A DNA stretch of 64,000 bases from an uncultured Flavobacteriaceae bacterium (GTDB lineage Bacteria > Bacteroidota > Bacteroidia > Flavobacteriales > Flavobacteriaceae), in NCBI GenBank assembly GCA_943789465.1, contig CALSUF010000001.1, positions 496,001 to 560,000 of the forward strand. Direction: 5' to 3'. A program made the translations under genes and the position numbers. Shown in pieces: positions 1-64,000 of this stretch (its first letter is position 1; each line of letters begins with the position of its first letter). The notes below the pieces were generated by a model. The model was not told the DNA's origin. It was given only the letters and a program-made list of their open reading frames with translations, and did no database searches.

Positions 1-33
1 ACATAGTTTTAGGAATTCACTTATTTTTGTACC

Positions 34-1010
34 ATGAAAGTCATTGAAACATATCAAAAACAATTTCTAGCGTATTTAGAAGATTACAATACAATACGAG
101 AGCCCAAGAACCTTTACGATCCCATTCAGTATATTTTAAATTTGGGCGGAAAGCGTTTACGCCCTGTATTGACTCTTATGGCTGCAGACTGTTTTGAGGG
201 CGATGCTAACAGTGCAGCTTAGATGCCGCTTTGGCAGTAGAGGTTTTTCATAATTTTTCTCTTATACATGACGATATTATGGATGATGCGCCCTTGCGTC
301 GAGGCCGTCAAACTGTACATGAAAAATGGGATTTAAATACAGGGATTTTATCTGGTGATGCGATGCTGATCATGGCGTATCAACTGTTTGAGAAGTACCC
401 CCCAAATATGTTTCAAAACCTCGCTGTATTGTTTAGTAAGACTGCTTTAGAAGTCTGTGAAGGTCAACAATATGATATTGATTTTGAAACACGAGAAGAG
501 GTTTCGATCTCGGAGTATCTTAAAATGATTGAGTACAAAACAGCTGTATTGGTTGCTGCAGCCATGAAAATGGGTGCTATAATTGCTGGTGCTTCTGAAG
601 ACGATCAAAATCAATGTTATGAATTTGGAAAAAATTTAGGGATTGCTTTTCAGTTACAAGATGATTATTTAGATGCTTTTGGAAATCCTGAAACGTTTGG
701 AAAACAAGTTGGAGGAGATATCATTGAAAATAAAAAAACCTATTTATATTTAAAGGCTTTAGAATTTTCGTCTGAAGCGGACCAACAACAATTGAAACAC
801 TTATTTAGCTCAGAAAATAATGATTTAGAGGAGAAGGTCGAAATTGTAAAGCAAATTTTTACGACTTCAGGGTCTGCAGAAGCGACCAAAAAGGCGATTA
901 CGTCCTATACCAAAAAAGCCTTTGAGGTGTTGCAAACCCTTACAATTACGGATAAAAACAAACAAATTCTTCAGGATTTTGGAACGCAGCTCATGACACG
1001 AAACGTCTAA
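34..1010 (+). CDS. Polyprenyl synthetase (trans-isoprenyl diphosphate synthase), frameshifted as read
   Basis: Class I trans-prenyltransferase that condenses isopentenyl diphosphate with an allylic diphosphate. In this group it supplies the menaquinone side chain or geranylgeranyl/farnesyl diphosphate. Visible motifs are GGKRLRP (substrate binding), the first Asp-rich motif HDDIMDD and the second QDDYLD. The ATG at 34 gives the usual N-terminus. The frame ends at TAG 220-222; restoring one T in the run at 218-220 gives ...SAALDAALAVEVFHNF..., which joins the two halves into about 325 residues, normal for the family. The second half reads on from 231 (TTG) to TAA 1010. As such an enzyme should be essential, a sequence error is more likely than a true pseudogene. 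The exact chain length of the product cannot be told. Confidence 0.9.
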
Positions 1011-1077
1011 ATAGGATGCTTTTATTCAATAAAGTTCAATTCCAATAAAATAACTTCACATTTATACCATTTTCACA

Positions 1078-1106
1078 TTTCAGATTCCTTAAAAATCGTA
1101 TTTTTG
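1078..1106 (+). promoter_or_regulatory. Putative promoter of sucAB
   Basis: TATTTTTG at 1099-1106 fits the Bacteroidetes -7 consensus TAnnTTTG, with a TTT at 1078-1080 (18-nt spacer) as a weak -33 element. It lies 38 nt before the sucA start in a 134-bp gap, so it probably starts the sucA-sucB transcript. Confidence 0.5.
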
Positions 1107-1144
1107 TTTATATTTTTCTAAAGAAAAAATAGAATTATTAATTC

Positions 1145-3914
1145 ATGGATAAGTATTCTTTTTTAAACGCCGCTCACACCGCCTATTTTGCGGATTTATA
1201 CGAACAATATCAGCAAGACCCAGATAGTGTAGAGCCGAGCTGGAAAGCGTTCTTTCAAGGCTATGACTTTGGAAGTGAAAGCTTTGAAGTTTCGGACGAT
1301 ATTGTCGAAGGCGTTAAAACTCAAATTCCGGAACATGTTCAAAAAGAATTTCAAGTCATAAGATTAATCGACGACTATCGAACTCGAGGCCATTTGTTTA
1401 CCAAAACAAACCCTGTCAGAGATCGAAGAAAATATGCACCTTCACTAGATATAGAAAACTTTGGGTTGTCATCAGCAGATTTAGATACCGTTTTTAATGC
1501 GGGTGATATAATTGGAATTGGACCTCAAAGTTTACGTATCATCCGACAACACCTTGAAGCTATTTATTGCGATGCGATAGGAGTAGAATATATGTATATC
1601 CGTAGACCTAACGAACGTCAATGGATTCAAGATAAACTGAACAGCAATGATAATCAGGGCAATTTTTCTGCTGATGAAAAAAGACATATCCTCAAAAAAC
1701 TAAATGAAGCGGTTTCCTTTGAAACCTTTTTACACACAAAATATGTCGGTCAAAAACGATTTTCATTAGAAGGCAATGAATCTTTAATCCCTGCTGTGGA
1801 TGCACTTATCGAAAAAGCTGCTGCCTATGGTGTCAAAGAATTTGTCATGGGAATGGCCCACCGTGGACGATTAAGTACCTTGACCAATATTTTTGGAAAA
1901 TCGGCCAGTGATATTTTTAGTGAATTTGACGGTAAAGATTACGAAGAAGAAGTTTTTGATGGGGATGTGAAATACCATCTTGGATGGACGAGTGATCGCT
2001 TGACAGATAATGGCAATCGCATTAATTTGAGCATTGCACCCAATCCTTCGCACCTCGAAACTGTAGGGGCCGTTGTGGAAGGGATTACAAGAGCAAAACA
2101 AGACAAATTAAAGTCTGAAGATGGTAGCAAAGTGTTGCCAATTGTGGTACACGGTGACGCCGCTATTGCAGGTCAGGGCCTTGTCTATGAAGTGGTTCAA
2201 ATGGCACAGCTAGACGGCTATAAAACCAACGGAACCATTCATATTGTGGTGAACAATCAAATTGGATTTACTACAAACTACCTCGATGCACGATCCTCTA
2301 CCTATTGTACAGATGTTGCAAAAGTGACACTATCTCCGGTACTGCATGTCAATGCCGATGATGCCGAAGCAGTCGTGCACTCCATTTTATTCGCCTTAGA
2401 TTTTAGAATGCAGTTCAAGCGTGATGTATTTCATTGATTTATTAGGCTACAGAAAATATGGTCATAACGAAGGCGATGAACCCCGTTTTACACAACCAAA
2501 ACTGTATAAAGCCATTGCGAGTCATAACAATCCCCGCAATATTTATGCACAAAAATTAATGGATGAAGGGATTATTGATTCCAATTATGTTTCAAAGCTT
2601 GAGCAAGACTATAAGGCTTCGTTAGAAACCGAATTAGTAACCTCCAGAAAAGAAGATAAAACTGTTATTACTCCATTTATGCAAGAGGCATGGAAAAACT
2701 TTCCGAGAGCCAAAGCAAATCAGATGCGAGGCTCAATTGACACCACTTATCCAAAAGAAAAATTAGTTGCAATAGCCAAAGCCATATCCTCTCTTCCCGA
2801 AGATAAAAAATTCATACGCAAAATTTCGCGTTTGATCGAAGCTCGAAAACAAATGTTTGAAAGCGATAAGCTAGACTGGTCTATGGCCGAACATTTAGCC
2901 TATGGATCTCTTTTAGAAGAAGGGTTTAATGTACGAATTTCAGGACAAGATGTTGAGCGTGGAACATTCTCTCACCGTCATGCCGTAGTAAAAGTTGAAG
3001 ACAGTGAAGAAGAAGTGATTCTTCTCAAAAATATAAGTCCAAATCAAGGACAATTTAATATTTATAACTCCTTATTATCTGAGTATGGAGTTGTTGGATT
3101 TGATTATGGTTATGCCATGGCAAGTCCAAATACGCTGACCATTTGGGAAGCACAATTTGGAGATTTCAGTAATGGTGCTCAAATTATGATTGACCAATAC
3201 ATTTCATGTGGCGAAGATAAATGGAAAACACCCAATGGCATTGTTATGCTATTACCGCATGGATATGAAGGCCAAGGAGCGGAACATTCCTCAGGGCGAA
3301 TGGAACGTTACTTGCAACTCTGCGCAAAAGACAATATGTTTATCGCCGATTGTACCACGCCAGCCAATATGTACCATTTATTGAGACGTCAATTAAAAGC
3401 AGATTTCAGAAAGCCATTAATTGTATTCACGCCAAAAAGTTTATTACGCCATCCAAAAGTCGTGTCTTCAGTAGAAGAGTTTGCAAATGGAAGCTTTCAA
3501 ATGCTGATAGACGATGCATCAGCCAAGGCTGAAAACATCAAAACACTGGTATTTGTAACGGGTAAATTCTATTATGATTTACTAGAAGCCCAAGAAAATT
3601 TAGGCAGAACCGACGTAGCTTTGGTACGAATCGAGCAATTGTTTCCACTTCCAGAAGATGAAATAGAGGCATTGATTTCAAAATATAAAAATGCAGACGA
3701 CATTGTTTGGGCACAAGAAGAACCCAGAAACATGGGAGCTTATGCACACATTTTAATGCATATTGACGCTGCTAAACATTGGCGCGTAGCTTCAAGACGA
3801 AGTTACAGTGCTCCAGCAGCAGGAAGTTCCACGCGTTCCAAAAGACGACACAAAGAAGTTATAGACTTTGTTTTTGATAAGACAAAAGACAATCAAAGAA
3901 AAAAACTAAAATAA
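1145..3914 (+). CDS. sucA: 2-oxoglutarate dehydrogenase E1 component, frameshifted as read
   Basis: Thiamine-diphosphate-dependent E1 subunit of the TCA-cycle 2-oxoglutarate dehydrogenase complex. The N-terminal segment ([18 protein letters not shown]) is the E2-binding helix of OdhA/Suc[28 protein letters not shown] and GDAAIAGQG are E1 core and ThDP/Mg motifs, and the C-terminal half has EPRNMGA. The first frame stops at TGA 2435-2437; removing one C at 2432 restores [20 protein letters not shown], a highly conserved stretch, so a single-base insertion splits a normal ~922-residue protein. The second half is open to TAA 3914 and is followed after 7 bp by sucB, so the two are one operon. A sequence error is the likeliest cause. 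Confidence 0.93.
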
Positions 3915-3921
3915 ACACACA

Positions 3922-5133
3922 ATGATTTTAGAAATGAAAGTGCCTTCACCAGGCGAATCCATCACAGAAGTTGAAATTGCAGAATGGTTAGTTCAAGAAG
4001 GAGACTATGTAGAAAAAGACCAAGCTATTGCTGAGGTTGATAGCGATAAAGCAACTTTAGAGTTGCCTGCAGAAGCGAGTGGAACCGTAACGTTCAAGGC
4101 GGAAGTTGGCGATGCTGTTGAGGTGGGTGCTGTGGTGTGTTTGATTGATACCAGTGCTGCAAAACCAGAAGGTGGAGACGCGCCCAAAGCGGCTGCATCA
4201 ACCCCAGAAGTGGCGGCAACACCAAAAGCTGAAACACCATCAAATACTACCTATGCTACGGGATCTGCAAGTCCAGCAGCTAAAAAAATATTGTCTGAAA
4301 AAGGCATTGAAGCCACTGCAATAACAGGCACTGGAAAAGATGGTCGCATCACAAAAGAAGACGCTGTCAAGGCCGTTCCAGCAATGGGACAACCAGTAAA
4401 CGTAGAAGGACGTGGTGTGTCACGATCTAAACTCTCTATGTTGCGTCGAAAAGTAGCGGAACGTTTGGTGACTGCCAAAAACGAAACCGCCATGTTAACG
4501 ACGTTTAACGAAGTTGACATGTCTCCAATTTTCGCATTGAGAAAACAATACAAAGAAACCTTTAAAGAAAAGCACGATGTAGGACTTGGATTTATGAGTT
4601 TCTTTACCCTTGCCGTAGTACGTGCCTTAAAATTATTCCCTTCGGTGAACTCTATGATCGATGGCAAAGAAATGATTTCCTATGATTTTTGTGATATTAG
4701 CATCGCCGTTTCCGGCCCTAAAGGACTTATGGTTCCCGTCATCAGAAATGCAGAAGATTTATCATTTAGAGGGGTAGAAGCTGAGGTGAAACGTTTGGCC
4801 ATTCGTGCCCGTGATGGACAAATCACTGTGGATGAAATGACCGGTGGAACCTTTACCATTTCTAACGGGGGTGTGTTTGGAAGCATGCTTTCAACTCCGA
4901 TTATTAACCCGCCTCAAAGTGCGATTCTTGGAATGCACAATATTGTAGAACGACCCGTAGCGATTGCTGGTAAGGTAGAAATTCGTCCGATTATGTACGT
5001 CGCCTTATCTTATGACCATAGAATTATTGATGGTAGAGAATCTGTAGGATTCCTTGTCGCTGTGAAGGAAGCGCTCGAAAACCCACAAGAATTCTTGATG
5101 AATGAAGATGTTAAAAAAGCGCTAGAGTTGTAA
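3922..5133 (+). CDS. sucB: 2-oxoglutarate dehydrogenase E2 component (dihydrolipoyl succinyltransferase)
   Basis: Core acyltransferase of the 2-oxoglutarate dehydrogenase complex, which passes the succinyl group from E1 to CoA. Residues 1-80 form a lipoyl domain with the lipoylated Lys43 in [10 protein letters not shown]. An Ala/Pro/Glu-rich linker follows at about 85-110. The peripheral subunit-binding domain is at about 113-152 ([26 protein letters not shown], read in two parts), and the catalytic domain ends with the His-containing [11 protein letters not shown]. At 403 residues it has normal length and a single lipoyl domain, as in SucB rather than PDH E2. It begins 7 bp after sucA and is co-transcribed with it. 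Confidence 0.96.
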
Positions 5134-5281
5134 TAAATCTATTTGGAACGCGAATGGATTGACTTCGTCGAATTTCTGATTTCGCGCACTAGCGGGGGTT
5201 TATAAATAAAAATAGCAGAAAAGAACCACCGTCTTGGGCTAGCTCTTATCTGCCAATTTTCATAAAGTTTGTTGTTTAATG

Positions 5282-5509
5282 TTATCTTTTAGGTTTGTAA
5301 ATTGCACCAGTAGCAAAATCAATAATCGCTCCTGGCCAAAAAAGTAAAACATCAGCAATTAAAGCACCAACTCGGATCTCTCTTTGTTGTTCACCAGCTG
5401 CAGGTTTTGTTTTCTGGTGTGCAGTTACTTTTCCTCCAAATACTGTTGCACAACTCGACAACATTATTGCTACTAATCCCATAGTAATTACAGTTTTCAT
5501 TTTTTTCAT
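5282..5509 (-). CDS. Small lipoprotein, unknown function
   Basis: A 75-residue protein with a lipoprotein signal peptide: a basic start, a hydrophobic stretch and the lipobox LSSC at about residue 20. The mature part has a GGKVT segment and a hydrophobic stretch VGALIADVLLFWPGAIIDFATG resembling small YceK-like membrane-anchored lipoproteins. No catalytic motif is visible. Start codons at 5509 and 5500 are both possible. It lies downstream of the RDD gene on the same strand (27 bp) and converges with sucB. The call as a real gene is good; the function is unknown. Confidence 0.65.
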   Translation of the reverse strand: MKKMKTVITMGLVAIMLSSCATVFGGKVTAHQKTKPAAGEQQREIRVGALIADVLLFWPGAIIDFATGAIYKPKR

Positions 5510-5536
5510 TTTTTAAGATTTAGGTTAATAATTAAT

Positions 5537-5893
5537 TTAAATTTTCTTTAATTTTGTTTTAGATAAGCTATCGTGAATTCCATTTGATGAAAATAAATAG
5601 GATATAAAATCAATTGGGATTAATCTCGATAATGTTCTAATAAATATTTTTTTAAAATTTGGTTTTTCACTGTTATCGATAGTAACAACTCGAGTTTTAG
5701 TAATTATTTTTCCAATTGTCTGACCAATTGTTAACTCTAAAATAAAATAATAGAGGTAATAAAATAAGATCATTAAATACTTTAAATTTTGCCTTTCAAC
5801 ATATTCTTTTAAGACAATTGAAATAACTAGTATAATGATATAAAATAGTATTGAATCAATTATAAAATTATATAGTCTTATTCGTTTTTTCAT
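5537..5893 (-). CDS. RDD family membrane protein
   Basis: A 118-residue membrane protein of the RDD type: Arg and Asp in the first helix (RIRLYNFIIDSILFY), two further hydrophobic segments, the conserved TIGQTIGKIITKTRV linker, and RTLSRLIP near the end. RDD proteins are found in bacterial inner membranes and some act in ion transport, but this one is short and gives no hint of a substrate. It is AT-rich like the surrounding accessory block and lies 27 bp before the small lipoprotein gene. Confidence 0.75.
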   Translation of the reverse strand: MKKRIRLYNFIIDSILFYIIILVISIVLKEYVERQNLKYLMILFYYLYYFILELTIGQTIGKIITKTRVVTIDNSEKPNFKKIFIRTLSRLIPIDFISYLFSSNGIHDSLSKTKLKKI

Positions 5894-5983
5894 AATCTTT
5901 ACAACTAGTGTATACCCAAATTGTCGCGTTTATAGGTTCTCAAAAAGGATGGATATCAGAATCCTTCCAATAGGGTATTCAAT

Positions 5984-6118
5984 AAAATAATATCTTAAGC
6001 TTCGGTTAAATTGCTTATGAAGATTTAGACTTGGGTCAAAATCAGGTACAAACTTAGTAAAAAAAAGTGGGGTTCCAAAAAAATAAAGACTTTTACATTT
6101 TAGAGCTATAAAGTTAAT
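5984..6118. repeat. Direct repeat, copy 1 (second copy at 8146-8284)
   Basis: About 135 bp matching 8146-8284 with roughly a dozen differences including small indels; weaker similarity extends left to about 5950. It includes the shared segment AATATCTTAAGCTTCGGTTA. The 417-bp gap 5894-6310 holds this repeat and two hairpins but no credible gene. A 72-codon minus-strand frame (5930-6148) runs through the repeat, but indels break the matching frame in copy 2. Confidence 0.85.
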
Positions 6119-6145
6119 AGACACGAACAAAAGATGCCTGCTGCG

Positions 6146-6163
6146 CAAAGTCTCCTGACTTTG
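6146..6163. other. Hairpin (CAAAGTC-TCCT-GACTTTG)
   Basis: Perfect 7-bp inverted repeat with a 4-nt loop in the gene-free stretch between the lipoprotein gene at 6311 and the RDD gene. It has no T-run, so it is not a typical intrinsic terminator. A second hairpin with the same AAAGTC/GACTTT core lies 100 bp away. Confidence 0.5.
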
Positions 6164-6249
6164 AGCTTATATAACTCTCGTTATTTTTAAGTTTAAAATT
6201 TATTTTAATACTTCAAAATTTACATTTCATTTTATGCTTTTTTTAGTTG

Positions 6250-6271
6250 CGTAAAGTCGGTAGACTTTGCG
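6250..6271. other. Hairpin (CGTAAAGTC-GGTA-GACTTTGCG)
   Basis: Nine-pair stem (one T-G pair) with a 4-nt loop, 40 bp beyond the stop of the lipoprotein gene at 6311 on the minus strand. It shares the AAAGTC/GACTTT core with the hairpin at 6146 and may act as a transcript end or be a small dispersed repeat. Confidence 0.45.
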
Positions 6272-6310
6272 GAGCGGGATAAAATATACACTTTGTGTTG
6301 CAAACAGTTT

Positions 6311-7219
6311 TTATTCCCAAGTATAAGTTATCATACTGTTATTTGGATAATCAGGAAAGTCGCTTAAAGTTCTTGAAATAATATATCCATCGCTGTCAAA
6401 TAAGTTGTCATTAGTTTCTTTATATGAGTAATCACTATACTGATACCATTGTATTTGTTCAACATATTTATCGCCTTGTTGGTTAATAAGTGTTTGTCGG
6501 ATGTTATAGAAACTTGTTCTAGTTAAAATATTAAAATCAAAAAAAGCATTGAACACAGTATTTTTTTCTTCTGTTCCATACAACACACTTAATTCAATAT
6601 CATTAGTCGTTGAATCTAAAGAGCCTTCATCTATTGGTCCAATACCAGATATACAGTTACCTCCAGCATCGTAGGTAAATGTCATATCACTTTTTAATAT
6701 ACTATTTCTGTACACTTTTATTCCTGTAAATAAATTATTGCTTAATGTATACTCAATTTTGGTATTAGCAAAATCGTCTGAAAGTCTCATTATCGAATTA
6801 TTTCCATAAGTTATGTTGTGGTTTGTTGAGCTTTCATTTGAAATATTCCCGTCAGGATTGTAAGAAATAAATATCTCAATTAAATTCGAAATTTTATTGT
6901 CAATATTATAAGCAATAGATAAATTTTCCTCGAATGATAAAATTTGATTTTCATAATTATAAAGACTATATCCAATAACTTTATTTAAAGAATTATAGGT
7001 GTATTTTTGTATTAATTGTCCATTGCTAGTAACTTCTGTTAAGTTGTTATTGTTGTCATAAGTTATATTCAGAGTATATTGGCTTTGATCACTTAAGTTT
7101 TGGTAAGTAATTCGTGTTAATTTTTTTTCAGAATTATTATTTTCTGTGGCATCATCAGATGAGCAAGATATAATTATCATTCCAATTAAAATTCCAAGTA
7201 GTAAATTCAGTTTTTTCAT
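6311..7219 (-). CDS. Lipoprotein with YD/RHS-like beta repeats, unknown function
   Basis: A 302-residue secreted lipoprotein. The signal peptide ends in the lipobox IISC at about residue 19, followed by a Ser/Asp/Asn-rich tether. The body is built of short strand-turn units such as NITYDNNNNLTEV, KYTYNSLNKVIGYS and FTYDAGGNCISGIG that resemble the YD repeats found in RHS proteins and in Bacteroidetes surface lipoproteins. No catalytic residues can be identified. It lies in the accessory block, downstream of the nucleotidase gene and of an inverted-repeat element. Confidence 0.75.
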   Translation of the reverse strand: MKKLNLLLGILIGMIIISCSSDDATENNNSEKKLTRITYQNLSDQSQYTLNITYDNNNNLTEVTSNGQLIQKYTYNSLNKVIGYSLYNYENQILSFEENLSIAYNIDNKISNLIEIFISYNPDGNISNESSTNHNITYGNNSIMRLSDDFANTKIEYTLSNNLFTGIKVYRNSILKSDMTFTYDAGGNCISGIGPIDEGSLDSTTNDIELSVLYGTEEKNTVFNAFFDFNILTRTSFYNIRQTLINQQGDKYVEQIQWYQYSDYSYKETNDNLFDSDGYIISRTLSDFPDYPNNSMITYTWE

Positions 7220-7269
7220 GTGTTCCGTTATTTAAATTTAATAAAAAATGTTTAATGTGAAGGCATATT

Positions 7270-7404
7270 GCCTACAACGGTTGGTATAAGAATAGTAGCC
7301 GATTTCGGAAGTAGGATTTTTCAATTTTCTACTAATGTTGTTGCGGACTACAATGCCTATATTTACTACTATTTCGGCTATTATTTTTATACATTGTTGT
7401 GCGT
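7270..7404. repeat. Imperfect inverted-repeat element, attC-like
   Basis: About 135 bp with terminal arms: 7273-7302 (ACAAC...GTATAAGAATAGTAGCCGA) matches the reverse complement of 7373-7402 (ACAAC...GTATAAAAATAATAGCCGA). The two differences would be G-T pairs in a folded strand, and a bulge of 2-3 nt separates the ACAAC box from the long stem. Two arms of two boxes with a bulge around a variable centre resemble integron attC sites, but the consensus RYYYAAC/GTTRRRY is not met exactly. It lies exactly between two small genes on the same strand. Confidence 0.55.
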
Positions 7405-7417
7405 TCGGCTTTATTAC

Positions 7418-7879
7418 TCATTCTTTCGATAATAAATATTCTGTTACTGTGTCCCAGTCAGGAAAATCTTGGCTGCCAAAATAAATCCATTCACCTTTAA
7501 AATCCTTAGCTCCGTTGTTAGGTCTGTCGTCAATTAAATATTCTCCAGAGTTTAAATTTTTATTGTGCGATATGATTAGCCGTTTATAAAACAAACTATC
7601 CTTTTCTTTACCAAAATATTTATGTACCCATTCTAATTTATGAATCCACCCACTAGGATTGAGCCAAGGGGCTGTCGAAAGAATATACAAGTCATATTTT
7701 TTTGAAAGTTTGTGAACAGAATCTATAGCATTAGGATAAGGTTCCATTAGTGAAAATATGCTTGGGACTTCATCTAATCGTCCCTCATATTCATCGATCG
7801 TATTTTCATCAAGTTTTTCTATTCCTGTTTTGAAATCAACAAGAACATTGTCCATATCAACATAAATTATTTCTTTCAT
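7418..7879 (-). CDS. 5'(3')-deoxyribonucleotidase-like HAD phosphatase (NT5C family)
   Basis: A 153-residue HAD-fold phosphatase of the 5' nucleotidase, deoxy (NT5C) type, probably hydrolysing nucleoside monophosphates in the cytoplasm. Motif I is DMDNVLVDF (nucleophile Asp8, acid/base Asp10), motif II is LSTAPW, and motif IV is LIDDRPNN with two Asp for Mg2+. The size is typical of the short bacterial members. It is bounded on both sides by inverted-repeat elements (7270-7404 and 7902-7934), an arrangement like a gene cassette. Substrate is not known. Confidence 0.85.
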   Translation of the reverse strand: MKEIIYVDMDNVLVDFKTGIEKLDENTIDEYEGRLDEVPSIFSLMEPYPNAIDSVHKLSKKYDLYILSTAPWLNPSGWIHKLEWVHKYFGKEKDSLFYKRLIISHNKNLNSGEYLIDDRPNNGAKDFKGEWIYFGSQDFPDWDTVTEYLLSKE

Positions 7880-7901
7880 TCGATAGTCTTTTTTTTAGCT
7901 G

Positions 7902-7934
7902 ACGCACAACTACTGTATATCTACACAGTTGCGT
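7902..7934. repeat. Short inverted repeat (ACGCACAAC...GTTGCGT)
   Basis: ACGCACAAC at 7902-7910 faces GTTGCGT at 7928-7934. Its outer box matches the end box of the element at 7270-7404 (GTTGTGCGTTCGGC there, GTTGTGCGTCAGCT here, both read so that they point at the nucleotidase gene from opposite sides). The rest of the gap 7880-8279 is AT-rich, holds the second copy of the direct repeat and shows no gene. Confidence 0.4.
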
Positions 7935-8145
7935 TTATTTTGTTTATATATTTTTAAATCCTATCATATTTAAGTCGCTATAAATCAATTATTTGACTCC
8001 TGATAATGGCTTCCATTTAGGTTTGGTATTTGCAAACTATTTTTTTAATAACGTAAACAACAACTATTATTTTTTCTAAGTATCCGGTCTTTAAAAATTT
8101 TAAAAACAGTACATATCGGAACCTTTCCAATACGCTTTTCTCGGT

Positions 8146-8284
8146 AAAATAATATCTTAAGCTTCGGTTAAATTGCTTATTGAAGATTTAGACTTGGGGT
8201 CAAAATCAATTATAAACTTAGTAAAAAAAAGAATAGGGTTCCAAAAAAATAAGGACTTTAACATTTTAGAGCTAAAAAGTTAAT
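8146..8284. repeat. Direct repeat, copy 2 (first copy at 5984-6118)
   Basis: Matches 5984-6118 with about a dozen differences, several of them single-base changes in homopolymers. Weaker matching extends left to about 8110. Its right end coincides with the polA stop codon (8280-8282) and two bases of the last codon. Together the copies bracket 2.0 kb containing the YD-repeat lipoprotein and the nucleotidase. Confidence 0.85.
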
Positions 8285-11132
8285 GCGCTTCTAGCCAATT
8301 CACACCCATATCCATTTCAACATCTAAGGGAACACTTAAGGCGTAGGCGTTTTCCATTTCGTTTTGGATCAAGGTTTTCATGGTGTCTAGCTCAGGTTTG
8401 TAAACATCAAAAACCAATTCATCATGCACTTGTAGGAGCATTTTGGTTTTAAAGCCCCCTTCTTCGAGTTTGTTATAAATGTTAATCATCGCAATTTTAA
8501 TGACATCTGCTGCACTCCCTTGGATGGGTGCATTCACGGCATTGCGTTCGGCTGCACCGCGTACAATCGCATTTCGTGAGTTGATATCTTTGAGGTAGCG
8601 TCGTCGGTTGGAGACGGTTGTCACATAGCCGTGGTCTCTTGCAAAATCTACCTGTGAACTCATATATTTACGAAGTTTGGGATAGGTTTCATAATAAGTT
8701 TCAATCAGTTCTTTCGCCTCGGTTCTGCTTAAATCCGTTTGGTTGCTCAGTCCAAAAGCAGACACGCCATAAATAATCCCAAAGTTGACTGTTTTGGCAT
8801 TCCCACGTTGTTCTCTAGTCACTTCTTCCAAAGGCACATGAAACACTTTCGCCGCAGTGGAGGCATGAATATCTTCACCGTTTTTAAAGGCTTCAATCAT
8901 CGTTTCTTCTTCGCTCATCGCCGCAATCACCCGTAATTCTATTTGAGAATAATCGGCGGCTAAAAGGATGTACTCTTCATTTCGTGGAACAAAGGCTTTT
9001 CGCACTTGACGACCACGTTCTGTTCGGATCGGAATGTTCTGAAGATTGGGGTTGTTACTACTCAAGCGTCCTGTGGCGGCAACGGTTTGCATATACTCCG
9101 TATGGATGTGCCCGGTACGTTCTAAGACTTGTTCTGGAAGCGCATCTACATAGGTACTTTTTAGTTTGGCAAGCCCTCTATAATCCAATACATTTTGAAT
9201 GATTTCGTGGTCTTTTGCCAAATAGGACAGTACATCTTCTGCCGTACTGTATTGTCCTGTTTTTGTTTTTTTAGGTTTATCAACCAGTTTTAAGTTCTCA
9301 AAAAGAATGATTCCTAATTGTTTTGGCGATGCAATATTAAACTGTTCCCCTGCCGCCTCATATATTTTGGATTCTAAAGTCGAAATATCCGTATTTAAAT
9401 CTTCTGAAAGCGAATTTAAAAATTCAGTATCGAGTTTGATGCCTTCTAATTCCATCGACGCTAATACTTTTACCAAAGGAATTTCGATCTCATTAAACAA
9501 TTTCAAGGTGTCTGCATCCGTCAATTCTTTTTTGAAATGACTTGCCAATTGATACGTAATATCGGCATCTTCCACAGCATACTCCGTTAGTTTTTCAAGC
9601 GATACATCGCGCATCGAAAGCTGATTCTTCCCTTTTTTTCCGATAAGATCAGCAATCGGAATAGGTGAGTAATTCAAATAGGTTTCTGCAAGGACGTCCA
9701 TGTTGTGACGCATATCTGCATTGATCAAATAATGCGCAATCATGGTATCAAACAAAGGCCCTTTTACCTCTATTTTATATTTGTGCAATACCTTTAAATC
9801 ATATTTTAGATTTTGCCCAATTTTCTCAATATGAGTGGCTTCAAAAAACGGTCGAAATAACTCAATCAGTTCTTGCGCTTCCTCAAAAGCTTCTGGAAAT
9901 GGAATGTAAAATCCTTTATGTGCTTCCCATGAAAAGGCAATTCCGACGAGTTCTGCGGTCAGTGAATTGAGCCCTGTTGTTTCCGTATCAAAACAAACCG
10001 AGGTCTGGTTCATGAGTTGTTTGATAAATAGTTTCAATCCTAAATCTCCTGAAACACTTTGGTAAAAGTGCGGGACTGAAGTGGCAGTTTCTCTTCCGTA
10101 GTTTTGTGTTGCAACCGGTGCCGAAGGTTCGTCTCCACCAAACAATGAAAATTGTCCAGCACCTGCTTCGGTAGTTGGACTTGCAGCGGGTTTCGTTGCT
10201 GGTTTTGGAGTAGATCCCTCTGGAGTTGAAGGGGTGCTTTCAGGCGGATTAACAGCAAATGTTTTATTAAAATTATCGATCAATCGTCTGAATTCTAAGT
10301 CTTGAAAAATGGCGCTTACTTTTTCGGTATCCGGCGCAGTGAGTTCAAAACTTTTGGCGTCAAACTCTACAGGAACGTCCAATAAAATAGTAGCTAATTT
10401 TTTAGAAAGGAGACCAAGCTCGGCATTCGCTTCGATTTTTTCTTTCATTTTTCCTTTGAGCTCGTGGGTATTTGCTAATAAATTCTCCATGCTGCCGTAC
10501 TGTGCAAGCAGTTTTTTGGCTGTTTTGTCTCCGACTCCAGGAAGTCCAGGAATGTTATCAGAAGCATCGCCTTTCATCCCTAAAAAGTCAATCACTTGAA
10601 GCGGGTCTTCAATTTCAAATTTTGCTTTGATTTCTTCTATACCCCAAGTTTCATAACCTCCTCCAAACATCGGCCGGTACATGAAAATATTCTCACTTAC
10701 GAGTTGTGCAAAATCTTTATCGGGTGTAACCATAAAGGTTTTATAGCCCTCTTTTTCGGCTTTTTTAGCAAGGGTTCCAATGATGTCATCTGCTTCAAAT
10801 CCTTCTTTGACAACTGCAGGAATATTCATCGCTTTTAAAATCTCATAGATATAAGGCACGGCAACTTTGATCCCCTCAGGAGTTGCATCCCTGTTGGCTT
10901 TGTATTCTTTAAAAATTTCAACACGGTCTTTACTACCGCCTTTGTCAAAACAAACTGCTAAGTGGTCTGGACGTTCTCTTTTTATGACATCTAATAATGA
11001 GTTGGTAAACCCAAGAATAGCAGAAGTATCCAATCCTTTAGAATTAATCCGTGGGTTTTTGATAAACGCATAATAGCCTCTAAAAATGAGAGCATAAGCA
11101 TCGAGAAGAAATAAGCGTTTTTGTTGAGCCAT
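8280..11132 (-). CDS. polA: DNA polymerase I
   Basis: Repair and Okazaki-fragment-processing polymerase of 950 residues, full length. The N-terminal 5'-3' exonuclease (FEN-like) domain spans about 1-290 (LFLLDAYALIFRGYYAF, EADDIIGTLA, DASDNIPGLPGVGDKTA). A Pro/Thr/Ala-rich linker lies at about 298-340. The 3'-5' exonuclease domain has the proofreading motif CFDTETTGLNS. The polymerase domain has LLAADYSQIELRVIA (motif A), KTVNFGIIYGVS (O helix) and LQVHDELVFDV (motif C). All three activities look intact. It is the last gene of a likely operon, starting 10 bp after the glycosylasparaginase gene. Confidence 0.98.
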   Translation of the reverse strand: MAQQKRLFLLDAYALIFRGYYAFIKNPRINSKGLDTSAILGFTNSLLDVIKRERPDHLAVCFDKGGSKDRVEIFKEYKANRDATPEGIKVAVPYIYEILKAMNIPAVVKEGFEADDIIGTLAKKAEKEGYKTFMVTPDKDFAQLVSENIFMYRPMFGGGYETWGIEEIKAKFEIEDPLQVIDFLGMKGDASDNIPGLPGVGDKTAKKLLAQYGSMENLLANTHELKGKMKEKIEANAELGLLSKKLATILLDVPVEFDAKSFELTAPDTEKVSAIFQDLEFRRLIDNFNKTFAVNPPESTPSTPEGSTPKPATKPAASPTTEAGAGQFSLFGGDEPSAPVATQNYGRETATSVPHFYQSVSGDLGLKLFIKQLMNQTSVCFDTETTGLNSLTAELVGIAFSWEAHKGFYIPFPEAFEEAQELIELFRPFFEATHIEKIGQNLKYDLKVLHKYKIEVKGPLFDTMIAHYLINADMRHNMDVLAETYLNYSPIPIADLIGKKGKNQLSMRDVSLEKLTEYAVEDADITYQLASHFKKELTDADTLKLFNEIEIPLVKVLASMELEGIKLDTEFLNSLSEDLNTDISTLESKIYEAAGEQFNIASPKQLGIILFENLKLVDKPKKTKTGQYSTAEDVLSYLAKDHEIIQNVLDYRGLAKLKSTYVDALPEQVLERTGHIHTEYMQTVAATGRLSSNNPNLQNIPIRTERGRQVRKAFVPRNEEYILLAADYSQIELRVIAAMSEEETMIEAFKNGEDIHASTAAKVFHVPLEEVTREQRGNAKTVNFGIIYGVSAFGLSNQTDLSRTEAKELIETYYETYPKLRKYMSSQVDFARDHGYVTTVSNRRRYLKDINSRNAIVRGAAERNAVNAPIQGSAADVIKIAMINIYNKLEEGGFKTKMLLQVHDELVFDVYKPELDTMKTLIQNEMENAYALSVPLDVEMDMGVNWLEAH

Positions 11133-11142
11133 TAGAGATTTT

Positions 11143-12144
11143 TTAAGCGTCTTTGTTAAAATAATTTGATTGTATTGTTTCGTTTACTCCCTTTTGAAAT
11201 TTAGTCATACTAAACCATTGGTGAATTGAAAACGAACCCGTTAGTCCTTTTTTATTGATGGCAATATACCCCACTTGAAAATTCTTGTAATTGCTATTGG
11301 GTTTATTGACGATTCGTTGGATTGCAATTTCACAAGCTTCTTGAGGTGTTTTTCCTTGTCGCATCAATTCCACGACTAAAAAACTACCGACGGTTTTCAC
11401 GACTTCTTCACCAAGACCTGTGGCAACGGCGGCTCCAATTTCATTGTCCACAAACAATCCTGAACCAATGATTGGAGAATCGCCAACCCGACCATTTAAT
11501 TTATACGCCAATCCACTCGTGGTACAAGCGCCTGAAAGGTTTCCAGCTTTGTCGATCGCCAACATTCCAATAGTATCGTGGTTTTCTATATTGATAATGG
11601 GACTGTACTCACTTTTAATTTTCCAAGTTTCCCAGCTTTTTTTAGAAGCTTCAGTCAGTAAGTTTTCTTTTTTGAATCCCTTTTGAATCGCAAATTTTTC
11701 AGCACCAGTTCCCGCGAGCATGACGTGCGGCGTGTCTTCCATTACTTTTCGAGCAACAGAAACGGCATGGGTGATATTGCGTAAAAAAACAACCGATCCA
11801 CAATCGCCATTTTGATTCATAATACAAGCATCGAGAGTTACATTTCCATCTCGGTCGGGCAACCCACCTTTGCCAACAGATTGTCCTTTTTCATTAGCTT
11901 CTTCTACGCGACAGCCTTGTTCTACTGCGTCTAGCGCAGTGCCTCCATTTTGTAAAATGTCCCAGGCTTTTGCAGTGGCATTTTTCACATCCCAAGTGGC
12001 AATAACAAGTGGGAGTGAAGCTTCCTCCAAAGGATCACTAACGCCTTTTGACGCTGAAGTTTCAGCACAATTGGTTAAGCTATTACCAATAGCTAAACCT
12101 ATTCCTGAAAGGGAGGCGTTTTTTAAAAACTTTCTTCGCTTCAT
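11143..12144 (-). CDS. N4-(beta-N-acetylglucosaminyl)-L-asparaginase (glycosylasparaginase)
   Basis: N-terminal nucleophile hydrolase that cleaves the GlcNAc-Asn bond of N-glycan remnants. It is synthesised as a precursor that self-cleaves before the catalytic Thr, here Thr191 in NHDTIGMLAID. Residues 1-27 are an export signal with RRKF and a hydrophobic stretch, Tat-like, ending near NCAE, so the protein is probably periplasmic or a lipoprotein. GTGAEK and GRVGDSPIIGSGL are further family motifs. At 333 residues it has normal length. The start is 1 bp after the MFS transporter stop, indicating coupling: glycan-peptide breakdown with sugar uptake is a reasonable inference. Confidence 0.92.
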   Translation of the reverse strand: MKRRKFLKNASLSGIGLAIGNSLTNCAETSASKGVSDPLEEASLPLVIATWDVKNATAKAWDILQNGGTALDAVEQGCRVEEANEKGQSVGKGGLPDRDGNVTLDACIMNQNGDCGSVVFLRNITHAVSVARKVMEDTPHVMLAGTGAEKFAIQKGFKKENLLTEASKKSWETWKIKSEYSPIINIENHDTIGMLAIDKAGNLSGACTTSGLAYKLNGRVGDSPIIGSGLFVDNEIGAAVATGLGEEVVKTVGSFLVVELMRQGKTPQEACEIAIQRIVNKPNSNYKNFQVGYIAINKKGLTGSFSIHQWFSMTKFQKGVNETIQSNYFNKDA

Positions 12145-12145
12145 T

Positions 12146-13819
12146 TTATTTATTAAGTGTAATTCCTTGATTTTTCAAGACACTCTTTGTTTTGAATGCA
12201 TAAAATACGAGGTATACAAAACAGACCACAGCAATCCAATACGAAGATTGAATGCTAAAAATATCTGCTAATTTTCCTTGTAATGGTGGAATAATAGCCC
12301 CACCTAAAATCATCATGATTAAAAAAGCAGATCCTTGTGAGGTGTATTTTCCCAATCCAGAAATACTTAAAGTAAAAATACATGGCCACATGATAGAGCA
12401 AAATAAACCTCCAGAAAGCAATGCATACAATGCCAATTGACCGGAAGCAAAAATGCCAATAAGGACTCCAATAACTCCTAAGGTGCTAAAGATTTTCAAA
12501 GAAGCAATAGGGTTGTCTTTTGCGATAAAGAACCCGCCAATTTGAATGGCAACACACACACTAAATAATAAAATTTCTGAAGTAGAGTAGCTCCCAAAAT
12601 TAACCAGTAAAATTACACCAAACGCGACATATGGCACCAAAATAAGCAACCATTTTTTAAGACCTTTACTTGGATTAAAAACAGTGATGGCACCGACCCA
12701 GCGGCCAATCATCATACCGCCCCAATATAAAGAAATGAAGGGAGCAATTTCAGCATCATTCATTACTTTTAACCCTAAAGGGTTTAGGTTGTTAATTTTA
12801 TCAGCAACAGATTTTAAGAGTTCACCCAAATTAGATTGAATGGTCACCTCGACTCCTACATAGGTAAAGATAGCGAGCATCCCTAAAACCAATTGTGGGT
12901 ATTTCATGGCGCCCCATCCTTCTGGAGATTTGGAAGCACGTGTATTGGCGAAAAATATACTTATAACAACTGCAAACAAAGCGATTAAAAGTAAATACAG
13001 GCGTTTGTTTTCGAGAGCTTCCGTTGGAGCTTCTCCACCTGTATAGGTATTAAAAATGAACCCAAAACAAACAAAGATTACAACCGTTAATGCGATCAAC
13101 ATGTTTTTTGCTTTATTGGCAGGCTCAAACACTTCATTTGTTTTTGTGTTTGGTAATTTTTTAGAAAAATGAAAGAGGGCTGCTGCTGCTAAAAACAACG
13201 CACCCACACCCAGATAAAGGTATTGAATGGTCGTTAGTTTTATCTCGTTATTTAGGATCATTTGATTCAGTTCATCACCTGATAACGGAGTAGATCCAAA
13301 AATAATAAACGCGATAACGATGGGTCCAATAGTGGTGCCAAATGAGTTGACACCTCCTGCGAGATTCAGTCTTTGTGACCCCGTTTTTGGGTCGCCCAAA
13401 GCAATTGCAAACGGGTTTGCCGCTGTTTGTTGAAGCGAAAATCCAAGACCTACTATAAATAAGGCTAACAACACCAAATAAAACACAGAGGTATCTCCTT
13501 GATCTGCTCCATTTACAAAAGGGTACATTAACAAGGCACCAAGTGCCGAAATTAAGAGCCCATATACAATGCCATTTTTGTATCCCCAATTATTAAGAAT
13601 GTCTTTTTTTACAGAACTTGATAGTACAAACAATAACAAGGCTCCTAAATAATAAGCTCCATAAAAGGCAAAATCTACCAATTGAGATTGAAATTGATCA
13701 ATACTGAAATAGGTTTTACAAAAGGGAATGAAAACCCCGTTAGAAGCGGCAATAAATCCCCAAAAAAAGAAGACGGTGACTAAAGTTGTTAATGCAGAAT
13801 TGTTGTTTTTTGTGTTCAT
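12146..13819 (-). CDS. MFS sugar transporter, FucP/NagP-like
   Basis: Inner-membrane major facilitator of about 557 residues with 12 or more hydrophobic segments. The N-terminus [17 protein letters not shown] and the segment [15 protein letters not shown] are typical of the FucP/glucose-galactose porter family, which in Bacteroidetes includes N-acetylglucosamine carriers. A central region (about 240-310) links the two halves and is longer than in E. coli FucP. It is the first gene of an operon with glycosylasparaginase, which favours an amino sugar or GlcNAc-related substrate (inference). A palindrome at 13935-13950 lies in the promoter region shared with the divergent gene at 13993. Confidence 0.88.
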
Positions 13820-13934
13820 AGTGGTAATGAATTAGTATGATTTTAAATCTTTTAGTAGATTTTTAAATAACATGCTTTTTTAAGATTAGAAATATACTAA
13901 AAAATTACAAATCTAAAAGTATCGTTAAATTAGA

Positions 13935-13950
13935 ATATTAGTTCTAATAT
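13935..13950. promoter_or_regulatory. Palindromic operator candidate (ATATTAG-TT-CTAATAT)
   Basis: Perfect 7-bp inverted repeat with a 2-bp centre in the 173-bp region between the divergent MFS transporter (start 13819) and metallophosphoesterase (start 13993) genes. The length and the lack of a T-run fit a dimeric-repressor site better than a terminator. No regulator gene is adjacent. Confidence 0.4.
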
Positions 13951-13965
13951 CCTATGCTTTTGTTT

Positions 13966-13973
13966 TACTTTTG
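13966..13973 (+). promoter_or_regulatory. Putative -7 box of the metallophosphoesterase gene
   Basis: TACTTTTG fits TAnnTTTG and lies 19 nt before the ATG at 13993. The -33 element is weak; the palindrome at 13935-13950 occupies the -33 region, so a bound regulator would block this promoter. Confidence 0.4.
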
Positions 13974-13992
13974 CGATTGATTCAACCTCGAT

Positions 13993-15224
13993 ATGACACG
14001 ATTAATAATTTTTATAATTCTTGTACTTGCTCTCGATTTTTATGCCCTTCAAAGTTTTAGAAGTGTGGTGAGGAATCCTTGGGTGACATATGGCTATGTA
14101 GCAATTTCTATTGCAGTCTTTGGAAACATGGTCTATCAGGGATATACGCTTGACCGAAGCTCAGGAGTCAACTCTGGATTTTATTTGGCATTTGCGGTAT
14201 TTGTACTCGTTTATGTACCTAAATTAATACTCTTGGTTTTTATGTTTGGTGAAGATGTGTTTCGTTTATTTGAAGCGGGGGTTAATTATTTTGTTTCTAA
14301 ATCAGATGAGAGTTCGGCACTCTTTAGCTCTCGACGTAAATTCATTGGACAATTGGCTCTAGGCATCGCAGCCATTCCATTTATTTCGATTCTTTATGGT
14401 ATTACAAAAGGGAAATATAATTTCAAAGTTTTAAAATACACACTAGAATTTGATGATTTACCCGCTGCTTTTGAGGGGTATCAAGTCACTCAAATTAGTG
14501 ATATTCATAGTGGGAGTTTTGACAATAAAGAAAAAATTGAATATGCGGTGGACCTTGTAAATGACAAGCTTCCGATGTGATTATGTTTACAGGTGATATG
14601 GTAAACAGCAAGTCCAAAGAAATGCATCCGTGGAAATCGACGTTCTCCAAATTAAAAGCCAAAGACGGTGTATTCTCTGTTTTGGGAAACCACGATTATG
14701 GGGATTATACACGCTGGCCTTCTGATGAAGCAAAAGCAGAAAATTTTCAGGAATTGTTGGATATTCAAAAGGATATGGGCTTTGATTTGTTGAGAAATGA
14801 AAGTCGATTTATTGAAAAAAATGGCGATCGTTTGGCAATTATTGGAGTTGAAAATTGGGGGAAAGGATTTAAGCAAAAAGGAGATTTGACTCTCGCATCT
14901 TCAAAAGTGGCCCCCAATGATTTTAAAATTCTCTTGAGCCATGATCCTTCACATTGGCAGTACGAAGTTGTAAAAGACCCAAGCCATTACCATCTGACTT
15001 TGAGTGGTCATACCCATGGAATGCAGTTTGGTATTGAGATCCCAGGAATTGTCAAATGGAGTCCCATTAAATGGCGTTATAAATACTGGGCAGGCATCTA
15101 CGAAAAAGCCGGTCAGTACATCAATGTGAACCGTGGATTTGGCTTTTTAGCCTTTCCTGGACGGGTTGGTATTTGGCCTGAAATTTCCGTTATAACGCTA
15201 AAAAAACGGATTAATAACACTTAA
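13993..15224 (+). CDS. Membrane-anchored metallophosphoesterase (YkuE-like), frameshifted as read
   Basis: Calcineurin-like phosphoesterase on a membrane anchor. The first ~110 residues hold three hydrophobic segments. RRKFIGQLALGIAAIPF is a further membrane or Tat-like segment at about 115-130. Then come the metal-binding motifs SDIHSG, FTGDMVN, GNHDYG and GHTHGMQFG in order. The first frame stops at TGA 14578-14580; adding one A to the AA at 14566-14567 gives VNDKASDVIMFTGDMVNS and restores a normal ~411-residue protein. Members of this family include UDP-diacylglucosamine pyrophosphatase-like and phosphodiesterase enzymes; the substrate here is unknown. Sequence error is the likely cause of the break. 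Confidence 0.88.
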
Positions 15225-15332
15225 ACCTCAGAAAATGTTATATTTACGCCAAAATTATACTTATATTTATACTAGATGTGGATATAAGTAAGTATCATTA
15301 TCATTGAAGTTTGATACATAAAACACCATGAT

Positions 15333-15629
15333 ATGTCAAAATTTGGAGAGTTAATAGATGTAGAAATTCCAGTACTATTTGAGTTCTTCACAGAGTGGAG
15401 TGACGAATCTGAAGCGATGCACGACGTACTCAGAGATGTTGCTGCTGCGATGGGAGATAAAGCTCGAGTGATAAAAATTGACGTTGAAAAAAACCAAGAC
15501 CTCGCAGAAGCACTTCGTATCAAAGGCTTACCAACACTTATTATTTATAAATCAGGTGACATGAAATGGCGCCAAAGCGGAGAGCTAGACGCCAATACAA
15601 TTATTGGTAGGATCCAAGAGTATGTGTAA
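15333..15629 (+). CDS. Thioredoxin-fold protein lacking the CXXC active site
   Basis: A 98-residue thioredoxin-domain protein with the family order beta-strand PVLFEFFTEW, active-site position, KIDVEKNQDLAEALRIKGLPTLIIYKSG with the cis-Pro in GLPTL, and a last helix. The CGPC motif is replaced by S-D-E-S after the Trp, so there is no redox Cys pair anywhere in the protein. It has no signal peptide and should be cytoplasmic. It may act as a binding or chaperone-like module, as in other Cys-less thioredoxins. Convergent with the DUF2723 gene (25 bp). Confidence 0.85.
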   Translation: MSKFGELIDVEIPVLFEFFTEWSDESEAMHDVLRDVAAAMGDKARVIKIDVEKNQDLAEALRIKGLPTLIIYKSGDMKWRQSGELDANTIIGRIQEYV

Positions 15630-15654
15630 TTTTTTATATTTCCACAATCATTAA

Positions 15655-18600
15655 TTAAAGATCGTCCAAGTCCTTATTTTCTATTTCTGGGTCTTCTATT
15701 TCCTCTTCATCTTCTAATTCACCAGTAAACAGTCTTAGATAGCTATTGAATTTTTCCATTTCAGCCTTGATAAACGTCTCCGTTTCATAAAAAGCGGTCA
15801 CATCTACTAAACTTCTGTATCGTTCAATATCATTGTAAATAGTTTGAATATATTGTGATTGGTTATACTCAGAAAGTGTACTGTAATAAGTCAAGTTCTC
15901 CTGATATTTTTCACTTACTTCCGAATATAAATTCTGAGCTTTTTCGTTAGCTTTTAATTCATAATAAGCACCAATATAAGGTTCTAAGAGCGTATAAAAT
16001 CCAAAGAGATCCACAGGCATTTTTGCCATAGCTAAATCCGCAATTTCTTCTGCTTTTTCTAAGTCGCCTTCCTGTATTAAAGTTTCAATAAGTCGCGCTA
16101 AGTTTCCGCGGTAGGTCAAGCTATTTTTACGGCTTTCAATATCATGGTACATTGTTGGGTCTCCGTTATTTCCCCAATCCCAATTCATCACCATATCATA
16201 CATTTTATCAGCATCAATACGGCCCATATCAAAAGGGTTGTCTTTAGCGACTTCTGTTTTTATAGGAACCAACTTGTATACCAAGCCATCGAGTTGCAAA
16301 TAGTCTTTCATCCAAATATAATCCTCGTCTCCAAAAGCGCCACCACTAAAATAGATGGGACGTTCCCAATTGTTATTGGCAATAATATCCAACATTAATA
16401 AGCGGTTTTTATAGATGGCAGATCCTTTGATTTTAATATCAATATATGGTACAATGAGTGTAGAGTCTTTGGCTTTCACAATTCCATTTCTTAAAACGGA
16501 TTTTTTATCAACTGGGATTCTAACGTGTTCTGTTGGGAGATAATTAGCATTTAAATCTTGCCTGCGTTGTCCACTGGTGTCATAGCCTTGTTGTTCAAGG
16601 ATGTGCTTGTATTTGGTTCGTGGGTCATCATTTGTTATAAATCCTAAAAATTGATCAAGGTCTAAGGTGTCTTTAGTCACTACTTCTTTGATAACGTAAT
16701 CACGTGTGCCCCATTTGTATTGATCGTGAGTCAAACTCGAAGGGATCGGGTCACTTTCGTAGGCCTTTCGTTTCATTTGATCTATGTACCAATCGACATT
16801 TAATAAACTTGTACAAACAACGCGTACATCGCGACGAATGCCTTCAATTTCTTGCGCATACCACAGTGGAAAGGTGTCGTTGTCACCAATGGTAAAAATA
16901 ATGGCATTCGGGTCGCAAGCTTCTAGGTATTGGACAGCCATAGCGTGGGCTGTTTCTCGTCCTGATCGGTTATGGTCGTCCCAGTTTTGACTTATCAAAA
17001 TACCAGGAACAGCAATCAAACAGACCAAGCTTACAAGTGGTGCTAATAGTTTTGTTTTGGAATACGTACTTAATTTTTCATAAATCGCAAAGACCCCAAA
17101 CCCAATCCAGAGCGCAAATACATAAAAAGAACCTACTAAGGAATAATCGCGTTCACGAGGTTCAAACGGCCGAACATTGGTGTAAACTTGTATCGCAATT
17201 CCTGTGAATAAGAAAAACACAAGCATGGTCCAAAAAAGTTTTTTATCTCTGTTAAAGAGAAAAAACAAACCGATTAAGCCTAATAAAAGGGGCAAAAAAT
17301 AATAGGTATTACGAGCTTTGTTATTTAAAACATCACTTGGAAGATTCTCTTGAGAGATGCCTAAAACGTATGAGTCCACAGCATTGATTCCACTGATCCA
17401 ATTGCCATGTAGGTCAAATCGACCTTGAACATCGTCTTGACGTCCAGTAAAATTCCACATAAAATAACGCCAATACATATACCCAATTTGATAATCAAAA
17501 AGGTAGTAGATGTTTTGAAGAAGAGAAGGTTTTTGGATATCAATATAACGTCCATATTTTTTTAGAAAGTCGTTATAGTCTTCATAATCAACATCTCCTT
17601 TGGCAACAGAATCCTTGAAACTACCCACTAAAGAACGCAAGTCGTTTTGCATTTTATATTCTGGCTTTATTGAAAACTCTAGAAACCCAGCATAAATCAT
17701 ATAATTTTCCGCATGTTCAGAACTCCACATTCTTGGTAAAAAAGAGGCATGCTCAGTGTTATAGTTTTGTAAGCCATTTTTGTAATCGTTTACAACCACA
17801 TAGGTTCCAGAAACCTCATCTTTTTCATATTTTGGTTTGTCATCGATATAAGGTTGGTTTTCGTCCAAACCAGCATATTGATCTGTAAACTGAGGTCCAT
17901 AAAACAAGTGTGTTTTTGGATACTGCTCTAAGTTATAATAAGCGAGGAGTTCTCTAGCACTTGAGGGGTTGTTTTCATTGACAGTTACATTGGCGTTGGC
18001 ACGAATGGGAAGCATCAACCAAGATGAAAATCCGATAACTATAAATGTAATGCAAAGGAGTCCTGTGTTAAGATGGATAAAGCGTTTTTTTCGTGTATAG
18101 TTTAATCCCCAGAAAACAAATCCGACCAATAAGATAAATGCAATGACGGACCCAGAATTAAAGGGCAATCCAACAGAATTCACAAAAAAGATTTCTAGAA
18201 CACTAAAGTATCTCAGAATATTAGGTGCTAAGAGTTTAAAAACAAATAATAAAATAGCGATACCTGCCAGGTTTGCTAAAATAAAATTCTTAATAGTTAC
18301 TGTTTTATAGTTTTTGAAAAAGTAGATAAGACTGATCGCAGGAATGGTTAAGAGCCCCATAAAATGCACTCCAAATGATAAACCAACTACAAAAGAAATG
18401 AGGATGAGCCATTTGTTCCCTCTGGGCGTAAACATTTCGTTTTGCCAGCGTAAGCCTAAGTAAAACATGACCGCTAAAATGAGCGTAGCCATGGCATACA
18501 CTTCAGTTTCTACAGCATTGAACCAAAACGAATCGGTAAACGCAAAGGATAAACTCCCCACAAAAGCGGCGCCTAAAATAGCAGTATTTTGACCTTTTGA

Positions 18601-18939
18601 GGATTCGTCGTTATTTTTAACTACTTGTTTGATAAGCAATACAATCGACCAAAACATAAATAAAATGGTGAAAGCACTGGCGGTGGCACTCATCATATTA
18701 ATCATCAAGCCTATTTGGCTTGGTTCGGAAGCAAAAATTGAAAAGAAGGCTCCCATCATTTGAAAAAAGGGTGCTCCAGGCGGGTGTCCAACTTGTAACT
18801 TGGAAGACGTCAATATGTATTCACCTGCATCCCAGAAACTTACTGTTGGTTCAACAGTGAGGCTGTAAGTAATGAATGCTATTAAAAACGCAAGCCATCC
18901 AAAGATGAGGTTCCATTTTTTAAAATTAAAATCCGCCAT
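15655..18939 (-). CDS. DUF2723 / TMEM260-like membrane glycosyltransferase
   Basis: Large membrane protein of 1094 residues. The N-terminal part (about 1-330) has many hydrophobic helices and the family hallmark EPTVSFWDAGEYILTSSKLQ with VGHPPGAPFF, resembling the DxE-type luminal loop of GT-C glycosyltransferases. More membrane helices lie at about 530-650. A soluble periplasmic part follows, with helical repeats of TPR type (LIQEGDLEKAEEIADLAMAKM). The C-terminus is Glu/Asp-rich. The eukaryotic relative TMEM260 is a protein O-mannosyltransferase; Flavobacteria O-glycosylate secreted proteins, so a similar role is plausible but inferred. Monocistronic, convergent with the thioredoxin-like gene. 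Confidence 0.85.
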   Translation of the reverse strand: MADFNFKKWNLIFGWLAFLIAFITYSLTVEPTVSFWDAGEYILTSSKLQVGHPPGAPFFQMMGAFFSIFASEPSQIGLMINMMSATASAFTILFMFWSIVLLIKQVVKNNDESSKGQNTAILGAAFVGSLSFAFTDSFWFNAVETEVYAMATLILAVMFYLGLRWQNEMFTPRGNKWLILISFVVGLSFGVHFMGLLTIPAISLIYFFKNYKTVTIKNFILANLAGIAILLFVFKLLAPNILRYFSVLEIFFVNSVGLPFNSGSVIAFILLVGFVFWGLNYTRKKRFIHLNTGLLCITFIVIGFSSWLMLPIRANANVTVNENNPSSARELLAYYNLEQYPKTHLFYGPQFTDQYAGLDENQPYIDDKPKYEKDEVSGTYVVVNDYKNGLQNYNTEHASFLPRMWSSEHAENYMIYAGFLEFSIKPEYKMQNDLRSLVGSFKDSVAKGDVDYEDYNDFLKKYGRYIDIQKPSLLQNIYYLFDYQIGYMYWRYFMWNFTGRQDDVQGRFDLHGNWISGINAVDSYVLGISQENLPSDVLNNKARNTYYFLPLLLGLIGLFFLFNRDKKLFWTMLVFFLFTGIAIQVYTNVRPFEPRERDYSLVGSFYVFALWIGFGVFAIYEKLSTYSKTKLLAPLVSLVCLIAVPGILISQNWDDHNRSGRETAHAMAVQYLEACDPNAIIFTIGDNDTFPLWYAQEIEGIRRDVRVVCTSLLNVDWYIDQMKRKAYESDPIPSSLTHDQYKWGTRDYVIKEVVTKDTLDLDQFLGFITNDDPRTKYKHILEQQGYDTSGQRRQDLNANYLPTEHVRIPVDKKSVLRNGIVKAKDSTLIVPYIDIKIKGSAIYKNRLLMLDIIANNNWERPIYFSGGAFGDEDYIWMKDYLQLDGLVYKLVPIKTEVAKDNPFDMGRIDADKMYDMVMNWDWGNNGDPTMYHDIESRKNSLTYRGNLARLIETLIQEGDLEKAEEIADLAMAKMPVDLFGFYTLLEPYIGAYYELKANEKAQNLYSEVSEKYQENLTYYSTLSEYNQSQYIQTIYNDIERYRSLVDVTAFYETETFIKAEMEKFNSYLRLFTGELEDEEEIEDPEIENKDLDDL

Positions 18940-19041
18940 GGTGTAAAATTGAAGTTTGAAGCGAATTTAGGAATAATTACGCAGGGGTTAAAAACTTTTA
19001 AGTAAACCTTAATAAATTTTGTTTTAAATCGTTCAAACAAA

Positions 19042-19428
19042 TTATCCAAATAGTAAACTATGTAAATACCGTCCTGGCATCAATGTAAACAATCCCGCGA
19101 GTAGTAAGCCCGTCCAATACAGCAGTTTCATGGAGCGTTTGTGTCGTTGTATATTTCCTTTTTTGACCGCAATTAAACTGCTAGGGACTGTCCAAATTGT
19201 GAGAAAACTCAATAAATGAATCCATCCAAAATGATTTAGAAATGTGGCCCCCACATAAGCTTTTAAAAACAGGGAAACAATCGATGATGAAAAAATAAGA
19301 ACCATATATACATAGCCAATTTTTTTATGGAAAACCCCTCCTTTGCCTGAAACTATAATAAGATAAAACCCCAACGGTAGGCATGGCGCTATGCTGTACA
19401 AATGTAAATCCCTTATAAACTCGTACAT
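19042..19428 (-). CDS. DUF2306-type membrane protein
   Basis: A 128-residue protein with four hydrophobic segments and the DUF2306 pattern HKKIGYVYM, GWIHLLSFLT, RHKRSM and GLFTLMPGRYL. Function is unknown. The ATG at 19428 is chosen because it lies 2 bp after the stop of the upstream regulator gene and gives the usual N-terminus; a longer reading from 19512 would run inside the regulator. It is the last gene of a three-gene operon. Confidence 0.75.
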   Translation of the reverse strand: MYEFIRDLHLYSIAPCLPLGFYLIIVSGKGGVFHKKIGYVYMVLIFSSSIVSLFLKAYVGATFLNHFGWIHLLSFLTIWTVPSSLIAVKKGNIQRHKRSMKLLYWTGLLLAGLFTLMPGRYLHSLLFG

Positions 19429-19430
19429 AT

Positions 19431-19721
19431 CTAAAGTTTTAAATCTTGATATTTTTTCAAATTTGTAAAATGATCCCCAAATGCCTTGATGCCGGCTTTT
19501 GTAATTGAACACCTTGTTTTTGGGTAGTTATTTTCAAAACTTTTATCAATTGAAATATAACCACTTTCTTTTAATTTTTTCAATTGGATGCTCAAATTTC
19601 CCTGCGTAGTTTCGGTAATTTGCTTCAAATAATTGAAATCGCAATTCTCCACTTTTGTTAATACCGACACAATCATCAGGCGTGTTGGGTTTACCAATAA
19701 TTTGTCTAAGGGGCTAAACAT
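19431..19721 (-). CDS. Winged-helix transcriptional regulator
   Basis: A 96-residue DNA-binding protein with one winged helix-turn-helix domain: LDKLLVNPTRLMIVSVL, then FNYLKQITETTQGNLSIQLKKLKESGYI (recognition region) and the wing KTRCSITKAGIKAF. It resembles single-domain MarR/ArsR-like regulators (HTH_34 type). The ATG at 19721 overlaps the stop of the upstream membrane-protein gene by 8 bp, so the two are translationally coupled. It probably controls its own operon. Confidence 0.82.
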   Translation of the reverse strand: MFSPLDKLLVNPTRLMIVSVLTKVENCDFNYLKQITETTQGNLSIQLKKLKESGYISIDKSFENNYPKTRCSITKAGIKAFGDHFTNLKKYQDLKL

Positions 19722-20283
19722 TTGATTTGCTATAATAAAGGAGAATTCCAGGCACAAGTAATCCTAAAACTGAGGCGATACCATTTACCAATAACCAGCT
19801 ATCGCTTGTATTGTAAACGCATACAATGCTACAAACTATGACAGAAACACCCCCAATAGAAAAGGGTTTGAATCGAATTAAAAGCCCCGTTATAAGAATC
19901 ATAACCCCTAACAGGAATAAAATTGCCTCTGTAGGGTTTTGATTTTTTTCTACCGAAATAAATACCAAAAGGATCCAGGAAATATTAAATACCCCCCAAA
20001 TGATTTTGAGCGCGCGCCCAATATGAGTTTCATAGCCCGTCTTTTTACGCTTTTTAATATTATAAATAACTGTAAAAATCATTCCAAGCACTGGGATTAG
20101 GACCCAATATAGCAATGTTGAGTAGCGGGTTTGCTGGACAATTTCAGGAAATACATGATGAAAAAAGCTTAACATCGCAATCAATGTCCCCCATAAGACA
20201 AAGCCAAAGGAGCTTGATTTTAAATTTTCTTTTGTTTTATTAATGGTGTCATTAATAAGTTCAATTTGTTCTTGTGTTTTCAT
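19714..20283 (-). CDS. Multi-pass membrane protein, unknown function
   Basis: A 189-residue protein with a charged N-terminal helix (about 1-22, EQIELINDTINKTKENLKSS) followed by about six hydrophobic segments. No known motif was recognised. In Bacteroidetes such proteins are often found next to small winged-helix regulators, as here, where the regulator gene overlaps its stop. It may be a sensor or partner of the regulator; this is inference from position only. Confidence 0.7.
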   Translation of the reverse strand: MKTQEQIELINDTINKTKENLKSSSFGFVLWGTLIAMLSFFHHVFPEIVQQTRYSTLLYWVLIPVLGMIFTVIYNIKKRKKTGYETHIGRALKIIWGVFNISWILLVFISVEKNQNPTEAILFLLGVMILITGLLIRFKPFSIGGVSVIVCSIVCVYNTSDSWLLVNGIASVLGLLVPGILLYYSKSNV

Positions 20284-20364
20284 GTGTTTTCGATTTAGAA
20301 CAGCAAATGTAAACTAGTTTATTTTATAAACCAAAAAAAACAACAACAAATAAATTTAAAAATG

Positions 20365-20395
20365 TTTGCCCAAACAAAACTTTATTATAAATTTG
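20365..20395 (+). promoter_or_regulatory. Promoter of tRNA-Gln
   Basis: TTTG at 20365-20368, a 19-nt spacer and TAAATTTG at 20388-20395 match the Bacteroidetes consensus TTTG-N19-TAnnTTTG exactly. It ends 17 nt before the tRNA. Confidence 0.75.
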
Positions 20396-20412
20396 CAGCC
20401 TCATTAAGAGAT

Positions 20413-20485
20413 TGGCCCATGGTGTAACTGGCAACACGTTGGTTTTTGGTACCAAAGAGTCTAGGTTCGAGCCCTAGTGGGCCAA
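20413..20485 (+). tRNA. tRNA-Gln (TTG anticodon)
   Basis: Cloverleaf can be drawn in full: acceptor TGGCCCA/TGGGCCA, D arm GTGT/ACAC, anticodon stem TTGGT/ACCAA with loop TTTTGGT giving anticodon TTG, and T stem CTAGG/CCTAG with loop TTCGAGC. The discriminator is A and CCA is not encoded. It lies upstream of rimP-nusA-infB; in E. coli a tRNA gene (metY) also precedes this operon. Confidence 0.95.
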
Positions 20486-20504
20486 CTAAAACAAGGATAA
20501 ACAC

Positions 20505-20536
20505 TTGTTAAATTCAATTTTTATGTCGTATATTTG
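20505..20536 (+). promoter_or_regulatory. Putative promoter of rimP-nusA-infB
   Basis: TATATTTG at 20529-20536 fits TAnnTTTG, with TTG at 20505-20507 upstream (21-nt spacer). It lies between tRNA-Gln and rimP, so the hairpin at 20563-20588 would be in the transcript leader. Confidence 0.55.
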
Positions 20537-20545
20537 CAGCATAGA

Positions 20546-20611
20546 ATGATAAATGAAAAAGCGAGGGGACATAAAGTCCCCTCTTTTTATACCAGATGTT
20601 TAGAGATATAG
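20546..20611 (+). other. Possible leader ORF (21 codons) overlapping the hairpin and the rimP start
   Basis: ATG at 20546 opens 21 codons ending at TAG 20609-20611, past the rimP ATG (20596) in another frame. It runs through both arms of the leader hairpin, so a ribosome on it would unfold the hairpin. There is no proof that it is translated. Confidence 0.25.
20563..20588 (+). terminator. Terminator-like hairpin in the rimP-nusA-infB leader (attenuator candidate)
   Basis: GAGGGGAC (20563-20570), loop ATAAA, GTCCCCTC (20576-20583), then TTTTT. This is a perfect 8-bp GC-rich stem with a U-run, and it ends 7 nt before the rimP ATG. As the likely promoter is upstream at 20529, it is placed as an attenuator; it may also end tRNA-Gln transcripts. 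Confidence 0.75.
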
Positions 20612-21060
20612 TAAAAGAGTTATTAGAGGATTGCCTTGCACAAAGACAAGATTTATTTTTGATTGATTTTGAAATTTTAGAAGGCAATAAAATTAGAATT
20701 ATAATTGACGGAGACAAAGGAGTTCTTGTAGAGGACTGTATGTTTGTGAGCCGTGGTATTGAACACAATATAGATAGAGACGATCATGATTTTGCACTAG
20801 AGGTTTCCTCTTCAGGAGCAACAACCCCGTTAACTCATCCGAGACAATACCAAAAACACATAGGCAGAACCTTAGAAGTTAGAACATCAGATAATCAAAA
20901 ATTTGAAGCAACTCTTACTACTGCCAACGAGCAAGACATTGTACTTAATTGGAAAGCAAGAGAGCCAAAACCGATCGGAAAAGGAAAGGTAACCGTTCAA
21001 AAAACAGCAACCCTTTTGTACAGTGATATTAGTGAAGCAAAAGTGAAAATATTATTTTAA
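20596..21060 (+). CDS. rimP: Ribosome maturation factor RimP
   Basis: A 154-residue cytoplasmic protein needed for 30S subunit maturation. It has the N-terminal domain (LFLIDFEILEGNKIRIIIDGDKG in part, VLVEDCMFVSRGIE, DFALEVSSSGATTPL) and the C-terminal SH3-like barrel (IGRTLEVRTSDNQKFEATLTT in part, LNWKAREP). It is the first gene of the rimP-nusA-infB operon, 15 bp before nusA. Its start codon is just behind a terminator-like hairpin. Confidence 0.95.
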   Translation: MFRDIVKELLEDCLAQRQDLFLIDFEILEGNKIRIIIDGDKGVLVEDCMFVSRGIEHNIDRDDHDFALEVSSSGATTPLTHPRQYQKHIGRTLEVRTSDNQKFEATLTTANEQDIVLNWKAREPKPIGKGKVTVQKTATLLYSDISEAKVKILF

Positions 21061-21075
21061 TACAAGACTAGAATT

Positions 21076-22308
21076 ATGGAAAATTTAGCATTAATTGATT
21101 CGTTTTCAGAGTTTAAAGACGAAAAGCTAATTGATAGAGTTACCTTGATGTCAATCTTAGAAGATGTATTTAGAAATACATTAAAAAAGAAATTTGGGGA
21201 TGATGATAATTTTGATATCATTATCAATCCAGATAAAGGCGATTTAGAAATATGGAGAAATAGAGTTGTAGTAGCAGATGGTGAGGTTGAAGAAGAAAAC
21301 CAAGAAATCTCTTTAACAGATGCTCAAAAAATTGAACCAGATTTTGAAGTTGGAGAAGATGTTTCTGAAGAAGTTAAGCTCATCGATTTAGGACGACGTT
21401 CAATTTTAGCACTGCGTCAAAATTTAATTTCTAAAATTCACGAACACGACAATACAAACATCTACAAGCACTTTAAGGACTTGGTAGGTGAAATTTATAC
21501 TGCAGAGGTACACCACATTCGTCACCGTGCAGTCATTTTATTGGACGACGACGGAAATGAATTGATTCTTCCAAAAGATAAACAAATACCCTCTGATTTT
21601 TTCAGAAAAGGAGAAAATGTAAGAGGCATCATTGAAAGTGTCGATTTAAAAGGAAACAAACCGTCTATTGTTCTCTCAAGAACAGCACCTGTTTTTCTTG
21701 AAAAACTATTTGAACAAGAAATCCCAGAAGTTTTTGATGGACTCATTTCTGTCAAAAATGTTGTAAGAATTCCAGGAGAAAAAGCTAAAGTAGCGGTAGA
21801 TTCTTATGACGATCGAATTGATCCTGTAGGAGCCTGTGTTGGAATGAAAGGGTCTAGAATCCACGGAATTGTACGTGAACTAGGAAATGAAAACATTGAC
21901 GTTATCAACTATACAACCAACTTACAGCTCTACATCACAAGAGCATTAAGTCCAGCAAGAGTTACATCAATCAAGATTAACGAAGAAACCAAACGCGCTG
22001 AGGTTATTTTAAAACCTGAAGAAGTGAGTAAAGCAATTGGTAGAGGCGGTCATAATATTCGTTTAGCCGGTCGTTTGACGGGTTACGAAATAGATGTATT
22101 TAGAGAAGGTGTAGAAGAAGATGTTGAGCTTTCTGAATTCTCTGATGAAATCGAAGCATGGATCATTGAAGAATTTGCAAAAGCAGGTTTAGACACTGCA
22201 AAAAGTATACTTGAACAAGAGATTGAAGACCTTGTAAAGCGTACGGATTTAGAATTAGAAACCATTGAAGATGTGGTTCGAATTCTGAAAGAAGAATTTG
22301 AAGAGTAA
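21076..22308 (+). CDS. nusA: Transcription termination/antitermination factor NusA
   Basis: RNA-polymerase-binding factor of 410 residues. The N-terminal domain covers about 1-125, an S1 domain about 135-200, and two KH domains follow with GACVGMKGSRIHGIVREL and GRGGHNIRLAGRLTGYEIDV. The C-terminus is a short helical stretch without the two acidic repeats of E. coli NusA, which is usual outside the gamma-proteobacteria. It lies between rimP and infB. NusA is known to regulate its own operon in E. coli, which fits the leader hairpin here. Confidence 0.97.
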   Translation: MENLALIDSFSEFKDEKLIDRVTLMSILEDVFRNTLKKKFGDDDNFDIIINPDKGDLEIWRNRVVVADGEVEEENQEISLTDAQKIEPDFEVGEDVSEEVKLIDLGRRSILALRQNLISKIHEHDNTNIYKHFKDLVGEIYTAEVHHIRHRAVILLDDDGNELILPKDKQIPSDFFRKGENVRGIIESVDLKGNKPSIVLSRTAPVFLEKLFEQEIPEVFDGLISVKNVVRIPGEKAKVAVDSYDDRIDPVGACVGMKGSRIHGIVRELGNENIDVINYTTNLQLYITRALSPARVTSIKINEETKRAEVILKPEEVSKAIGRGGHNIRLAGRLTGYEIDVFREGVEEDVELSEFSDEIEAWIIEEFAKAGLDTAKSILEQEIEDLVKRTDLELETIEDVVRILKEEFEE

Positions 22309-22395
22309 AATTTTAATTATATTGGTGTCCTGTAAGACTGGATGACCTCACGATTACGCGTAAGAAATACTGTTAAAAAATATCAAAGGCAATTT

Positions 22396-25215
22396 ATGGC
22401 TGAAATTATTAGATTAAATAAAGTGTTAAGGGAATTGAATATTTCTCTCGATCGAGCGGTCGATTTTTTGGAAACAAAAAATATTGAAATAGAAAAACGC
22501 CCTACAACCAAAATCACTTCTGAAGTGTACGATCTTCTTGCAGGAGAATTCCAAACAGATGCAAATAAGAAAGTCGCTTCTAAGGAAGTTGGTGAAGCCA
22601 AGCTAAAAGAAAAAGAAGCCTTGCGTGTTCAACGTGAACAAGAAATTGAGCAAAAACTTCAAAAAGCTGAAGCTGCCAAAACAGTTTTGAAAGCTAAACA
22701 AGTACTTCAAGGCCCTAAAAAAGTAGGTAAAATTGACTTAGATGGTCCTAAAAAACCGGCTGAAAAAACAGAAGTTATCAAGCCAGTTGAGGACACAAAA
22801 CCAGTACCTCCAAAAGTTGAAGACACGCCCAAAACAGTGCCAACCCCTAAAGCTGAGGAAACGCCTGAAGAAGTACCCGCTCCAAAAGTAAAGGTAGCAC
22901 CTAAAGTTGAAGCAACTCCAAAAGTAAAGACTGTACCAAAAGTAGAGCCAAGTTCTTTGCCAGCTGCTGATAAAAAAGAAACATCAGCTACAAAAGTAGA
23001 ACCAGCCACTCCAACAACACCTGTTTTAGACGCTAATACAGAAGCCGCTGCATTAGGAGAGCAAAAAGTTGAAACTACGAATTATCAAAAACTTTCTGGG
23101 CCAAAATCAACAGGACAAAAGATAGATTTAACCCAATTTAATAAACCTAAAAAAGCGAAACCAGCAACCCCAGCTGCGGGAGCGAATTCTGCAGACGCCA
23201 GAAAAAAGCGTCGTAGGATTAGTAAAGTAGGAGGAAACGCTCCTCAATCTAGAGGAAACTTTAGAAACCGACCCCCAGCAAGAACACAAGCTCCAAAAGT
23301 AGAGCCAACAGCTGAAGAAGTTCAAAAACAAGTAAGAGAAACTCTTGAAAAATTACAAGGGAAATCTAATAAAGGTAAAAAAGGTGCGAAGTACAGAAAA
23401 GATAAAAGAGATCAGCACCGTCAACAAACTGAAAAAGATCAAGAACAACAAGAATTAGAAAATAAAGTACTTAAAGTTACGGAGTTTGTAACGGCAAGTG
23501 AAGTAGCTACCATGATGGATGTTTCGGTGACTCAAATTATTTCAGCCTGTATGTCGCTTGGAATGATGGTTACTATGAATCAGCGATTGGATGCTGAAAC
23601 CTTAACCATTGTTGCTGAAGAATTTGGATACACAGTAGAATTTGTAACGGCAGATATTGACGAAGCTATAGAAATAGTAGAAGATACTGCAGAAGATTTA
23701 GAAACACGTGCGCCGATCGTTACAGTCATGGGACATGTAGATCATGGAAAAACATCTTTATTGGATTACATACGTGAAGAAAATGTAATTGCAGGAGAGT
23801 CCGGAGGAATTACCCAACATATTGGTGCTTACGGAGTCACACTTTCTACAGGGCAAAAAATAGCCTTCCTAGATACTCCTGGTCACGAGGCCTTTACAGC
23901 CATGCGTGCCCGTGGTGCTCAAGTAACAGATATTGCTATTATTGTGATTGCAGCAGATGATGACATCATGCCGCAAACAAAAGAAGCCATTGCTCATGCG
24001 CAAGCAGCTAACGTTCCAATCATCTTTGCAATCAACAAAATAGATAGACCAACAGCAAATCCTGAGAAAATCAAGGAAGCCTTGGCCAATATGAACTTAT
24101 TAGTAGAAGACTGGGGAGGAAAAATTCAATCGCATGACGTCTCTGCATTAAAAGGGGATGGTGTCAAAGAATTATTAGAAAAAGTATTGCTTGAAGCAGA
24201 ATTATTAGAGTTGCAAGCCAATCCAAACAAACCAGCACTAGGAACCGTTGTTGAAGCCTTTTTAGATAAAGGTCGAGGGTATGTTTCCACTATCTTAGTA
24301 CAAGCAGGAACGCTAAAAATTGGCGATTATGTTTTGGCAGGAAAAAATAGTGGAAAAGTGAGAGCCATGCATGATGAACGCGGTAACGATGTACTTGAAG
24401 CAGGACCTTCAACGCCTATTTCTATTTTAGGATTGGATGGCGCACCACAAGCAGGTGATAAATTTACTGTATTTAAAGACGAGCGTGAAGCCAAGCAAAT
24501 TGCAGCGAAAAGAACGCAATTACAACGTGAACAATCTGTAAGAACACAACGTCATATTACGTTGGATGAAATTGGAAGACGTATTGCTTTAGGGGACTTT
24601 AAAGAACTAAACATTATCCTTAAAGGAGATGTAGATGGATCTGTAGAAGCGCTTACAGATTCATTCCAGAAATTATCTACCGAAGAAATTCAGGTAAACA
24701 TTATTCATAAAGGAGTTGGTGCTATTACAGAAAGTGATGTATTATTAGCTTCTGCATCGGATGCTATCATTATAGGATTTAATGTGCGTCCAATGGGTAA
24801 TGCCAGACAAATGGCAGATAAAGAAGAAATTGACATCAGAATGTACTCTATTATTTATGATGCGATTAATGATCTTAAAGATGCGATGGAAGGCATGCTA
24901 TCTCCAGATTTTAAAGAAGAAATTACGGGAACTGCAGAAATTAGAGAAACATTTAAAATCTCTAAAATTGGAACCATTGCAGGATGTATGGTTACCAATG
25001 GTAAGATTTACAGAAACGCTGGAATTAGATTGATCAGAGAAGGTGTCGTAGTTTTCACAGGAGAATTAAGCTCTTTAAAGCGTTTCAAAGACGATGCAAA
25101 AGAAGTGGCTAAAGGTTACGACTGTGGTATGCAAGTGAAAAACTACAATGACATTCGCGAAGGAGATATTCTTGAAGCATTCCGAGAAGTAGAAGTTAAG
25201 AAAACACTTAAATAG
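22396..25215 (+). CDS. infB: Translation initiation factor IF-2
   Basis: GTPase that places fMet-tRNA on the 30S subunit. The start at 22396 gives the usual N-terminus [17 protein letters not shown], an IF2_N-type segment; a longer frame from 22342 adds 18 residues without support. Residues about 90-330 are a low-complexity Pro/Lys/Val/Glu/Ala-rich linker with repeats such as TPKVE and APKVK, followed by a basic region. The G domain has [14 protein letters not shown] (G1), DTPGHEAF (G3) and NKIDRP (G4), and domains 2, 3 and 4 follow. About 939 residues, complete. A terminator follows at 25253. Confidence 0.97.
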
Positions 25216-25252
25216 TACTCTAAGAGTTTAATTTACAACAACTATAAAATAT

Positions 25253-25288
25253 AAAAAACCGTATATCCTAAAAGCATACGGTTTTTTT
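25253..25288 (+). terminator. Intrinsic terminator of rimP-nusA-infB
   Basis: AAAAAACCGTAT (25253-25264), an 11-nt loop and ATACGGTTTTTTT (25276-25288), 38 bp after the infB stop. The A/T-run symmetry would let it work in both directions. The gap from here to 25452 shows nothing else. Confidence 0.85.
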
Positions 25289-25452
25289 ATTTGGATGTTT
25301 TATACATCTAGAAAAACAGTTTTGAGCAGCTTTATAATTGATTGAAAAAACTTCGAAGGCGCTACTTTAGTTAGGGCTTTATACCACTCAATTTTAAACC
25401 AACCCAGTAATTATTTTAAAAAGATAGCTAACAAATAAGATTCTTGAAACTT

Positions 25453-25815
25453 TTAAGGTTTGAGACAAAATGCAATTGGAAAACTCTTTTTTACAAGGCG
25501 TAACTCCCGATCTGCTTCTAGCTGTGTTCTAAATTTTCCAACCCAAATTTTATAGTTGGGCGTTTCATACTTCATCTCTACAACTTGTTCTGGAAAATCA
25601 GTTTTAAAACTTTCTAAGGCTGTTTCTGCGCCGACTCTATTTCCACTATAAATTTGAATTTTCAGGTACGATTGGTCCTTATTTAGCTCTTTTTTAAGTG
25701 CCAATACGCGGTCAACTTCCAAGCTTTTTTGAATGCTTACAACGCCTTCTTGAGCCAAAGCTGTGCCAGAAAACAGGACACTCATAACAATTAATTTCCA
25801 ATTAAATAAATTCAT
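25453..25815 (-). CDS. Secreted SPOR-domain protein
   Basis: A 120-residue protein with a signal peptide (about 1-21, cleavage after ALA) and a single C-terminal SPOR domain: YLKIQIYSGNRVGAETALESF, then YETPNYKIWVGKFRTQLEADREL. SPOR domains bind denuded peptidoglycan at division sites. No membrane anchor remains after cleavage, so it would be periplasmic. It is a single gene on the minus strand, between the infB operon and the divergent act operon. Confidence 0.85.
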   Translation of the reverse strand: MNLFNWKLIVMSVLFSGTALAQEGVVSIQKSLEVDRVLALKKELNKDQSYLKIQIYSGNRVGAETALESFKTDFPEQVVEMKYETPNYKIWVGKFRTQLEADRELRLVKKSFPIAFCLKP

Positions 25816-25916
25816 AGTATAGTATTGCTTCTACAAATGTAACCCAATAAAATTAAAAGTTAATAAAAACACTTATTTAGAACGCTTATAAATTAGAAAT
25901 TTACGCAGATTGAACA

Positions 25917-25947
25917 TTTTAAAAATGGACATTATATGTTACTTTTG
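25917..25947 (+). promoter_or_regulatory. Putative promoter of the act-cox operon
   Basis: TTTT at 25917-25920, 19-nt spacer, TACTTTTG at 25940-25947, close to TTTG-N19-TAnnTTTG, about 35 nt before the first start codon of actA. All eight genes to 37394 are on this strand with small gaps. Confidence 0.6.
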
Positions 25948-25982
25948 CCAAAGATTTTTATGAACGAATATTGCCTATTTGA

Positions 25983-27317
25983 ATGATGAAATCGTACCAA
26001 AGTTTAGAAATGACTTCTATTAACGCTATGAAACAGGAATTTAACCTTTACACGCTCACCAGAAAATTATTTTCGGGGCTCTTATTTTTCTCAATTATAT
26101 TCACGTCACTTTACGCTCAAGATGGAGATCCTGTTAAAGGGAAATCTTTATTTAACGCTAACTGTGCAGCTTGTCACCAATTAGACAAAAAAATGACCGG
26201 GCCTGCGCTCCGTAACGTCGAAACACGACTTAGCGAAGATGAAGGTTTAGATAGAGTTTGGCTCAACGCTTGGATCCGTAACAGTTCGGCTCTGATCAAG
26301 TCAGGGGATGCGTATGCCAATAAAATTTATGCTGAGTACAATGGGTCTGCAATGACTGCTTTCCCACAATTTTCAGATGAAGATATTACGGATATTTTAG
26401 CGTATACAGCTCAAGAAAAAGCAGCCCCAGTTGCTGCTGTAGCAACCGCCACACAAGTTGGTCAAAACGAAGGAGGTGTCTCTCAAGAGCTAGTTTTAGG
26501 AGCTCTCGCCATTCTTTTTGGACTGTTAGCTTTAGGGCTATTTTTAGTCAATAAAACATTGCGCCGTTTTGCTTCTGCCAACAACGTAGAAATAGCTGAA
26601 GCAGTTAAAAGAAAGTCACTTTGGAAAGCCTTTATTCAAAACCAATTTTTAATGTTGGTAATGGCTGTCTTCTTTTTGTTGTCCAGCGCCTATTTTGTAT
26701 ACGGCTATTTTATGCAAGTTGGTGTAGATCAAGGCTATCAACCAATCCAACCGATACATTACTCTCATAAAATTCATGCAGGTGATAATGGAATTGACTG
26801 TAAATACTGTCACTCCTCTGCACGTGTGAGCAAGCACTCTGGAATCCCAGCATTGAATGTGTGTATGAATTGTCATAAGTCTATATACGAAGTTGCACCA
26901 TCAACTGCCACCGAAGAGTATACAAAAGAGTTTTATGATGGAGAAATTAAAAAATTATACGACGCTGTTGGTTGGGATGATGCCGAACAGAAATATACTG
27001 GAAACACAAAACCTGTGAAGTGGGTTCGTATCCATAACCTTCCTGACTTTGCATACTTCAATCACTCACAACACGTTTCAGTGGCAGGACTAGAATGTCA
27101 AACATGTCATGGGCCGGTAGAAGAAATGGAAATAATGTATCAATTCTCTCCATTAACCATGGGTTGGTGTATCAACTGCCACAGAGAGACAAATGTAAAA
27201 GTTCAAGATAACGGCTATTACGATAAAATTCACGAAGCACTTACCAAGAAATATGGTGTAGAGCAACTAACCGCAGCACAAATGGGCGGATTAGAATGTG
27301 GAAAATGTCATTACTAG
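25983..27317 (+). CDS. actA: Alternative complex III subunit ActA, multiheme cytochrome c (six CXXCH)
   Basis: Electron-transfer subunit of the menaquinol:cytochrome c oxidoreductase (ACIII). After an N-terminal signal or anchor there is a monoheme cytochrome c domain with CAACH (about residue 60) and a Met-containing TAFPQF segment. Two hydrophobic segments follow (about 165-190 and 215-245). The pentaheme domain then has CKYCH, CMNCH, CQTCH, CINCH and CGKCH, giving six haem sites in all. The ATG at 26028 (MKQEFNLYTLTRKLF...) would give a more typical signal peptide than the one at 25983. First gene of actABCDEF-coxBA. Confidence 0.93.
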   Translation: MMKSYQSLEMTSINAMKQEFNLYTLTRKLFSGLLFFSIIFTSLYAQDGDPVKGKSLFNANCAACHQLDKKMTGPALRNVETRLSEDEGLDRVWLNAWIRNSSALIKSGDAYANKIYAEYNGSAMTAFPQFSDEDITDILAYTAQEKAAPVAAVATATQVGQNEGGVSQELVLGALAILFGLLALGLFLVNKTLRRFASANNVEIAEAVKRKSLWKAFIQNQFLMLVMAVFFLLSSAYFVYGYFMQVGVDQGYQPIQPIHYSHKIHAGDNGIDCKYCHSSARVSKHSGIPALNVCMNCHKSIYEVAPSTATEEYTKEFYDGEIKKLYDAVGWDDAEQKYTGNTKPVKWVRIHNLPDFAYFNHSQHVSVAGLECQTCHGPVEEMEIMYQFSPLTMGWCINCHRETNVKVQDNGYYDKIHEALTKKYGVEQLTAAQMGGLECGKCHY

Positions 27318-27354
27318 AATTTAAATAAAACGATCAACAAGTAACATTAGATAT

Positions 27355-30300
27355 ATGTCATCAAACAAGAAATACTGGAAAAGTGTTGAGGAGTTAAATC
27401 CGAACCACAGCTCTGCTGTTGAGACGCTGAAACAGAAGGAATTTACGCAAGAAATTCCTGTGGACGAATTTCTAGGAGACAAAGAAACCCTAGAATCGTC
27501 GAACACAACGCGTCGTGATTTCTTAAAATATGTAGGATTTAGTACTGCTGCAGCTTCTTTAGCAGCTTGTGAAGGCCCTGTTGTTAAGTCCATTCCTTAT
27601 GTAGTTCAGCCAGAGCAAATCATTCCTGGTGTTGCAAATTATTATGCAACAGCCATAGCTAATGGTTATGATTTTGCAAGTGTTCTAATTAAAACCAGAG
27701 AAGGCCGCCCTATCAAGGTGGAGTCTAATAGTCTTGCAAAAGCCAACGGTGGAATCAACGCCAGAGTACAAGCGTCTGTATTAGATTTATATGACAACCA
27801 AAGAGTAGTAGGTCCACAAAAAGAAGGACAAGAAACCAGTTGGGGAGAACTTACAGCAGAAGTTGCTCAAAAATTAGAAACATTAAAAGGATCCGATAAA
27901 TCAATTGTGTTATTAACACAAACATTTGCAAGCCCATCGACTTCAAAATTAATTTCGGACTTTAAACAAAAATATGGAAATGTAAGCCACGTTGTTTATG
28001 ACGCGATATCAGAATCGGCTGCGGCAGACGCATACCAAAACAAATATGGCTCAAGAGGCTTAGTCAACTACGATTTTTCAAAAGCTAAAACCATTGTATC
28101 TATAGGCGCTGACTTTTTAGGGGATTGGCAAGGCGGTGGTTTTGATGCGGCATATGCACAAGGGCGAGTTCCTAAAAACGGAAAAATGTCCCGTCATATC
28201 CAGTTTGAAGCAAACATGACTTTATCAGGAGCAAATGCTGATAAACGTGTAGCCATCAAACCGTCTCAACAAAAAGTAGCACTTGCGAAGCTTTACGGAA
28301 AATTAGTTGGAACTGCTGTTGGAGGTGACCTTCCCGCACACCTAGAAACTGCTGTTAATAATGCGGCTTCTGAATTGCTAAAAGCAGGTTCTAATGCAGT
28401 TGTGCTTTCAGGAATTCAAGATGTGAATGCACAAAATATTGTATTAGCCATCAACGAAAAGTTAGGCAGTAAAGCATTTGATCCTAACCATCCTATTCAA
28501 ACCCGACAAGGGAATGATAAAGCGGTTGCTCAATTAGTAGCAAATATGAAAGCGGGTAAAGTTGGAGCAATCATTATGTCTGGGGTGAATCCAGTTTATA
28601 CACTTCCAAATGCTTCTGAATTTGTAGAAGGATTAAAACAAACAGAATTATCAGTAGCCTTCACCATGAAAAATGATGAAACGGCTTCTGTATCACAATA
28701 CATTGCTGCCACGTCTCATTATTTAGAGTCTTGGGGTGATTTAGAAACTAAAAAAGGACATTACGGGCTCATGCAGCCAACCATTCGTCCTTTATTTGAT
28801 ACCAAACAATTTCAAGACGTTTTATTAGAGCTCGTTGGGACTTCAGGGTCTTACCACGATTTTGTAAAGTCCTATTGGAACAGCAATGTACTAAAAGGTG
28901 CTTCTTGGAATGACAGCTTACACGATGGGGTGTATGTTTCGTCAAACTCTGCAACGCTAGAAACAGCAGATGCTTTTGATGGTAGTTCAATCTCAGAAAT
29001 AGGCGCCGCGGTTAATGCACTTGCTGCAACAGCAACTTCAGGTATGGAGCTTACGCTGTATCCAAAAACTGGAATGGGAGATGGACAACAAGCAAACAAT
29101 CCTTGGTTGCAAGAATTTCCAGATCCTTTGACAAGAACTACCTGGGACAACTACTTAACTGTCTCTGAATTTGATGCTAAAGAATTAGGATTCTTTTTAG
29201 AAACAAGTACCTTTTTCAGTGAAAACAGTCATGATGCTAACGGTGGATTGAATGGAAAATATGCAAACGTTACCGTAAATGGTGTGACAGTCAAAGTTCC
29301 TGTTATTATCCAACCAGGACAAGCTAGAGGTACTATGGGAATGTCTTTTGGATATGGTCGTACGGAAGGTCTTAAAGCAGAAATGCAAACAGGCGTAAAC
29401 GCATATCCTTTATATACTAATTTCAACACCGTTCAAAACGCAACTGTTGAATTGACTGACGGCAAGCATGAATTTGCTTGTGTTCAGTTGCACAATACAT
29501 TAATGGGTAGAGGTGATATCATCAAAGAAACGACTTTGGAGATATTCAATACTGAATCTGCTGCAGATTGGAATCCAATGACTATGGTGTCATTGAACCA
29601 TGAAGAAACACCAGTTGATTCACCAGATGTTGATTTATGGGATGAATTTGATCGCTCTATTGGGCACCACTTTAATCTATCAATCGACTTAAATTCATGT
29701 ACTGGGTGTGGCGCTTGTGTAATTGCGTGTCATGCAGAAAACAACGTTCCTGTAGTAGGAAAACAAGAAATTCGTAGAAGCCGTGATATGCACTGGCTTC
29801 GAATAGATAGATACTACTCTTCAGATGAAACATTTGAAGGCGATAATACAACCAAAGATAATATTGAAGGCCTTGGAAGTTCGTTAAGTACTTTTGGAGA
29901 GATGGAAGTGCCATCTGAAAATCCTCAAGTAGCTTTCCAACCAATCATGTGTCAGCACTGTAACCATGCACCATGTGAAACAGTCTGTCCAGTTGCAGCA
30001 TCATCTCACGGTCGTCAGGGTCAAAATCATATGGCTTACAACCGTTGTGTTGGAACTCGTTATTGTGCAAACAACTGTCCTTATAAAGTACGTCGATTCA
30101 ACTGGTTCTTGTATAATGAGAATGACGAGTTTGATTACCACATGAATAACGATTTAGGTCGTATGGTGATCAACCCAGATGTGACTGTTCGATCAAGAGG
30201 TGTGATGGAAAAATGTTCTATGTGTATTCAAATGACACAGAAAACAATTTTGGATGCGAAGCGTGATGGAAGAGAAGTAAACCCAGATGAGTTCAAAACA

Positions 30301-30474
30301 GCGTGTTCATCTGCATGTGACTCTGGCGCAATTGCGTTTGGAGATATAAATAACAAGAAAAGTGTGATTACCGAACTTAAAGATGATGAGCGTGCTTATC
30401 ATTTATTAGATCATGTTGGAACCAAACCAAACGTGGTATATCAAGTGAAAGTAAGAAACACAAACGAAGCATAA
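27355..30474 (+). CDS. actB: Alternative complex III subunit ActB, iron-sulfur protein
   Basis: A 1039-residue periplasmic subunit with a fused molybdopterin-oxidoreductase-like part (about 80-740) and a ferredoxin part (about 770-1010). A Tat signal TTRRDFLKYVGFSTAAASLAA leads to Cys72, so it is exported folded and probably lipid-anchored. The first part keeps the fold but is not expected to hold Mo-cofactor, as known for ACIII. The ferredoxin part has CTGCGACVIAC, CQHCNHAPCETVC, CVGTRYCANNC and CSMCIQ...CSSAC, enough for three [4Fe-4S] and one [3Fe-4S] cluster. It lies 37 bp after actA. Confidence 0.96.
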   Translation: MSSNKKYWKSVEELNPNHSSAVETLKQKEFTQEIPVDEFLGDKETLESSNTTRRDFLKYVGFSTAAASLAACEGPVVKSIPYVVQPEQIIPGVANYYATAIANGYDFASVLIKTREGRPIKVESNSLAKANGGINARVQASVLDLYDNQRVVGPQKEGQETSWGELTAEVAQKLETLKGSDKSIVLLTQTFASPSTSKLISDFKQKYGNVSHVVYDAISESAAADAYQNKYGSRGLVNYDFSKAKTIVSIGADFLGDWQGGGFDAAYAQGRVPKNGKMSRHIQFEANMTLSGANADKRVAIKPSQQKVALAKLYGKLVGTAVGGDLPAHLETAVNNAASELLKAGSNAVVLSGIQDVNAQNIVLAINEKLGSKAFDPNHPIQTRQGNDKAVAQLVANMKAGKVGAIIMSGVNPVYTLPNASEFVEGLKQTELSVAFTMKNDETASVSQYIAATSHYLESWGDLETKKGHYGLMQPTIRPLFDTKQFQDVLLELVGTSGSYHDFVKSYWNSNVLKGASWNDSLHDGVYVSSNSATLETADAFDGSSISEIGAAVNALAATATSGMELTLYPKTGMGDGQQANNPWLQEFPDPLTRTTWDNYLTVSEFDAKELGFFLETSTFFSENSHDANGGLNGKYANVTVNGVTVKVPVIIQPGQARGTMGMSFGYGRTEGLKAEMQTGVNAYPLYTNFNTVQNATVELTDGKHEFACVQLHNTLMGRGDIIKETTLEIFNTESAADWNPMTMVSLNHEETPVDSPDVDLWDEFDRSIGHHFNLSIDLNSCTGCGACVIACHAENNVPVVGKQEIRRSRDMHWLRIDRYYSSDETFEGDNTTKDNIEGLGSSLSTFGEMEVPSENPQVAFQPIMCQHCNHAPCETVCPVAASSHGRQGQNHMAYNRCVGTRYCANNCPYKVRRFNWFLYNENDEFDYHMNNDLGRMVINPDVTVRSRGVMEKCSMCIQMTQKTILDAKRDGREVNPDEFKTACSSACDSGAIAFGDINNKKSVITELKDDERAYHLLDHVGTKPNVVYQVKVRNTNEA

Positions 30475-30500
30475 ATAATAAGAAATAATATAAAAGTATT

Positions 30501-31967
30501 ATGGCGTCTCATTACGAAGCACCTATCAGAAGACCATTAGTTACCGGGGAAAAGTCATATCATGATGTGACCTTGGACGTTGTTGCACCTGTTGAAGGAA
30601 AAGCAAACAAACTATGGTGGGTAGTATTTTCTATTGCACTTGCAGCTTTTGGCTGGGGGTTAGGATGTATGGTTTATACCGTCTCAACCGGAATTGGTAC
30701 TTGGGGCCTCAACAAAACTGTTGGATGGGCTTGGGATATTACAAATTTCGTTTGGTGGGTAGGTATTGGTCATGCAGGAACTTTAATCTCAGCAGTTCTA
30801 TTATTGTTTAGACAAAAATGGCGTATGGCCATTAACCGTTCTGCGGAAGCCATGACTATTTTTTCTGTAATTCAAGCAGGATTGTTTCCAATCATTCACA
30901 TGGGTCGTCCTTGGTTAGCATACTGGGTATTGCCAATTCCAAATCAATTTGGATCTCTATGGGTCAACTTTAACTCTCCTTTATTGTGGGATGTATTTGC
31001 AATTTCTACATACCTATCAGTATCACTTGTATTTTGGTGGACAGGTTTATTACCAGATTTTGCTATGATTCGAGATCGAGCCGTAAGGCCGTTTCAAAAG
31101 AAAATATATTCATTATTAAGTTTTGGATGGAGTGGACGTGCAAAAGACTGGCAACGTTTTGAAGAAGTTTCTTTGGTTCTTGCAGGCCTTGCAACGCCTT
31201 TAGTACTATCAGTACACACCATTGTATCTTTTGATTTTGCCACGTCGGTAATACCTGGATGGCATACAACAATCTTCCCTCCTTACTTTGTAGCAGGGGC
31301 AATTTTCTCAGGGTTTGCCATGGTAAACACCTTGTTAATCATCATGCGTAAAGTATGTAATCTTGAAGATTATATTACGGTTCAACACATCGAATTGATG
31401 AACATCGTAATTATGATTACGGGTTCTATTGTTGGAGTTGCCTATATTACCGAATTATTTATCGCTTGGTATTCTGGAGTTGAGTATGAACAATATGCAT
31501 TCTTAAACAGAGCAACAGGGCCTTATGCTTGGGCTTACTGGGCTATGATGTCATGTAATGTATTTTCGCCACAATTCATGTGGTTCAAAAGACTTAGAAC
31601 AAGTATTATGTTCTCATTCTTTATCTCTATTGTTGTAAATATCGGAATGTGGTTTGAGCGTTTTGTGATTATAGTAACCTCTCTACACAGAGATTATTTA
31701 CCATCATCATGGACTATGTTCTCCCCAACGTTTGTAGATATCGGAATTTTCATTGGAACTATCGGATTCTTCTTTGTACTGTTCTTGTTATATTCTAGAA
31801 CATTCCCAGTAATTGCACAAGCGGAAGTTAAAACGATTTTAAAGTCCTCAGGACAACGTTATAAAAATATTAGAGAAGCAGGCGGAAGCTTAGTTGGTAC
31901 CGGTTCAGATGACCGAACAGCACCAAAGCCAAAACCAGCGAAAACACCTAAAAAGAAAAAAGAGTAG
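30501..31967 (+). CDS. actC: Alternative complex III subunit ActC, NrfD-like quinol-binding membrane protein
   Basis: Polytopic membrane subunit of 488 residues and about ten helices, NrfD/PsrC fold, which binds menaquinol at the periplasmic side near ActB. Visible family segments are WWVGIGHAGTLISAVLLL (partial), HMGRPW and SVHTIVSFDFATSVIPGWH (partial). The C-terminal tail is Lys/Pro-rich (KPKPAKTPKKKKE). Directly followed by actD after 3 bp. Confidence 0.95.
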   Translation: MASHYEAPIRRPLVTGEKSYHDVTLDVVAPVEGKANKLWWVVFSIALAAFGWGLGCMVYTVSTGIGTWGLNKTVGWAWDITNFVWWVGIGHAGTLISAVLLLFRQKWRMAINRSAEAMTIFSVIQAGLFPIIHMGRPWLAYWVLPIPNQFGSLWVNFNSPLLWDVFAISTYLSVSLVFWWTGLLPDFAMIRDRAVRPFQKKIYSLLSFGWSGRAKDWQRFEEVSLVLAGLATPLVLSVHTIVSFDFATSVIPGWHTTIFPPYFVAGAIFSGFAMVNTLLIIMRKVCNLEDYITVQHIELMNIVIMITGSIVGVAYITELFIAWYSGVEYEQYAFLNRATGPYAWAYWAMMSCNVFSPQFMWFKRLRTSIMFSFFISIVVNIGMWFERFVIIVTSLHRDYLPSSWTMFSPTFVDIGIFIGTIGFFFVLFLLYSRTFPVIAQAEVKTILKSSGQRYKNIREAGGSLVGTGSDDRTAPKPKPAKTPKKKKE

Positions 31968-31970
31968 CCT

Positions 31971-32504
31971 ATGGGATCTTCTAAAGTTATTCACGCACTA
32001 TATACAGATGATGATGTCTTGTTAGCAGCAGTTAAAACTGTTAAGAACGAAAAGCATCACATCGAAGAGATATTTACGCCTTTTCCAGTCCATGGACTCG
32101 ACAAAGCAATGGGACTAGAACCCACTCGAATTGCCATCGCTGCCTTTATGTATGGCTGTGTTGGTTTAATTGTAGCTACAGTTATGATGAATTATATCAT
32201 GATAGAAGACTGGCCTCAAAACATTGGAGGAAAACCAAGTTTTAGCTACATCGAAAACATGCCGGCATTTGTGCCAATTATGTTTGAGTTAACCGTCTTT
32301 TTTGCAGCACACTTAATGGTAATTACATTTTATCTAAGAAGTAGAATGTGGCCATTTAAAAATGCAGAAAATCCGGATCCAAGAACGACCGATGACCATT
32401 TTTTAATGGAAATCCCTGTTCATGATAATGAAAAAGAATTGAAAGCCCTTCTAACCAAGTCAGGTGCAGTAGAGGTTCATATTGTTGATAAACAAGCACA
32501 TTAG
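31971..32504 (+). CDS. actD: Alternative complex III subunit ActD (DUF3341)
   Basis: A 177-residue membrane subunit with a cytoplasmic N-terminal domain (KVIHALYTDDDVLLAAVKTV, FTPFPVHGLDKAMGL) and two membrane helices at about 60-80 and 100-125. FTPFPVHGLD and GGKPSFSYIENMPAFVPIMFE (in part) are hallmarks of DUF3341. It helps to hold the quinol subunits together. It begins 3 bp after actC and ends 4 bp before the actE start. Confidence 0.93.
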   Translation: MGSSKVIHALYTDDDVLLAAVKTVKNEKHHIEEIFTPFPVHGLDKAMGLEPTRIAIAAFMYGCVGLIVATVMMNYIMIEDWPQNIGGKPSFSYIENMPAFVPIMFELTVFFAAHLMVITFYLRSRMWPFKNAENPDPRTTDDHFLMEIPVHDNEKELKALLTKSGAVEVHIVDKQAH

Positions 32505-32508
32505 TATT

Positions 32509-33060
32509 ATGAAAAGTGTATCAAAAATAATCGTTTTAGCATTGGTCTTTGTAACTCTGTTTTCATGTCAAAATGATAACAGTCCAAACTACCAATACTT
32601 TCCAAACATGTATGCACCAATAGGCTATGAAGCTTATGGCGAATATGATGTTTTTCCAAACTCACAAGAGGCTTTATTGCCTGTTGAAGGAACGATCTCT
32701 AGAGGTCATTCTTTGTATGAATTTGAAAACACAAATGAAGGCTATGCAACGGCACTTTCAGATTTGAAATCTCCAATAGCATCCGCTGAGTTGGACGCTA
32801 AAAGAGGAAAAGAATTGTATGAAATTTATTGCGGAATCTGCCATGGTAACAAAGGAGCTGGACAAGGAAAGCTAGTTAAAAGAGAAAAAATTCTTGGAGT
32901 TCCAAGTTATGCAGATAGAGCTATTACCGAAGGAAGTATTTACCATGTTATTTATTACGGTAAAAATACCATGGGGTCCTATGCAAATTTATTGAATGAG
33001 GAAGAACGTTGGCAAGTCACTGCTTACGTTGAAACCCTTAGAGCAGAATTAAAAAAATAA
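32509..33060 (+). CDS. actE: Alternative complex III subunit ActE, monoheme cytochrome c lipoprotein
   Basis: A 183-residue lipoprotein cytochrome c. The ATG at 32509 is chosen because it gives a signal peptide MKSVSKIIVLALVFVTLFSC with a lipobox; the frame is open from 32482 but that start lies inside actD. One haem site CGICH at about residue 112, with a likely Met ligand in NTMGSYANLL. It hands electrons from ActA to the oxidase or to a soluble cytochrome c. 4 bp after actD. Confidence 0.93.
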   Translation: MKSVSKIIVLALVFVTLFSCQNDNSPNYQYFPNMYAPIGYEAYGEYDVFPNSQEALLPVEGTISRGHSLYEFENTNEGYATALSDLKSPIASAELDAKRGKELYEIYCGICHGNKGAGQGKLVKREKILGVPSYADRAITEGSIYHVIYYGKNTMGSYANLLNEEERWQVTAYVETLRAELKK

Positions 33061-33084
33061 GAAAAGTAAAACATTTATATCAAC

Positions 33085-34473
33085 ATGTACACGTTTTCAA
33101 AAAGACTTAAAATTGTTTCTATATCTCTATTCGTTCTTGGCGTTATAGGATGGGGAACAAGCTATGTAGCAACTCATGGACTTACCCTCGATGATGTAAA
33201 AGTACTACTAGCAGAAGAAAATTCGCACCACGGTGCAGCGGCATCTCATGGCGAGGAAACGCACCATGACGTTCAAACAGACGCCGAGGCGCATGCCGCA
33301 ATGATACAATCGACACACGAATCTGAGTCCCATGCAGAAGAAGCACACGGAACGGAAGCGCATAGCGATGATGCCCATGCAGAACATGTATTGCATCAAA
33401 TGCACAACAGACCTTATGCTGCTTTATATGTTGCAGCATTTTTCTTTTTCATGATATCCTTAGGAGTTCTTGCGTTTTATGGCATTCAATACGCCGCACA
33501 AGCAGGGTGGTCGCCCGTACTATTTAGAGTTATGGAAGCCATCACTTATTATGTATTACCAGGTGGACTCATCGTTCTTGGAATTGCATTATGGGCAGGA
33601 GACCACATCTTTATATGGATGGATCCAGAAGTCGTAGCACATGACGAACTCATTCAAGGAAAAGCAGGCTGGTTAAACAAAACGTGGTTTGCAATACGAG
33701 GATTAATCTTTATCACTGGATGGAGTTTATACCGTTATTTTTCTCGTAAATTTTCATTAGCACAAGATTTAGCAGATGTAAATGACAATAGTAATTTCAA
33801 AAAGAACTTTAGAATTTCAGCAGCATTCTTAGTATTTTATATCTACACAGAATCCATCATGTCTTGGGATTGGATTATGAGTGTAGACCCACACTGGTTC
33901 AGTACCTTATTTGGATGGTATGTATTTGCAAGTATGTTTGTAAGCGGAATTACGGTAATAGCATTGATTACGATTTATTTAAAATCTAAAGGCTTAATGG
34001 AATTTGTAAATGACAGTCATTTACATGATTTAGCTAAATTTATGTTTGCCATTAGTGTCTTCTGGACCTATCTATGGTTCTCACAATTTATGCTTATTTG
34101 GTATGCAAACATCCCTGAAGAAGTAACGTATTTTGTAACTAGAATTGAAGACTATAACCTTCCATTCTTTGGGATGTTAATCTTAAACTTTATTTTCCCA
34201 TTCCTAGTACTTATGAACAGCGATTACAAACGTGTTCCATGGTTTATAGTCATGGCGGGTATTATAATTTTATTCGGACATTATATTGATGTTTTCAATA
34301 TGATTATGCCAGCAACAGTAGGAGACCGCTGGTTTATAGGTGTCCCAGAAATTAGTGCTGTACTATTGTTTTTAGGATTATTCTTATTCATTGTTTTTTA
34401 TGCGCTTTCAAAAGCACCATTACTAGCAAAAGGAAATCCTTTTATAAAAGAAAGTGAACACTTTCATTATTAA
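33085..34473 (+). CDS. actF: Alternative complex III subunit ActF, with a His-rich periplasmic loop
   Basis: Second NrfD-like polytopic membrane subunit, 462 residues and about ten helices. Family segments include YIYTESIMSWDWIMSVDPHW and WSQFMLIWYANIPEEVTYF (in part). Between helix 1 (about 10-30) and helix 2 (about 110-130) there is a low-complexity stretch at residues 48-107 with 14 His and many Glu/Asp. The remaining protein is of the usual kind. It lies 24 bp after actE and 29 bp before coxB. Confidence 0.93.
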   Translation: MYTFSKRLKIVSISLFVLGVIGWGTSYVATHGLTLDDVKVLLAEENSHHGAAASHGEETHHDVQTDAEAHAAMIQSTHESESHAEEAHGTEAHSDDAHAEHVLHQMHNRPYAALYVAAFFFFMISLGVLAFYGIQYAAQAGWSPVLFRVMEAITYYVLPGGLIVLGIALWAGDHIFIWMDPEVVAHDELIQGKAGWLNKTWFAIRGLIFITGWSLYRYFSRKFSLAQDLADVNDNSNFKKNFRISAAFLVFYIYTESIMSWDWIMSVDPHWFSTLFGWYVFASMFVSGITVIALITIYLKSKGLMEFVNDSHLHDLAKFMFAISVFWTYLWFSQFMLIWYANIPEEVTYFVTRIEDYNLPFFGMLILNFIFPFLVLMNSDYKRVPWFIVMAGIIILFGHYIDVFNMIMPATVGDRWFIGVPEISAVLLFLGLFLFIVFYALSKAPLLAKGNPFIKESEHFHY

Positions 34474-34502
34474 TTAAAATTTAAAAAAGACAACATATAA
34501 CG

Positions 34503-35573
34503 ATGACTGGCTTATTAACAATCTTAATTTTATTAGGGATCACTATTGCAATTTGGCAAATGGTCAAAATCTTTGATTTAGCACAAGTAAATAAAGATAT
34601 ATCTCAAGTAGCAAACGATGGTGACAACAAAGTTCAAGGATACCTAATGTTAGCCTTTTTAGGCTTCATATATGGAATCACAATTGTGTCATTTGCGCTT
34701 TGGGGTGATTTACCATTGACCTCAAACTCAGCTTCTGAACACGGCCCTGAAATTGATCGTTTAATGATCATTTCTATGGTGGTGATTTTTATTGTACAAA
34801 CAATTACACAGTTTTTGTTACACTACTTCGCCTTCAAATACAAAGGAGAAAAAGGACGTAAAGCATTGTTTTATGCAGACAATGACAAGTTAGAATTTAT
34901 CTGGACCGTCATCCCAGTTATCGTATTAGCAGGACTCATTATGTATGGATTGTTCACTTGGACAGACATCATGACTATTGACGAAGATGAAGACCCGATT
35001 GTTGTAGAGCTGTATGCACAACAATTTAACTGGAAAGCACGCTATGCTGGAGAAGACAACGTTTTAGGAAAAGCTAACGTTAGACTCATCAACCTTGATA
35101 ATGCTAATATTTTAGGTTTAGATGAAGCAGATCCAAACGCACAAGATGATATCATTACAACTGAATTACACCTTCCTGTAGGCGTTCCAGTATTATTCAA
35201 AATGCGTTCACAAGACGTCTTACACTCAGCCTATATGCCTCACTTTAGAGCGCAAATGAACTGTGTCCCAGGAATGATTACGCAATTTGCATTCACCCCA
35301 ACAGTGACTACTGAAGAAATGCGATTGAATCCAGATATTTATGAAAAAGTAAGAAATATTAATAAAATCAGAGTTAGTAAAAGTAAAAAACTACAAGCCA
35401 AAGGCGAAGAACCCTTAGATAGCTATGAGTTTGATTACCTATTACTTTGTAATAAAATATGTGGAAAGTCGCACTATAACATGCAAATGAAAATTATTGT
35501 AGAATCTGAAGAAGACTACAAGGCATGGTTACAAGAACAAAAATTATTCAAGAACTCTTTAGTTCAAAATTAA
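34503..35573 (+). CDS. coxB: Cytochrome c oxidase subunit II
   Basis: Electron-entry subunit of an aa3-type oxidase, 356 residues. Three hydrophobic segments at about 5-20, 45-65 and 85-110 precede the CuA domain. FIWTVIPVIVLAGLIMYGLF is the canonical second helix. CuA ligands are the His in DVLHSAYMPHF and the set CNKICGKSHYNM (C-x3-C-x3-H-x2-M), all present. The first hydrophobic segment is extra compared with the two-helix subunits of other phyla. 29 bp after actF. Confidence 0.97.
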   Translation: MTGLLTILILLGITIAIWQMVKIFDLAQVNKDISQVANDGDNKVQGYLMLAFLGFIYGITIVSFALWGDLPLTSNSASEHGPEIDRLMIISMVVIFIVQTITQFLLHYFAFKYKGEKGRKALFYADNDKLEFIWTVIPVIVLAGLIMYGLFTWTDIMTIDEDEDPIVVELYAQQFNWKARYAGEDNVLGKANVRLINLDNANILGLDEADPNAQDDIITTELHLPVGVPVLFKMRSQDVLHSAYMPHFRAQMNCVPGMITQFAFTPTVTTEEMRLNPDIYEKVRNINKIRVSKSKKLQAKGEEPLDSYEFDYLLLCNKICGKSHYNMQMKIIVESEEDYKAWLQEQKLFKNSLVQN

Positions 35574-35600
35574 AAATTAAAGTAATAACAACATAAGATT

Positions 35601-37394
35601 ATGTCAGCACAGGTAGATACTCACGCACACCAAGACGATCATGGACATCATCCGAAAGAAACTTTTATAACAAAATATATCTTTTGTCAAGATCACAAAA
35701 TGATCGCCAAACAGTATTTGATTACTGGCGTTATCATGGGAGTGATTGGGATATTAATGTCTCTGTTAATGCGTATGCAAATTGCATGGCCAACAGAACC
35801 AAACGTCATTTTTGAAGCCCTTTTAGGAAAGTGGGCACCAGGTGGTGTCATGGATGCTGACATCTATTTAGCCTTAGTGACCATTCACGGAACCATTATG
35901 GTATTCTTTGTACTGACAGCAGGTCTGAGTGGAACTTTTAGTAACTTATTAATTCCATTACAAATTGGCGCACGAGATATGGCCTCAGGATTCCTTAATA
36001 TGGTTTCTTATTGGTTGTTCTTTTTGTCAAGTGTCATCATGATTATTTCACTATTTGTTGAAGCAGGACCCGCAGCAGCAGGTTGGACAATATATCCTCC
36101 TTTGAGTGCCTTACCATTAGCGCAAGGGGGTTCCGGAGCTGGAATGACTCTCTGGTTAGTGTCCATGGCTATCTTTATTGCTTCTTCATTATTGGGCTCT
36201 CTAAACTACATTGTAACCGTTTTAAACCTTAGAACAAAAGGAATGTCAATGACAAGATTGCCATTAACAATATGGGCGTTCTTCATCACAGCTGTGATTG
36301 GAGTCGTATCTTTCCCAGTGTTATTATCGGCTGCATTGTTATTAATTATGGACCGTAGTTTTGGAACATCATTCTTCTTATCAGATATTTTTATTCAAGG
36401 TGAAGTATTACATTACCAAGGTGGATCACCAGTATTATTCGAACACCTGTTTTGGTTCTTAGGACATCCAGAAGTTTACATTGTATTACTTCCAGCCTTA
36501 GGGATTACTTCTGAAGTCATAGCAACAAACTCACGTAAACCAATTTTTGGTTATCGTGCCATGGTTGCCTCTATTTTGGCCATTGCCTTCTTATCAACAA
36601 TCGTATGGGGACACCATATGTTTATCTCAGGAATGAATCCATTTTTAGGGTCGGTATTTACATTCACTACTTTACTAATTGCCATTCCATCTGCGGTCAA
36701 AGCATTTAACTATATTACCACCTTGTGGAAAGGTAATTTACAATTAAATCCAGCCATGTTATTTTCAATTGGCTTGGTATCTACCTTTATCACTGGAGGA
36801 TTAACAGGAATTATTTTAGGAGACAGTGCATTAGATATTAATGTTCATGATACTTACTTTGTAGTAGCACACTTCCATTTAGTAATGGGAATATCAGCAT
36901 TGTACGGATTATTTGCAGGAGTCTATCATTGGTTCCCAAAAATGTTTGGACGAATGCTTAACAAAAACTTAGGATACATTCACTTCTGGGTAACAGCTAT
37001 CTGTGCTTACGGAGTCTTTTTTCCAATGCACTTTATTGGGATGGCAGGACTGCCAAGACGTTATTACACCAACAGTAACTTCCCCTTATTTGATGACACT
37101 TCAAATGTTCAAATTTTAATTACAGTTTTTGCACTAGTAGGTGGTTTATTTCAACTGGTATTCTTATGGAACTTTGTTCACAGCATGTTCTATGGTAAAA
37201 AAGCAGAACAAAACCCATGGAGGTCTAATACATTAGAGTGGACGACCCCAGTAGAACATATGCACGGAAACTGGCCAGGAGAAATACCTCACGTAGAACG
37301 TTGGGCCTATGACTATAGTAAACCAGGTCACGATGATGATTTTGTTCCTCAAAACGTCCCTTTGAAAGAAGGTGAACAAGAACTACAACACTAG
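35601..37394 (+). CDS. coxA: Cytochrome c oxidase subunit I
   Basis: Catalytic haem-copper subunit, 597 residues and about 12 helices. HGTIMVFFVLTAG carries a haem a ligand; GHPEVYIVLLPALG has the CuB His, the proton-channel Glu and the cross-linked Tyr; WGHHMF has the two other CuB His; and HDTYFVVAHFHLVMG has the haem a3 and haem a ligands. The Glu in GHPEVY places it in the A family. The first 25 residues are His-rich (HAHQDDHGHH). It is the last gene of the operon; a terminator follows. Confidence 0.98.
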   Translation: MSAQVDTHAHQDDHGHHPKETFITKYIFCQDHKMIAKQYLITGVIMGVIGILMSLLMRMQIAWPTEPNVIFEALLGKWAPGGVMDADIYLALVTIHGTIMVFFVLTAGLSGTFSNLLIPLQIGARDMASGFLNMVSYWLFFLSSVIMIISLFVEAGPAAAGWTIYPPLSALPLAQGGSGAGMTLWLVSMAIFIASSLLGSLNYIVTVLNLRTKGMSMTRLPLTIWAFFITAVIGVVSFPVLLSAALLLIMDRSFGTSFFLSDIFIQGEVLHYQGGSPVLFEHLFWFLGHPEVYIVLLPALGITSEVIATNSRKPIFGYRAMVASILAIAFLSTIVWGHHMFISGMNPFLGSVFTFTTLLIAIPSAVKAFNYITTLWKGNLQLNPAMLFSIGLVSTFITGGLTGIILGDSALDINVHDTYFVVAHFHLVMGISALYGLFAGVYHWFPKMFGRMLNKNLGYIHFWVTAICAYGVFFPMHFIGMAGLPRRYYTNSNFPLFDDTSNVQILITVFALVGGLFQLVFLWNFVHSMFYGKKAEQNPWRSNTLEWTTPVEHMHGNWPGEIPHVERWAYDYSKPGHDDDFVPQNVPLKEGEQELQH

Positions 37395-37419
37395 ATACTC
37401 ATAACTTAATAGTATATTT

Positions 37420-37453
37420 AAAAGCCTTTCTTAAAACAAGAAAGGCTTTTTCT
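37420..37453 (+). terminator. Intrinsic terminator of the act-cox operon
   Basis: AAAAGCCTTTCTT (37420-37432), loop AAAAC, AAGAAAGGCTTTT (37438-37450) and further T. The stem of 13 bp lies 26 bp after the coxA stop and just before ruvB. Confidence 0.9.
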
Positions 37454-37467
37454 TTATATTTGTGTAT

Positions 37468-38490
37468 ATGAATGAAAACCTTAATCCTAACGACGACCAT
37501 TTTACTCCAGAGGAACAAGACATAGAAAAGGTATTAAGACCCCTTTCATTTGATGATTTTGCAGGACAAGATCAAGTCCTTGAAAACCTTCAAATATTTG
37601 TAGAAGCCGCTGTAAAACGTGATGAAGCTTTAGATCACACACTGTTTCATGGACCTCCAGGACTCGGAAAAACAACTCTTGCGCATATTCTTGCAAACGA
37701 GTTAAGTGTTGGGATTAAAGTGACCTCTGGCCCTGTTTTAGATAAACCAGGAGATCTTGCAGGACTGCTTACCAACCTCGAAGAAAGAGATGTGCTATTC
37801 ATTGATGAAATCCATCGACTTAGTCCCATAGTTGAAGAGTATTTATACTCTGCTATGGAGGATTATAAAATTGATATTATGATTGAGTCTGGCCCTAATG
37901 CCAGGACGGTTCAAATCAACTTAAACCCTTTTACATTAGTTGGTGCTACAACAAGATCAGGCCTTTTAACAGCCCCCATGCGTGCGCGATTTGGAATTAG
38001 CAGTCGCTTACAGTATTATTCTACCGAACTACTTTCAACAATTATTCAACGGAGTTCAGAAATCTTAAATGTTCCTATTAGCGTAGAAGCTGCTATAGAA
38101 ATTGCAGGCCGAAGTCGTGGTACACCACGAATTGCCAACGCTTTATTGAGACGTGTGAGAGATTTTGCACAAATAAAGGGCAATGGAAAAATAGATATCG
38201 AAATCGCCAAATTTGGACTAAAAGCATTGAATGTTGATGCCCATGGATTGGATGATATGGATAATAAAATTTTAACAACCATTATAGATAAGTTTAAGGG
38301 AGGCCCTGTCGGAGTTACCACCATCGCAACCGCAGTTAGTGAAAGCCCAGAAACCATTGAAGAAGTTTACGAACCTTTTCTCATTCAACAAGGGTTCATC
38401 ATGCGAACACCTAGAGGTCGTGAAGTAACCGAACTCGCCTATAAACACTTAGGGCGTATCAAGGGCGATATTCAAGGAGGATTGTTTTAG
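37468..38490 (+). CDS. ruvB: Holliday junction branch migration helicase RuvB
   Basis: AAA+ motor of the RuvABC resolvasome, 340 residues. It has the N-terminal [19 protein letters not shown], Walker [18 protein letters not shown], Walker [11 protein letters not shown], sensor [18 protein letters not shown] and a C-terminal winged helix with [16 protein letters not shown]. The ATG at 37468 is preferred; a GTG two codons upstream adds nothing. Its partner ruvA is 5 kb downstream at 43759, not in the same operon. Confidence 0.97.
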
Positions 38491-38512
38491 TGTTAATTGC
38501 GCATTTGACTGC

Positions 38513-38534
38513 GCCTGTCTGCAGATAGTCAGGC
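38513..38534. repeat. REP-like palindrome
   Basis: GCCTG-TCTGCAGA-TAGT-CAGGC: outer arms GCCTG/CAGGC and a perfect palindromic centre TCTGCAGA, between ruvB and queG. It is like the short GC-rich palindromes scattered in Flavobacteria genomes. It lacks a T-run, so it is not a clear terminator. Confidence 0.4.
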
Positions 38535-38550
38535 CAAATTAGACATTAAA

Positions 38551-39477
38551 ATGAATTTAAAAAACCACTATACAAGTTTAATAAAAGCCGAAGCCAAACG
38601 ATTAGGCTTTTTATCTTGTGGCATGAGTAAGGCAGGTTTTTTAGAAGAAGAAGCACCACGCTTGGAATCGTGGCTTAAAAAAAATAGCCACGGCAAAATG
38701 CAATACATGGAAAACCACTTTGATAAACGCTTAGATCCTACATTACTAGTAGAAGATTCCAAAAGTGTAGTTTCATTAATCTATAATTATTTTTCCGAAG
38801 AAATCCAACAAGACCCAGAAGCGCCTAAAATAAGTAAGTATGCTTATGGTAGAGATTATCACTTTGTCATTAAAGACAAGCTCAAACAACTACTTGAGTT
38901 TATCAAAGAAGAAATAGGCGAAGTTCATGGGCGTGCATTCGTAGATTCAGCTCCCATTTTAGAAAAAGCTTGGGCAAAGAAATCTGGTCTAGGTTGGATC
39001 GGAAAACACAGTAATTTATTAACGCAACAAGTGGGGTCTTTCTACTTTATTGCAGAGCTTATTATTGATTTGGAATTGGACTATGACACCCCTGTAACCG
39101 ATCATTGCGGAACGTGTACTGCTTGTATTGATGCTTGTCCAACAGAAGCCATCACCTCAGAATATGGCGTAGATGGCAGCAAGTGTATTTCTTATTTTAC
39201 CATTGAACTCAAAGAGCAAATTCCTTCCGAAATGAAAGGACAGTTTGACAACTGGATGTTTGGCTGTGATGTGTGTCAGGACGTATGTCCATGGAATCGG
39301 TTTTCAAAAGCACATAGCGAACCCTTATTCAACCCAAAACCAGAACTGTTGTCCATGAACAAGCAAGATTGGGAAGAAATCACGCAGGAAACCTTTAGTA
39401 AAGTATTTCAACATTCGGCAGTGAAGCGGACTAAGTTTTCAGGTTTAAAAAGAAACATAGAGTTTTTAAAAGATTAG
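38551..39477 (+). CDS. queG: Epoxyqueuosine reductase QueG
   Basis: Last enzyme of queuosine biosynthesis, reducing epoxyqueuosine to queuosine in tRNA with cobalamin and two [4Fe-4S] clusters. At 308 residues it is the short form. [16 protein letters not shown] and [21 protein letters not shown] hold the cofactor-site residues including the catalytic Asp. The cluster motifs are [13 protein letters not shown] and [11 protein letters not shown], with another Cys in [10 protein letters not shown]-terminal HEAT-like stretch is absent or very short. Confidence 0.95.
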
Positions 39478-39578
39478 TTTTATGAACCTATATTAGAATT
39501 TTGAACCGAGTATGTTAAAATTAGAAACATATTAGGCACTGATTAAATGGGTATCACTATTAAATTAAAATTACAATC

Positions 39579-41276
39579 ATGAAAAAATCCATAACACTTC
39601 TCTTTACATCCATTTTATGCATTCAGTGCAACACAAAATCGAAGACAACAATTTCAGATAAAACACTTGGAGTGATTGCAGAAAAAGCCATGGTGGTTTC
39701 TGCTAGAGAAGAAGCTTCTAAAATTGGTATCGATATTATGAAACAAGGAGGGAATGCTTTTGATGCGATGATTGCAACTGATTTAGCACTGTTAGTATCG
39801 TATCCCTCAGCAGGCAATATAGGAGGTGGTGGATTTATGGTATTCCGAATGAATGATGGTGCTATTGGAGCCTTAGATTATAGAGAAAAAGCACCTTTAG
39901 CAGCTACTAAAAATATGTATCTAGATAAAAATGGAAATGTCGACTCAGATAAAAGTCAAATTGGCGCACTCGCTGTTGGTGTCCCAGGTACAATTGCTGG
40001 TATATTTGAAGTCCATAGAAAATTTGGAACTCTCCCCTTTGAAAAACTGATAGACCCAGCCATACAATTAGCGCTTAATGGTGTGGTCGTAACAGAAAAG
40101 CAAGCTCAGAATTTAAATGATCACACACCCGATTTTAGGTCGGCAAATAAAAAAACCATTCTATTAGATAAGCTATGGAAAAAGGGGGATACAATCAAAT
40201 ACCTTAAGTTAGCGGAAACATTGAATCGTATTAAAATTTATGGAAGAGATGAATTTTATAAAGGCAAAACGGCAAACCTTATAGTCGATTATGTTCAAAA
40301 TTTAGGAGGAATCATTAGCAAAGAAGACTTGGCAGCGTATGAAGTCAAATGGAGAGACCCTATCACATTTAAGTACAAAAACCATAGAATTATTTCCATG
40401 CCACCCCCTTCTAGCGGAGGGATCTGTTTAGCTCAAATTTTAAAAAGTATTGAACCTTTTGATATAGAGCAGTACCCTCATAACTCAACTGAATATATTC
40501 AAGTCATTACCGAAGCCGAACGAAGGGCCTATGCAGACCGATCCTATTTTTTAGGAGATCCGGATTTTGTCAATATACCAACAGACAGTCTTACTTCTGA
40601 AACATACCTCTCTAAGAGAATGACAGATTTTGATTGGAAACAAGCGACAAAATCTAGTGCGTTATCAAGAGGGTTTATCCCTGGATATGAAAGTAATGAA
40701 ACAACGCATTACTCTATTGTTGACCCATTCGGAAATAGTGTGGCAGTGACCACCACCCTAAATTCTTCGTATGGATCAAAAGTGTATGTAGAAGAAGGTG
40801 GTTTCTTTTTAAATAATGAAATGGACGATTTTAGCGCAAAGCCTGGCACCCCAAATGTGTATGGACTAATTGGAGCTGAGGCCAATGCAATTGCCCCTCA
40901 AAAACGAATGCTAAGTTCCATGTCTCCAACCATAGTTGAAAAAAATGGTCAACTTAAAATAGTGTTAGGCTCACCAGGAGGATCTACAATTATTACGTCT
41001 GTGATGCAAAACATTTTGAATGTATTGGAGTATGATATGTCCATGCAAGAAGCAGTTTCAAAACCTCGGTTTCATCATCAATGGTTGCCAGACAGCATCA
41101 AATTTGAATCGTCATTTGATACACTTAATTTTCCTTATCTCAAGAAACTAGGGTATAATATAGATCAAAGTAATGCTCCAATAATAGGCAAAGTTGATGC
41201 TATTTTAGTATTGCCTAATGGACAATTAGAAGGCGGTGCTGATCCTAGAGGCGATGATTCTGCTCACGGATTTTAA
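39579..41276 (+). CDS. ggt: Gamma-glutamyltransferase (lipoprotein)
   Basis: N-terminal nucleophile enzyme of 565 residues that hydrolyses or transfers the gamma-glutamyl group of glutathione and related peptides. The signal peptide ends in a lipobox (about IQC, residue 17), so it is exported and lipid-anchored. The self-cleavage/nucleophile site is Thr375 in ETTHYSIVD. Further motifs are NAFDAMIATDLALLVSYPSAGNIGGGGF (in part), PPPSSGG, LNNEMDDFS and RMLSSMSPT. It stands alone between queG and maeB. Confidence 0.95.
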   Translation: MKKSITLLFTSILCIQCNTKSKTTISDKTLGVIAEKAMVVSAREEASKIGIDIMKQGGNAFDAMIATDLALLVSYPSAGNIGGGGFMVFRMNDGAIGALDYREKAPLAATKNMYLDKNGNVDSDKSQIGALAVGVPGTIAGIFEVHRKFGTLPFEKLIDPAIQLALNGVVVTEKQAQNLNDHTPDFRSANKKTILLDKLWKKGDTIKYLKLAETLNRIKIYGRDEFYKGKTANLIVDYVQNLGGIISKEDLAAYEVKWRDPITFKYKNHRIISMPPPSSGGICLAQILKSIEPFDIEQYPHNSTEYIQVITEAERRAYADRSYFLGDPDFVNIPTDSLTSETYLSKRMTDFDWKQATKSSALSRGFIPGYESNETTHYSIVDPFGNSVAVTTTLNSSYGSKVYVEEGGFFLNNEMDDFSAKPGTPNVYGLIGAEANAIAPQKRMLSSMSPTIVEKNGQLKIVLGSPGGSTIITSVMQNILNVLEYDMSMQEAVSKPRFHHQWLPDSIKFESSFDTLNFPYLKKLGYNIDQSNAPIIGKVDAILVLPNGQLEGGADPRGDDSAHGF

Positions 41277-41350
41277 CCTATAGTTTACTAAACAGTTCTC
41301 TTAATTGTACTAAAACGAAATGTCCAATTTTTAAAAGAATAGCTCTAAAG

Positions 41351-41381
41351 TTTCATTTTTAAATTGAACCGTCTAACTTTG
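41351..41381 (+). promoter_or_regulatory. Putative promoter of maeB
   Basis: TTTC at 41351-41354, 19-nt spacer, TAACTTTG at 41374-41381 (fits TAnnTTTG), 17 nt before the start codon. Confidence 0.6.
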
Positions 41382-41398
41382 CATATCAAACCACCAAG

Positions 41399-43681
41399 AT
41401 GTCAAAACTGAGTAAACACGATTTAGAAGCTTTAGCATACCACGAAAAGCCTTCACCTGGAAAAATTCAAGTAGTTCCAACTAAAAAATACGCAACCCAA
41501 AGAGATTTGGCATTGGCCTATTCACCTGGAGTAGCAGCGCCTTGTTTGGCCATAGAAAAAAATTCATCCGATGCTTATAAATATACGGCCAAAGGAAATT
41601 TAGTGGCTGTTATTACGAATGGAACCGCTGTTTTAGGTTTAGGTAATATTGGAGCGGAAGCCTCCAAACCAGTCATGGAAGGAAAAGGACTCCTTTTTAA
41701 AATATTTGCTGATATTGATGTGTTTGATATTGAGGTCAATACTGAAAATGTAGAAGAATTTATTCAAACAGTAAAAAATATAGCACCCACTTTTGGAGGC
41801 ATTAATTTGGAAGATATCAAAGCGCCAGAAGCCTTTGAAATCGAAAAACGATTGAAAGAAGAGCTCGATATTCCAGTGATGCATGATGATCAGCATGGAA
41901 CAGCGATTATTTCTGCAGCCGCTTTATTAAACGCTTTAGAAATTGCAGAAAAAAATATTAAAGAAGTACAGATTGTAGTGAGTGGTGCCGGAGCAGCAGC
42001 CATTTCCTGTACACGATTGTACCAATCATTTGGTGCAAAACGTGAAAACATTGTAATGCTCGATAGCAAAGGAGTCATTAGAACTGATCGTGAAAACTTA
42101 ACGTCTCAAAAAGCAGAGTTTGCAACCCATCGAAAAATAGACACTTTAGATGAAGCAATGAAAGACGCCGATGTGTTTATTGGCCTTTCAACTTCCGATA
42201 TTGTGAGTCCGGAAATGCTAACTACAATGGCCAACAATCCAATTGTGTTTGCAATGGCAAACCCAGATCCAGAAATAAAATACCACCTCGCCGTTAAAAC
42301 ACGAGACGATATCATTATGGCAACGGGACGAAGTGACACCCCTAATCAAGTAAATAATGTGCTTGGTTTTCCTTTTATATTTAGAGGAGCTTTAGATGTG
42401 AGAGCGACCTCCATCAATGAAGAAATGAAAAAAGCAGCTGTAATTGCTTTGGCAGATCTTGCAAAAGAACCTGTTCCAGAACAAGTAAACATCGCCTATG
42501 GCGAAACGCGTTTGACTTTTGGTAAAGACTATATCATTCCAAAACCATTTGATCCCCGCCTGATTGCAGCCATCCCTCCAGCCGTAGCCAAAGCGGCGAT
42601 TGAAAGTGGCGTAGCCCTCGCACCAATTACGGATTGGGAGCATTACGAAGACACCCTTTTAGAACGTATGGGTTCTGATAATAAAATTGTAAGACTTTTA
42701 TTTAACAGGGCAAAACTAAACCCAAAGCGTGTTGTTTTTGCAGAAGCTGACCAATTGAACGTTCTTAAAGCAGCACAAATTGTTTTAGAAGAAGGGATAG
42801 CAACTCCTATTTTGCTAGGTCGAAGAGACGAAATAGAACGTCTGATGGAGGAATTAGAGTTTAACGACGAAGTATTGATTATTGACCCTAAAGCAGATGA
42901 AAGCAGTATCCAAAAAAACAAATACGCTGAAATATATTGGAAGCAACAACAGCGAAAAGGCATCACACTTTTAGCAGCTCAAAAATTAATGCGTGAACGT
43001 AATTATTTTGCCGCAATGATGGTAAACGAAGGCGATGCAGATGCCCTTATTTCTGGGTATTCGAGTAACTATGGATCGGTCGTCAAACCAATGTTAAATT
43101 TAATTGGCTTGGCTCCTGGATCTACAAGAATTGCGACTACCAATGTCATGATTACCCAAAGAGGACCCATGTTTTTGAGCGATACAGCAATCAATATTAA
43201 CCCGTCTGCAGACGATTTGATAAAAATTGCACAAATGACTTCTGGAGTAGTTAAAATGTTTGGAATAGAACCTGTCATGGCAATGATCTCCTATTCTAAC
43301 TTCGGATCTTCAAAGGATAAAACAGCCACTAAAGTAAGAGAAGCAGTATCGTATTTACACAGAAGACACCCAGATTTATTAGTCGATGGTGAGTTACAAA
43401 CAGATTTTGCGTTAAACAGTGATATGTTAAAAGAAAACTTCCCTTTTTCTAGACTTGCAAATAAAAAAGTAAATACACTTATTTTTCCAAATTTAGAATC
43501 GGCAAACATCACTTATAAACTCCTCAAAGAACTCAATAAAGCAGAATCCATTGGCCCTATTATGATGGGATTACGCAAGCCTGTTCATATTTTACAATTA
43601 GGTGCTAGCGTCGATGAAATTGTGAATATGACTGCCGTTGCAGTAGTAGATGCACAGCAAAAAGGGAAAACAGCTAATTAA
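41399..43681 (+). CDS. maeB: NADP-dependent malic enzyme with phosphotransacetylase-like domain
   Basis: Hybrid malic enzyme of 760 residues that decarboxylates malate to pyruvate. The N-terminal malic domain (about 1-160) has YSPGVAAPCLAI and NLEDIKAPEAFEIE. The NAD(P)-binding domain (about 165-410) has VSGAGAAAISCTRL and DSKGVI. The C-terminal part (about 430-755) is a phosphate-acetyltransferase-like domain, which in MaeB enzymes is regulatory (acetyl-CoA) rather than catalytic. Own promoter; single gene. Confidence 0.96.
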   Translation: MSKLSKHDLEALAYHEKPSPGKIQVVPTKKYATQRDLALAYSPGVAAPCLAIEKNSSDAYKYTAKGNLVAVITNGTAVLGLGNIGAEASKPVMEGKGLLFKIFADIDVFDIEVNTENVEEFIQTVKNIAPTFGGINLEDIKAPEAFEIEKRLKEELDIPVMHDDQHGTAIISAAALLNALEIAEKNIKEVQIVVSGAGAAAISCTRLYQSFGAKRENIVMLDSKGVIRTDRENLTSQKAEFATHRKIDTLDEAMKDADVFIGLSTSDIVSPEMLTTMANNPIVFAMANPDPEIKYHLAVKTRDDIIMATGRSDTPNQVNNVLGFPFIFRGALDVRATSINEEMKKAAVIALADLAKEPVPEQVNIAYGETRLTFGKDYIIPKPFDPRLIAAIPPAVAKAAIESGVALAPITDWEHYEDTLLERMGSDNKIVRLLFNRAKLNPKRVVFAEADQLNVLKAAQIVLEEGIATPILLGRRDEIERLMEELEFNDEVLIIDPKADESSIQKNKYAEIYWKQQQRKGITLLAAQKLMRERNYFAAMMVNEGDADALISGYSSNYGSVVKPMLNLIGLAPGSTRIATTNVMITQRGPMFLSDTAININPSADDLIKIAQMTSGVVKMFGIEPVMAMISYSNFGSSKDKTATKVREAVSYLHRRHPDLLVDGELQTDFALNSDMLKENFPFSRLANKKVNTLIFPNLESANITYKLLKELNKAESIGPIMMGLRKPVHILQLGASVDEIVNMTAVAVVDAQQKGKTAN

Positions 43682-43758
43682 CAGTCTAAATCACTTTCTT
43701 TTTTCTTCCTAAAATATTGTATTATTTTAGTACATTTGAACTCAAAGTAAGTGAAAAT

Positions 43759-44340
43759 ATGATTACACACATTCAAGGTAAATTAGTTGAGAAAACACCT
43801 ACTCATGTCATTATAGATTGTAACGGTGTAGGCTATTTTGTCAATATCTCACTTCATACGTTTTCTCAAATACCAGATGTAGAGGCTGTTAAGGTTTTTA
43901 TTCACTTTCAGGTAAAAGAAGATTCTCATACCTTGTATGGATTTATGAGTTCTTCGGAACGAGAAATTTTTAGACTGTTAATCTCTGTCAGTGGAATTGG
44001 AGCCAATACAGCACGTACGATGCTTTCTTCACTCACCCCCAAACAAATTAGAGAAGGAATTGCCGTAGGAGACGTTCCTTTGATACAATCGGTGAAAGGA
44101 ATTGGTCTTAAAACAGCACAAAGAGTTATCATAGATTTAAAAGACAAAGTTCTTAAAATTTACGATATTGATGAAACTTCCTTATCTCAAAACAATACAA
44201 ACAAAGATGAAGCGTTATCTGCTTTAGAAGTTTTGGGCTTTATGAAAAAACAATCAGAACGTATTGTCGAAAAAATAGTTTCATCTACACCCGATGCCAA
44301 CGTAGAATTTATAATTAAGGAAGCGCTTAAAAACCTGTAA
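43759..44340 (+). CDS. ruvA: Holliday junction DNA helicase subunit RuvA
   Basis: Junction-binding tetramer subunit, 193 residues. MITHIQGKLVEKTPTHVIID (OB domain), two helix-hairpin-helix motifs (LISVSGIGANTARTML and IQSVKGIGLKTAQRVIIDLK) and a C-terminal RuvB-binding domain are present. The start at 43759 is chosen over an upstream frame start at 43717 because it gives the conserved N-terminus and lies 20 nt after a -7-like TACATTTG (43731-43738). It ends 5 nt before sprA. Confidence 0.95.
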   Translation: MITHIQGKLVEKTPTHVIIDCNGVGYFVNISLHTFSQIPDVEAVKVFIHFQVKEDSHTLYGFMSSSEREIFRLLISVSGIGANTARTMLSSLTPKQIREGIAVGDVPLIQSVKGIGLKTAQRVIIDLKDKVLKIYDIDETSLSQNNTNKDEALSALEVLGFMKKQSERIVEKIVSSTPDANVEFIIKEALKNL

Positions 44341-44345
44341 TTCAT

Positions 44346-47300
44346 TTGAAAATTTCCAACTACAAATCATATTTTAAAAGACTCGTTTTTGCAGTTCTAT
44401 TCTTGAATACTACCTCAGTTTTGTTTGCGCAAACTCCAGGAACCGTCAGAGATTCTACATCCACTACCTTTTCATTGGGTAAACTGGACACACCCAACCC
44501 ACCAAGTATTGAAAGTAAATACACCTATGATCCTTTAACAGATCGGTATTTTTACACCTCTACTGTTGGCGATTTTAACATCAATTACCCCGTTATATTA
44601 ACTCCAAAAGAATACCAAGACTTAGTTGTCAAAGAAAGTTTAAAAGCTTATTACAAAGAAAAGTTAGACGCTCTTGAAGGAAAGAAAGAAGGTTTTGAAG
44701 AAGCTAAGAAAAATCTAATTCCAGATTTATATATCAATTCTAAATTTTTTGAAACCATATTTGGAAGCAATGTAATTTCTGTAGTTCCACAAGGATCTGT
44801 CGAAATGGATCTAGGCGTGATGTATACAAAACAAGAAAATCCAGCATTTTCACCAAGAAATCAAAGTAACTTCACCTTTGATTTTGACCAGCGCATCAGC
44901 TTAAGTTTAACAGGTAAAGTTGGGACACGATTAAATGTCAATGCAAATTATGATACCCAATCCACTTTTGATTTCCAGAACTTATTTAAAATTGAATATA
45001 CGCCACTTAATAATCCAGAAGAGCTGCTTGGTGAAAAAACTGGGAAATTGCTCAATAAAGGAAGGCAATTAGAGGGGCAAGGCAGGCAACTTCTTTCGGA
45101 CCCTAAAAATTCTGCCAAAGGTCTTGCCCAAAAGGAATTAAACAAACTAAATTCTGACAACGAAGATTCAATTTTACAAAAACTTGAACTCGGTAACGTA
45201 AGTATGCCCCTTAATAGTTCACTCATCTCAGGAGCACAAAGTTTATTTGGTGTCAAAACAGAGTTGCAGTTTGGAAAAACCACAGTCACAGCCGTGTTTT
45301 CTGAACAACAATCAGAAACACGCTCCGTCACTGCACAAGGGGGGGGTACTTTAGAAGACTTTGAGTTTTTTAGTTTAGACTATGACGAAAACAGACACTT
45401 TTTTCTGGGTCAATATTTTAGAGAAAAATATGATGATGCCCTTGAGAATTATCCTTTTATCAACTCACAAGTACAAATTACAAGAGTAGAAGTTTGGGTA
45501 ACTAACAGAACGAACCGTATTGAAAATGTCCGTAATATTGTTGCTCTCCAAGATTTAGGAGAGTCCTCAGTTATTGGGTTAACAACCATTCCCGGAGGTT
45601 TTGTCAATGTAGGGCCCAATGCCTTTCCAGATAACCAAAACAATGATTTTGACCCCACAACTATTGGTTCTGGTTCTGTACTTTCTGAAGCTGTTCGAGA
45701 TATTGCCACAGTACAATCGGGATTTCTAATTCCTGGAGTCAATGAAGGTTTTGACTATGGAAAATTAGAAAATGCGCGTAAACTATCCGAAGGCAATGAA
45801 TATACAGTGGACACACAACTGGGGTATATCTCTTTAAACCAACGTCTTCAAAACGATGAGGTTTTAGCAGTTGCTTATCAATATACAGTTGGTGATAAAG
45901 TATATCAAGTTGGAGAATTTGCAAATGATGGGGTTAATGCTACGGATTCGAATGTAGATCCAATTACAGGAAACCAAACCATCACCAACCAGAGTTTAGT
46001 CCTAAAAATGCTAAAAAGTGCGGTCACCAACGTCAATCTTCCTACTTGGGATTTGATGATGAAAAATATTTATAATACAGGCGCTTATCAGTTATCTCAA
46101 GATGATTTTAGATTAAATATTTTTTATAATGAAACTTCAGCACTCAACTTTATTACTCCCGTTAGTGGCACATCATTCCCAACGGCCGCAGGGAATAATG
46201 ATCCTATAGAAGAAACACCTTTAATTAGACTGTTTAATTTTGATCGATTAAACTTTAATAACGATCCTCAGAACAAAGGAGATGGATTCTTTGATTTTGT
46301 TCCTGGGATAACCGTCATACCTCAAAACGGAAAAATTGTTTTTACCAAAGTAGAACCTTTTGGAAGTTATTTGTTTGAAACCCTTAGAACAACAGGATCT
46401 GAAAACTATGAAGGCGATGAGACAACCCTAGGGTCTTACAACCCAAATCAAGCAAAATACGTATATAAATCGCTCTACAAAAACACCAAAACAGCGGCCT
46501 TACAAGACAGTGATAAAAATAAATTTTTGATGCGGGGACGCTATAAATCTTCTGGAAGTTCAGGAATTCCGATAGGCGCTTTTAACGTACCAAGAGGTTC
46601 TGTAAAAGTAACTGCCGGAGGGCGCGTGCTAGTGGAAGGCGTTGACTATACTGTGAATTATCAGATTGGAACGGTCCAAATCTTGGATCCTTCATTGCAA
46701 GCCTCTAACACCCCAATTCAGGTGTCGGTTGAAAACAATGCTGTTTTTGGGCAACAAACAAAACGCTTTACAGGAATTAATGTAGAGCACCAATTCAACG
46801 AAAACTTTGTTTTAGGAGCCACCTTCTTAAATTTAAATGAACGTCCTATTACACAAAAAGCGAATTATGGGACTGAATCGATCAACAATTCTATTTTTGG
46901 ATTTAATGGAAACTACTCTACCGAAGTGCCCTTCCTCACACGATTGGCCAATAAATTACCAAACATTGATACAGATGTTGAATCCAACTTATCCTTACGA
47001 GGCGAATTTGCATATTTAAAACCGGGGGCGCCTAAAGGCACTGATTTTGATAGTGAAATAACCTCTTATGTTGATGATTTTGAAGGATCACAGAATGGCA
47101 TCAGTTTATTAACTCCACAATCATGGTTTTTATCAAGTCGACCTAAAAACCTTGGACGTGTATATGCTGAAGGAGCTGAAGATGAAGCAGGCTATCAAAA
47201 CGGATTTGACAGAGCCCTCCTAAACTGGTACTCAGTTGACCCTATTTTTTACAGTGGTCAACGTCCCGGAAGTATTACAGATGACGATGTTTCTGATCTC

Positions 47301-50300
47301 TATGCAAGACGTATTTTTATTGATGAACTGTTCCCACAAGTAGATATTGTCACAGGACAATATTCCGTGATCAACACATTAGATTTAGTTTATAATCCCG
47401 AAGAAAGAGGTCCTTACAACTACAAGCTGGATGCTGTAGATGGTGTTTTAGAAACGCCTCAAAACAGTTGGGCAGGGATTACAAGACAACTCACCTCTAC
47501 AGATTTTGAGCAATCAAATGTTGAGTATGTTGAGTTTTGGCTGATGGACCCCTTTATAGACAACCCTTCGAATCCTGGAGGAAAACTTGTACTGAATCTT
47601 GGTAATATTTCTGAAGATGTGATAAAAGATGGGAAAAAACAATATGAAAACGGGCTTCCTGAAGACGGCGACATTAGCCTTTTTCCACCCACTTCTTGGG
47701 GAGCTGTAACCCCTCAAAATCAATCCCTGATATATGCGTTTTCATCGCAAGGTAGTGAACGAAATAATCAGGACGTTGGGCTAGATGGATTTGATGACTT
47801 GGAAGAAAGCACCACGTCTGATGCACGATTTACTCCCTTTACATCACTAGAAGATCCAGCAAATGACAACTACAATTATTATCTAAATACCGAAGGAGAT
47901 ATTTTTGAGCGTTATAAACGGTACAATGGACTTGAAGGAAATTCTCCAGATAAGGTTTCTGATACGAATCGGGGATCTACTACCCTTCCAGATGTAGAAG
48001 ATATCAACAGAGATAACACTATGAACACCATAGACAGTTATTACGAATATGAAATAGATATTTCTACTTCAGACTTAAACAACCCTAGCAACTCCTATAT
48101 AGTAGACAGAAAGTCCGTTTCAAATATCACCTTACCAAACGGATCCTCTTCTGGGACGATCAACTGGTACCAATTTAGAATTCCAATTTCAGAATTTACC
48201 AATGAAATTGGAGGGATATCTGATTTTAGGTCGATTCGATTTGCACGTATGTATTTGACAGGTTTTTCAGAAAAAACCGTCTTTAGATTTGGAACCTTAG
48301 ATTTGGTCCGAAGCGATTGGCGTCGTTACCAATTGTCATTGGACGACGAATCAAATGAAGCAAACGAGTCAGATCCTACCGACTTTAGTGTTGGAATTGT
48401 GGGCATTCAAGAAAATGACGGTGGCTATGTATCCCCACCTGGAGTCGAACGCGAGCAATTAAATAACAACAACACTATTGTACGTCAAAACGAACAATCA
48501 TTAGTAGTGGATGTTTGTGAATTGGAATCTGAAGATGCTAGAGGTGTTTTTAAAAACATCAATGTAGACATGCGTCAGTACAAAAAACTGAAAATGTTTA
48601 TCCATGCTGAAGATGGTGAAGCCGACAGTTTTATACAAGGAGATTTAGTGGGATTCATTAGAATGGGGAATGATTTTACACAAAATTATTACCAAATAGA
48701 AATACCATTACGCAAATCTTCAGGAGCATCAGGAGCTTCTGCAAATGAGGTTTGGCCAGAATATAACGAGATAAATATTCCTTTAGAATTTCTTGAAAAG
48801 ATAAAATCTTTGGGTATTAGTGAAGGGACTTTAAGTAACGAAAACCCGACATTTTACAATGTTATTGATGGTGAGTTACAAGAAAATCCGGTATCAGAAT
48901 TCGAATTATTTTCATTAAATGCCTCTTCTATTTTAAACGAAACTCCTGTAGAGCAGCGGGTATCAATAAAAGGAAATCCAAATTTTGGAGATATAAGAAC
49001 CTTGATGGTGGGGGTCAAAAATATTGGTTTAAATGCACAATGTGCAGAAGTTTGGTTCAATGAGTTGCGTCTTGCAGACATGGACAACGAAGGTGGATGG
49101 GCAGCCATCATGAGTGTAGACACCAACATTGCTGATTTCATGAGCATCAATGCTACTGCCAAACGAAGCACTACTGGTTTTGGAAGTTTAGAACAAGGAC
49201 CAAACGAACGAAGTCGCGAAGATCTGAAGCAATACGATGTAGTCACCAATATGAATTTGGGTCAGCTCTTACCAAAAAAATGGGGCTTAGAAATTCCTTT
49301 TAATTACGGACAAGGAGAAGAACTTATCACACCTGAGTACGACCAACAATACAAAGATTTAAAATTACAAAGTAGATTGGATGCTGCCACATCTACGGAG
49401 GAGCGCGAGCGTATCAAAACGCAATCCGAAGACTATACCAAACGACAAAGCATCAACTTTATAGGGGTCCGTAAACAGCGCACAGGTGATGCCAAGCCAA
49501 GAGTTTACGATGTCGAAAATTTAACGATGAACTACTCCTTCAATCAAATAAAACATCGTGATTTTGAAATTGAGAACTCCTTGGATCAAAATGCAAGAGT
49601 AGGCGCCAACTATAATTATAGCTTTACCCCAATAAAAGTAGAGCCTTTTAAGAAAAATGATTCCCTGTTTATGAATAAATATTGGAAACTCATTAAGGAC
49701 TTTAATTTAAATTTATTGCCTTCCAGTCTTTCTGTAGGTTCTGACTTTGTAAGACAATTTAACAGTCAGAAATTTAGAGATGCAGGATTAGGTGTGGGTA
49801 ATATTACGGTTGATGAGCTAATAAGAAGAAACTATACGTTTGATTTTCAATACACCATCAATTACGACCTTACAGATGCATTACGACTTAACTTTACTTC
49901 CTCGACCAATAATATTGTAAGAAATTACTTTATTGATGACGAGTTAAATGGCGATCAAGACCCGGAACTTGGTGTATGGGACCGCTTTTTTGATTTTGGA
50001 GACCCAAACAGACACACACAACAATTAGGGGTCAATTATGAACTGCCGTTAAATAAATTTCCGGCATTGAGTTTTGTAACCTCCAATTATTCTTATACTG
50101 GAGATTTTCAATGGAACAAAGGTTCTGATTTACTAGTAGGAAATGCCGATACAACTTTAGGAAATTCTATTTCGAATGCCAATCAGCATAACTTAAATAC
50201 ATCGCTTGACATGCGTAAACTGTATCGTTATGTAGGAATAAAAAAAGCATCAAAAAGAAGTAAAACTTCAAGATCAAAATCTAAAAAATTCAATTTGAAA

Positions 50301-51665
50301 GATTTTGGAATCGGATTGATAACCAGTGTCAACCGCATGCAGATTAACTATTCCGAAGGAAATAGCTCTTTTTTACCGGGCTATTTGCCAACCCCTGGGT
50401 TTTTAGGCACCCTCAGACCGACGGCTGGATACACTTTTGGAAGTCAACGTGACATTCGAAGAATTTCTGCACAAAACGGCTGGTTAACAACCTTCGACCA
50501 ATTTAATCAACAATACACCGAAACTCATACCCAAAACATTGACTTCAATATTAATATGGAGCCCATCTCTGATTTAAAAATAGATTTGAATGGTGGTAAA
50601 ACCTATGCAACTAACTTCACTGAAACTTTTAACGCAGTTGGCAACACTTATAACTCATTAATACAAAACACCTTTGGTAATTTCAATATATCGACGATAT
50701 TAATTAAAACAGCTTTTAGTCAAAGTGATGAAAATAAATCGGCGCCATTTGAAGAATTTAAAAGTAACCGTTTGGTAATTGCCAACCGTTTGGCTCAAAA
50801 CTTTTACGGTGCCAATGGTTATAACACAGATGCAGAAGGATATCCAGAAGGATTTGGCAAAAATAGTCAAGCCGTATTGCTACCAGCTTTTTTAGCGGCC
50901 TATTCAGGAAAAAAATCAAATAAAATAAGCTTGAACGCTTTTAGAGACATTCCACTTCCTAACTGGACTTTGAAGTACACAGGCTTCATGAAAAATAAAT
51001 GGTTCAAAAAGCGTTTTAGAAGATTCTCTTTGACACATGGCTACAATGCATCATATACGATCAATCAGTTCAGAACCAATCTTGATTACAATGCCGCGGA
51101 TTCCAATATAGATTATGAATCGCAAAACCCTAATACAAAAGACCAATCTGACAATTATAAAGTGCAAACTTTATACAGTAACATTAATTTGGTGGAGCAG
51201 TTTAGTCCCTTAGTAAAGATCGATTTTGAAATGAAAAATTCAGTTAAGGTCACTGCCGAAATTAAAAAAGACCGTAGTCTTTCTTTAAGTTTCGATAACA
51301 ATCTTCTTACTGAAATCCATGGAAACGAATATATTTTTGGTCTCGGCTATAGAATTAAAGATTTAAAAATCCGATCCAAATTAGCAGGACCTCGAAAAAT
51401 TATCAAAAGTGATTTAAATATGAAAGCGGATATTTCCATGAGAAATAACAAAACCATTATTCGGTATTTAGATTTAGATAACAATCAAGTAAGTGCAGGT
51501 CAAACAATATGGAGTATGCGCTATGCTGCCGATTATGCTTTCAGTAAAAACCTAACAGCGATCTTTTATTTTGACTATGCGTTCTCAGAATATGCAATTT
51601 CAACGGCATTTCCTCAAACCACTATTCGTTCAGGATTTACGCTGCGTTATAACTTTGGAAACTAA
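44346..51665 (+). CDS. sprA: Type IX secretion outer-membrane translocon / gliding protein SprA (SOV)
   Basis: Giant outer-membrane beta-barrel of 2439 residues that forms the protein-conducting pore of the type IX secretion system; it is needed for export and gliding. After a signal peptide (to about residue 29, LFAQ) the sequence is rich in alternating beta-strand pattern, ending with the barrel strand TTIRSGFTLRYNFGN. Family hallmarks are VVPQGSVEMDLG, NFTFDFDQRISLSLTGKVGTRL (in part) and the repeated YVDDFEGSQ segment. The start is TTG at 44346, 5 nt after ruvA, suggesting read-through from ruvA. A basic patch near 1975-1990 (KKASKRSKTSRSKSKK) faces the barrel region. Confidence 0.96.
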   Translation: MKISNYKSYFKRLVFAVLFLNTTSVLFAQTPGTVRDSTSTTFSLGKLDTPNPPSIESKYTYDPLTDRYFYTSTVGDFNINYPVILTPKEYQDLVVKESLKAYYKEKLDALEGKKEGFEEAKKNLIPDLYINSKFFETIFGSNVISVVPQGSVEMDLGVMYTKQENPAFSPRNQSNFTFDFDQRISLSLTGKVGTRLNVNANYDTQSTFDFQNLFKIEYTPLNNPEELLGEKTGKLLNKGRQLEGQGRQLLSDPKNSAKGLAQKELNKLNSDNEDSILQKLELGNVSMPLNSSLISGAQSLFGVKTELQFGKTTVTAVFSEQQSETRSVTAQGGGTLEDFEFFSLDYDENRHFFLGQYFREKYDDALENYPFINSQVQITRVEVWVTNRTNRIENVRNIVALQDLGESSVIGLTTIPGGFVNVGPNAFPDNQNNDFDPTTIGSGSVLSEAVRDIATVQSGFLIPGVNEGFDYGKLENARKLSEGNEYTVDTQLGYISLNQRLQNDEVLAVAYQYTVGDKVYQVGEFANDGVNATDSNVDPITGNQTITNQSLVLKMLKSAVTNVNLPTWDLMMKNIYNTGAYQLSQDDFRLNIFYNETSALNFITPVSGTSFPTAAGNNDPIEETPLIRLFNFDRLNFNNDPQNKGDGFFDFVPGITVIPQNGKIVFTKVEPFGSYLFETLRTTGSENYEGDETTLGSYNPNQAKYVYKSLYKNTKTAALQDSDKNKFLMRGRYKSSGSSGIPIGAFNVPRGSVKVTAGGRVLVEGVDYTVNYQIGTVQILDPSLQASNTPIQVSVENNAVFGQQTKRFTGINVEHQFNENFVLGATFLNLNERPITQKANYGTESINNSIFGFNGNYSTEVPFLTRLANKLPNIDTDVESNLSLRGEFAYLKPGAPKGTDFDSEITSYVDDFEGSQNGISLLTPQSWFLSSRPKNLGRVYAEGAEDEAGYQNGFDRALLNWYSVDPIFYSGQRPGSITDDDVSDLYARRIFIDELFPQVDIVTGQYSVINTLDLVYNPEERGPYNYKLDAVDGVLETPQNSWAGITRQLTSTDFEQSNVEYVEFWLMDPFIDNPSNPGGKLVLNLGNISEDVIKDGKKQYENGLPEDGDISLFPPTSWGAVTPQNQSLIYAFSSQGSERNNQDVGLDGFDDLEESTTSDARFTPFTSLEDPANDNYNYYLNTEGDIFERYKRYNGLEGNSPDKVSDTNRGSTTLPDVEDINRDNTMNTIDSYYEYEIDISTSDLNNPSNSYIVDRKSVSNITLPNGSSSGTINWYQFRIPISEFTNEIGGISDFRSIRFARMYLTGFSEKTVFRFGTLDLVRSDWRRYQLSLDDESNEANESDPTDFSVGIVGIQENDGGYVSPPGVEREQLNNNNTIVRQNEQSLVVDVCELESEDARGVFKNINVDMRQYKKLKMFIHAEDGEADSFIQGDLVGFIRMGNDFTQNYYQIEIPLRKSSGASGASANEVWPEYNEINIPLEFLEKIKSLGISEGTLSNENPTFYNVIDGELQENPVSEFELFSLNASSILNETPVEQRVSIKGNPNFGDIRTLMVGVKNIGLNAQCAEVWFNELRLADMDNEGGWAAIMSVDTNIADFMSINATAKRSTTGFGSLEQGPNERSREDLKQYDVVTNMNLGQLLPKKWGLEIPFNYGQGEELITPEYDQQYKDLKLQSRLDAATSTEERERIKTQSEDYTKRQSINFIGVRKQRTGDAKPRVYDVENLTMNYSFNQIKHRDFEIENSLDQNARVGANYNYSFTPIKVEPFKKNDSLFMNKYWKLIKDFNLNLLPSSLSVGSDFVRQFNSQKFRDAGLGVGNITVDELIRRNYTFDFQYTINYDLTDALRLNFTSSTNNIVRNYFIDDELNGDQDPELGVWDRFFDFGDPNRHTQQLGVNYELPLNKFPALSFVTSNYSYTGDFQWNKGSDLLVGNADTTLGNSISNANQHNLNTSLDMRKLYRYVGIKKASKRSKTSRSKSKKFNLKDFGIGLITSVNRMQINYSEGNSSFLPGYLPTPGFLGTLRPTAGYTFGSQRDIRRISAQNGWLTTFDQFNQQYTETHTQNIDFNINMEPISDLKIDLNGGKTYATNFTETFNAVGNTYNSLIQNTFGNFNISTILIKTAFSQSDENKSAPFEEFKSNRLVIANRLAQNFYGANGYNTDAEGYPEGFGKNSQAVLLPAFLAAYSGKKSNKISLNAFRDIPLPNWTLKYTGFMKNKWFKKRFRRFSLTHGYNASYTINQFRTNLDYNAADSNIDYESQNPNTKDQSDNYKVQTLYSNINLVEQFSPLVKIDFEMKNSVKVTAEIKKDRSLSLSFDNNLLTEIHGNEYIFGLGYRIKDLKIRSKLAGPRKIIKSDLNMKADISMRNNKTIIRYLDLDNNQVSAGQTIWSMRYAADYAFSKNLTAIFYFDYAFSEYAISTAFPQTTIRSGFTLRYNFGN

Positions 51666-51692
51666 AACTAACCAAATTAATACTATATAATT

Positions 51693-52073
51693 ATGAATGT
51701 ACCTTCTAACTTAAAATACACAAAAGACCACGAATGGGTTAAAATTGACGGCGATATTGTAACCGTTGGAATTACCGATTTTGCACAAGGTGAATTAGGA
51801 GATATTGTATACGTTGAAGTAGAATCTTTAGATGAGACCTTAGAAGCTGATGCTGTTTTTGGAACTGTAGAAGCGGTCAAAACTGTTTCAGACTTGTTTT
51901 TACCAGTCGCTGGTGAAATCATAGAATTTAATGAATCTTTAGAAGAAGAGCCAGAAAAAGTAAATGATGATCCTTATGGAGATGGTTGGATGATTAAAAT
52001 TAAGGTTGCCGATATATCAGACTTGGAGTCACTATTAAATGCAGATGCATATAAAGCGATTATTGGTGCTTAA
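51693..52073 (+). CDS. gcvH: Glycine cleavage system H protein
   Basis: A 126-residue lipoyl carrier protein of glycine cleavage, shuttling the aminomethyl group. [20 protein letters not shown] is the family N-terminus and Lys63 in [13 protein letters not shown] is the lipoylation site. The C-terminus has [14 protein letters not shown]. 27 bp after sprA; the next gene overlaps its end. Confidence 0.97.
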
Positions 52074-52437
52074 AACCATACTCATACACAGTGTCAATTT
52101 ATTTTATACACTTACAATAGGTGTATTAAGTTTAGTGCATCTTAACGATGTCCCAAAGCTAAATACAGGATTTGATGACAAAATTGTACATTTTATATTG
52201 TATGCAGGACTTTGTTTGACCTGGTTTTTGAGTTTACATATTCTAAAAAATAAATCAAGTTTATTTTTTGCGTGTCTGGTTTCAATTCTATTTGGCATAA
52301 TAATTGAATTCTTGCAGAGTATAGTCACCAATTACAGATCAACTGAACTCTTTGATATACTTGCAAATTGCTTAGGAATCTTTACGATGGCCTTTATTAT
52401 ACATGCAAATAAAGATCTAATCGTTAAAAAACTATAA
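52039..52437 (+). CDS. VanZ-like membrane protein
   Basis: A 132-residue protein with four hydrophobic segments and the VanZ-like pattern [16 protein letters not shown], then [28 protein letters not shown] (in part). VanZ gives teicoplanin resistance in enterococci, but most homologues have no known role. Start codons at 52039 and 52045 both lie inside gcvH, overlapping its end by about 30 nt, which suggests translational coupling. Confidence 0.8.
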
Positions 52438-52495
52438 ACATTTGTATATGTATCAAAATTTTAAGTAATTTAACCCTCGGAAAAATAACACCAAA

Positions 52496-53212
52496 ATGGA
52501 ATCAAAGAAAAATTTAAAAGCAGACGTTAGTAGAAATGGATCGATCTATTTTGCAGTCGGTTTAGCACTTATGCTGTTTTTAACATACAGCACTATAAAC
52601 TATAAAACTTATGACAAGTCATTAATTGATATTGGAAAGTTAGACTTAGACGCAGAACTCGATGAAGAAATTCCGTTAATCGACCAATTAACGCCACCAC
52701 CGCCACCACCGCCACCGCCAGCAGCACCTGAAGTGATTGAAATCGTTGAAGACGAAGAAGAAATTGAAGAAACAGTTATTGAATCTACAGAAACAGATCA
52801 AGACGAAGAAATTGAAGTAGAAGATATAGAAGTAGAAGAGGTTTATGAAGACGTAGAAGTCCCGTTTTCGGTGATTGAAAACGTACCAGAATATCCAGGC
52901 TGTGAAAAAGGCTCTAATACCGAAAAAAGAAAATGTATGTCCGCCAAAATCGCAAAATTTGTACAACGTAAGTTTAATACAGATTTAGCAGGAGACTTAG
53001 GTTTATCTGGAAGACAACGTATTAGTGTGATTTTCAAAATTGATAAGACTGGAAATGTAACTGGAGTTCGTTCTAGAGCACCACATCCAAGATTAGAGAA
53101 AGAAGCCGCACGCGTAATTAACATGCTTCCGAAAATGAAGCCAGGACGTCAACGTGGTAAAGCAGTGGTTGTTCCATACTCTTTACCTATAACATTTCAA
53201 GTCCAAGATTAA
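52496..53212 (+). CDS. TonB family energy-transducing protein, copy 1
   Basis: A 238-residue inner-membrane protein that couples proton motive force to outer-membrane transporters. One N-terminal helix (SIYFAVGLALMLFLTY) is followed by a nine-Pro run and an acidic stretch of Glu/Asp/Val/Ile (about 75-120). The C-terminal TonB domain has NVPEYPGCEKGS, KCMSAKIAKFVQRKFN, RISVIFKIDKTGNVT and MKPGRQRGKAVVVPYSLPITF. It ends with a terminator and is followed by a close second copy. Confidence 0.9.
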   Translation: MESKKNLKADVSRNGSIYFAVGLALMLFLTYSTINYKTYDKSLIDIGKLDLDAELDEEIPLIDQLTPPPPPPPPPAAPEVIEIVEDEEEIEETVIESTETDQDEEIEVEDIEVEEVYEDVEVPFSVIENVPEYPGCEKGSNTEKRKCMSAKIAKFVQRKFNTDLAGDLGLSGRQRISVIFKIDKTGNVTGVRSRAPHPRLEKEAARVINMLPKMKPGRQRGKAVVVPYSLPITFQVQD

Positions 53213-53239
53213 GGCCCTTAAATATGTAAAAAAATCAAG

Positions 53240-53265
53240 AATCCCGCGCCGCGGGATTTTTTTTT
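53240..53265 (+). terminator. Intrinsic terminator after tonB copy 1
   Basis: ATCCCGC (53241-53247), loop GCC, GCGGGAT (53251-53257), then a run of T. Located 28 bp after the stop of the first TonB gene. Confidence 0.88.
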
Positions 53266-53311
53266 GGTATGTTTTTTGTTGTGTAATTATAGAACCCCTA
53301 AAAATCATACA

Positions 53312-54058
53312 ATGAAATTTCCTCCAGATCCCTCACAATTTCGTTTACCAAAAAAAACTCCTAAAGCAGATGTCAGTCGAAATAGTTCGATCTATTTTGC
53401 AGTTGGCTTAGTTTTAATGTTATTTATTTCTTATCAATCGATTAATTACAAGTCGTATGATAAAACGGATATTGACATCGGCTCTTTAGATATTGAAAAA
53501 GAAGTTGAAGAAGAAATCCCAATTATTGACTTACTAAAGCCACCACCACCACCGCCACCACCGCCAGCTGCACCTGAGGTTATTGAAATTGTAGAAGACG
53601 AAGAAGAGGTGGAAGAAACAGTTATTGAATCCTCAGAAACTGATCAAGAAGAAGAAATCCAAATAGAAGAAGTTGAAGTAGAAGAAATTTATGAAGATGT
53701 TGAAGTGCCCTTTTCTGTAATTGAAAACGTACCAGAATATCCAGGCTGTGAAAAAGGCTCTAATACCGAAAAAAGAAAATGTATGTCCGCCAAAATCGCA
53801 AAATTTGTACAACGTAAGTTTAATACAGATTTGGCAGGTGATTTAGGCTTGACAGGAAAACAACGCATCAGTGTTATGTTCAAAATTGATAAAAATGGAA
53901 ATGTAACAAGTGTGCGTTCCAGAGCACCACATCCAAGATTAGAGAAAGAAGCAGCACGCGTTATCAATATGTTGCCGAAAATGAAGCCAGGACGTCAACG
54001 TGGCAAAGCAGTGGTTGTTCCTTATTCTTTACCTATTACTTTTTTAGTGCAAGAGTAA
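53312..54058 (+). CDS. TonB family energy-transducing protein, copy 2
   Basis: A 248-residue paralogue of the preceding gene with the same plan: an N-terminal extension (KFPPDPSQFRLPKKTPKAD), one helix (SIYFAVGLVLMLFISYQS), a Pro run, an acidic stretch and the same C-terminal domain. The ATG at 53312 is chosen as it follows the terminator at 53265; an upstream frame start at 53264 lies inside the T-run. Parts of the C-terminal half are identical to copy 1 at DNA level (for example 53720-53832 against 52874-52986). Confidence 0.9.
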   Translation: MKFPPDPSQFRLPKKTPKADVSRNSSIYFAVGLVLMLFISYQSINYKSYDKTDIDIGSLDIEKEVEEEIPIIDLLKPPPPPPPPPAAPEVIEIVEDEEEVEETVIESSETDQEEEIQIEEVEVEEIYEDVEVPFSVIENVPEYPGCEKGSNTEKRKCMSAKIAKFVQRKFNTDLAGDLGLTGKQRISVMFKIDKNGNVTSVRSRAPHPRLEKEAARVINMLPKMKPGRQRGKAVVVPYSLPITFLVQE

Positions 54059-54080
54059 TAACTTAGGTATTTCAAAATTT

Positions 54081-54105
54081 AAATCCCGCAACTGCGGGAT
54101 TTTTT
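54081..54105. terminator. Terminator between tonB copy 2 and the convergent protease gene
   Basis: AAATCCCGC (54081-54089), loop, GCGGGATTT (54094-54102), then T. The A/T flanks are symmetrical, so it can end transcripts from both sides, which fits the converging genes that end at 54058 and 54108. Confidence 0.85.
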
Positions 54106-54107
54106 AA

Positions 54108-54560
54108 TTAATGCTTTAAATACAAATACCGCTTTTCATAATCAATTACCGCAAACCCTTTTTTAAGAATGTCTGCTCCTATGATGCCATCAACTGCAGG
54201 GGCGTCTATGGATTCAAAAGCATCATTCACATAACTTAGGTCTATTAATGAAATGGGAAAACGTTTTTTTATCCATCCACCTATTGAAAGAGTATTTTTT
54301 TTGGAGAGAAGCGTATCAATCTTATCACGACCTGCTCCGTGCGCTTTAATTGTTGAGGACTCTGTAGTAAGTTTAAACTTACCTTCTAGTTTTAGATCTA
54401 CAAAGGTTGTGGAAGCACCAGTATCCAAAATAAAAATTCCTTTAACACCATTAATTTTGGAGATAATTTTAAAATGATTGGATGCAATAGGATGCATTTT
54501 AATCTTAAAATAAGATTTATTTATAAGAAATTCAGTCAAAGAGTCAGCAGGTGTTTTCAA
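54108..54560 (-). CDS. Retropepsin-like aspartyl protease
   Basis: A 150-residue protein with a single aspartic-protease lobe: strand GIFILDTGASTTFVD with catalytic Asp in DTGAS, and the later VDGIIGADILKKGFAVIDY which completes the lobe. Such small bacterial proteins act as dimers. There is no clear signal peptide. It is divergent from tatD (50 bp). The substrate is unknown. Confidence 0.85.
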   Translation of the reverse strand: MKTPADSLTEFLINKSYFKIKMHPIASNHFKIISKINGVKGIFILDTGASTTFVDLKLEGKFKLTTESSTIKAHGAGRDKIDTLLSKKNTLSIGGWIKKRFPISLIDLSYVNDAFESIDAPAVDGIIGADILKKGFAVIDYEKRYLYLKH

Positions 54561-54609
54561 AGTAAATTATTTTTAACAAAGATACTATTCAAAATCTTAC
54601 TTTTGCACT

Positions 54610-55377
54610 ATGATAATCACAGATACACATACTCATCTTTACGGCGAAGCATTTGATGCCGATAGAACAGAAGTTATTGAGCGTGCATTGGCTGCAGGCG
54701 TCACTCGATTTTTTATTCCCGCGATTGATTCCTCCTATACAAAGGCCATGTATGCTTTAGAAAGCAGTTACCCTAACAATATGTTTTTGATGATGGGGTT
54801 GCACCCAACCCATGTAAAAGATAATTATTTAGAGGAACTATCGCATATTAAAGAACAATTAGCATCCCGAAAATTTGTAGCTATTGGCGAGATTGGAATT
54901 GATCTTTTCTGGGATCAAAGTATGTTAGAGGCACAGCAAGACATGTTTAGAGCACAAATTCAATTAGCTAAGCAGTACCAATTACCCATAGTCATTCACT
55001 GTCGAGAGGCCTTTGATGAAGTTTTTGAAATTTTAGAAGAAGAAAAAGGCTCAGATTTATTTGGAATTTTCCATTGTTTTACGGGGACTCTAGAGCAAGC
55101 ACATCAGGCGATATCATACAATATGAAACTAGGAATAGGAGGTGTTGCAACATTTAAAAATGGAAAAATAGACCAATTCCTGAATCAGATCGATTTAAAG
55201 CACATTGTTTTAGAAACGGATGCACCTTATTTATCGCCAGTTCCTTACAGAGGTAAGCGCAATGAAAGTAGTTATATTTTGAATGTTTTAGAAAAATTAT
55301 CTGATATTTATGGAGTCTCAAATGACTATATTGCAGAGATTACGACCGAGAATTCAAAATCGATTTTTAAACTATAA
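54610..55377 (+). CDS. tatD: TatD family DNase/hydrolase
   Basis: A 255-residue metal-dependent hydrolase with a TIM-barrel fold. Metal ligands are visible in TDTHTHLYGEAFD (H-x-H), GEIGIDLFWD (Glu), IVIHCREAFDE (His), GIFHCFTG (His) and LETDAPYLSP (Asp). TatD proteins are 3'-5' exonucleases acting on damaged DNA or RNA. It is followed after 5 bp by ansA, so the two form an operon. Confidence 0.94.
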   Translation: MIITDTHTHLYGEAFDADRTEVIERALAAGVTRFFIPAIDSSYTKAMYALESSYPNNMFLMMGLHPTHVKDNYLEELSHIKEQLASRKFVAIGEIGIDLFWDQSMLEAQQDMFRAQIQLAKQYQLPIVIHCREAFDEVFEILEEEKGSDLFGIFHCFTGTLEQAHQAISYNMKLGIGGVATFKNGKIDQFLNQIDLKHIVLETDAPYLSPVPYRGKRNESSYILNVLEKLSDIYGVSNDYIAEITTENSKSIFKL

Positions 55378-55382
55378 ATCAA

Positions 55383-56405
55383 ATGAAACCTCAAATATTA
55401 TTAATTTACACTGGTGGTACCATTGGGATGATCAAAGATCCTATTACTGCGACATTACAAGCATTTGATTTTGAATCTCTCATAGAAAAAATACCAGAGT
55501 TGAATCTGTTGGATTGTGATATCCACACGGTTTCTTTTGGCACGCCACTAGATTCCTCAAATATGAATCCTTCTCATTGGATTGCAATTGCAACGCTTAT
55601 AGAAGAAAATTATAAAACACATGATGGCTTTGTCGTACTCCACGGAAGTGACACCATGAGCTATACTGCGTCAGCACTTAGTTTTATGTTAGAAAATCTC
55701 GCAAAACCAGTTATCCTTACAGGGTCACAATTGCCCATCGGTGATTTGCGAACAGACGCCAAAGAAAACCTAATTACCTCTATTCAGATTGCGGCATTAC
55801 AAAACAACCATACTGCGGTTGTGAAAGAAGTAGGATTGTATTTTGAATATAAACTTTATAGAGGAAATCGGACCACCAAAATAAATGCAGAACATTTTCA
55901 GGCATTTGCGTCTTTAAACTTTCCAGCACTCGTAACCTCTGGCGTACATTTAAAGGTCAACCATGAGTTGTTACATATAAATTACACCCAAGCCCCTTTA
56001 GTTGTTCATAAAAAAATGGATGCAACTATTGTATTGTTAAAGCTATTTCCAGGAATTACCCCTATCGTTTTGCAATCTATTTTAGAAACACCTGGCCTCA
56101 AAGCCGTAGTGGTTGAAACCTATGGAAGTGGTAATGCCACAACAGAAGACTGGTTCATACAAGCCATTGAAAAGGCACTACACCAAGGAATTTTTATAAT
56201 TAATGTTACCCAATGCGCTGGGGGTAGTGTACACATGAATCAATATCAGACTGGAAAACACCTTGAAAAATTGGGTGTTATTTCTGGAAAGGACATGACA
56301 ACAGAGTCTGCAATTACAAAAACAATGTATATGCTAGGACTTCAAATGTCAAAAAACATGTTCAAAACAGTTTTTGAAACAAGTCTTCGTGGAGAAATAT
56401 CCTAA
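55383..56405 (+). CDS. ansA: Type I (cytoplasmic) L-asparaginase
   Basis: A 340-residue amidohydrolase that turns asparagine into aspartate and ammonia. The first active-site motif is LIYTGGTIGM with the nucleophile Thr, and the second VVLHGSDTMSYTASAL has the Thr/Lys dyad partner region. There is no signal peptide, unlike type II enzymes. 5 bp after tatD; the pairing is common in Bacteroidetes. It is unrelated in sequence to the Ntn-type glycosylasparaginase at 11143. Confidence 0.95.
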   Translation: MKPQILLIYTGGTIGMIKDPITATLQAFDFESLIEKIPELNLLDCDIHTVSFGTPLDSSNMNPSHWIAIATLIEENYKTHDGFVVLHGSDTMSYTASALSFMLENLAKPVILTGSQLPIGDLRTDAKENLITSIQIAALQNNHTAVVKEVGLYFEYKLYRGNRTTKINAEHFQAFASLNFPALVTSGVHLKVNHELLHINYTQAPLVVHKKMDATIVLLKLFPGITPIVLQSILETPGLKAVVVETYGSGNATTEDWFIQAIEKALHQGIFIINVTQCAGGSVHMNQYQTGKHLEKLGVISGKDMTTESAITKTMYMLGLQMSKNMFKTVFETSLRGEIS

Positions 56406-56472
56406 AATTAGGGCTAAAAAGTTTTAGCAATCAAACTATTTTTTCTTTATTTGAGCTGCTCAAAAACAAACT

Positions 56473-56557
56473 AGAGAGGTGGCCGAGTGGCTTAAGGCGC
56501 ACGCTTGGAAAGCGTGTATACGGCAACGTATCGAGGGTTCGAATCCCTTCCTCTCTG
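56473..56557 (+). tRNA. tRNA-Ser (GGA anticodon)
   Basis: Acceptor AGAGAGG/CCTCTCT, anticodon stem CACGC/GCGTG with loop TTGGAAA giving GGA, a long variable arm (ATACG-GCAA-CGTAT) typical of class II tRNAs, T stem GAGGG/CCCTT with loop TTCGAAT, discriminator G. CCA is not encoded. It lies in the 339-bp gap between ansA and exbB, which otherwise holds only promoter-like sequence (TTTT...TATCTTTA at 56690-56697). Confidence 0.96.
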
Positions 56558-56744
56558 CAATTCCCTTTATATTAGCGACTTATCGTTTTTAAGCATAAGA
56601 TTATTACTTTCTTTTTGAAATTAGTGTCAAAATTCAATTAAAATTCCTCGAGTTTTATTGTTTTTATTTTGGTAATTACATTTTTTTCATATCTTTAACA
56701 TCTTATATAAATAATAATATTTTAATAAAATCAATAATAGAACA

Positions 56745-57530
56745 ATGAAAAGATTAATTCCAATTCTAGCGATCGCATTTGTGATGGCATTCGGGTCTGT
56801 AAGTGCAACTTCATACACGAACATTAACACGAACTCTATTGTAACTACAATCGTAAGCCCAGTTCAAGATGATGCAGCCTCGGCTGACGCAGAAGAATCT
56901 TTAGGGTTTCACCAAGAACTTAAAAAACGATTTATTGAAGGAGGCCCTGGATTTATGGGCATTGTTTTGTTATGTCTTATTTTAGGTCTTGCTATTGCAA
57001 TTGAAAGAATTATTTTCTTAAACCTTTCAACGACTAATTCAAAAAAATTAATTGATGAAGTAGAAGGAGCATTAGCTTCTGGAGGTTTAGATGCTGCTAA
57101 GGAAGTTTGTAGAAACACAAAGGGCCCAATTGCTTCTATTTTTTATCAAGGATTAGACCGTGCTAATGAAGACTTAGACTCTGCTGAAAAAGCAGTAGTT
57201 GCTTATGGAGGTGTTCAAATGGGACAGTTAGAAAAAAATGTATCTTGGATATCCTTATTTATCGCTTTAGCACCAATGTTAGGGTTTATGGGAACTGTAA
57301 TCGGAATGATTCAAGCTTTTGATAAAATTGAAGCTGCTGGAGACATGCAACCATCACTTGTTGCTGGAGGTATTAAAGTAGCACTTTTAACAACTGTATT
57401 TGGTCTGATTGTTGCCATTATATTACAAGTCTTCTATAACTATATCATTGCTAAAATTGACAGCATAGTAAACGACATGGAAGATTCCTCTATATCACTA
57501 ATGGATATATTGGTTAAAAACAAAAAATAA
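56745..57530 (+). CDS. exbB: ExbB/TolQ/MotA-type proton channel protein
   Basis: A 261-residue inner-membrane protein. It has an N-terminal signal-like helix, an acidic linker and three main helices: GGPGFMGIVLLCLILGLAIAIERI (in part), then WISLFIALAPMLGFMGTVIGMIQAF and VALLTTVFGLIVAIILQVFYNYI (in part). The MLGFMGTVIGMI stretch is the conserved ExbB pore region. First gene of a cluster with an unknown membrane protein and two ExbD-type genes, which together should power TonB. Confidence 0.93.
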   Translation: MKRLIPILAIAFVMAFGSVSATSYTNINTNSIVTTIVSPVQDDAASADAEESLGFHQELKKRFIEGGPGFMGIVLLCLILGLAIAIERIIFLNLSTTNSKKLIDEVEGALASGGLDAAKEVCRNTKGPIASIFYQGLDRANEDLDSAEKAVVAYGGVQMGQLEKNVSWISLFIALAPMLGFMGTVIGMIQAFDKIEAAGDMQPSLVAGGIKVALLTTVFGLIVAIILQVFYNYIIAKIDSIVNDMEDSSISLMDILVKNKK

Positions 57531-57558
57531 TAACACCTCAATACTAAATCAGATCATT

Positions 57559-57999
57559 ATGGATTTACAAAAATTATTGAAGATTGTAGCTATTGTCATC
57601 GGTGTGATTTCAATCTTTTTCCTTGGAAGTATTATATCTACAGGGGATGAAGCTATAAAAGCAGGAGACGCCAGCGGTACAATAGACATTTTTATGAATG
57701 TATCTTACGTCATACTCGCGATTGCTGTTCTTAATGTATTAGTTTTTTCGGTACTCAACTTAGTTTCTAATACTGCAGGACTAAAAAACACGCTTATGGG
57801 TGTTGGTGCATTTGTAGTCTTATCCTTACTATGTTATTTTGGCTTTGCCAATGGCGTAGAAACAACCCTTAAAGATGGTGATATACTTTCAGAAAGTGGT
57901 TCTAGACTCGTAGGAGCAGGCCTATACTTATTCTATTTCTTAGCAGTTATTGCCGGTGGAATAATGTTAGGTTTTGGAATTAAAAAAATGGCAAAATAA
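57559..57999 (+). CDS. Membrane protein of the ExbBD cluster, unknown function
   Basis: A 146-residue protein with four hydrophobic segments (about 5-25, 45-65, 72-95 and 120-142) and short polar ends. No known domain was recognised. It lies 28 bp after exbB and 1 bp before exbD, so it is surely co-expressed with them; a role in the motor complex is likely but is inferred only from position. Confidence 0.8.
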   Translation: MDLQKLLKIVAIVIGVISIFFLGSIISTGDEAIKAGDASGTIDIFMNVSYVILAIAVLNVLVFSVLNLVSNTAGLKNTLMGVGAFVVLSLLCYFGFANGVETTLKDGDILSESGSRLVGAGLYLFYFLAVIAGGIMLGFGIKKMAK

Positions 58000-58000
58000 T

Positions 58001-58606
58001 ATGGCAAAGCGATCTGCACCTGAAGTGAATGCTGGCTCTATGGCTGACATTGCCTTTTTACTATTAATATTTTTCTTGGTGACAACCACCATAGAAAAGG
58101 ACTCTGGTATCAATCGGAAACTTCCTCCCATTGAAGAAACTGAAGAAGATGTTATAATAAAGCAAAAAAATATTTTCACTGTACTACTGAATGGTAAAGA
58201 TCAATTGCTTGTCGAAGATGAATTGATGGAACTCAAAGACTTGAGAGCTGCAGCTGTTGAATTTTTAGACAACAATGGAGACCAATCTTGTACCTATTGT
58301 AAAGGCGCCAAAGATCCCTCCTCTTCAGACAATCCAGACAAAGCAATTATATCTTTAAAAAACGAACGTGAAACATCGTATGCAGCTTACATATCAGTTC
58401 AAAATGAACTCGTAGCCGCTTACAATGTACTTCGAAACAAAAGAGCACTTGAGCTAGGATCTGAAAAAGGATTTTTAGATACGAATTTTGTACAAATGCA
58501 AAAGAATTATAAAGATGCACGTTTTGTAGGAAACAAAACCAAGCTAAAAGAAGTCATTGATCAAATTAAAGTAGAGTATCCACAAAAACTTTCAGAAGTT
58601 CAGTAG
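58001..58606 (+). CDS. ExbD/TolR-type protein, copy 1
   Basis: A 201-residue protein with a short cytoplasmic N-terminus (RSAPEVNAGSMADIAFLLLIFFLV) containing the conserved Asp in the single membrane helix, then a periplasmic domain. The periplasmic part holds an insertion with CTYCKGAKDPSSSDNPDKA. The ATG at 58001 (MAKRSAPEVN) is chosen; a frame start at 57974 lies inside the preceding gene. Works with exbB. Confidence 0.9.
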   Translation: MAKRSAPEVNAGSMADIAFLLLIFFLVTTTIEKDSGINRKLPPIEETEEDVIIKQKNIFTVLLNGKDQLLVEDELMELKDLRAAAVEFLDNNGDQSCTYCKGAKDPSSSDNPDKAIISLKNERETSYAAYISVQNELVAAYNVLRNKRALELGSEKGFLDTNFVQMQKNYKDARFVGNKTKLKEVIDQIKVEYPQKLSEVQ

Positions 58607-58631
58607 TTTAACCTAAAAGTAAAGAAACAAA

Positions 58632-59111
58632 ATGTCAAAATTTAAAAAGAAAACTGACGGAGGCATTCCAGCGATTTCCACGGCTTCGCTTCCAGATATT
58701 GTATTTATGTTGCTGTTCTTTTTTATGGTAGCTACCGTAATGCGTGAAAACTCACTTAAAATCAAAAATGCACTTCCTGTTGCCAATCAAGTAGAAAAAC
58801 TCGATAAGAAAAACCCAGTAAGCTATATTTATATGGGTAAACCAAGTGCGGGTTACGAAAAATTTGGAACAGAATCAAGAATTCAACTGAACGATCAATT
58901 TGCTGAACTTTCAGAAGTTGGTGCATTTATCAGTGCTGAAAGAGCGGCCTTAAGAGAGGAATTAATTCCATTTCTGACCGTTGCCCTTAAAGTAGATAAA
59001 GAAGCCAATATGGGAATTGTAGGAGATGTTAAACAAGAACTTAGAAAAGTCAATGCGCTAAAAATCAACTACACTACAGGAGTTGGTGACGCGATGACAA
59101 ACATGAATTAA
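58632..59111 (+). CDS. ExbD/TolR-type protein, copy 2
   Basis: A 159-residue ExbD with the motif AISTASLPDIVFMLLFFFMVATVMRE (in part), where Asp in the membrane helix is the proton site. The periplasmic part is shorter than in copy 1 and has no Cys. Two different ExbD proteins with one ExbB suggest a mixed dimer. A terminator follows. Confidence 0.92.
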   Translation: MSKFKKKTDGGIPAISTASLPDIVFMLLFFFMVATVMRENSLKIKNALPVANQVEKLDKKNPVSYIYMGKPSAGYEKFGTESRIQLNDQFAELSEVGAFISAERAALREELIPFLTVALKVDKEANMGIVGDVKQELRKVNALKINYTTGVGDAMTNMN

Positions 59112-59131
59112 TAGTTTATTTTAAAACATTT

Positions 59132-59164
59132 AAAAAGGCATTCTAAGTAGAATGCCTTTTTTTT
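59132..59164 (+). terminator. Intrinsic terminator of the exbB-exbD cluster
   Basis: GGCATTCT (59137-59144), loop AAGT, AGAATGCC (59149-59156), A-run before and T-run after. It lies 21 bp after the second exbD stop, so porT is transcribed separately. Confidence 0.9.
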
Positions 59165-59289
59165 ATTTAATTTAGTGCCATAAACCAAGTTTATCCTTTA
59201 CAAAACGAGTATGCTAAAATTATCATCACCTAGGGGAATGACTAAAAGCGAACAGCATGTGACCGTTAAAAAATAATAGATATAGACAC

Positions 59290-59973
59290 ATGAAACTTCG
59301 TATATTTTTAGCACTCCTTTTGAACAGTTTTGTGACAGTGTTCGCGCAGCCCAATACGAATACCGAATTAGACAGTTTGTATAGAGAAGATCAAATTTAT
59401 TTTGGAATTACCTACAATGCACTAAAAAACTTACCAAACGGTGTTTCTCAAAACAGCTTTTCTACGGGATTTCATTTCGGAGTTATTAGAGATTTTCCCA
59501 TTAATAAACGCCGTAATGTTGCTATTGGATTAGGCTTTGGATATTCCTTCAATATCTTTAATCAAAACATTAAAATTAGTTCATCAACTCCTACCGCCTA
59601 CACCATTTTAGAAGGTATTGACTACTCTAAAAACAACTTCTCTCAACAACTTTTAGAAGTCCCTTTGGAATTTCGTTGGCGGACGTCTAATTCGGAGACT
59701 TATAAGTTTTGGCGCATATACACTGGAATAAAACTTGGCTATACAATAGCTTCAAAATCTGTTTACAAAGGAGAGCCAGTCAATGAAACACATAGAGACT
59801 TATCAGGATTGAATCCTTGGCAATACGGTCTGACCATGAGTGTTGGCTATAATACTTGGAACGGCTATATCTATTATGGGTTGAACCCAATTTTTAACTC
59901 TGTTTCTTCCACAAACCTTCAATCTATTGAAATGAATGCCTTGAAAATTGGTCTTATTTTTTACCTGTTATAA
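59290..59973 (+). CDS. porT: PorT-like outer-membrane protein of type IX secretion
   Basis: A 227-residue outer-membrane beta-barrel with a signal peptide (about 1-19, VFAQ). The segment EDQIYFGITYNALKNLPNGVSQNSFS (in part), FGVIRDFPINKRRNVAIGLGFGYSFN (in part) and a terminal barrel strand MNALKIGLIFYLL are typical of PorT, needed for the type IX translocon, where SprA (44346) is the pore. Its stop overlaps the end of the convergent gene by 6 bp. Confidence 0.92.
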   Translation: MKLRIFLALLLNSFVTVFAQPNTNTELDSLYREDQIYFGITYNALKNLPNGVSQNSFSTGFHFGVIRDFPINKRRNVAIGLGFGYSFNIFNQNIKISSSTPTAYTILEGIDYSKNNFSQQLLEVPLEFRWRTSNSETYKFWRIYTGIKLGYTIASKSVYKGEPVNETHRDLSGLNPWQYGLTMSVGYNTWNGYIYYGLNPIFNSVSSTNLQSIEMNALKIGLIFYLL

Positions 59974-60576
59974 CCAATTACTTAACAATAACAACTGAGG
60001 CATAACACCAACAACTAGCCCTGCCACAAGTTCTTTCATGGTATGAGCATTTAAATGCAATCGTGAACTAGCCATCGCACCCATAACAATTATAAAGAGA
60101 GCAAAAGTGCCACTAAAAGAATAACCATAGTGAAGGTTAACTAATATCATAAAAAAGAAAGCACCTCCAGTACTCATCATATGAATACTTGTTTTAAATT
60201 TTAAAATTGCCAAAATCATCCCTGTGATAGCTGTTATCAAAGCTCCAAGAAATAAAAAATGCAATTCGATACATATAGATTCTGGTAAAACACCAAAACT
60301 GAGATACCCTAAAATAATACTATTCAGTAATAATGGCCAAATACGTTCTTTAGATGTTTTTAAATCAATAGTATGTACGATGTTTATTTTTTTCAAAATA
60401 AAATACAAAATTAGTGGCACCAAAACACTCCAAAAAATAATTGAAAGCAACCATAAACTGACTTTAAGAGGAGGATACGGAACTGGAGTTAGTGAAAAAT
60501 AATATACAGCACCCATCCATGGCATTAATAAAGGGTGTAAAAAATAAGAAATACTTTTCAAAAATGTAGTTAACAT
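59968..60576 (-). CDS. PAP2-like membrane protein, unknown function
   Basis: A 202-residue protein with about six hydrophobic segments. The C-terminal part ASSRLHLNAHTMKELVAGLVVG resembles the last conserved part of membrane PAP2 phosphatases (Ser-Arg...His), but the first PAP2 motif is not seen, so activity is uncertain. It is convergent with porT. Confidence 0.7.
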   Translation of the reverse strand: MLTTFLKSISYFLHPLLMPWMGAVYYFSLTPVPYPPLKVSLWLLSIIFWSVLVPLILYFILKKINIVHTIDLKTSKERIWPLLLNSIILGYLSFGVLPESICIELHFLFLGALITAITGMILAILKFKTSIHMMSTGGAFFFMILVNLHYGYSFSGTFALFIIVMGAMASSRLHLNAHTMKELVAGLVVGVMPQLLLLSNWL

Positions 60577-60718
60577 AGGTAGGATTATCTTCTGTAATAT
60601 TACTAAAAAAAATAGTATTTGGGGAATTCATAAGTCGAAAATCAATCCTATAATTTTATGAATATGCTTCAAACACAAAATGACCTGATTTATTCGATGG
60701 CTTTTTGTTAAAATTTCT

Positions 60719-60726
60719 TAATTTTG
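60719..60726 (+). promoter_or_regulatory. Putative -7 box of ileS
   Basis: TAATTTTG fits TAnnTTTG and lies 21 nt before the ATG. No clear TTTG is seen at the right distance, so support is from one element only. Confidence 0.45.
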
Positions 60727-60747
60727 CGACCTTAATAGCAATGAAAA

Positions 60748-63700
60748 ATGAGCGCGACATTTCCTGAGTATAAAGGACTTAACTTACCAAACGTAGCAGA
60801 CGAAATGCTAAAGTTTTGGGAGGATCATGATATTTTTGACAAAAGCATAACTTCTAGAAACGGGAAACCCCCTTATGTTTTTTTTGAAGGGCCTCCATCT
60901 GCCAATGGATTGCCAGGAGTTCATCATGTTTTGGCACGGGCTATTAAAGACATTTTTCCGCGTTACAAAACCATGAAGGGATTTCAAGTAAACCGTAAAG
61001 CTGGTTGGGATACACACGGACTTCCAATCGAGCTAGGGGTCGAAAAAGAATTAGGAATTACCAAAGAAGACATCGGTAAAACCATTTCTGTGGAAGATTA
61101 CAATGCCGCTTGTAGAACCGCCGTAATGCGTTACACAGATATTTGGAATGATCTTACTCAAAAAATGGGGTATTGGGTCAATATGGACGACCCCTATGTG
61201 ACCTACGATCCAAAATATATGGAAAGTGTCTGGTGGTTGCTAAAACAGATTTATAACAAAAAACTTATATATAAAGGCTATACAATTCAACCCTATTCTC
61301 CAAAAGCGGGAACGGGTTTAAGTTCACACGAGTTGAATCAACCAGGGACGTACCAAGATGTTACAGACACCACAATTGTAGCCCAATTTAAAGCAAATGA
61401 AGCGTCACTCCCAGAATTTTTACAAAACCAAGGGCCTGTTTTATTTTTAGCTTGGACGACAACTCCATGGACATTACCTAGTAATACGGCCTTAACTGTA
61501 GGTCCAAAAATTGAATATGTACTCGTAAAGACCTATAATCAATACACTTTTGAAGCCACCAATGTAGTGGTCGCAAAGGCGTTGGTTGGCAAACAATTTA
61601 ATGGAAAATTTAAAGAAGTAAATAACTTAGAAGGTCTACAAGGCTATCAGTCTTCAAATAAAAACATTCCATTTTATGTGGTCAAATCGTTTATAGGTAA
61701 AGACCTTGTAGGAATCTCTTATGAGCAATTATTAAATTATGCCTTGCCAAACGACAACCCTCAAGATGCTTTTAGAATTATCTCTGGCGATTTTGTAACC
61801 ACTGAAGATGGAACAGGAATTGTACATACGGCTCCAACCTTTGGAGCGGATGATGCACTAGTAGCAAAACAAGCCAGCCCAGAAATCCCGCCATTATTGG
61901 TAAAAGATGCGGACGGCAATTTAGTGCCGCTTGTGGATTTACAAGGGCGCTTTAGACCAGAAGTTGCAGAGTTTGCAGGGCGTTTTGTGAAAAACGAATA
62001 CTATCCAGAAGGCGATGCACCAGAGAAATCTGTAGATGTAGAACTGGCCATCAAGTTAAAAACAGAAAACAAAGCATTTAAAGTTGAAAAATATAAGCAC
62101 AGTTATCCAAATTGTTGGAGAACAGATAAGCCTATTTTATACTACCCGTTAGACTCTTGGTTTATAAAAGTAACTGAAGTTAAAAAACGCATGTTCGATT
62201 TGAATCAAACAATCAACTGGAAACCCAAAAGTACTGGTGAAGGTCGTTTTGGAAATTGGTTAGCAAATGCAAACGATTGGAATTTATCTCGCTCACGTTA
62301 TTGGGGTATTCCACTTCCAATTTGGCGGACTGAAGACGGGAAAGAAGAAATCTGTATTGGTTCTGTCAAAGAATTGAAAGTAGAAATGCATAAAGCAGTT
62401 CAAGCTGGAGTTTTAGAAAAAGCCATTTTTGAAGATTTTGTAGTAGGAGATTATTCACTCGAAAATTATGCTAAAATTGATTTGCATAAAAATATTGTCG
62501 ATACCATAACATTAGTATCTCCAACAGGAAAACCAATGCATCGCGAAAGTGATTTGATAGATGTATGGTTTGATTCAGGAAGTATGCCTTATGCACAATG
62601 GCACTATCCATTTGAAAACAAAGAGCTTATTGATAACAATAAAGCCTTTCCAGCAGATTTTATTGCGGAAGGTGTCGATCAAACTCGGGGCTGGTTCTAT
62701 ACGCTTCACGCAATCGCTACTATGGTTTTTGATTCTGTGGCCTATAAAAATGTCGTTTCAAACGGATTAGTCTTGGACAAAAATGGACAAAAAATGTCCA
62801 AGCGTTTAGGCAATGCTACAGATCCTTTTGAAACCTTATCCACCTATGGAGCAGATGCAACTCGTTGGTATATGATTAGCAATGCCAATCCATGGGATAA
62901 CTTAAAATTTGATGTGGAAGGGATCGAAGAGGTCAAAAGAAAATTTTTCGGAACCTTATACAACACCTATTCTTTTTTCACTCTCTATGCAAATATTGAT
63001 AAATTTAGTTATGCAGAGGCCAATATTTCAAGTCAAGAACGTCCAGAAATTGACCGTTGGATTTTATCAGAATTAAATTCATTAACCGAAAAAGTAGATG
63101 CCTATTATGCGGACTATGAACCTACAAAAGCAGCCCGTATCATTTCTGAATTTACTCAAGAATATTTAAGCAACTGGTACGTTCGTCTCAGTAGAAGACG
63201 CTTCTGGAAAGGGGAGTATGAAACCGATAAAATATCAGCCTATCAAACCTTGTACACTTGTATGGTAACGATCGCAAAACTCGGAGCACCCATAGCCCCG
63301 TTTTTTATGGATCGTTTATACTTAGACTTGAATTCAGCTACAAATAAAGAAACATTTGAAAGTGTTCACTTAGCAGATTTTCCATCAGCAGATGTGACTC
63401 TAATTGATAAAAATCTAGAGCGTAAAATGGAGCAAGCACAAACAATTTCATCTTTAGTGTTATCGCTACGCGCAAAAGAAAAAATTAAAGTGCGTCAGCC
63501 TTTACAAAAAATCATGATTCCGGTGAGTTCTGATACTCAAAAAGAAGATATTTTAGCGATTGCAGACTTAGTGAAACACGAAGTCAATGTGAAAGAAATT
63601 GAGCTGTTAGAAGATGCATCCGATATTTTAGTGAAACAAATTAAGCCAAATTTTAAAGCCTTGGGACCTCGATTTGGAAAGGACATGAAGCTAATTGCCA

Positions 63701-64000
63701 ATGCTATTCAAAACCTGCAACCCGAAGACATCAAGCAAATCGAAGAAAAAGGGGAGTTAGGTATTGAAATTAATGGAAAAAGTATTAATTTGGAACGCAA
63801 TGATGTAGAGATTACTTCTCAAGATATAGAAGGATGGTTGGTCGCTAATCAAGGAGCTGTTACGGTTGCTTTGGATGTTACAATTTCAGAGACTCTAAAA
63901 GAGGAAGGAATTGCAAGAGAATTGGTCAATAGAATTCAAAACTTAAGAAAAGATTCTGGGTTTGAACTCACCGATCGAATAGAGGTTTATTTACAAGTTG
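60748..64000 (+). CDS. ileS: Isoleucyl-tRNA synthetase, 3' end cut by the window (IleRS2-like with altered HIGH motif)
   Basis: Class I synthetase that charges tRNA-Ile; 1084 residues are visible with no stop, so about the last 50-70 residues of the usual ~1140 lie outside. MSATFPEYKGLNLPNVADEMLKFW is the N-terminus (in part). The editing domain has TAPTFGADD, the catalytic half has GIPLPIWRTEDG and GVDQTRGWFYT, and KMSKRLGN is the second signature. The first signature reads ANGLPGVHHVL: residues 57-60 are G-V-H-H, where the class consensus is H-x-G-H. The other sequence features place it with the long eukaryote-like IleRS2 type. The start at 60748 gives the conserved N-terminus; ATG 60741 is in another frame. 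Confidence 0.97.
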   Translation, partial: MSATFPEYKGLNLPNVADEMLKFWEDHDIFDKSITSRNGKPPYVFFEGPPSANGLPGVHHVLARAIKDIFPRYKTMKGFQVNRKAGWDTHGLPIELGVEKELGITKEDIGKTISVEDYNAACRTAVMRYTDIWNDLTQKMGYWVNMDDPYVTYDPKYMESVWWLLKQIYNKKLIYKGYTIQPYSPKAGTGLSSHELNQPGTYQDVTDTTIVAQFKANEASLPEFLQNQGPVLFLAWTTTPWTLPSNTALTVGPKIEYVLVKTYNQYTFEATNVVVAKALVGKQFNGKFKEVNNLEGLQGYQSSNKNIPFYVVKSFIGKDLVGISYEQLLNYALPNDNPQDAFRIISGDFVTTEDGTGIVHTAPTFGADDALVAKQASPEIPPLLVKDADGNLVPLVDLQGRFRPEVAEFAGRFVKNEYYPEGDAPEKSVDVELAIKLKTENKAFKVEKYKHSYPNCWRTDKPILYYPLDSWFIKVTEVKKRMFDLNQTINWKPKSTGEGRFGNWLANANDWNLSRSRYWGIPLPIWRTEDGKEEICIGSVKELKVEMHKAVQAGVLEKAIFEDFVVGDYSLENYAKIDLHKNIVDTITLVSPTGKPMHRESDLIDVWFDSGSMPYAQWHYPFENKELIDNNKAFPADFIAEGVDQTRGWFYTLHAIATMVFDSVAYKNVVSNGLVLDKNGQKMSKRLGNATDPFETLSTYGADATRWYMISNANPWDNLKFDVEGIEEVKRKFFGTLYNTYSFFTLYANIDKFSYAEANISSQERPEIDRWILSELNSLTEKVDAYYADYEPTKAARIISEFTQEYLSNWYVRLSRRRFWKGEYETDKISAYQTLYTCMVTIAKLGAPIAPFFMDRLYLDLNSATNKETFESVHLADFPSADVTLIDKNLERKMEQAQTISSLVLSLRAKEKIKVRQPLQKIMIPVSSDTQKEDILAIADLVKHEVNVKEIELLEDASDILVKQIKPNFKALGPRFGKDMKLIANAIQNLQPEDIKQIEEKGELGIEINGKSINLERNDVEITSQDIEGWLVANQGAVTVALDVTISETLKEEGIARELVNRIQNLRKDSGFELTDRIEVYLQV

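Follow-up and report, generated by a model that had tools for sequence, protein, structure and literature searches.

The question raised by this locus is whether an isoleucyl-tRNA synthetase (IleRS) with a rearranged class I signature motif is a working housekeeping enzyme, and what the rearrangement says about mupirocin and the organism that carries it. The gene, ileS, starts at position 60748 on the forward strand of the window (the whole stretch of 64,000 nucleotides analysed, from an uncultured Flavobacteriaceae bacterium) and runs to position 64000, continuing beyond the window end as one open frame. In the parent genome the complete gene encodes 1,135 aa (L086:2749-6156), and the portion in the window is identical to the parent copy. 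The protein matched TIGR00392 over the full length of the profile (positions 5-858 of 861) with 988.5 bits, well over the curated cut-off of 621.4, which identifies it as an isoleucyl-tRNA synthetase.

Read in the frame of the ATG at 60748, window positions 60916-60930 are GGAGTTCATCATGTT and encode residues 57-61, GVHHV. The codons GGA GTT CAT CAT (60916-60927, forward strand) specify Gly57-Val58-His59-His60, so that G-V-H-H stands in place of H-x-G-H, with glycine at motif position 1 and histidine at position 3, as in the GXHH form (G or A at position 1, H at position 3). H-x-G-H was absent from the entire 1,135-aa protein, in which G-x-H-H occurred a single time, at residue 57. In a phmmer search against the PDB, GVHH aligned without gaps with HVGH of the Priestia megaterium type-2 enzyme (IleRS2) and with GVHH of its laboratory mutant 8c8w. 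A wider alignment placed GVHH in the HIGH column, under HIGH of Escherichia coli IleRS1, HMGH of Bacillus velezensis IleRS1, HAGH of Staphylococcus aureus MupA and GIHH of Acetoanaerobium, and revealed no true HIGH elsewhere. The earlier note, which had reported the swap together with an intact KMSKR, was correct on both observations; KMSKR, the second class I signature loop, lies at residues 682-686 (62791-62805, forward strand). Elsewhere in this genome, two class I synthetase frames that resemble ValRS and LeuRS by motif context kept HMGH and HVGH, both with KMSKS; among these synthetases the swap is therefore confined to IleRS. An AlphaFold2 model built from 20 close homologues (mean pLDDT 52, pTM 0.37, most of the catalytic core below 50) was too poor for active-site inspection.

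The gene product is, by its domains, signature residues, tree position and structural matches, an IleRS2, the subtype to which the earlier note had tied the motif. The best PDB matches were P. megaterium IleRS2 chains, first the mutant 8c8w (798 bits) and then the wild type 8c8u (792 bits), while IleRS1 of the same species reached 295-303 bits. The C-terminal DUF5915 domain was present and the zf-FPG_IleRS zinc finger absent. As controls, MupA carried DUF5915, and E. coli IleRS1 carried the zinc finger and lacked DUF5915; B. velezensis IleRS1 had neither at the threshold used, which makes the zinc finger alone a soft control. The IleRS1 signatures described in PMC4861432 (Tyr59, NKIL and SSL, E. 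coli numbering) were missing, their columns being occupied by S, A-R-A-I and T-L-H. Present instead was H-Y-P-F-E (residues 619-623; 62602-62616, forward strand), which the same source gives as an eukaryote-like/IleRS2 marker, and which is not strict, as MupA has HYPFD and a 0.5 Mb genome has NYPFN. In a 53-row tree from a quick maximum-likelihood method, the IleRS1 rows, of which there were only two, stood apart from MupA and Bacteroidota with SH-aLRT support of 99 and 100; long branches were flagged, MupA and E. coli among them.

Among named systems, the closest are IleRS2 enzymes with GXHH or AXHH, such as those of Deinococcus radiodurans (ALHH) and Streptomyces griseus (non-canonical), which likewise have positions 1 and 3 of HXGH exchanged in the same column. 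Around the motif, the mutant 8c8w and our IleRS have identical residues (ANGLPGVHH). The known GXHH/AXHH enzymes come from other organisms, and our IleRS reads KMSKR against KMSKS in that comparison set; the P. megaterium chain has 1,032 aa against 1,135. MupA, the plasmid-borne Staphylococcus IleRS2, shares the subtype, the DUF5915 C terminus and 37% identity with our protein, yet MupA has kept HAGH, and our gene is the only ileS found and lies on a 687 kb contig. IleRS1 of E. coli and B. velezensis has the same activity and class I core but differs in carrying HIGH or HMGH and NKIL, in lacking HYPFE and, in E. coli, in having a zinc finger. Assignment to an acquired resistance gene of the MupA/MupB type was rejected at 742 and 752 bits against a curated cut-off of 1900, and a PADLOC scan of the IleRS protein returned no family.

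The swap proved to be widespread. A protein search of the genome collection, with search peptides that excluded the motif, gave at least 591 confirmed loci, and among the best 80 examined (from Flavobacteriaceae, plus a few relatives with vaguer labels) all 80 had GVHH or GIHH, making sequencing error unlikely. At the DNA level, the relaxed pattern N-G-x-P-G-(xTx codon)-H-H matched 198/198 genomes drawn across the phylum (called Bacteroidota here after its named relatives), representing 103/103 genera, and 368/395 genomes of a class sample; the reversed pattern, as a control, had 0 matches in either sample. A stricter first pattern, which insisted on A-N-G and on an xTx codon ahead of the proline, for that reason matched only 35 of the 198 phylum genomes. 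A pattern match alone does not establish an IleRS: when eight extra pattern places were translated, seven fell in frames of 24-120 aa that do not resemble IleRS, and the eighth lay in the N-terminal part of a broken-off GIHH ileS. This fragment, by eye about 100 residues followed by unrelated sequence, is on contig 10 of genome G115 (L314, 5,580 bases), whose contig 1 bears an ileS of full length.

The pattern missed 27 class genomes, eight of them with completeness of 90% or more and contamination of 5% or less. A protein-level search of all 27 (E ≤ 1e-25) found no ileS in 20, and the other seven had only pieces outside the motif region. A looser family search of six of these 20 recovered nothing above the ileS cut-off, and the best pieces, the ones that were read, carried ValRS or LeuRS motifs. 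We saw no exception in these 27 genomes, though they do not count as support for the swap. In the class sample, G273 (3.3 Mb, rated 99% complete) had no ileS that we could find and its best pieces read as ValRS-like, probably reflecting an assembly gap.

Protein and family searches that were independent of the motif, taken unfiltered, yielded 239 loci with 231 distinct contexts, namely 179 GIHH, 51 GVHH and one GMHH; HXGH was not found in any of the 231, and three loci lacked the motif region. A wider tally reached 266 distinct contexts (210 GIHH, 55 GVHH, one GMHH; 11 loci without the region), but includes loci retrieved with the GXHH pattern (30 loci, L089-L118, and L235-L237) and loci from genomes chosen for pattern matches or misses, and keeps only H/G/A-x-G/H-H forms. 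Loci L001-L005, L086-L088, L281 and those from L311 onward are outside both tallies. Among the 395 class genomes, 80 were put through a family search at E ≤ 1e-100, which found a match in 77 and two matches in four of the 77; by their coordinates and profile positions these double matches fit pieces of one gene, once across two contigs. Two genomes had ileS split into two overlapping frames (G286 contig 1, L221, and G242 contig 60; 607 + 381 aa and 710 + 587 aa, respectively), which are broken genes or assembly errors.

Even very small genomes kept GIHH, one of 0.3 Mb from the same order and another of 0.5 Mb from the same class, both probably those of obligate symbionts given their size. Beyond the phylum, an IleRS of Acetoanaerobium (Clostridia), from a record filed as a plasmid, had GIHH, so the form is not restricted to Bacteroidota. 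Some match was present in 248 plasmid records, five of them at 60-80% identity (30 across the ranking were listed and five inspected). One record filed as a plasmid, NZ_CP072187.1 of Riemerella anatipestifer (L320, 104,567 bases), has a housekeeping-like GIHH ileS in the order ileS-traR-lspA, and may be a piece of chromosome rather than a plasmid.

Taken with what is known of GXHH enzymes, we are highly confident that this gene encodes a housekeeping IleRS2 in the GXHH form that is predicted to be active and to have a very high mupirocin Ki, its swap probably inherited from the ancestor of the phylum's IleRSs and not a recent adaptation. By analogy with its homologues the enzyme is very likely mupirocin-insensitive, and the organism, by extension from the enzyme motif, may be highly resistant. 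The susceptibility of whole cells to mupirocin depends on uptake and efflux too. In a survey by Brkic et al. (2023, PMC10485003), 86 of 379 IleRSs had G/AXHH, all of them IleRS2 and falling into two IleRS2 clades, and the variant raised the mupirocin Ki of IleRS2 roughly 200- to 800-fold with isoleucine activation retained. The same paper reports Ki values of 6.6 mM for D. radiodurans IleRS2 with its native ALHH and 8.1 µM as HVGH, and increases from 0.20 to 35 µM (Thermus thermophilus) and from 1.08 to 460 µM (P. megaterium) upon conversion of HVGH to GVHH; a Ki of 10 mM is given for S. griseus IleRS2 in PMC4861432. What the earlier note said of resistant GXHH enzymes in the literature is accurate by PMC10485003, with Ki values up to the millimolar range.

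By comparison with these homologues, our enzyme would be active with GVHH and would have a Ki of tens of micromolar to millimolar, a millimolar value not being guaranteed since the laboratory GVHH mutants reached only 35 and 460 µM (PMC10485003). The mechanism described in that paper for other IleRS2 would, if it extends to this one, place the tip of helix alpha1 differently than in IleRS1, so that the third-position histidine could take the catalytic role of the first without displacing the adenine. The same histidine, according to modelling (PMC10485003), would clash with mupirocin and prevent tight binding. Kinetic or MIC values for any Bacteroidota IleRS were not found in the portions of PMC10485003, PMC4861432, PMC10835994 and PMC9927545 drawn on here.

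On a different account, mupirocin-like antibiotics to which this bacterium is exposed selected the swap and maintain it to this day as a lineage-specific resistance adaptation. Such agents include the marine thiomarinols, mupirocin hybrids produced by Pseudoalteromonas (PMC3069032), and PMC10485003, in which the motif confers hyper-resistance on other IleRS2, proposes antibiotic selection for its origin. The distribution runs against this account: the swap is in all 198 phylum genomes, it persists in the 0.3 and 0.5 Mb genomes, and no relative with HXGH that could be the start of a recent gain appeared in the phylum among the loci read. Persistence of the swap consequently needs no present-day mupirocin, and we regard ongoing selection by such antibiotics as improbable; as a keeper of the motif it is disfavoured by the distribution, while an ancestral origin under antibiotic pressure is possible. 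Rather than being peculiar to this organism, the swap is probably an old trait of the lineage, and its distribution suggests that it was already in the ancestor of the Bacteroidota IleRSs and was then kept. Of the earlier note's interpretation, then, the motif, its place, the subtype and the literature stand, and the suggestion of a trait of this organism does not, as a swap in 198/198 phylum genomes tells nothing particular about this bacterium or its mupirocin exposure.

It is very improbable that the gene is instead a degenerate, inactive second IleRS alongside a normal one. This idea draws on the finding that IleRS1 loses its activity once GXHH is introduced (PMC10485003), but the protein is an IleRS2, and G57, H59, H60 and KMSK are invariant in 20 aligned relatives (mean column identity 84%). 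A search of the parent genome (2.1 Mb, 85% complete) at E ≤ 0.001 gave five matches, ileS itself and four pieces in the ValRS- and LeuRS-like frames, with no second ileS found at that threshold. Gene order argues against a spare copy as well, because ileS is followed by a DksA/TraR-like gene and lspA, and the order ileS-traR-lspA recurs in Riemerella; E. coli has ileS-lspA. That the real HIGH lies elsewhere, or that a register shift, frameshift or sequencing error created the motif, we refute, leaving it a negligible chance, in view of the gap-free alignment on either side of the motif, the whole-protein scan without H-x-G-H, and the conservation of the motif in relatives, with GXHH in 231/231 contexts.

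Several other features were seen in the window and just past its end. Directly 3' of ileS, beyond the window, the DksA/TraR-like gene (L086:6159-6539) scored 24.1 bits against a Pfam cut-off of 24.9, and its product has by eye a single cysteine, such that the C4 zinc finger looks degenerate. Within the window, two adjacent forward-strand genes (52496-53212 and 53264-54058) encode TonB_C proteins with 200 of 235 aligned columns identical and look like a tandem duplication. The only Rfam matches at gathering level in the window were tRNA-Gln (ttg; 20413-20486) and tRNA-Ser (gga; 56473-56558), both on the forward strand.

The GXHH form itself was already known, and what we add, modestly, is that the variant appears to be fixed across a phylum sample. 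A literature search combining 'mupirocin' with 'GXHH' returned nothing beyond PMC10485003, whose main text contains neither 'Bacteroid' nor 'Flavobacter' by term search, although its figures and supplements may well include Bacteroidota. Among papers found for mupirocin or IleRS2 together with Flavobacterium, Bacteroides or Bacteroidetes, none reported a motif common to the phylum in its title or in the opening of its abstract.

Why would the motif be kept so uniformly? One reading, to which we give an even chance, is that GXHH is a phylum-wide locked-in state, gained once before the radiation of the Bacteroidota and without HXGH reversion in our sample even at 0.3-0.5 Mb, since HXHH and GXGH intermediates would be poor enzymes. 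In the genetic code, an exchange between CAY and GGN takes two base changes per position, four in total. Half-swapped intermediates would either miss the catalytic histidine or carry one histidine extra, and such a fitness valley would account for the unseen reversions, although this ratchet is a hypothesis and one reversion was inferred in Deinococcus-Thermus (PMC10485003).

This IleRS adds to the cases in which an essential enzyme carries a rearranged form of a catalytic signature that was supposed to be invariant, and the distribution of its motif offers a test case for drug selection against an evolutionary ratchet as the keeper of such a change. It predicts insensitivity to mupirocin at the target level for Bacteroidota generally, and ileS hits tabulated as mupirocin resistance genes, for example in Ornithobacterium (PMC10835994), probably represent the intrinsic housekeeping enzyme and not an acquired gene. 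If the locked-in state is real, mupirocin insensitivity would be an intrinsic by-product of the biology of the whole phylum rather than an adaptation maintained by the drug.
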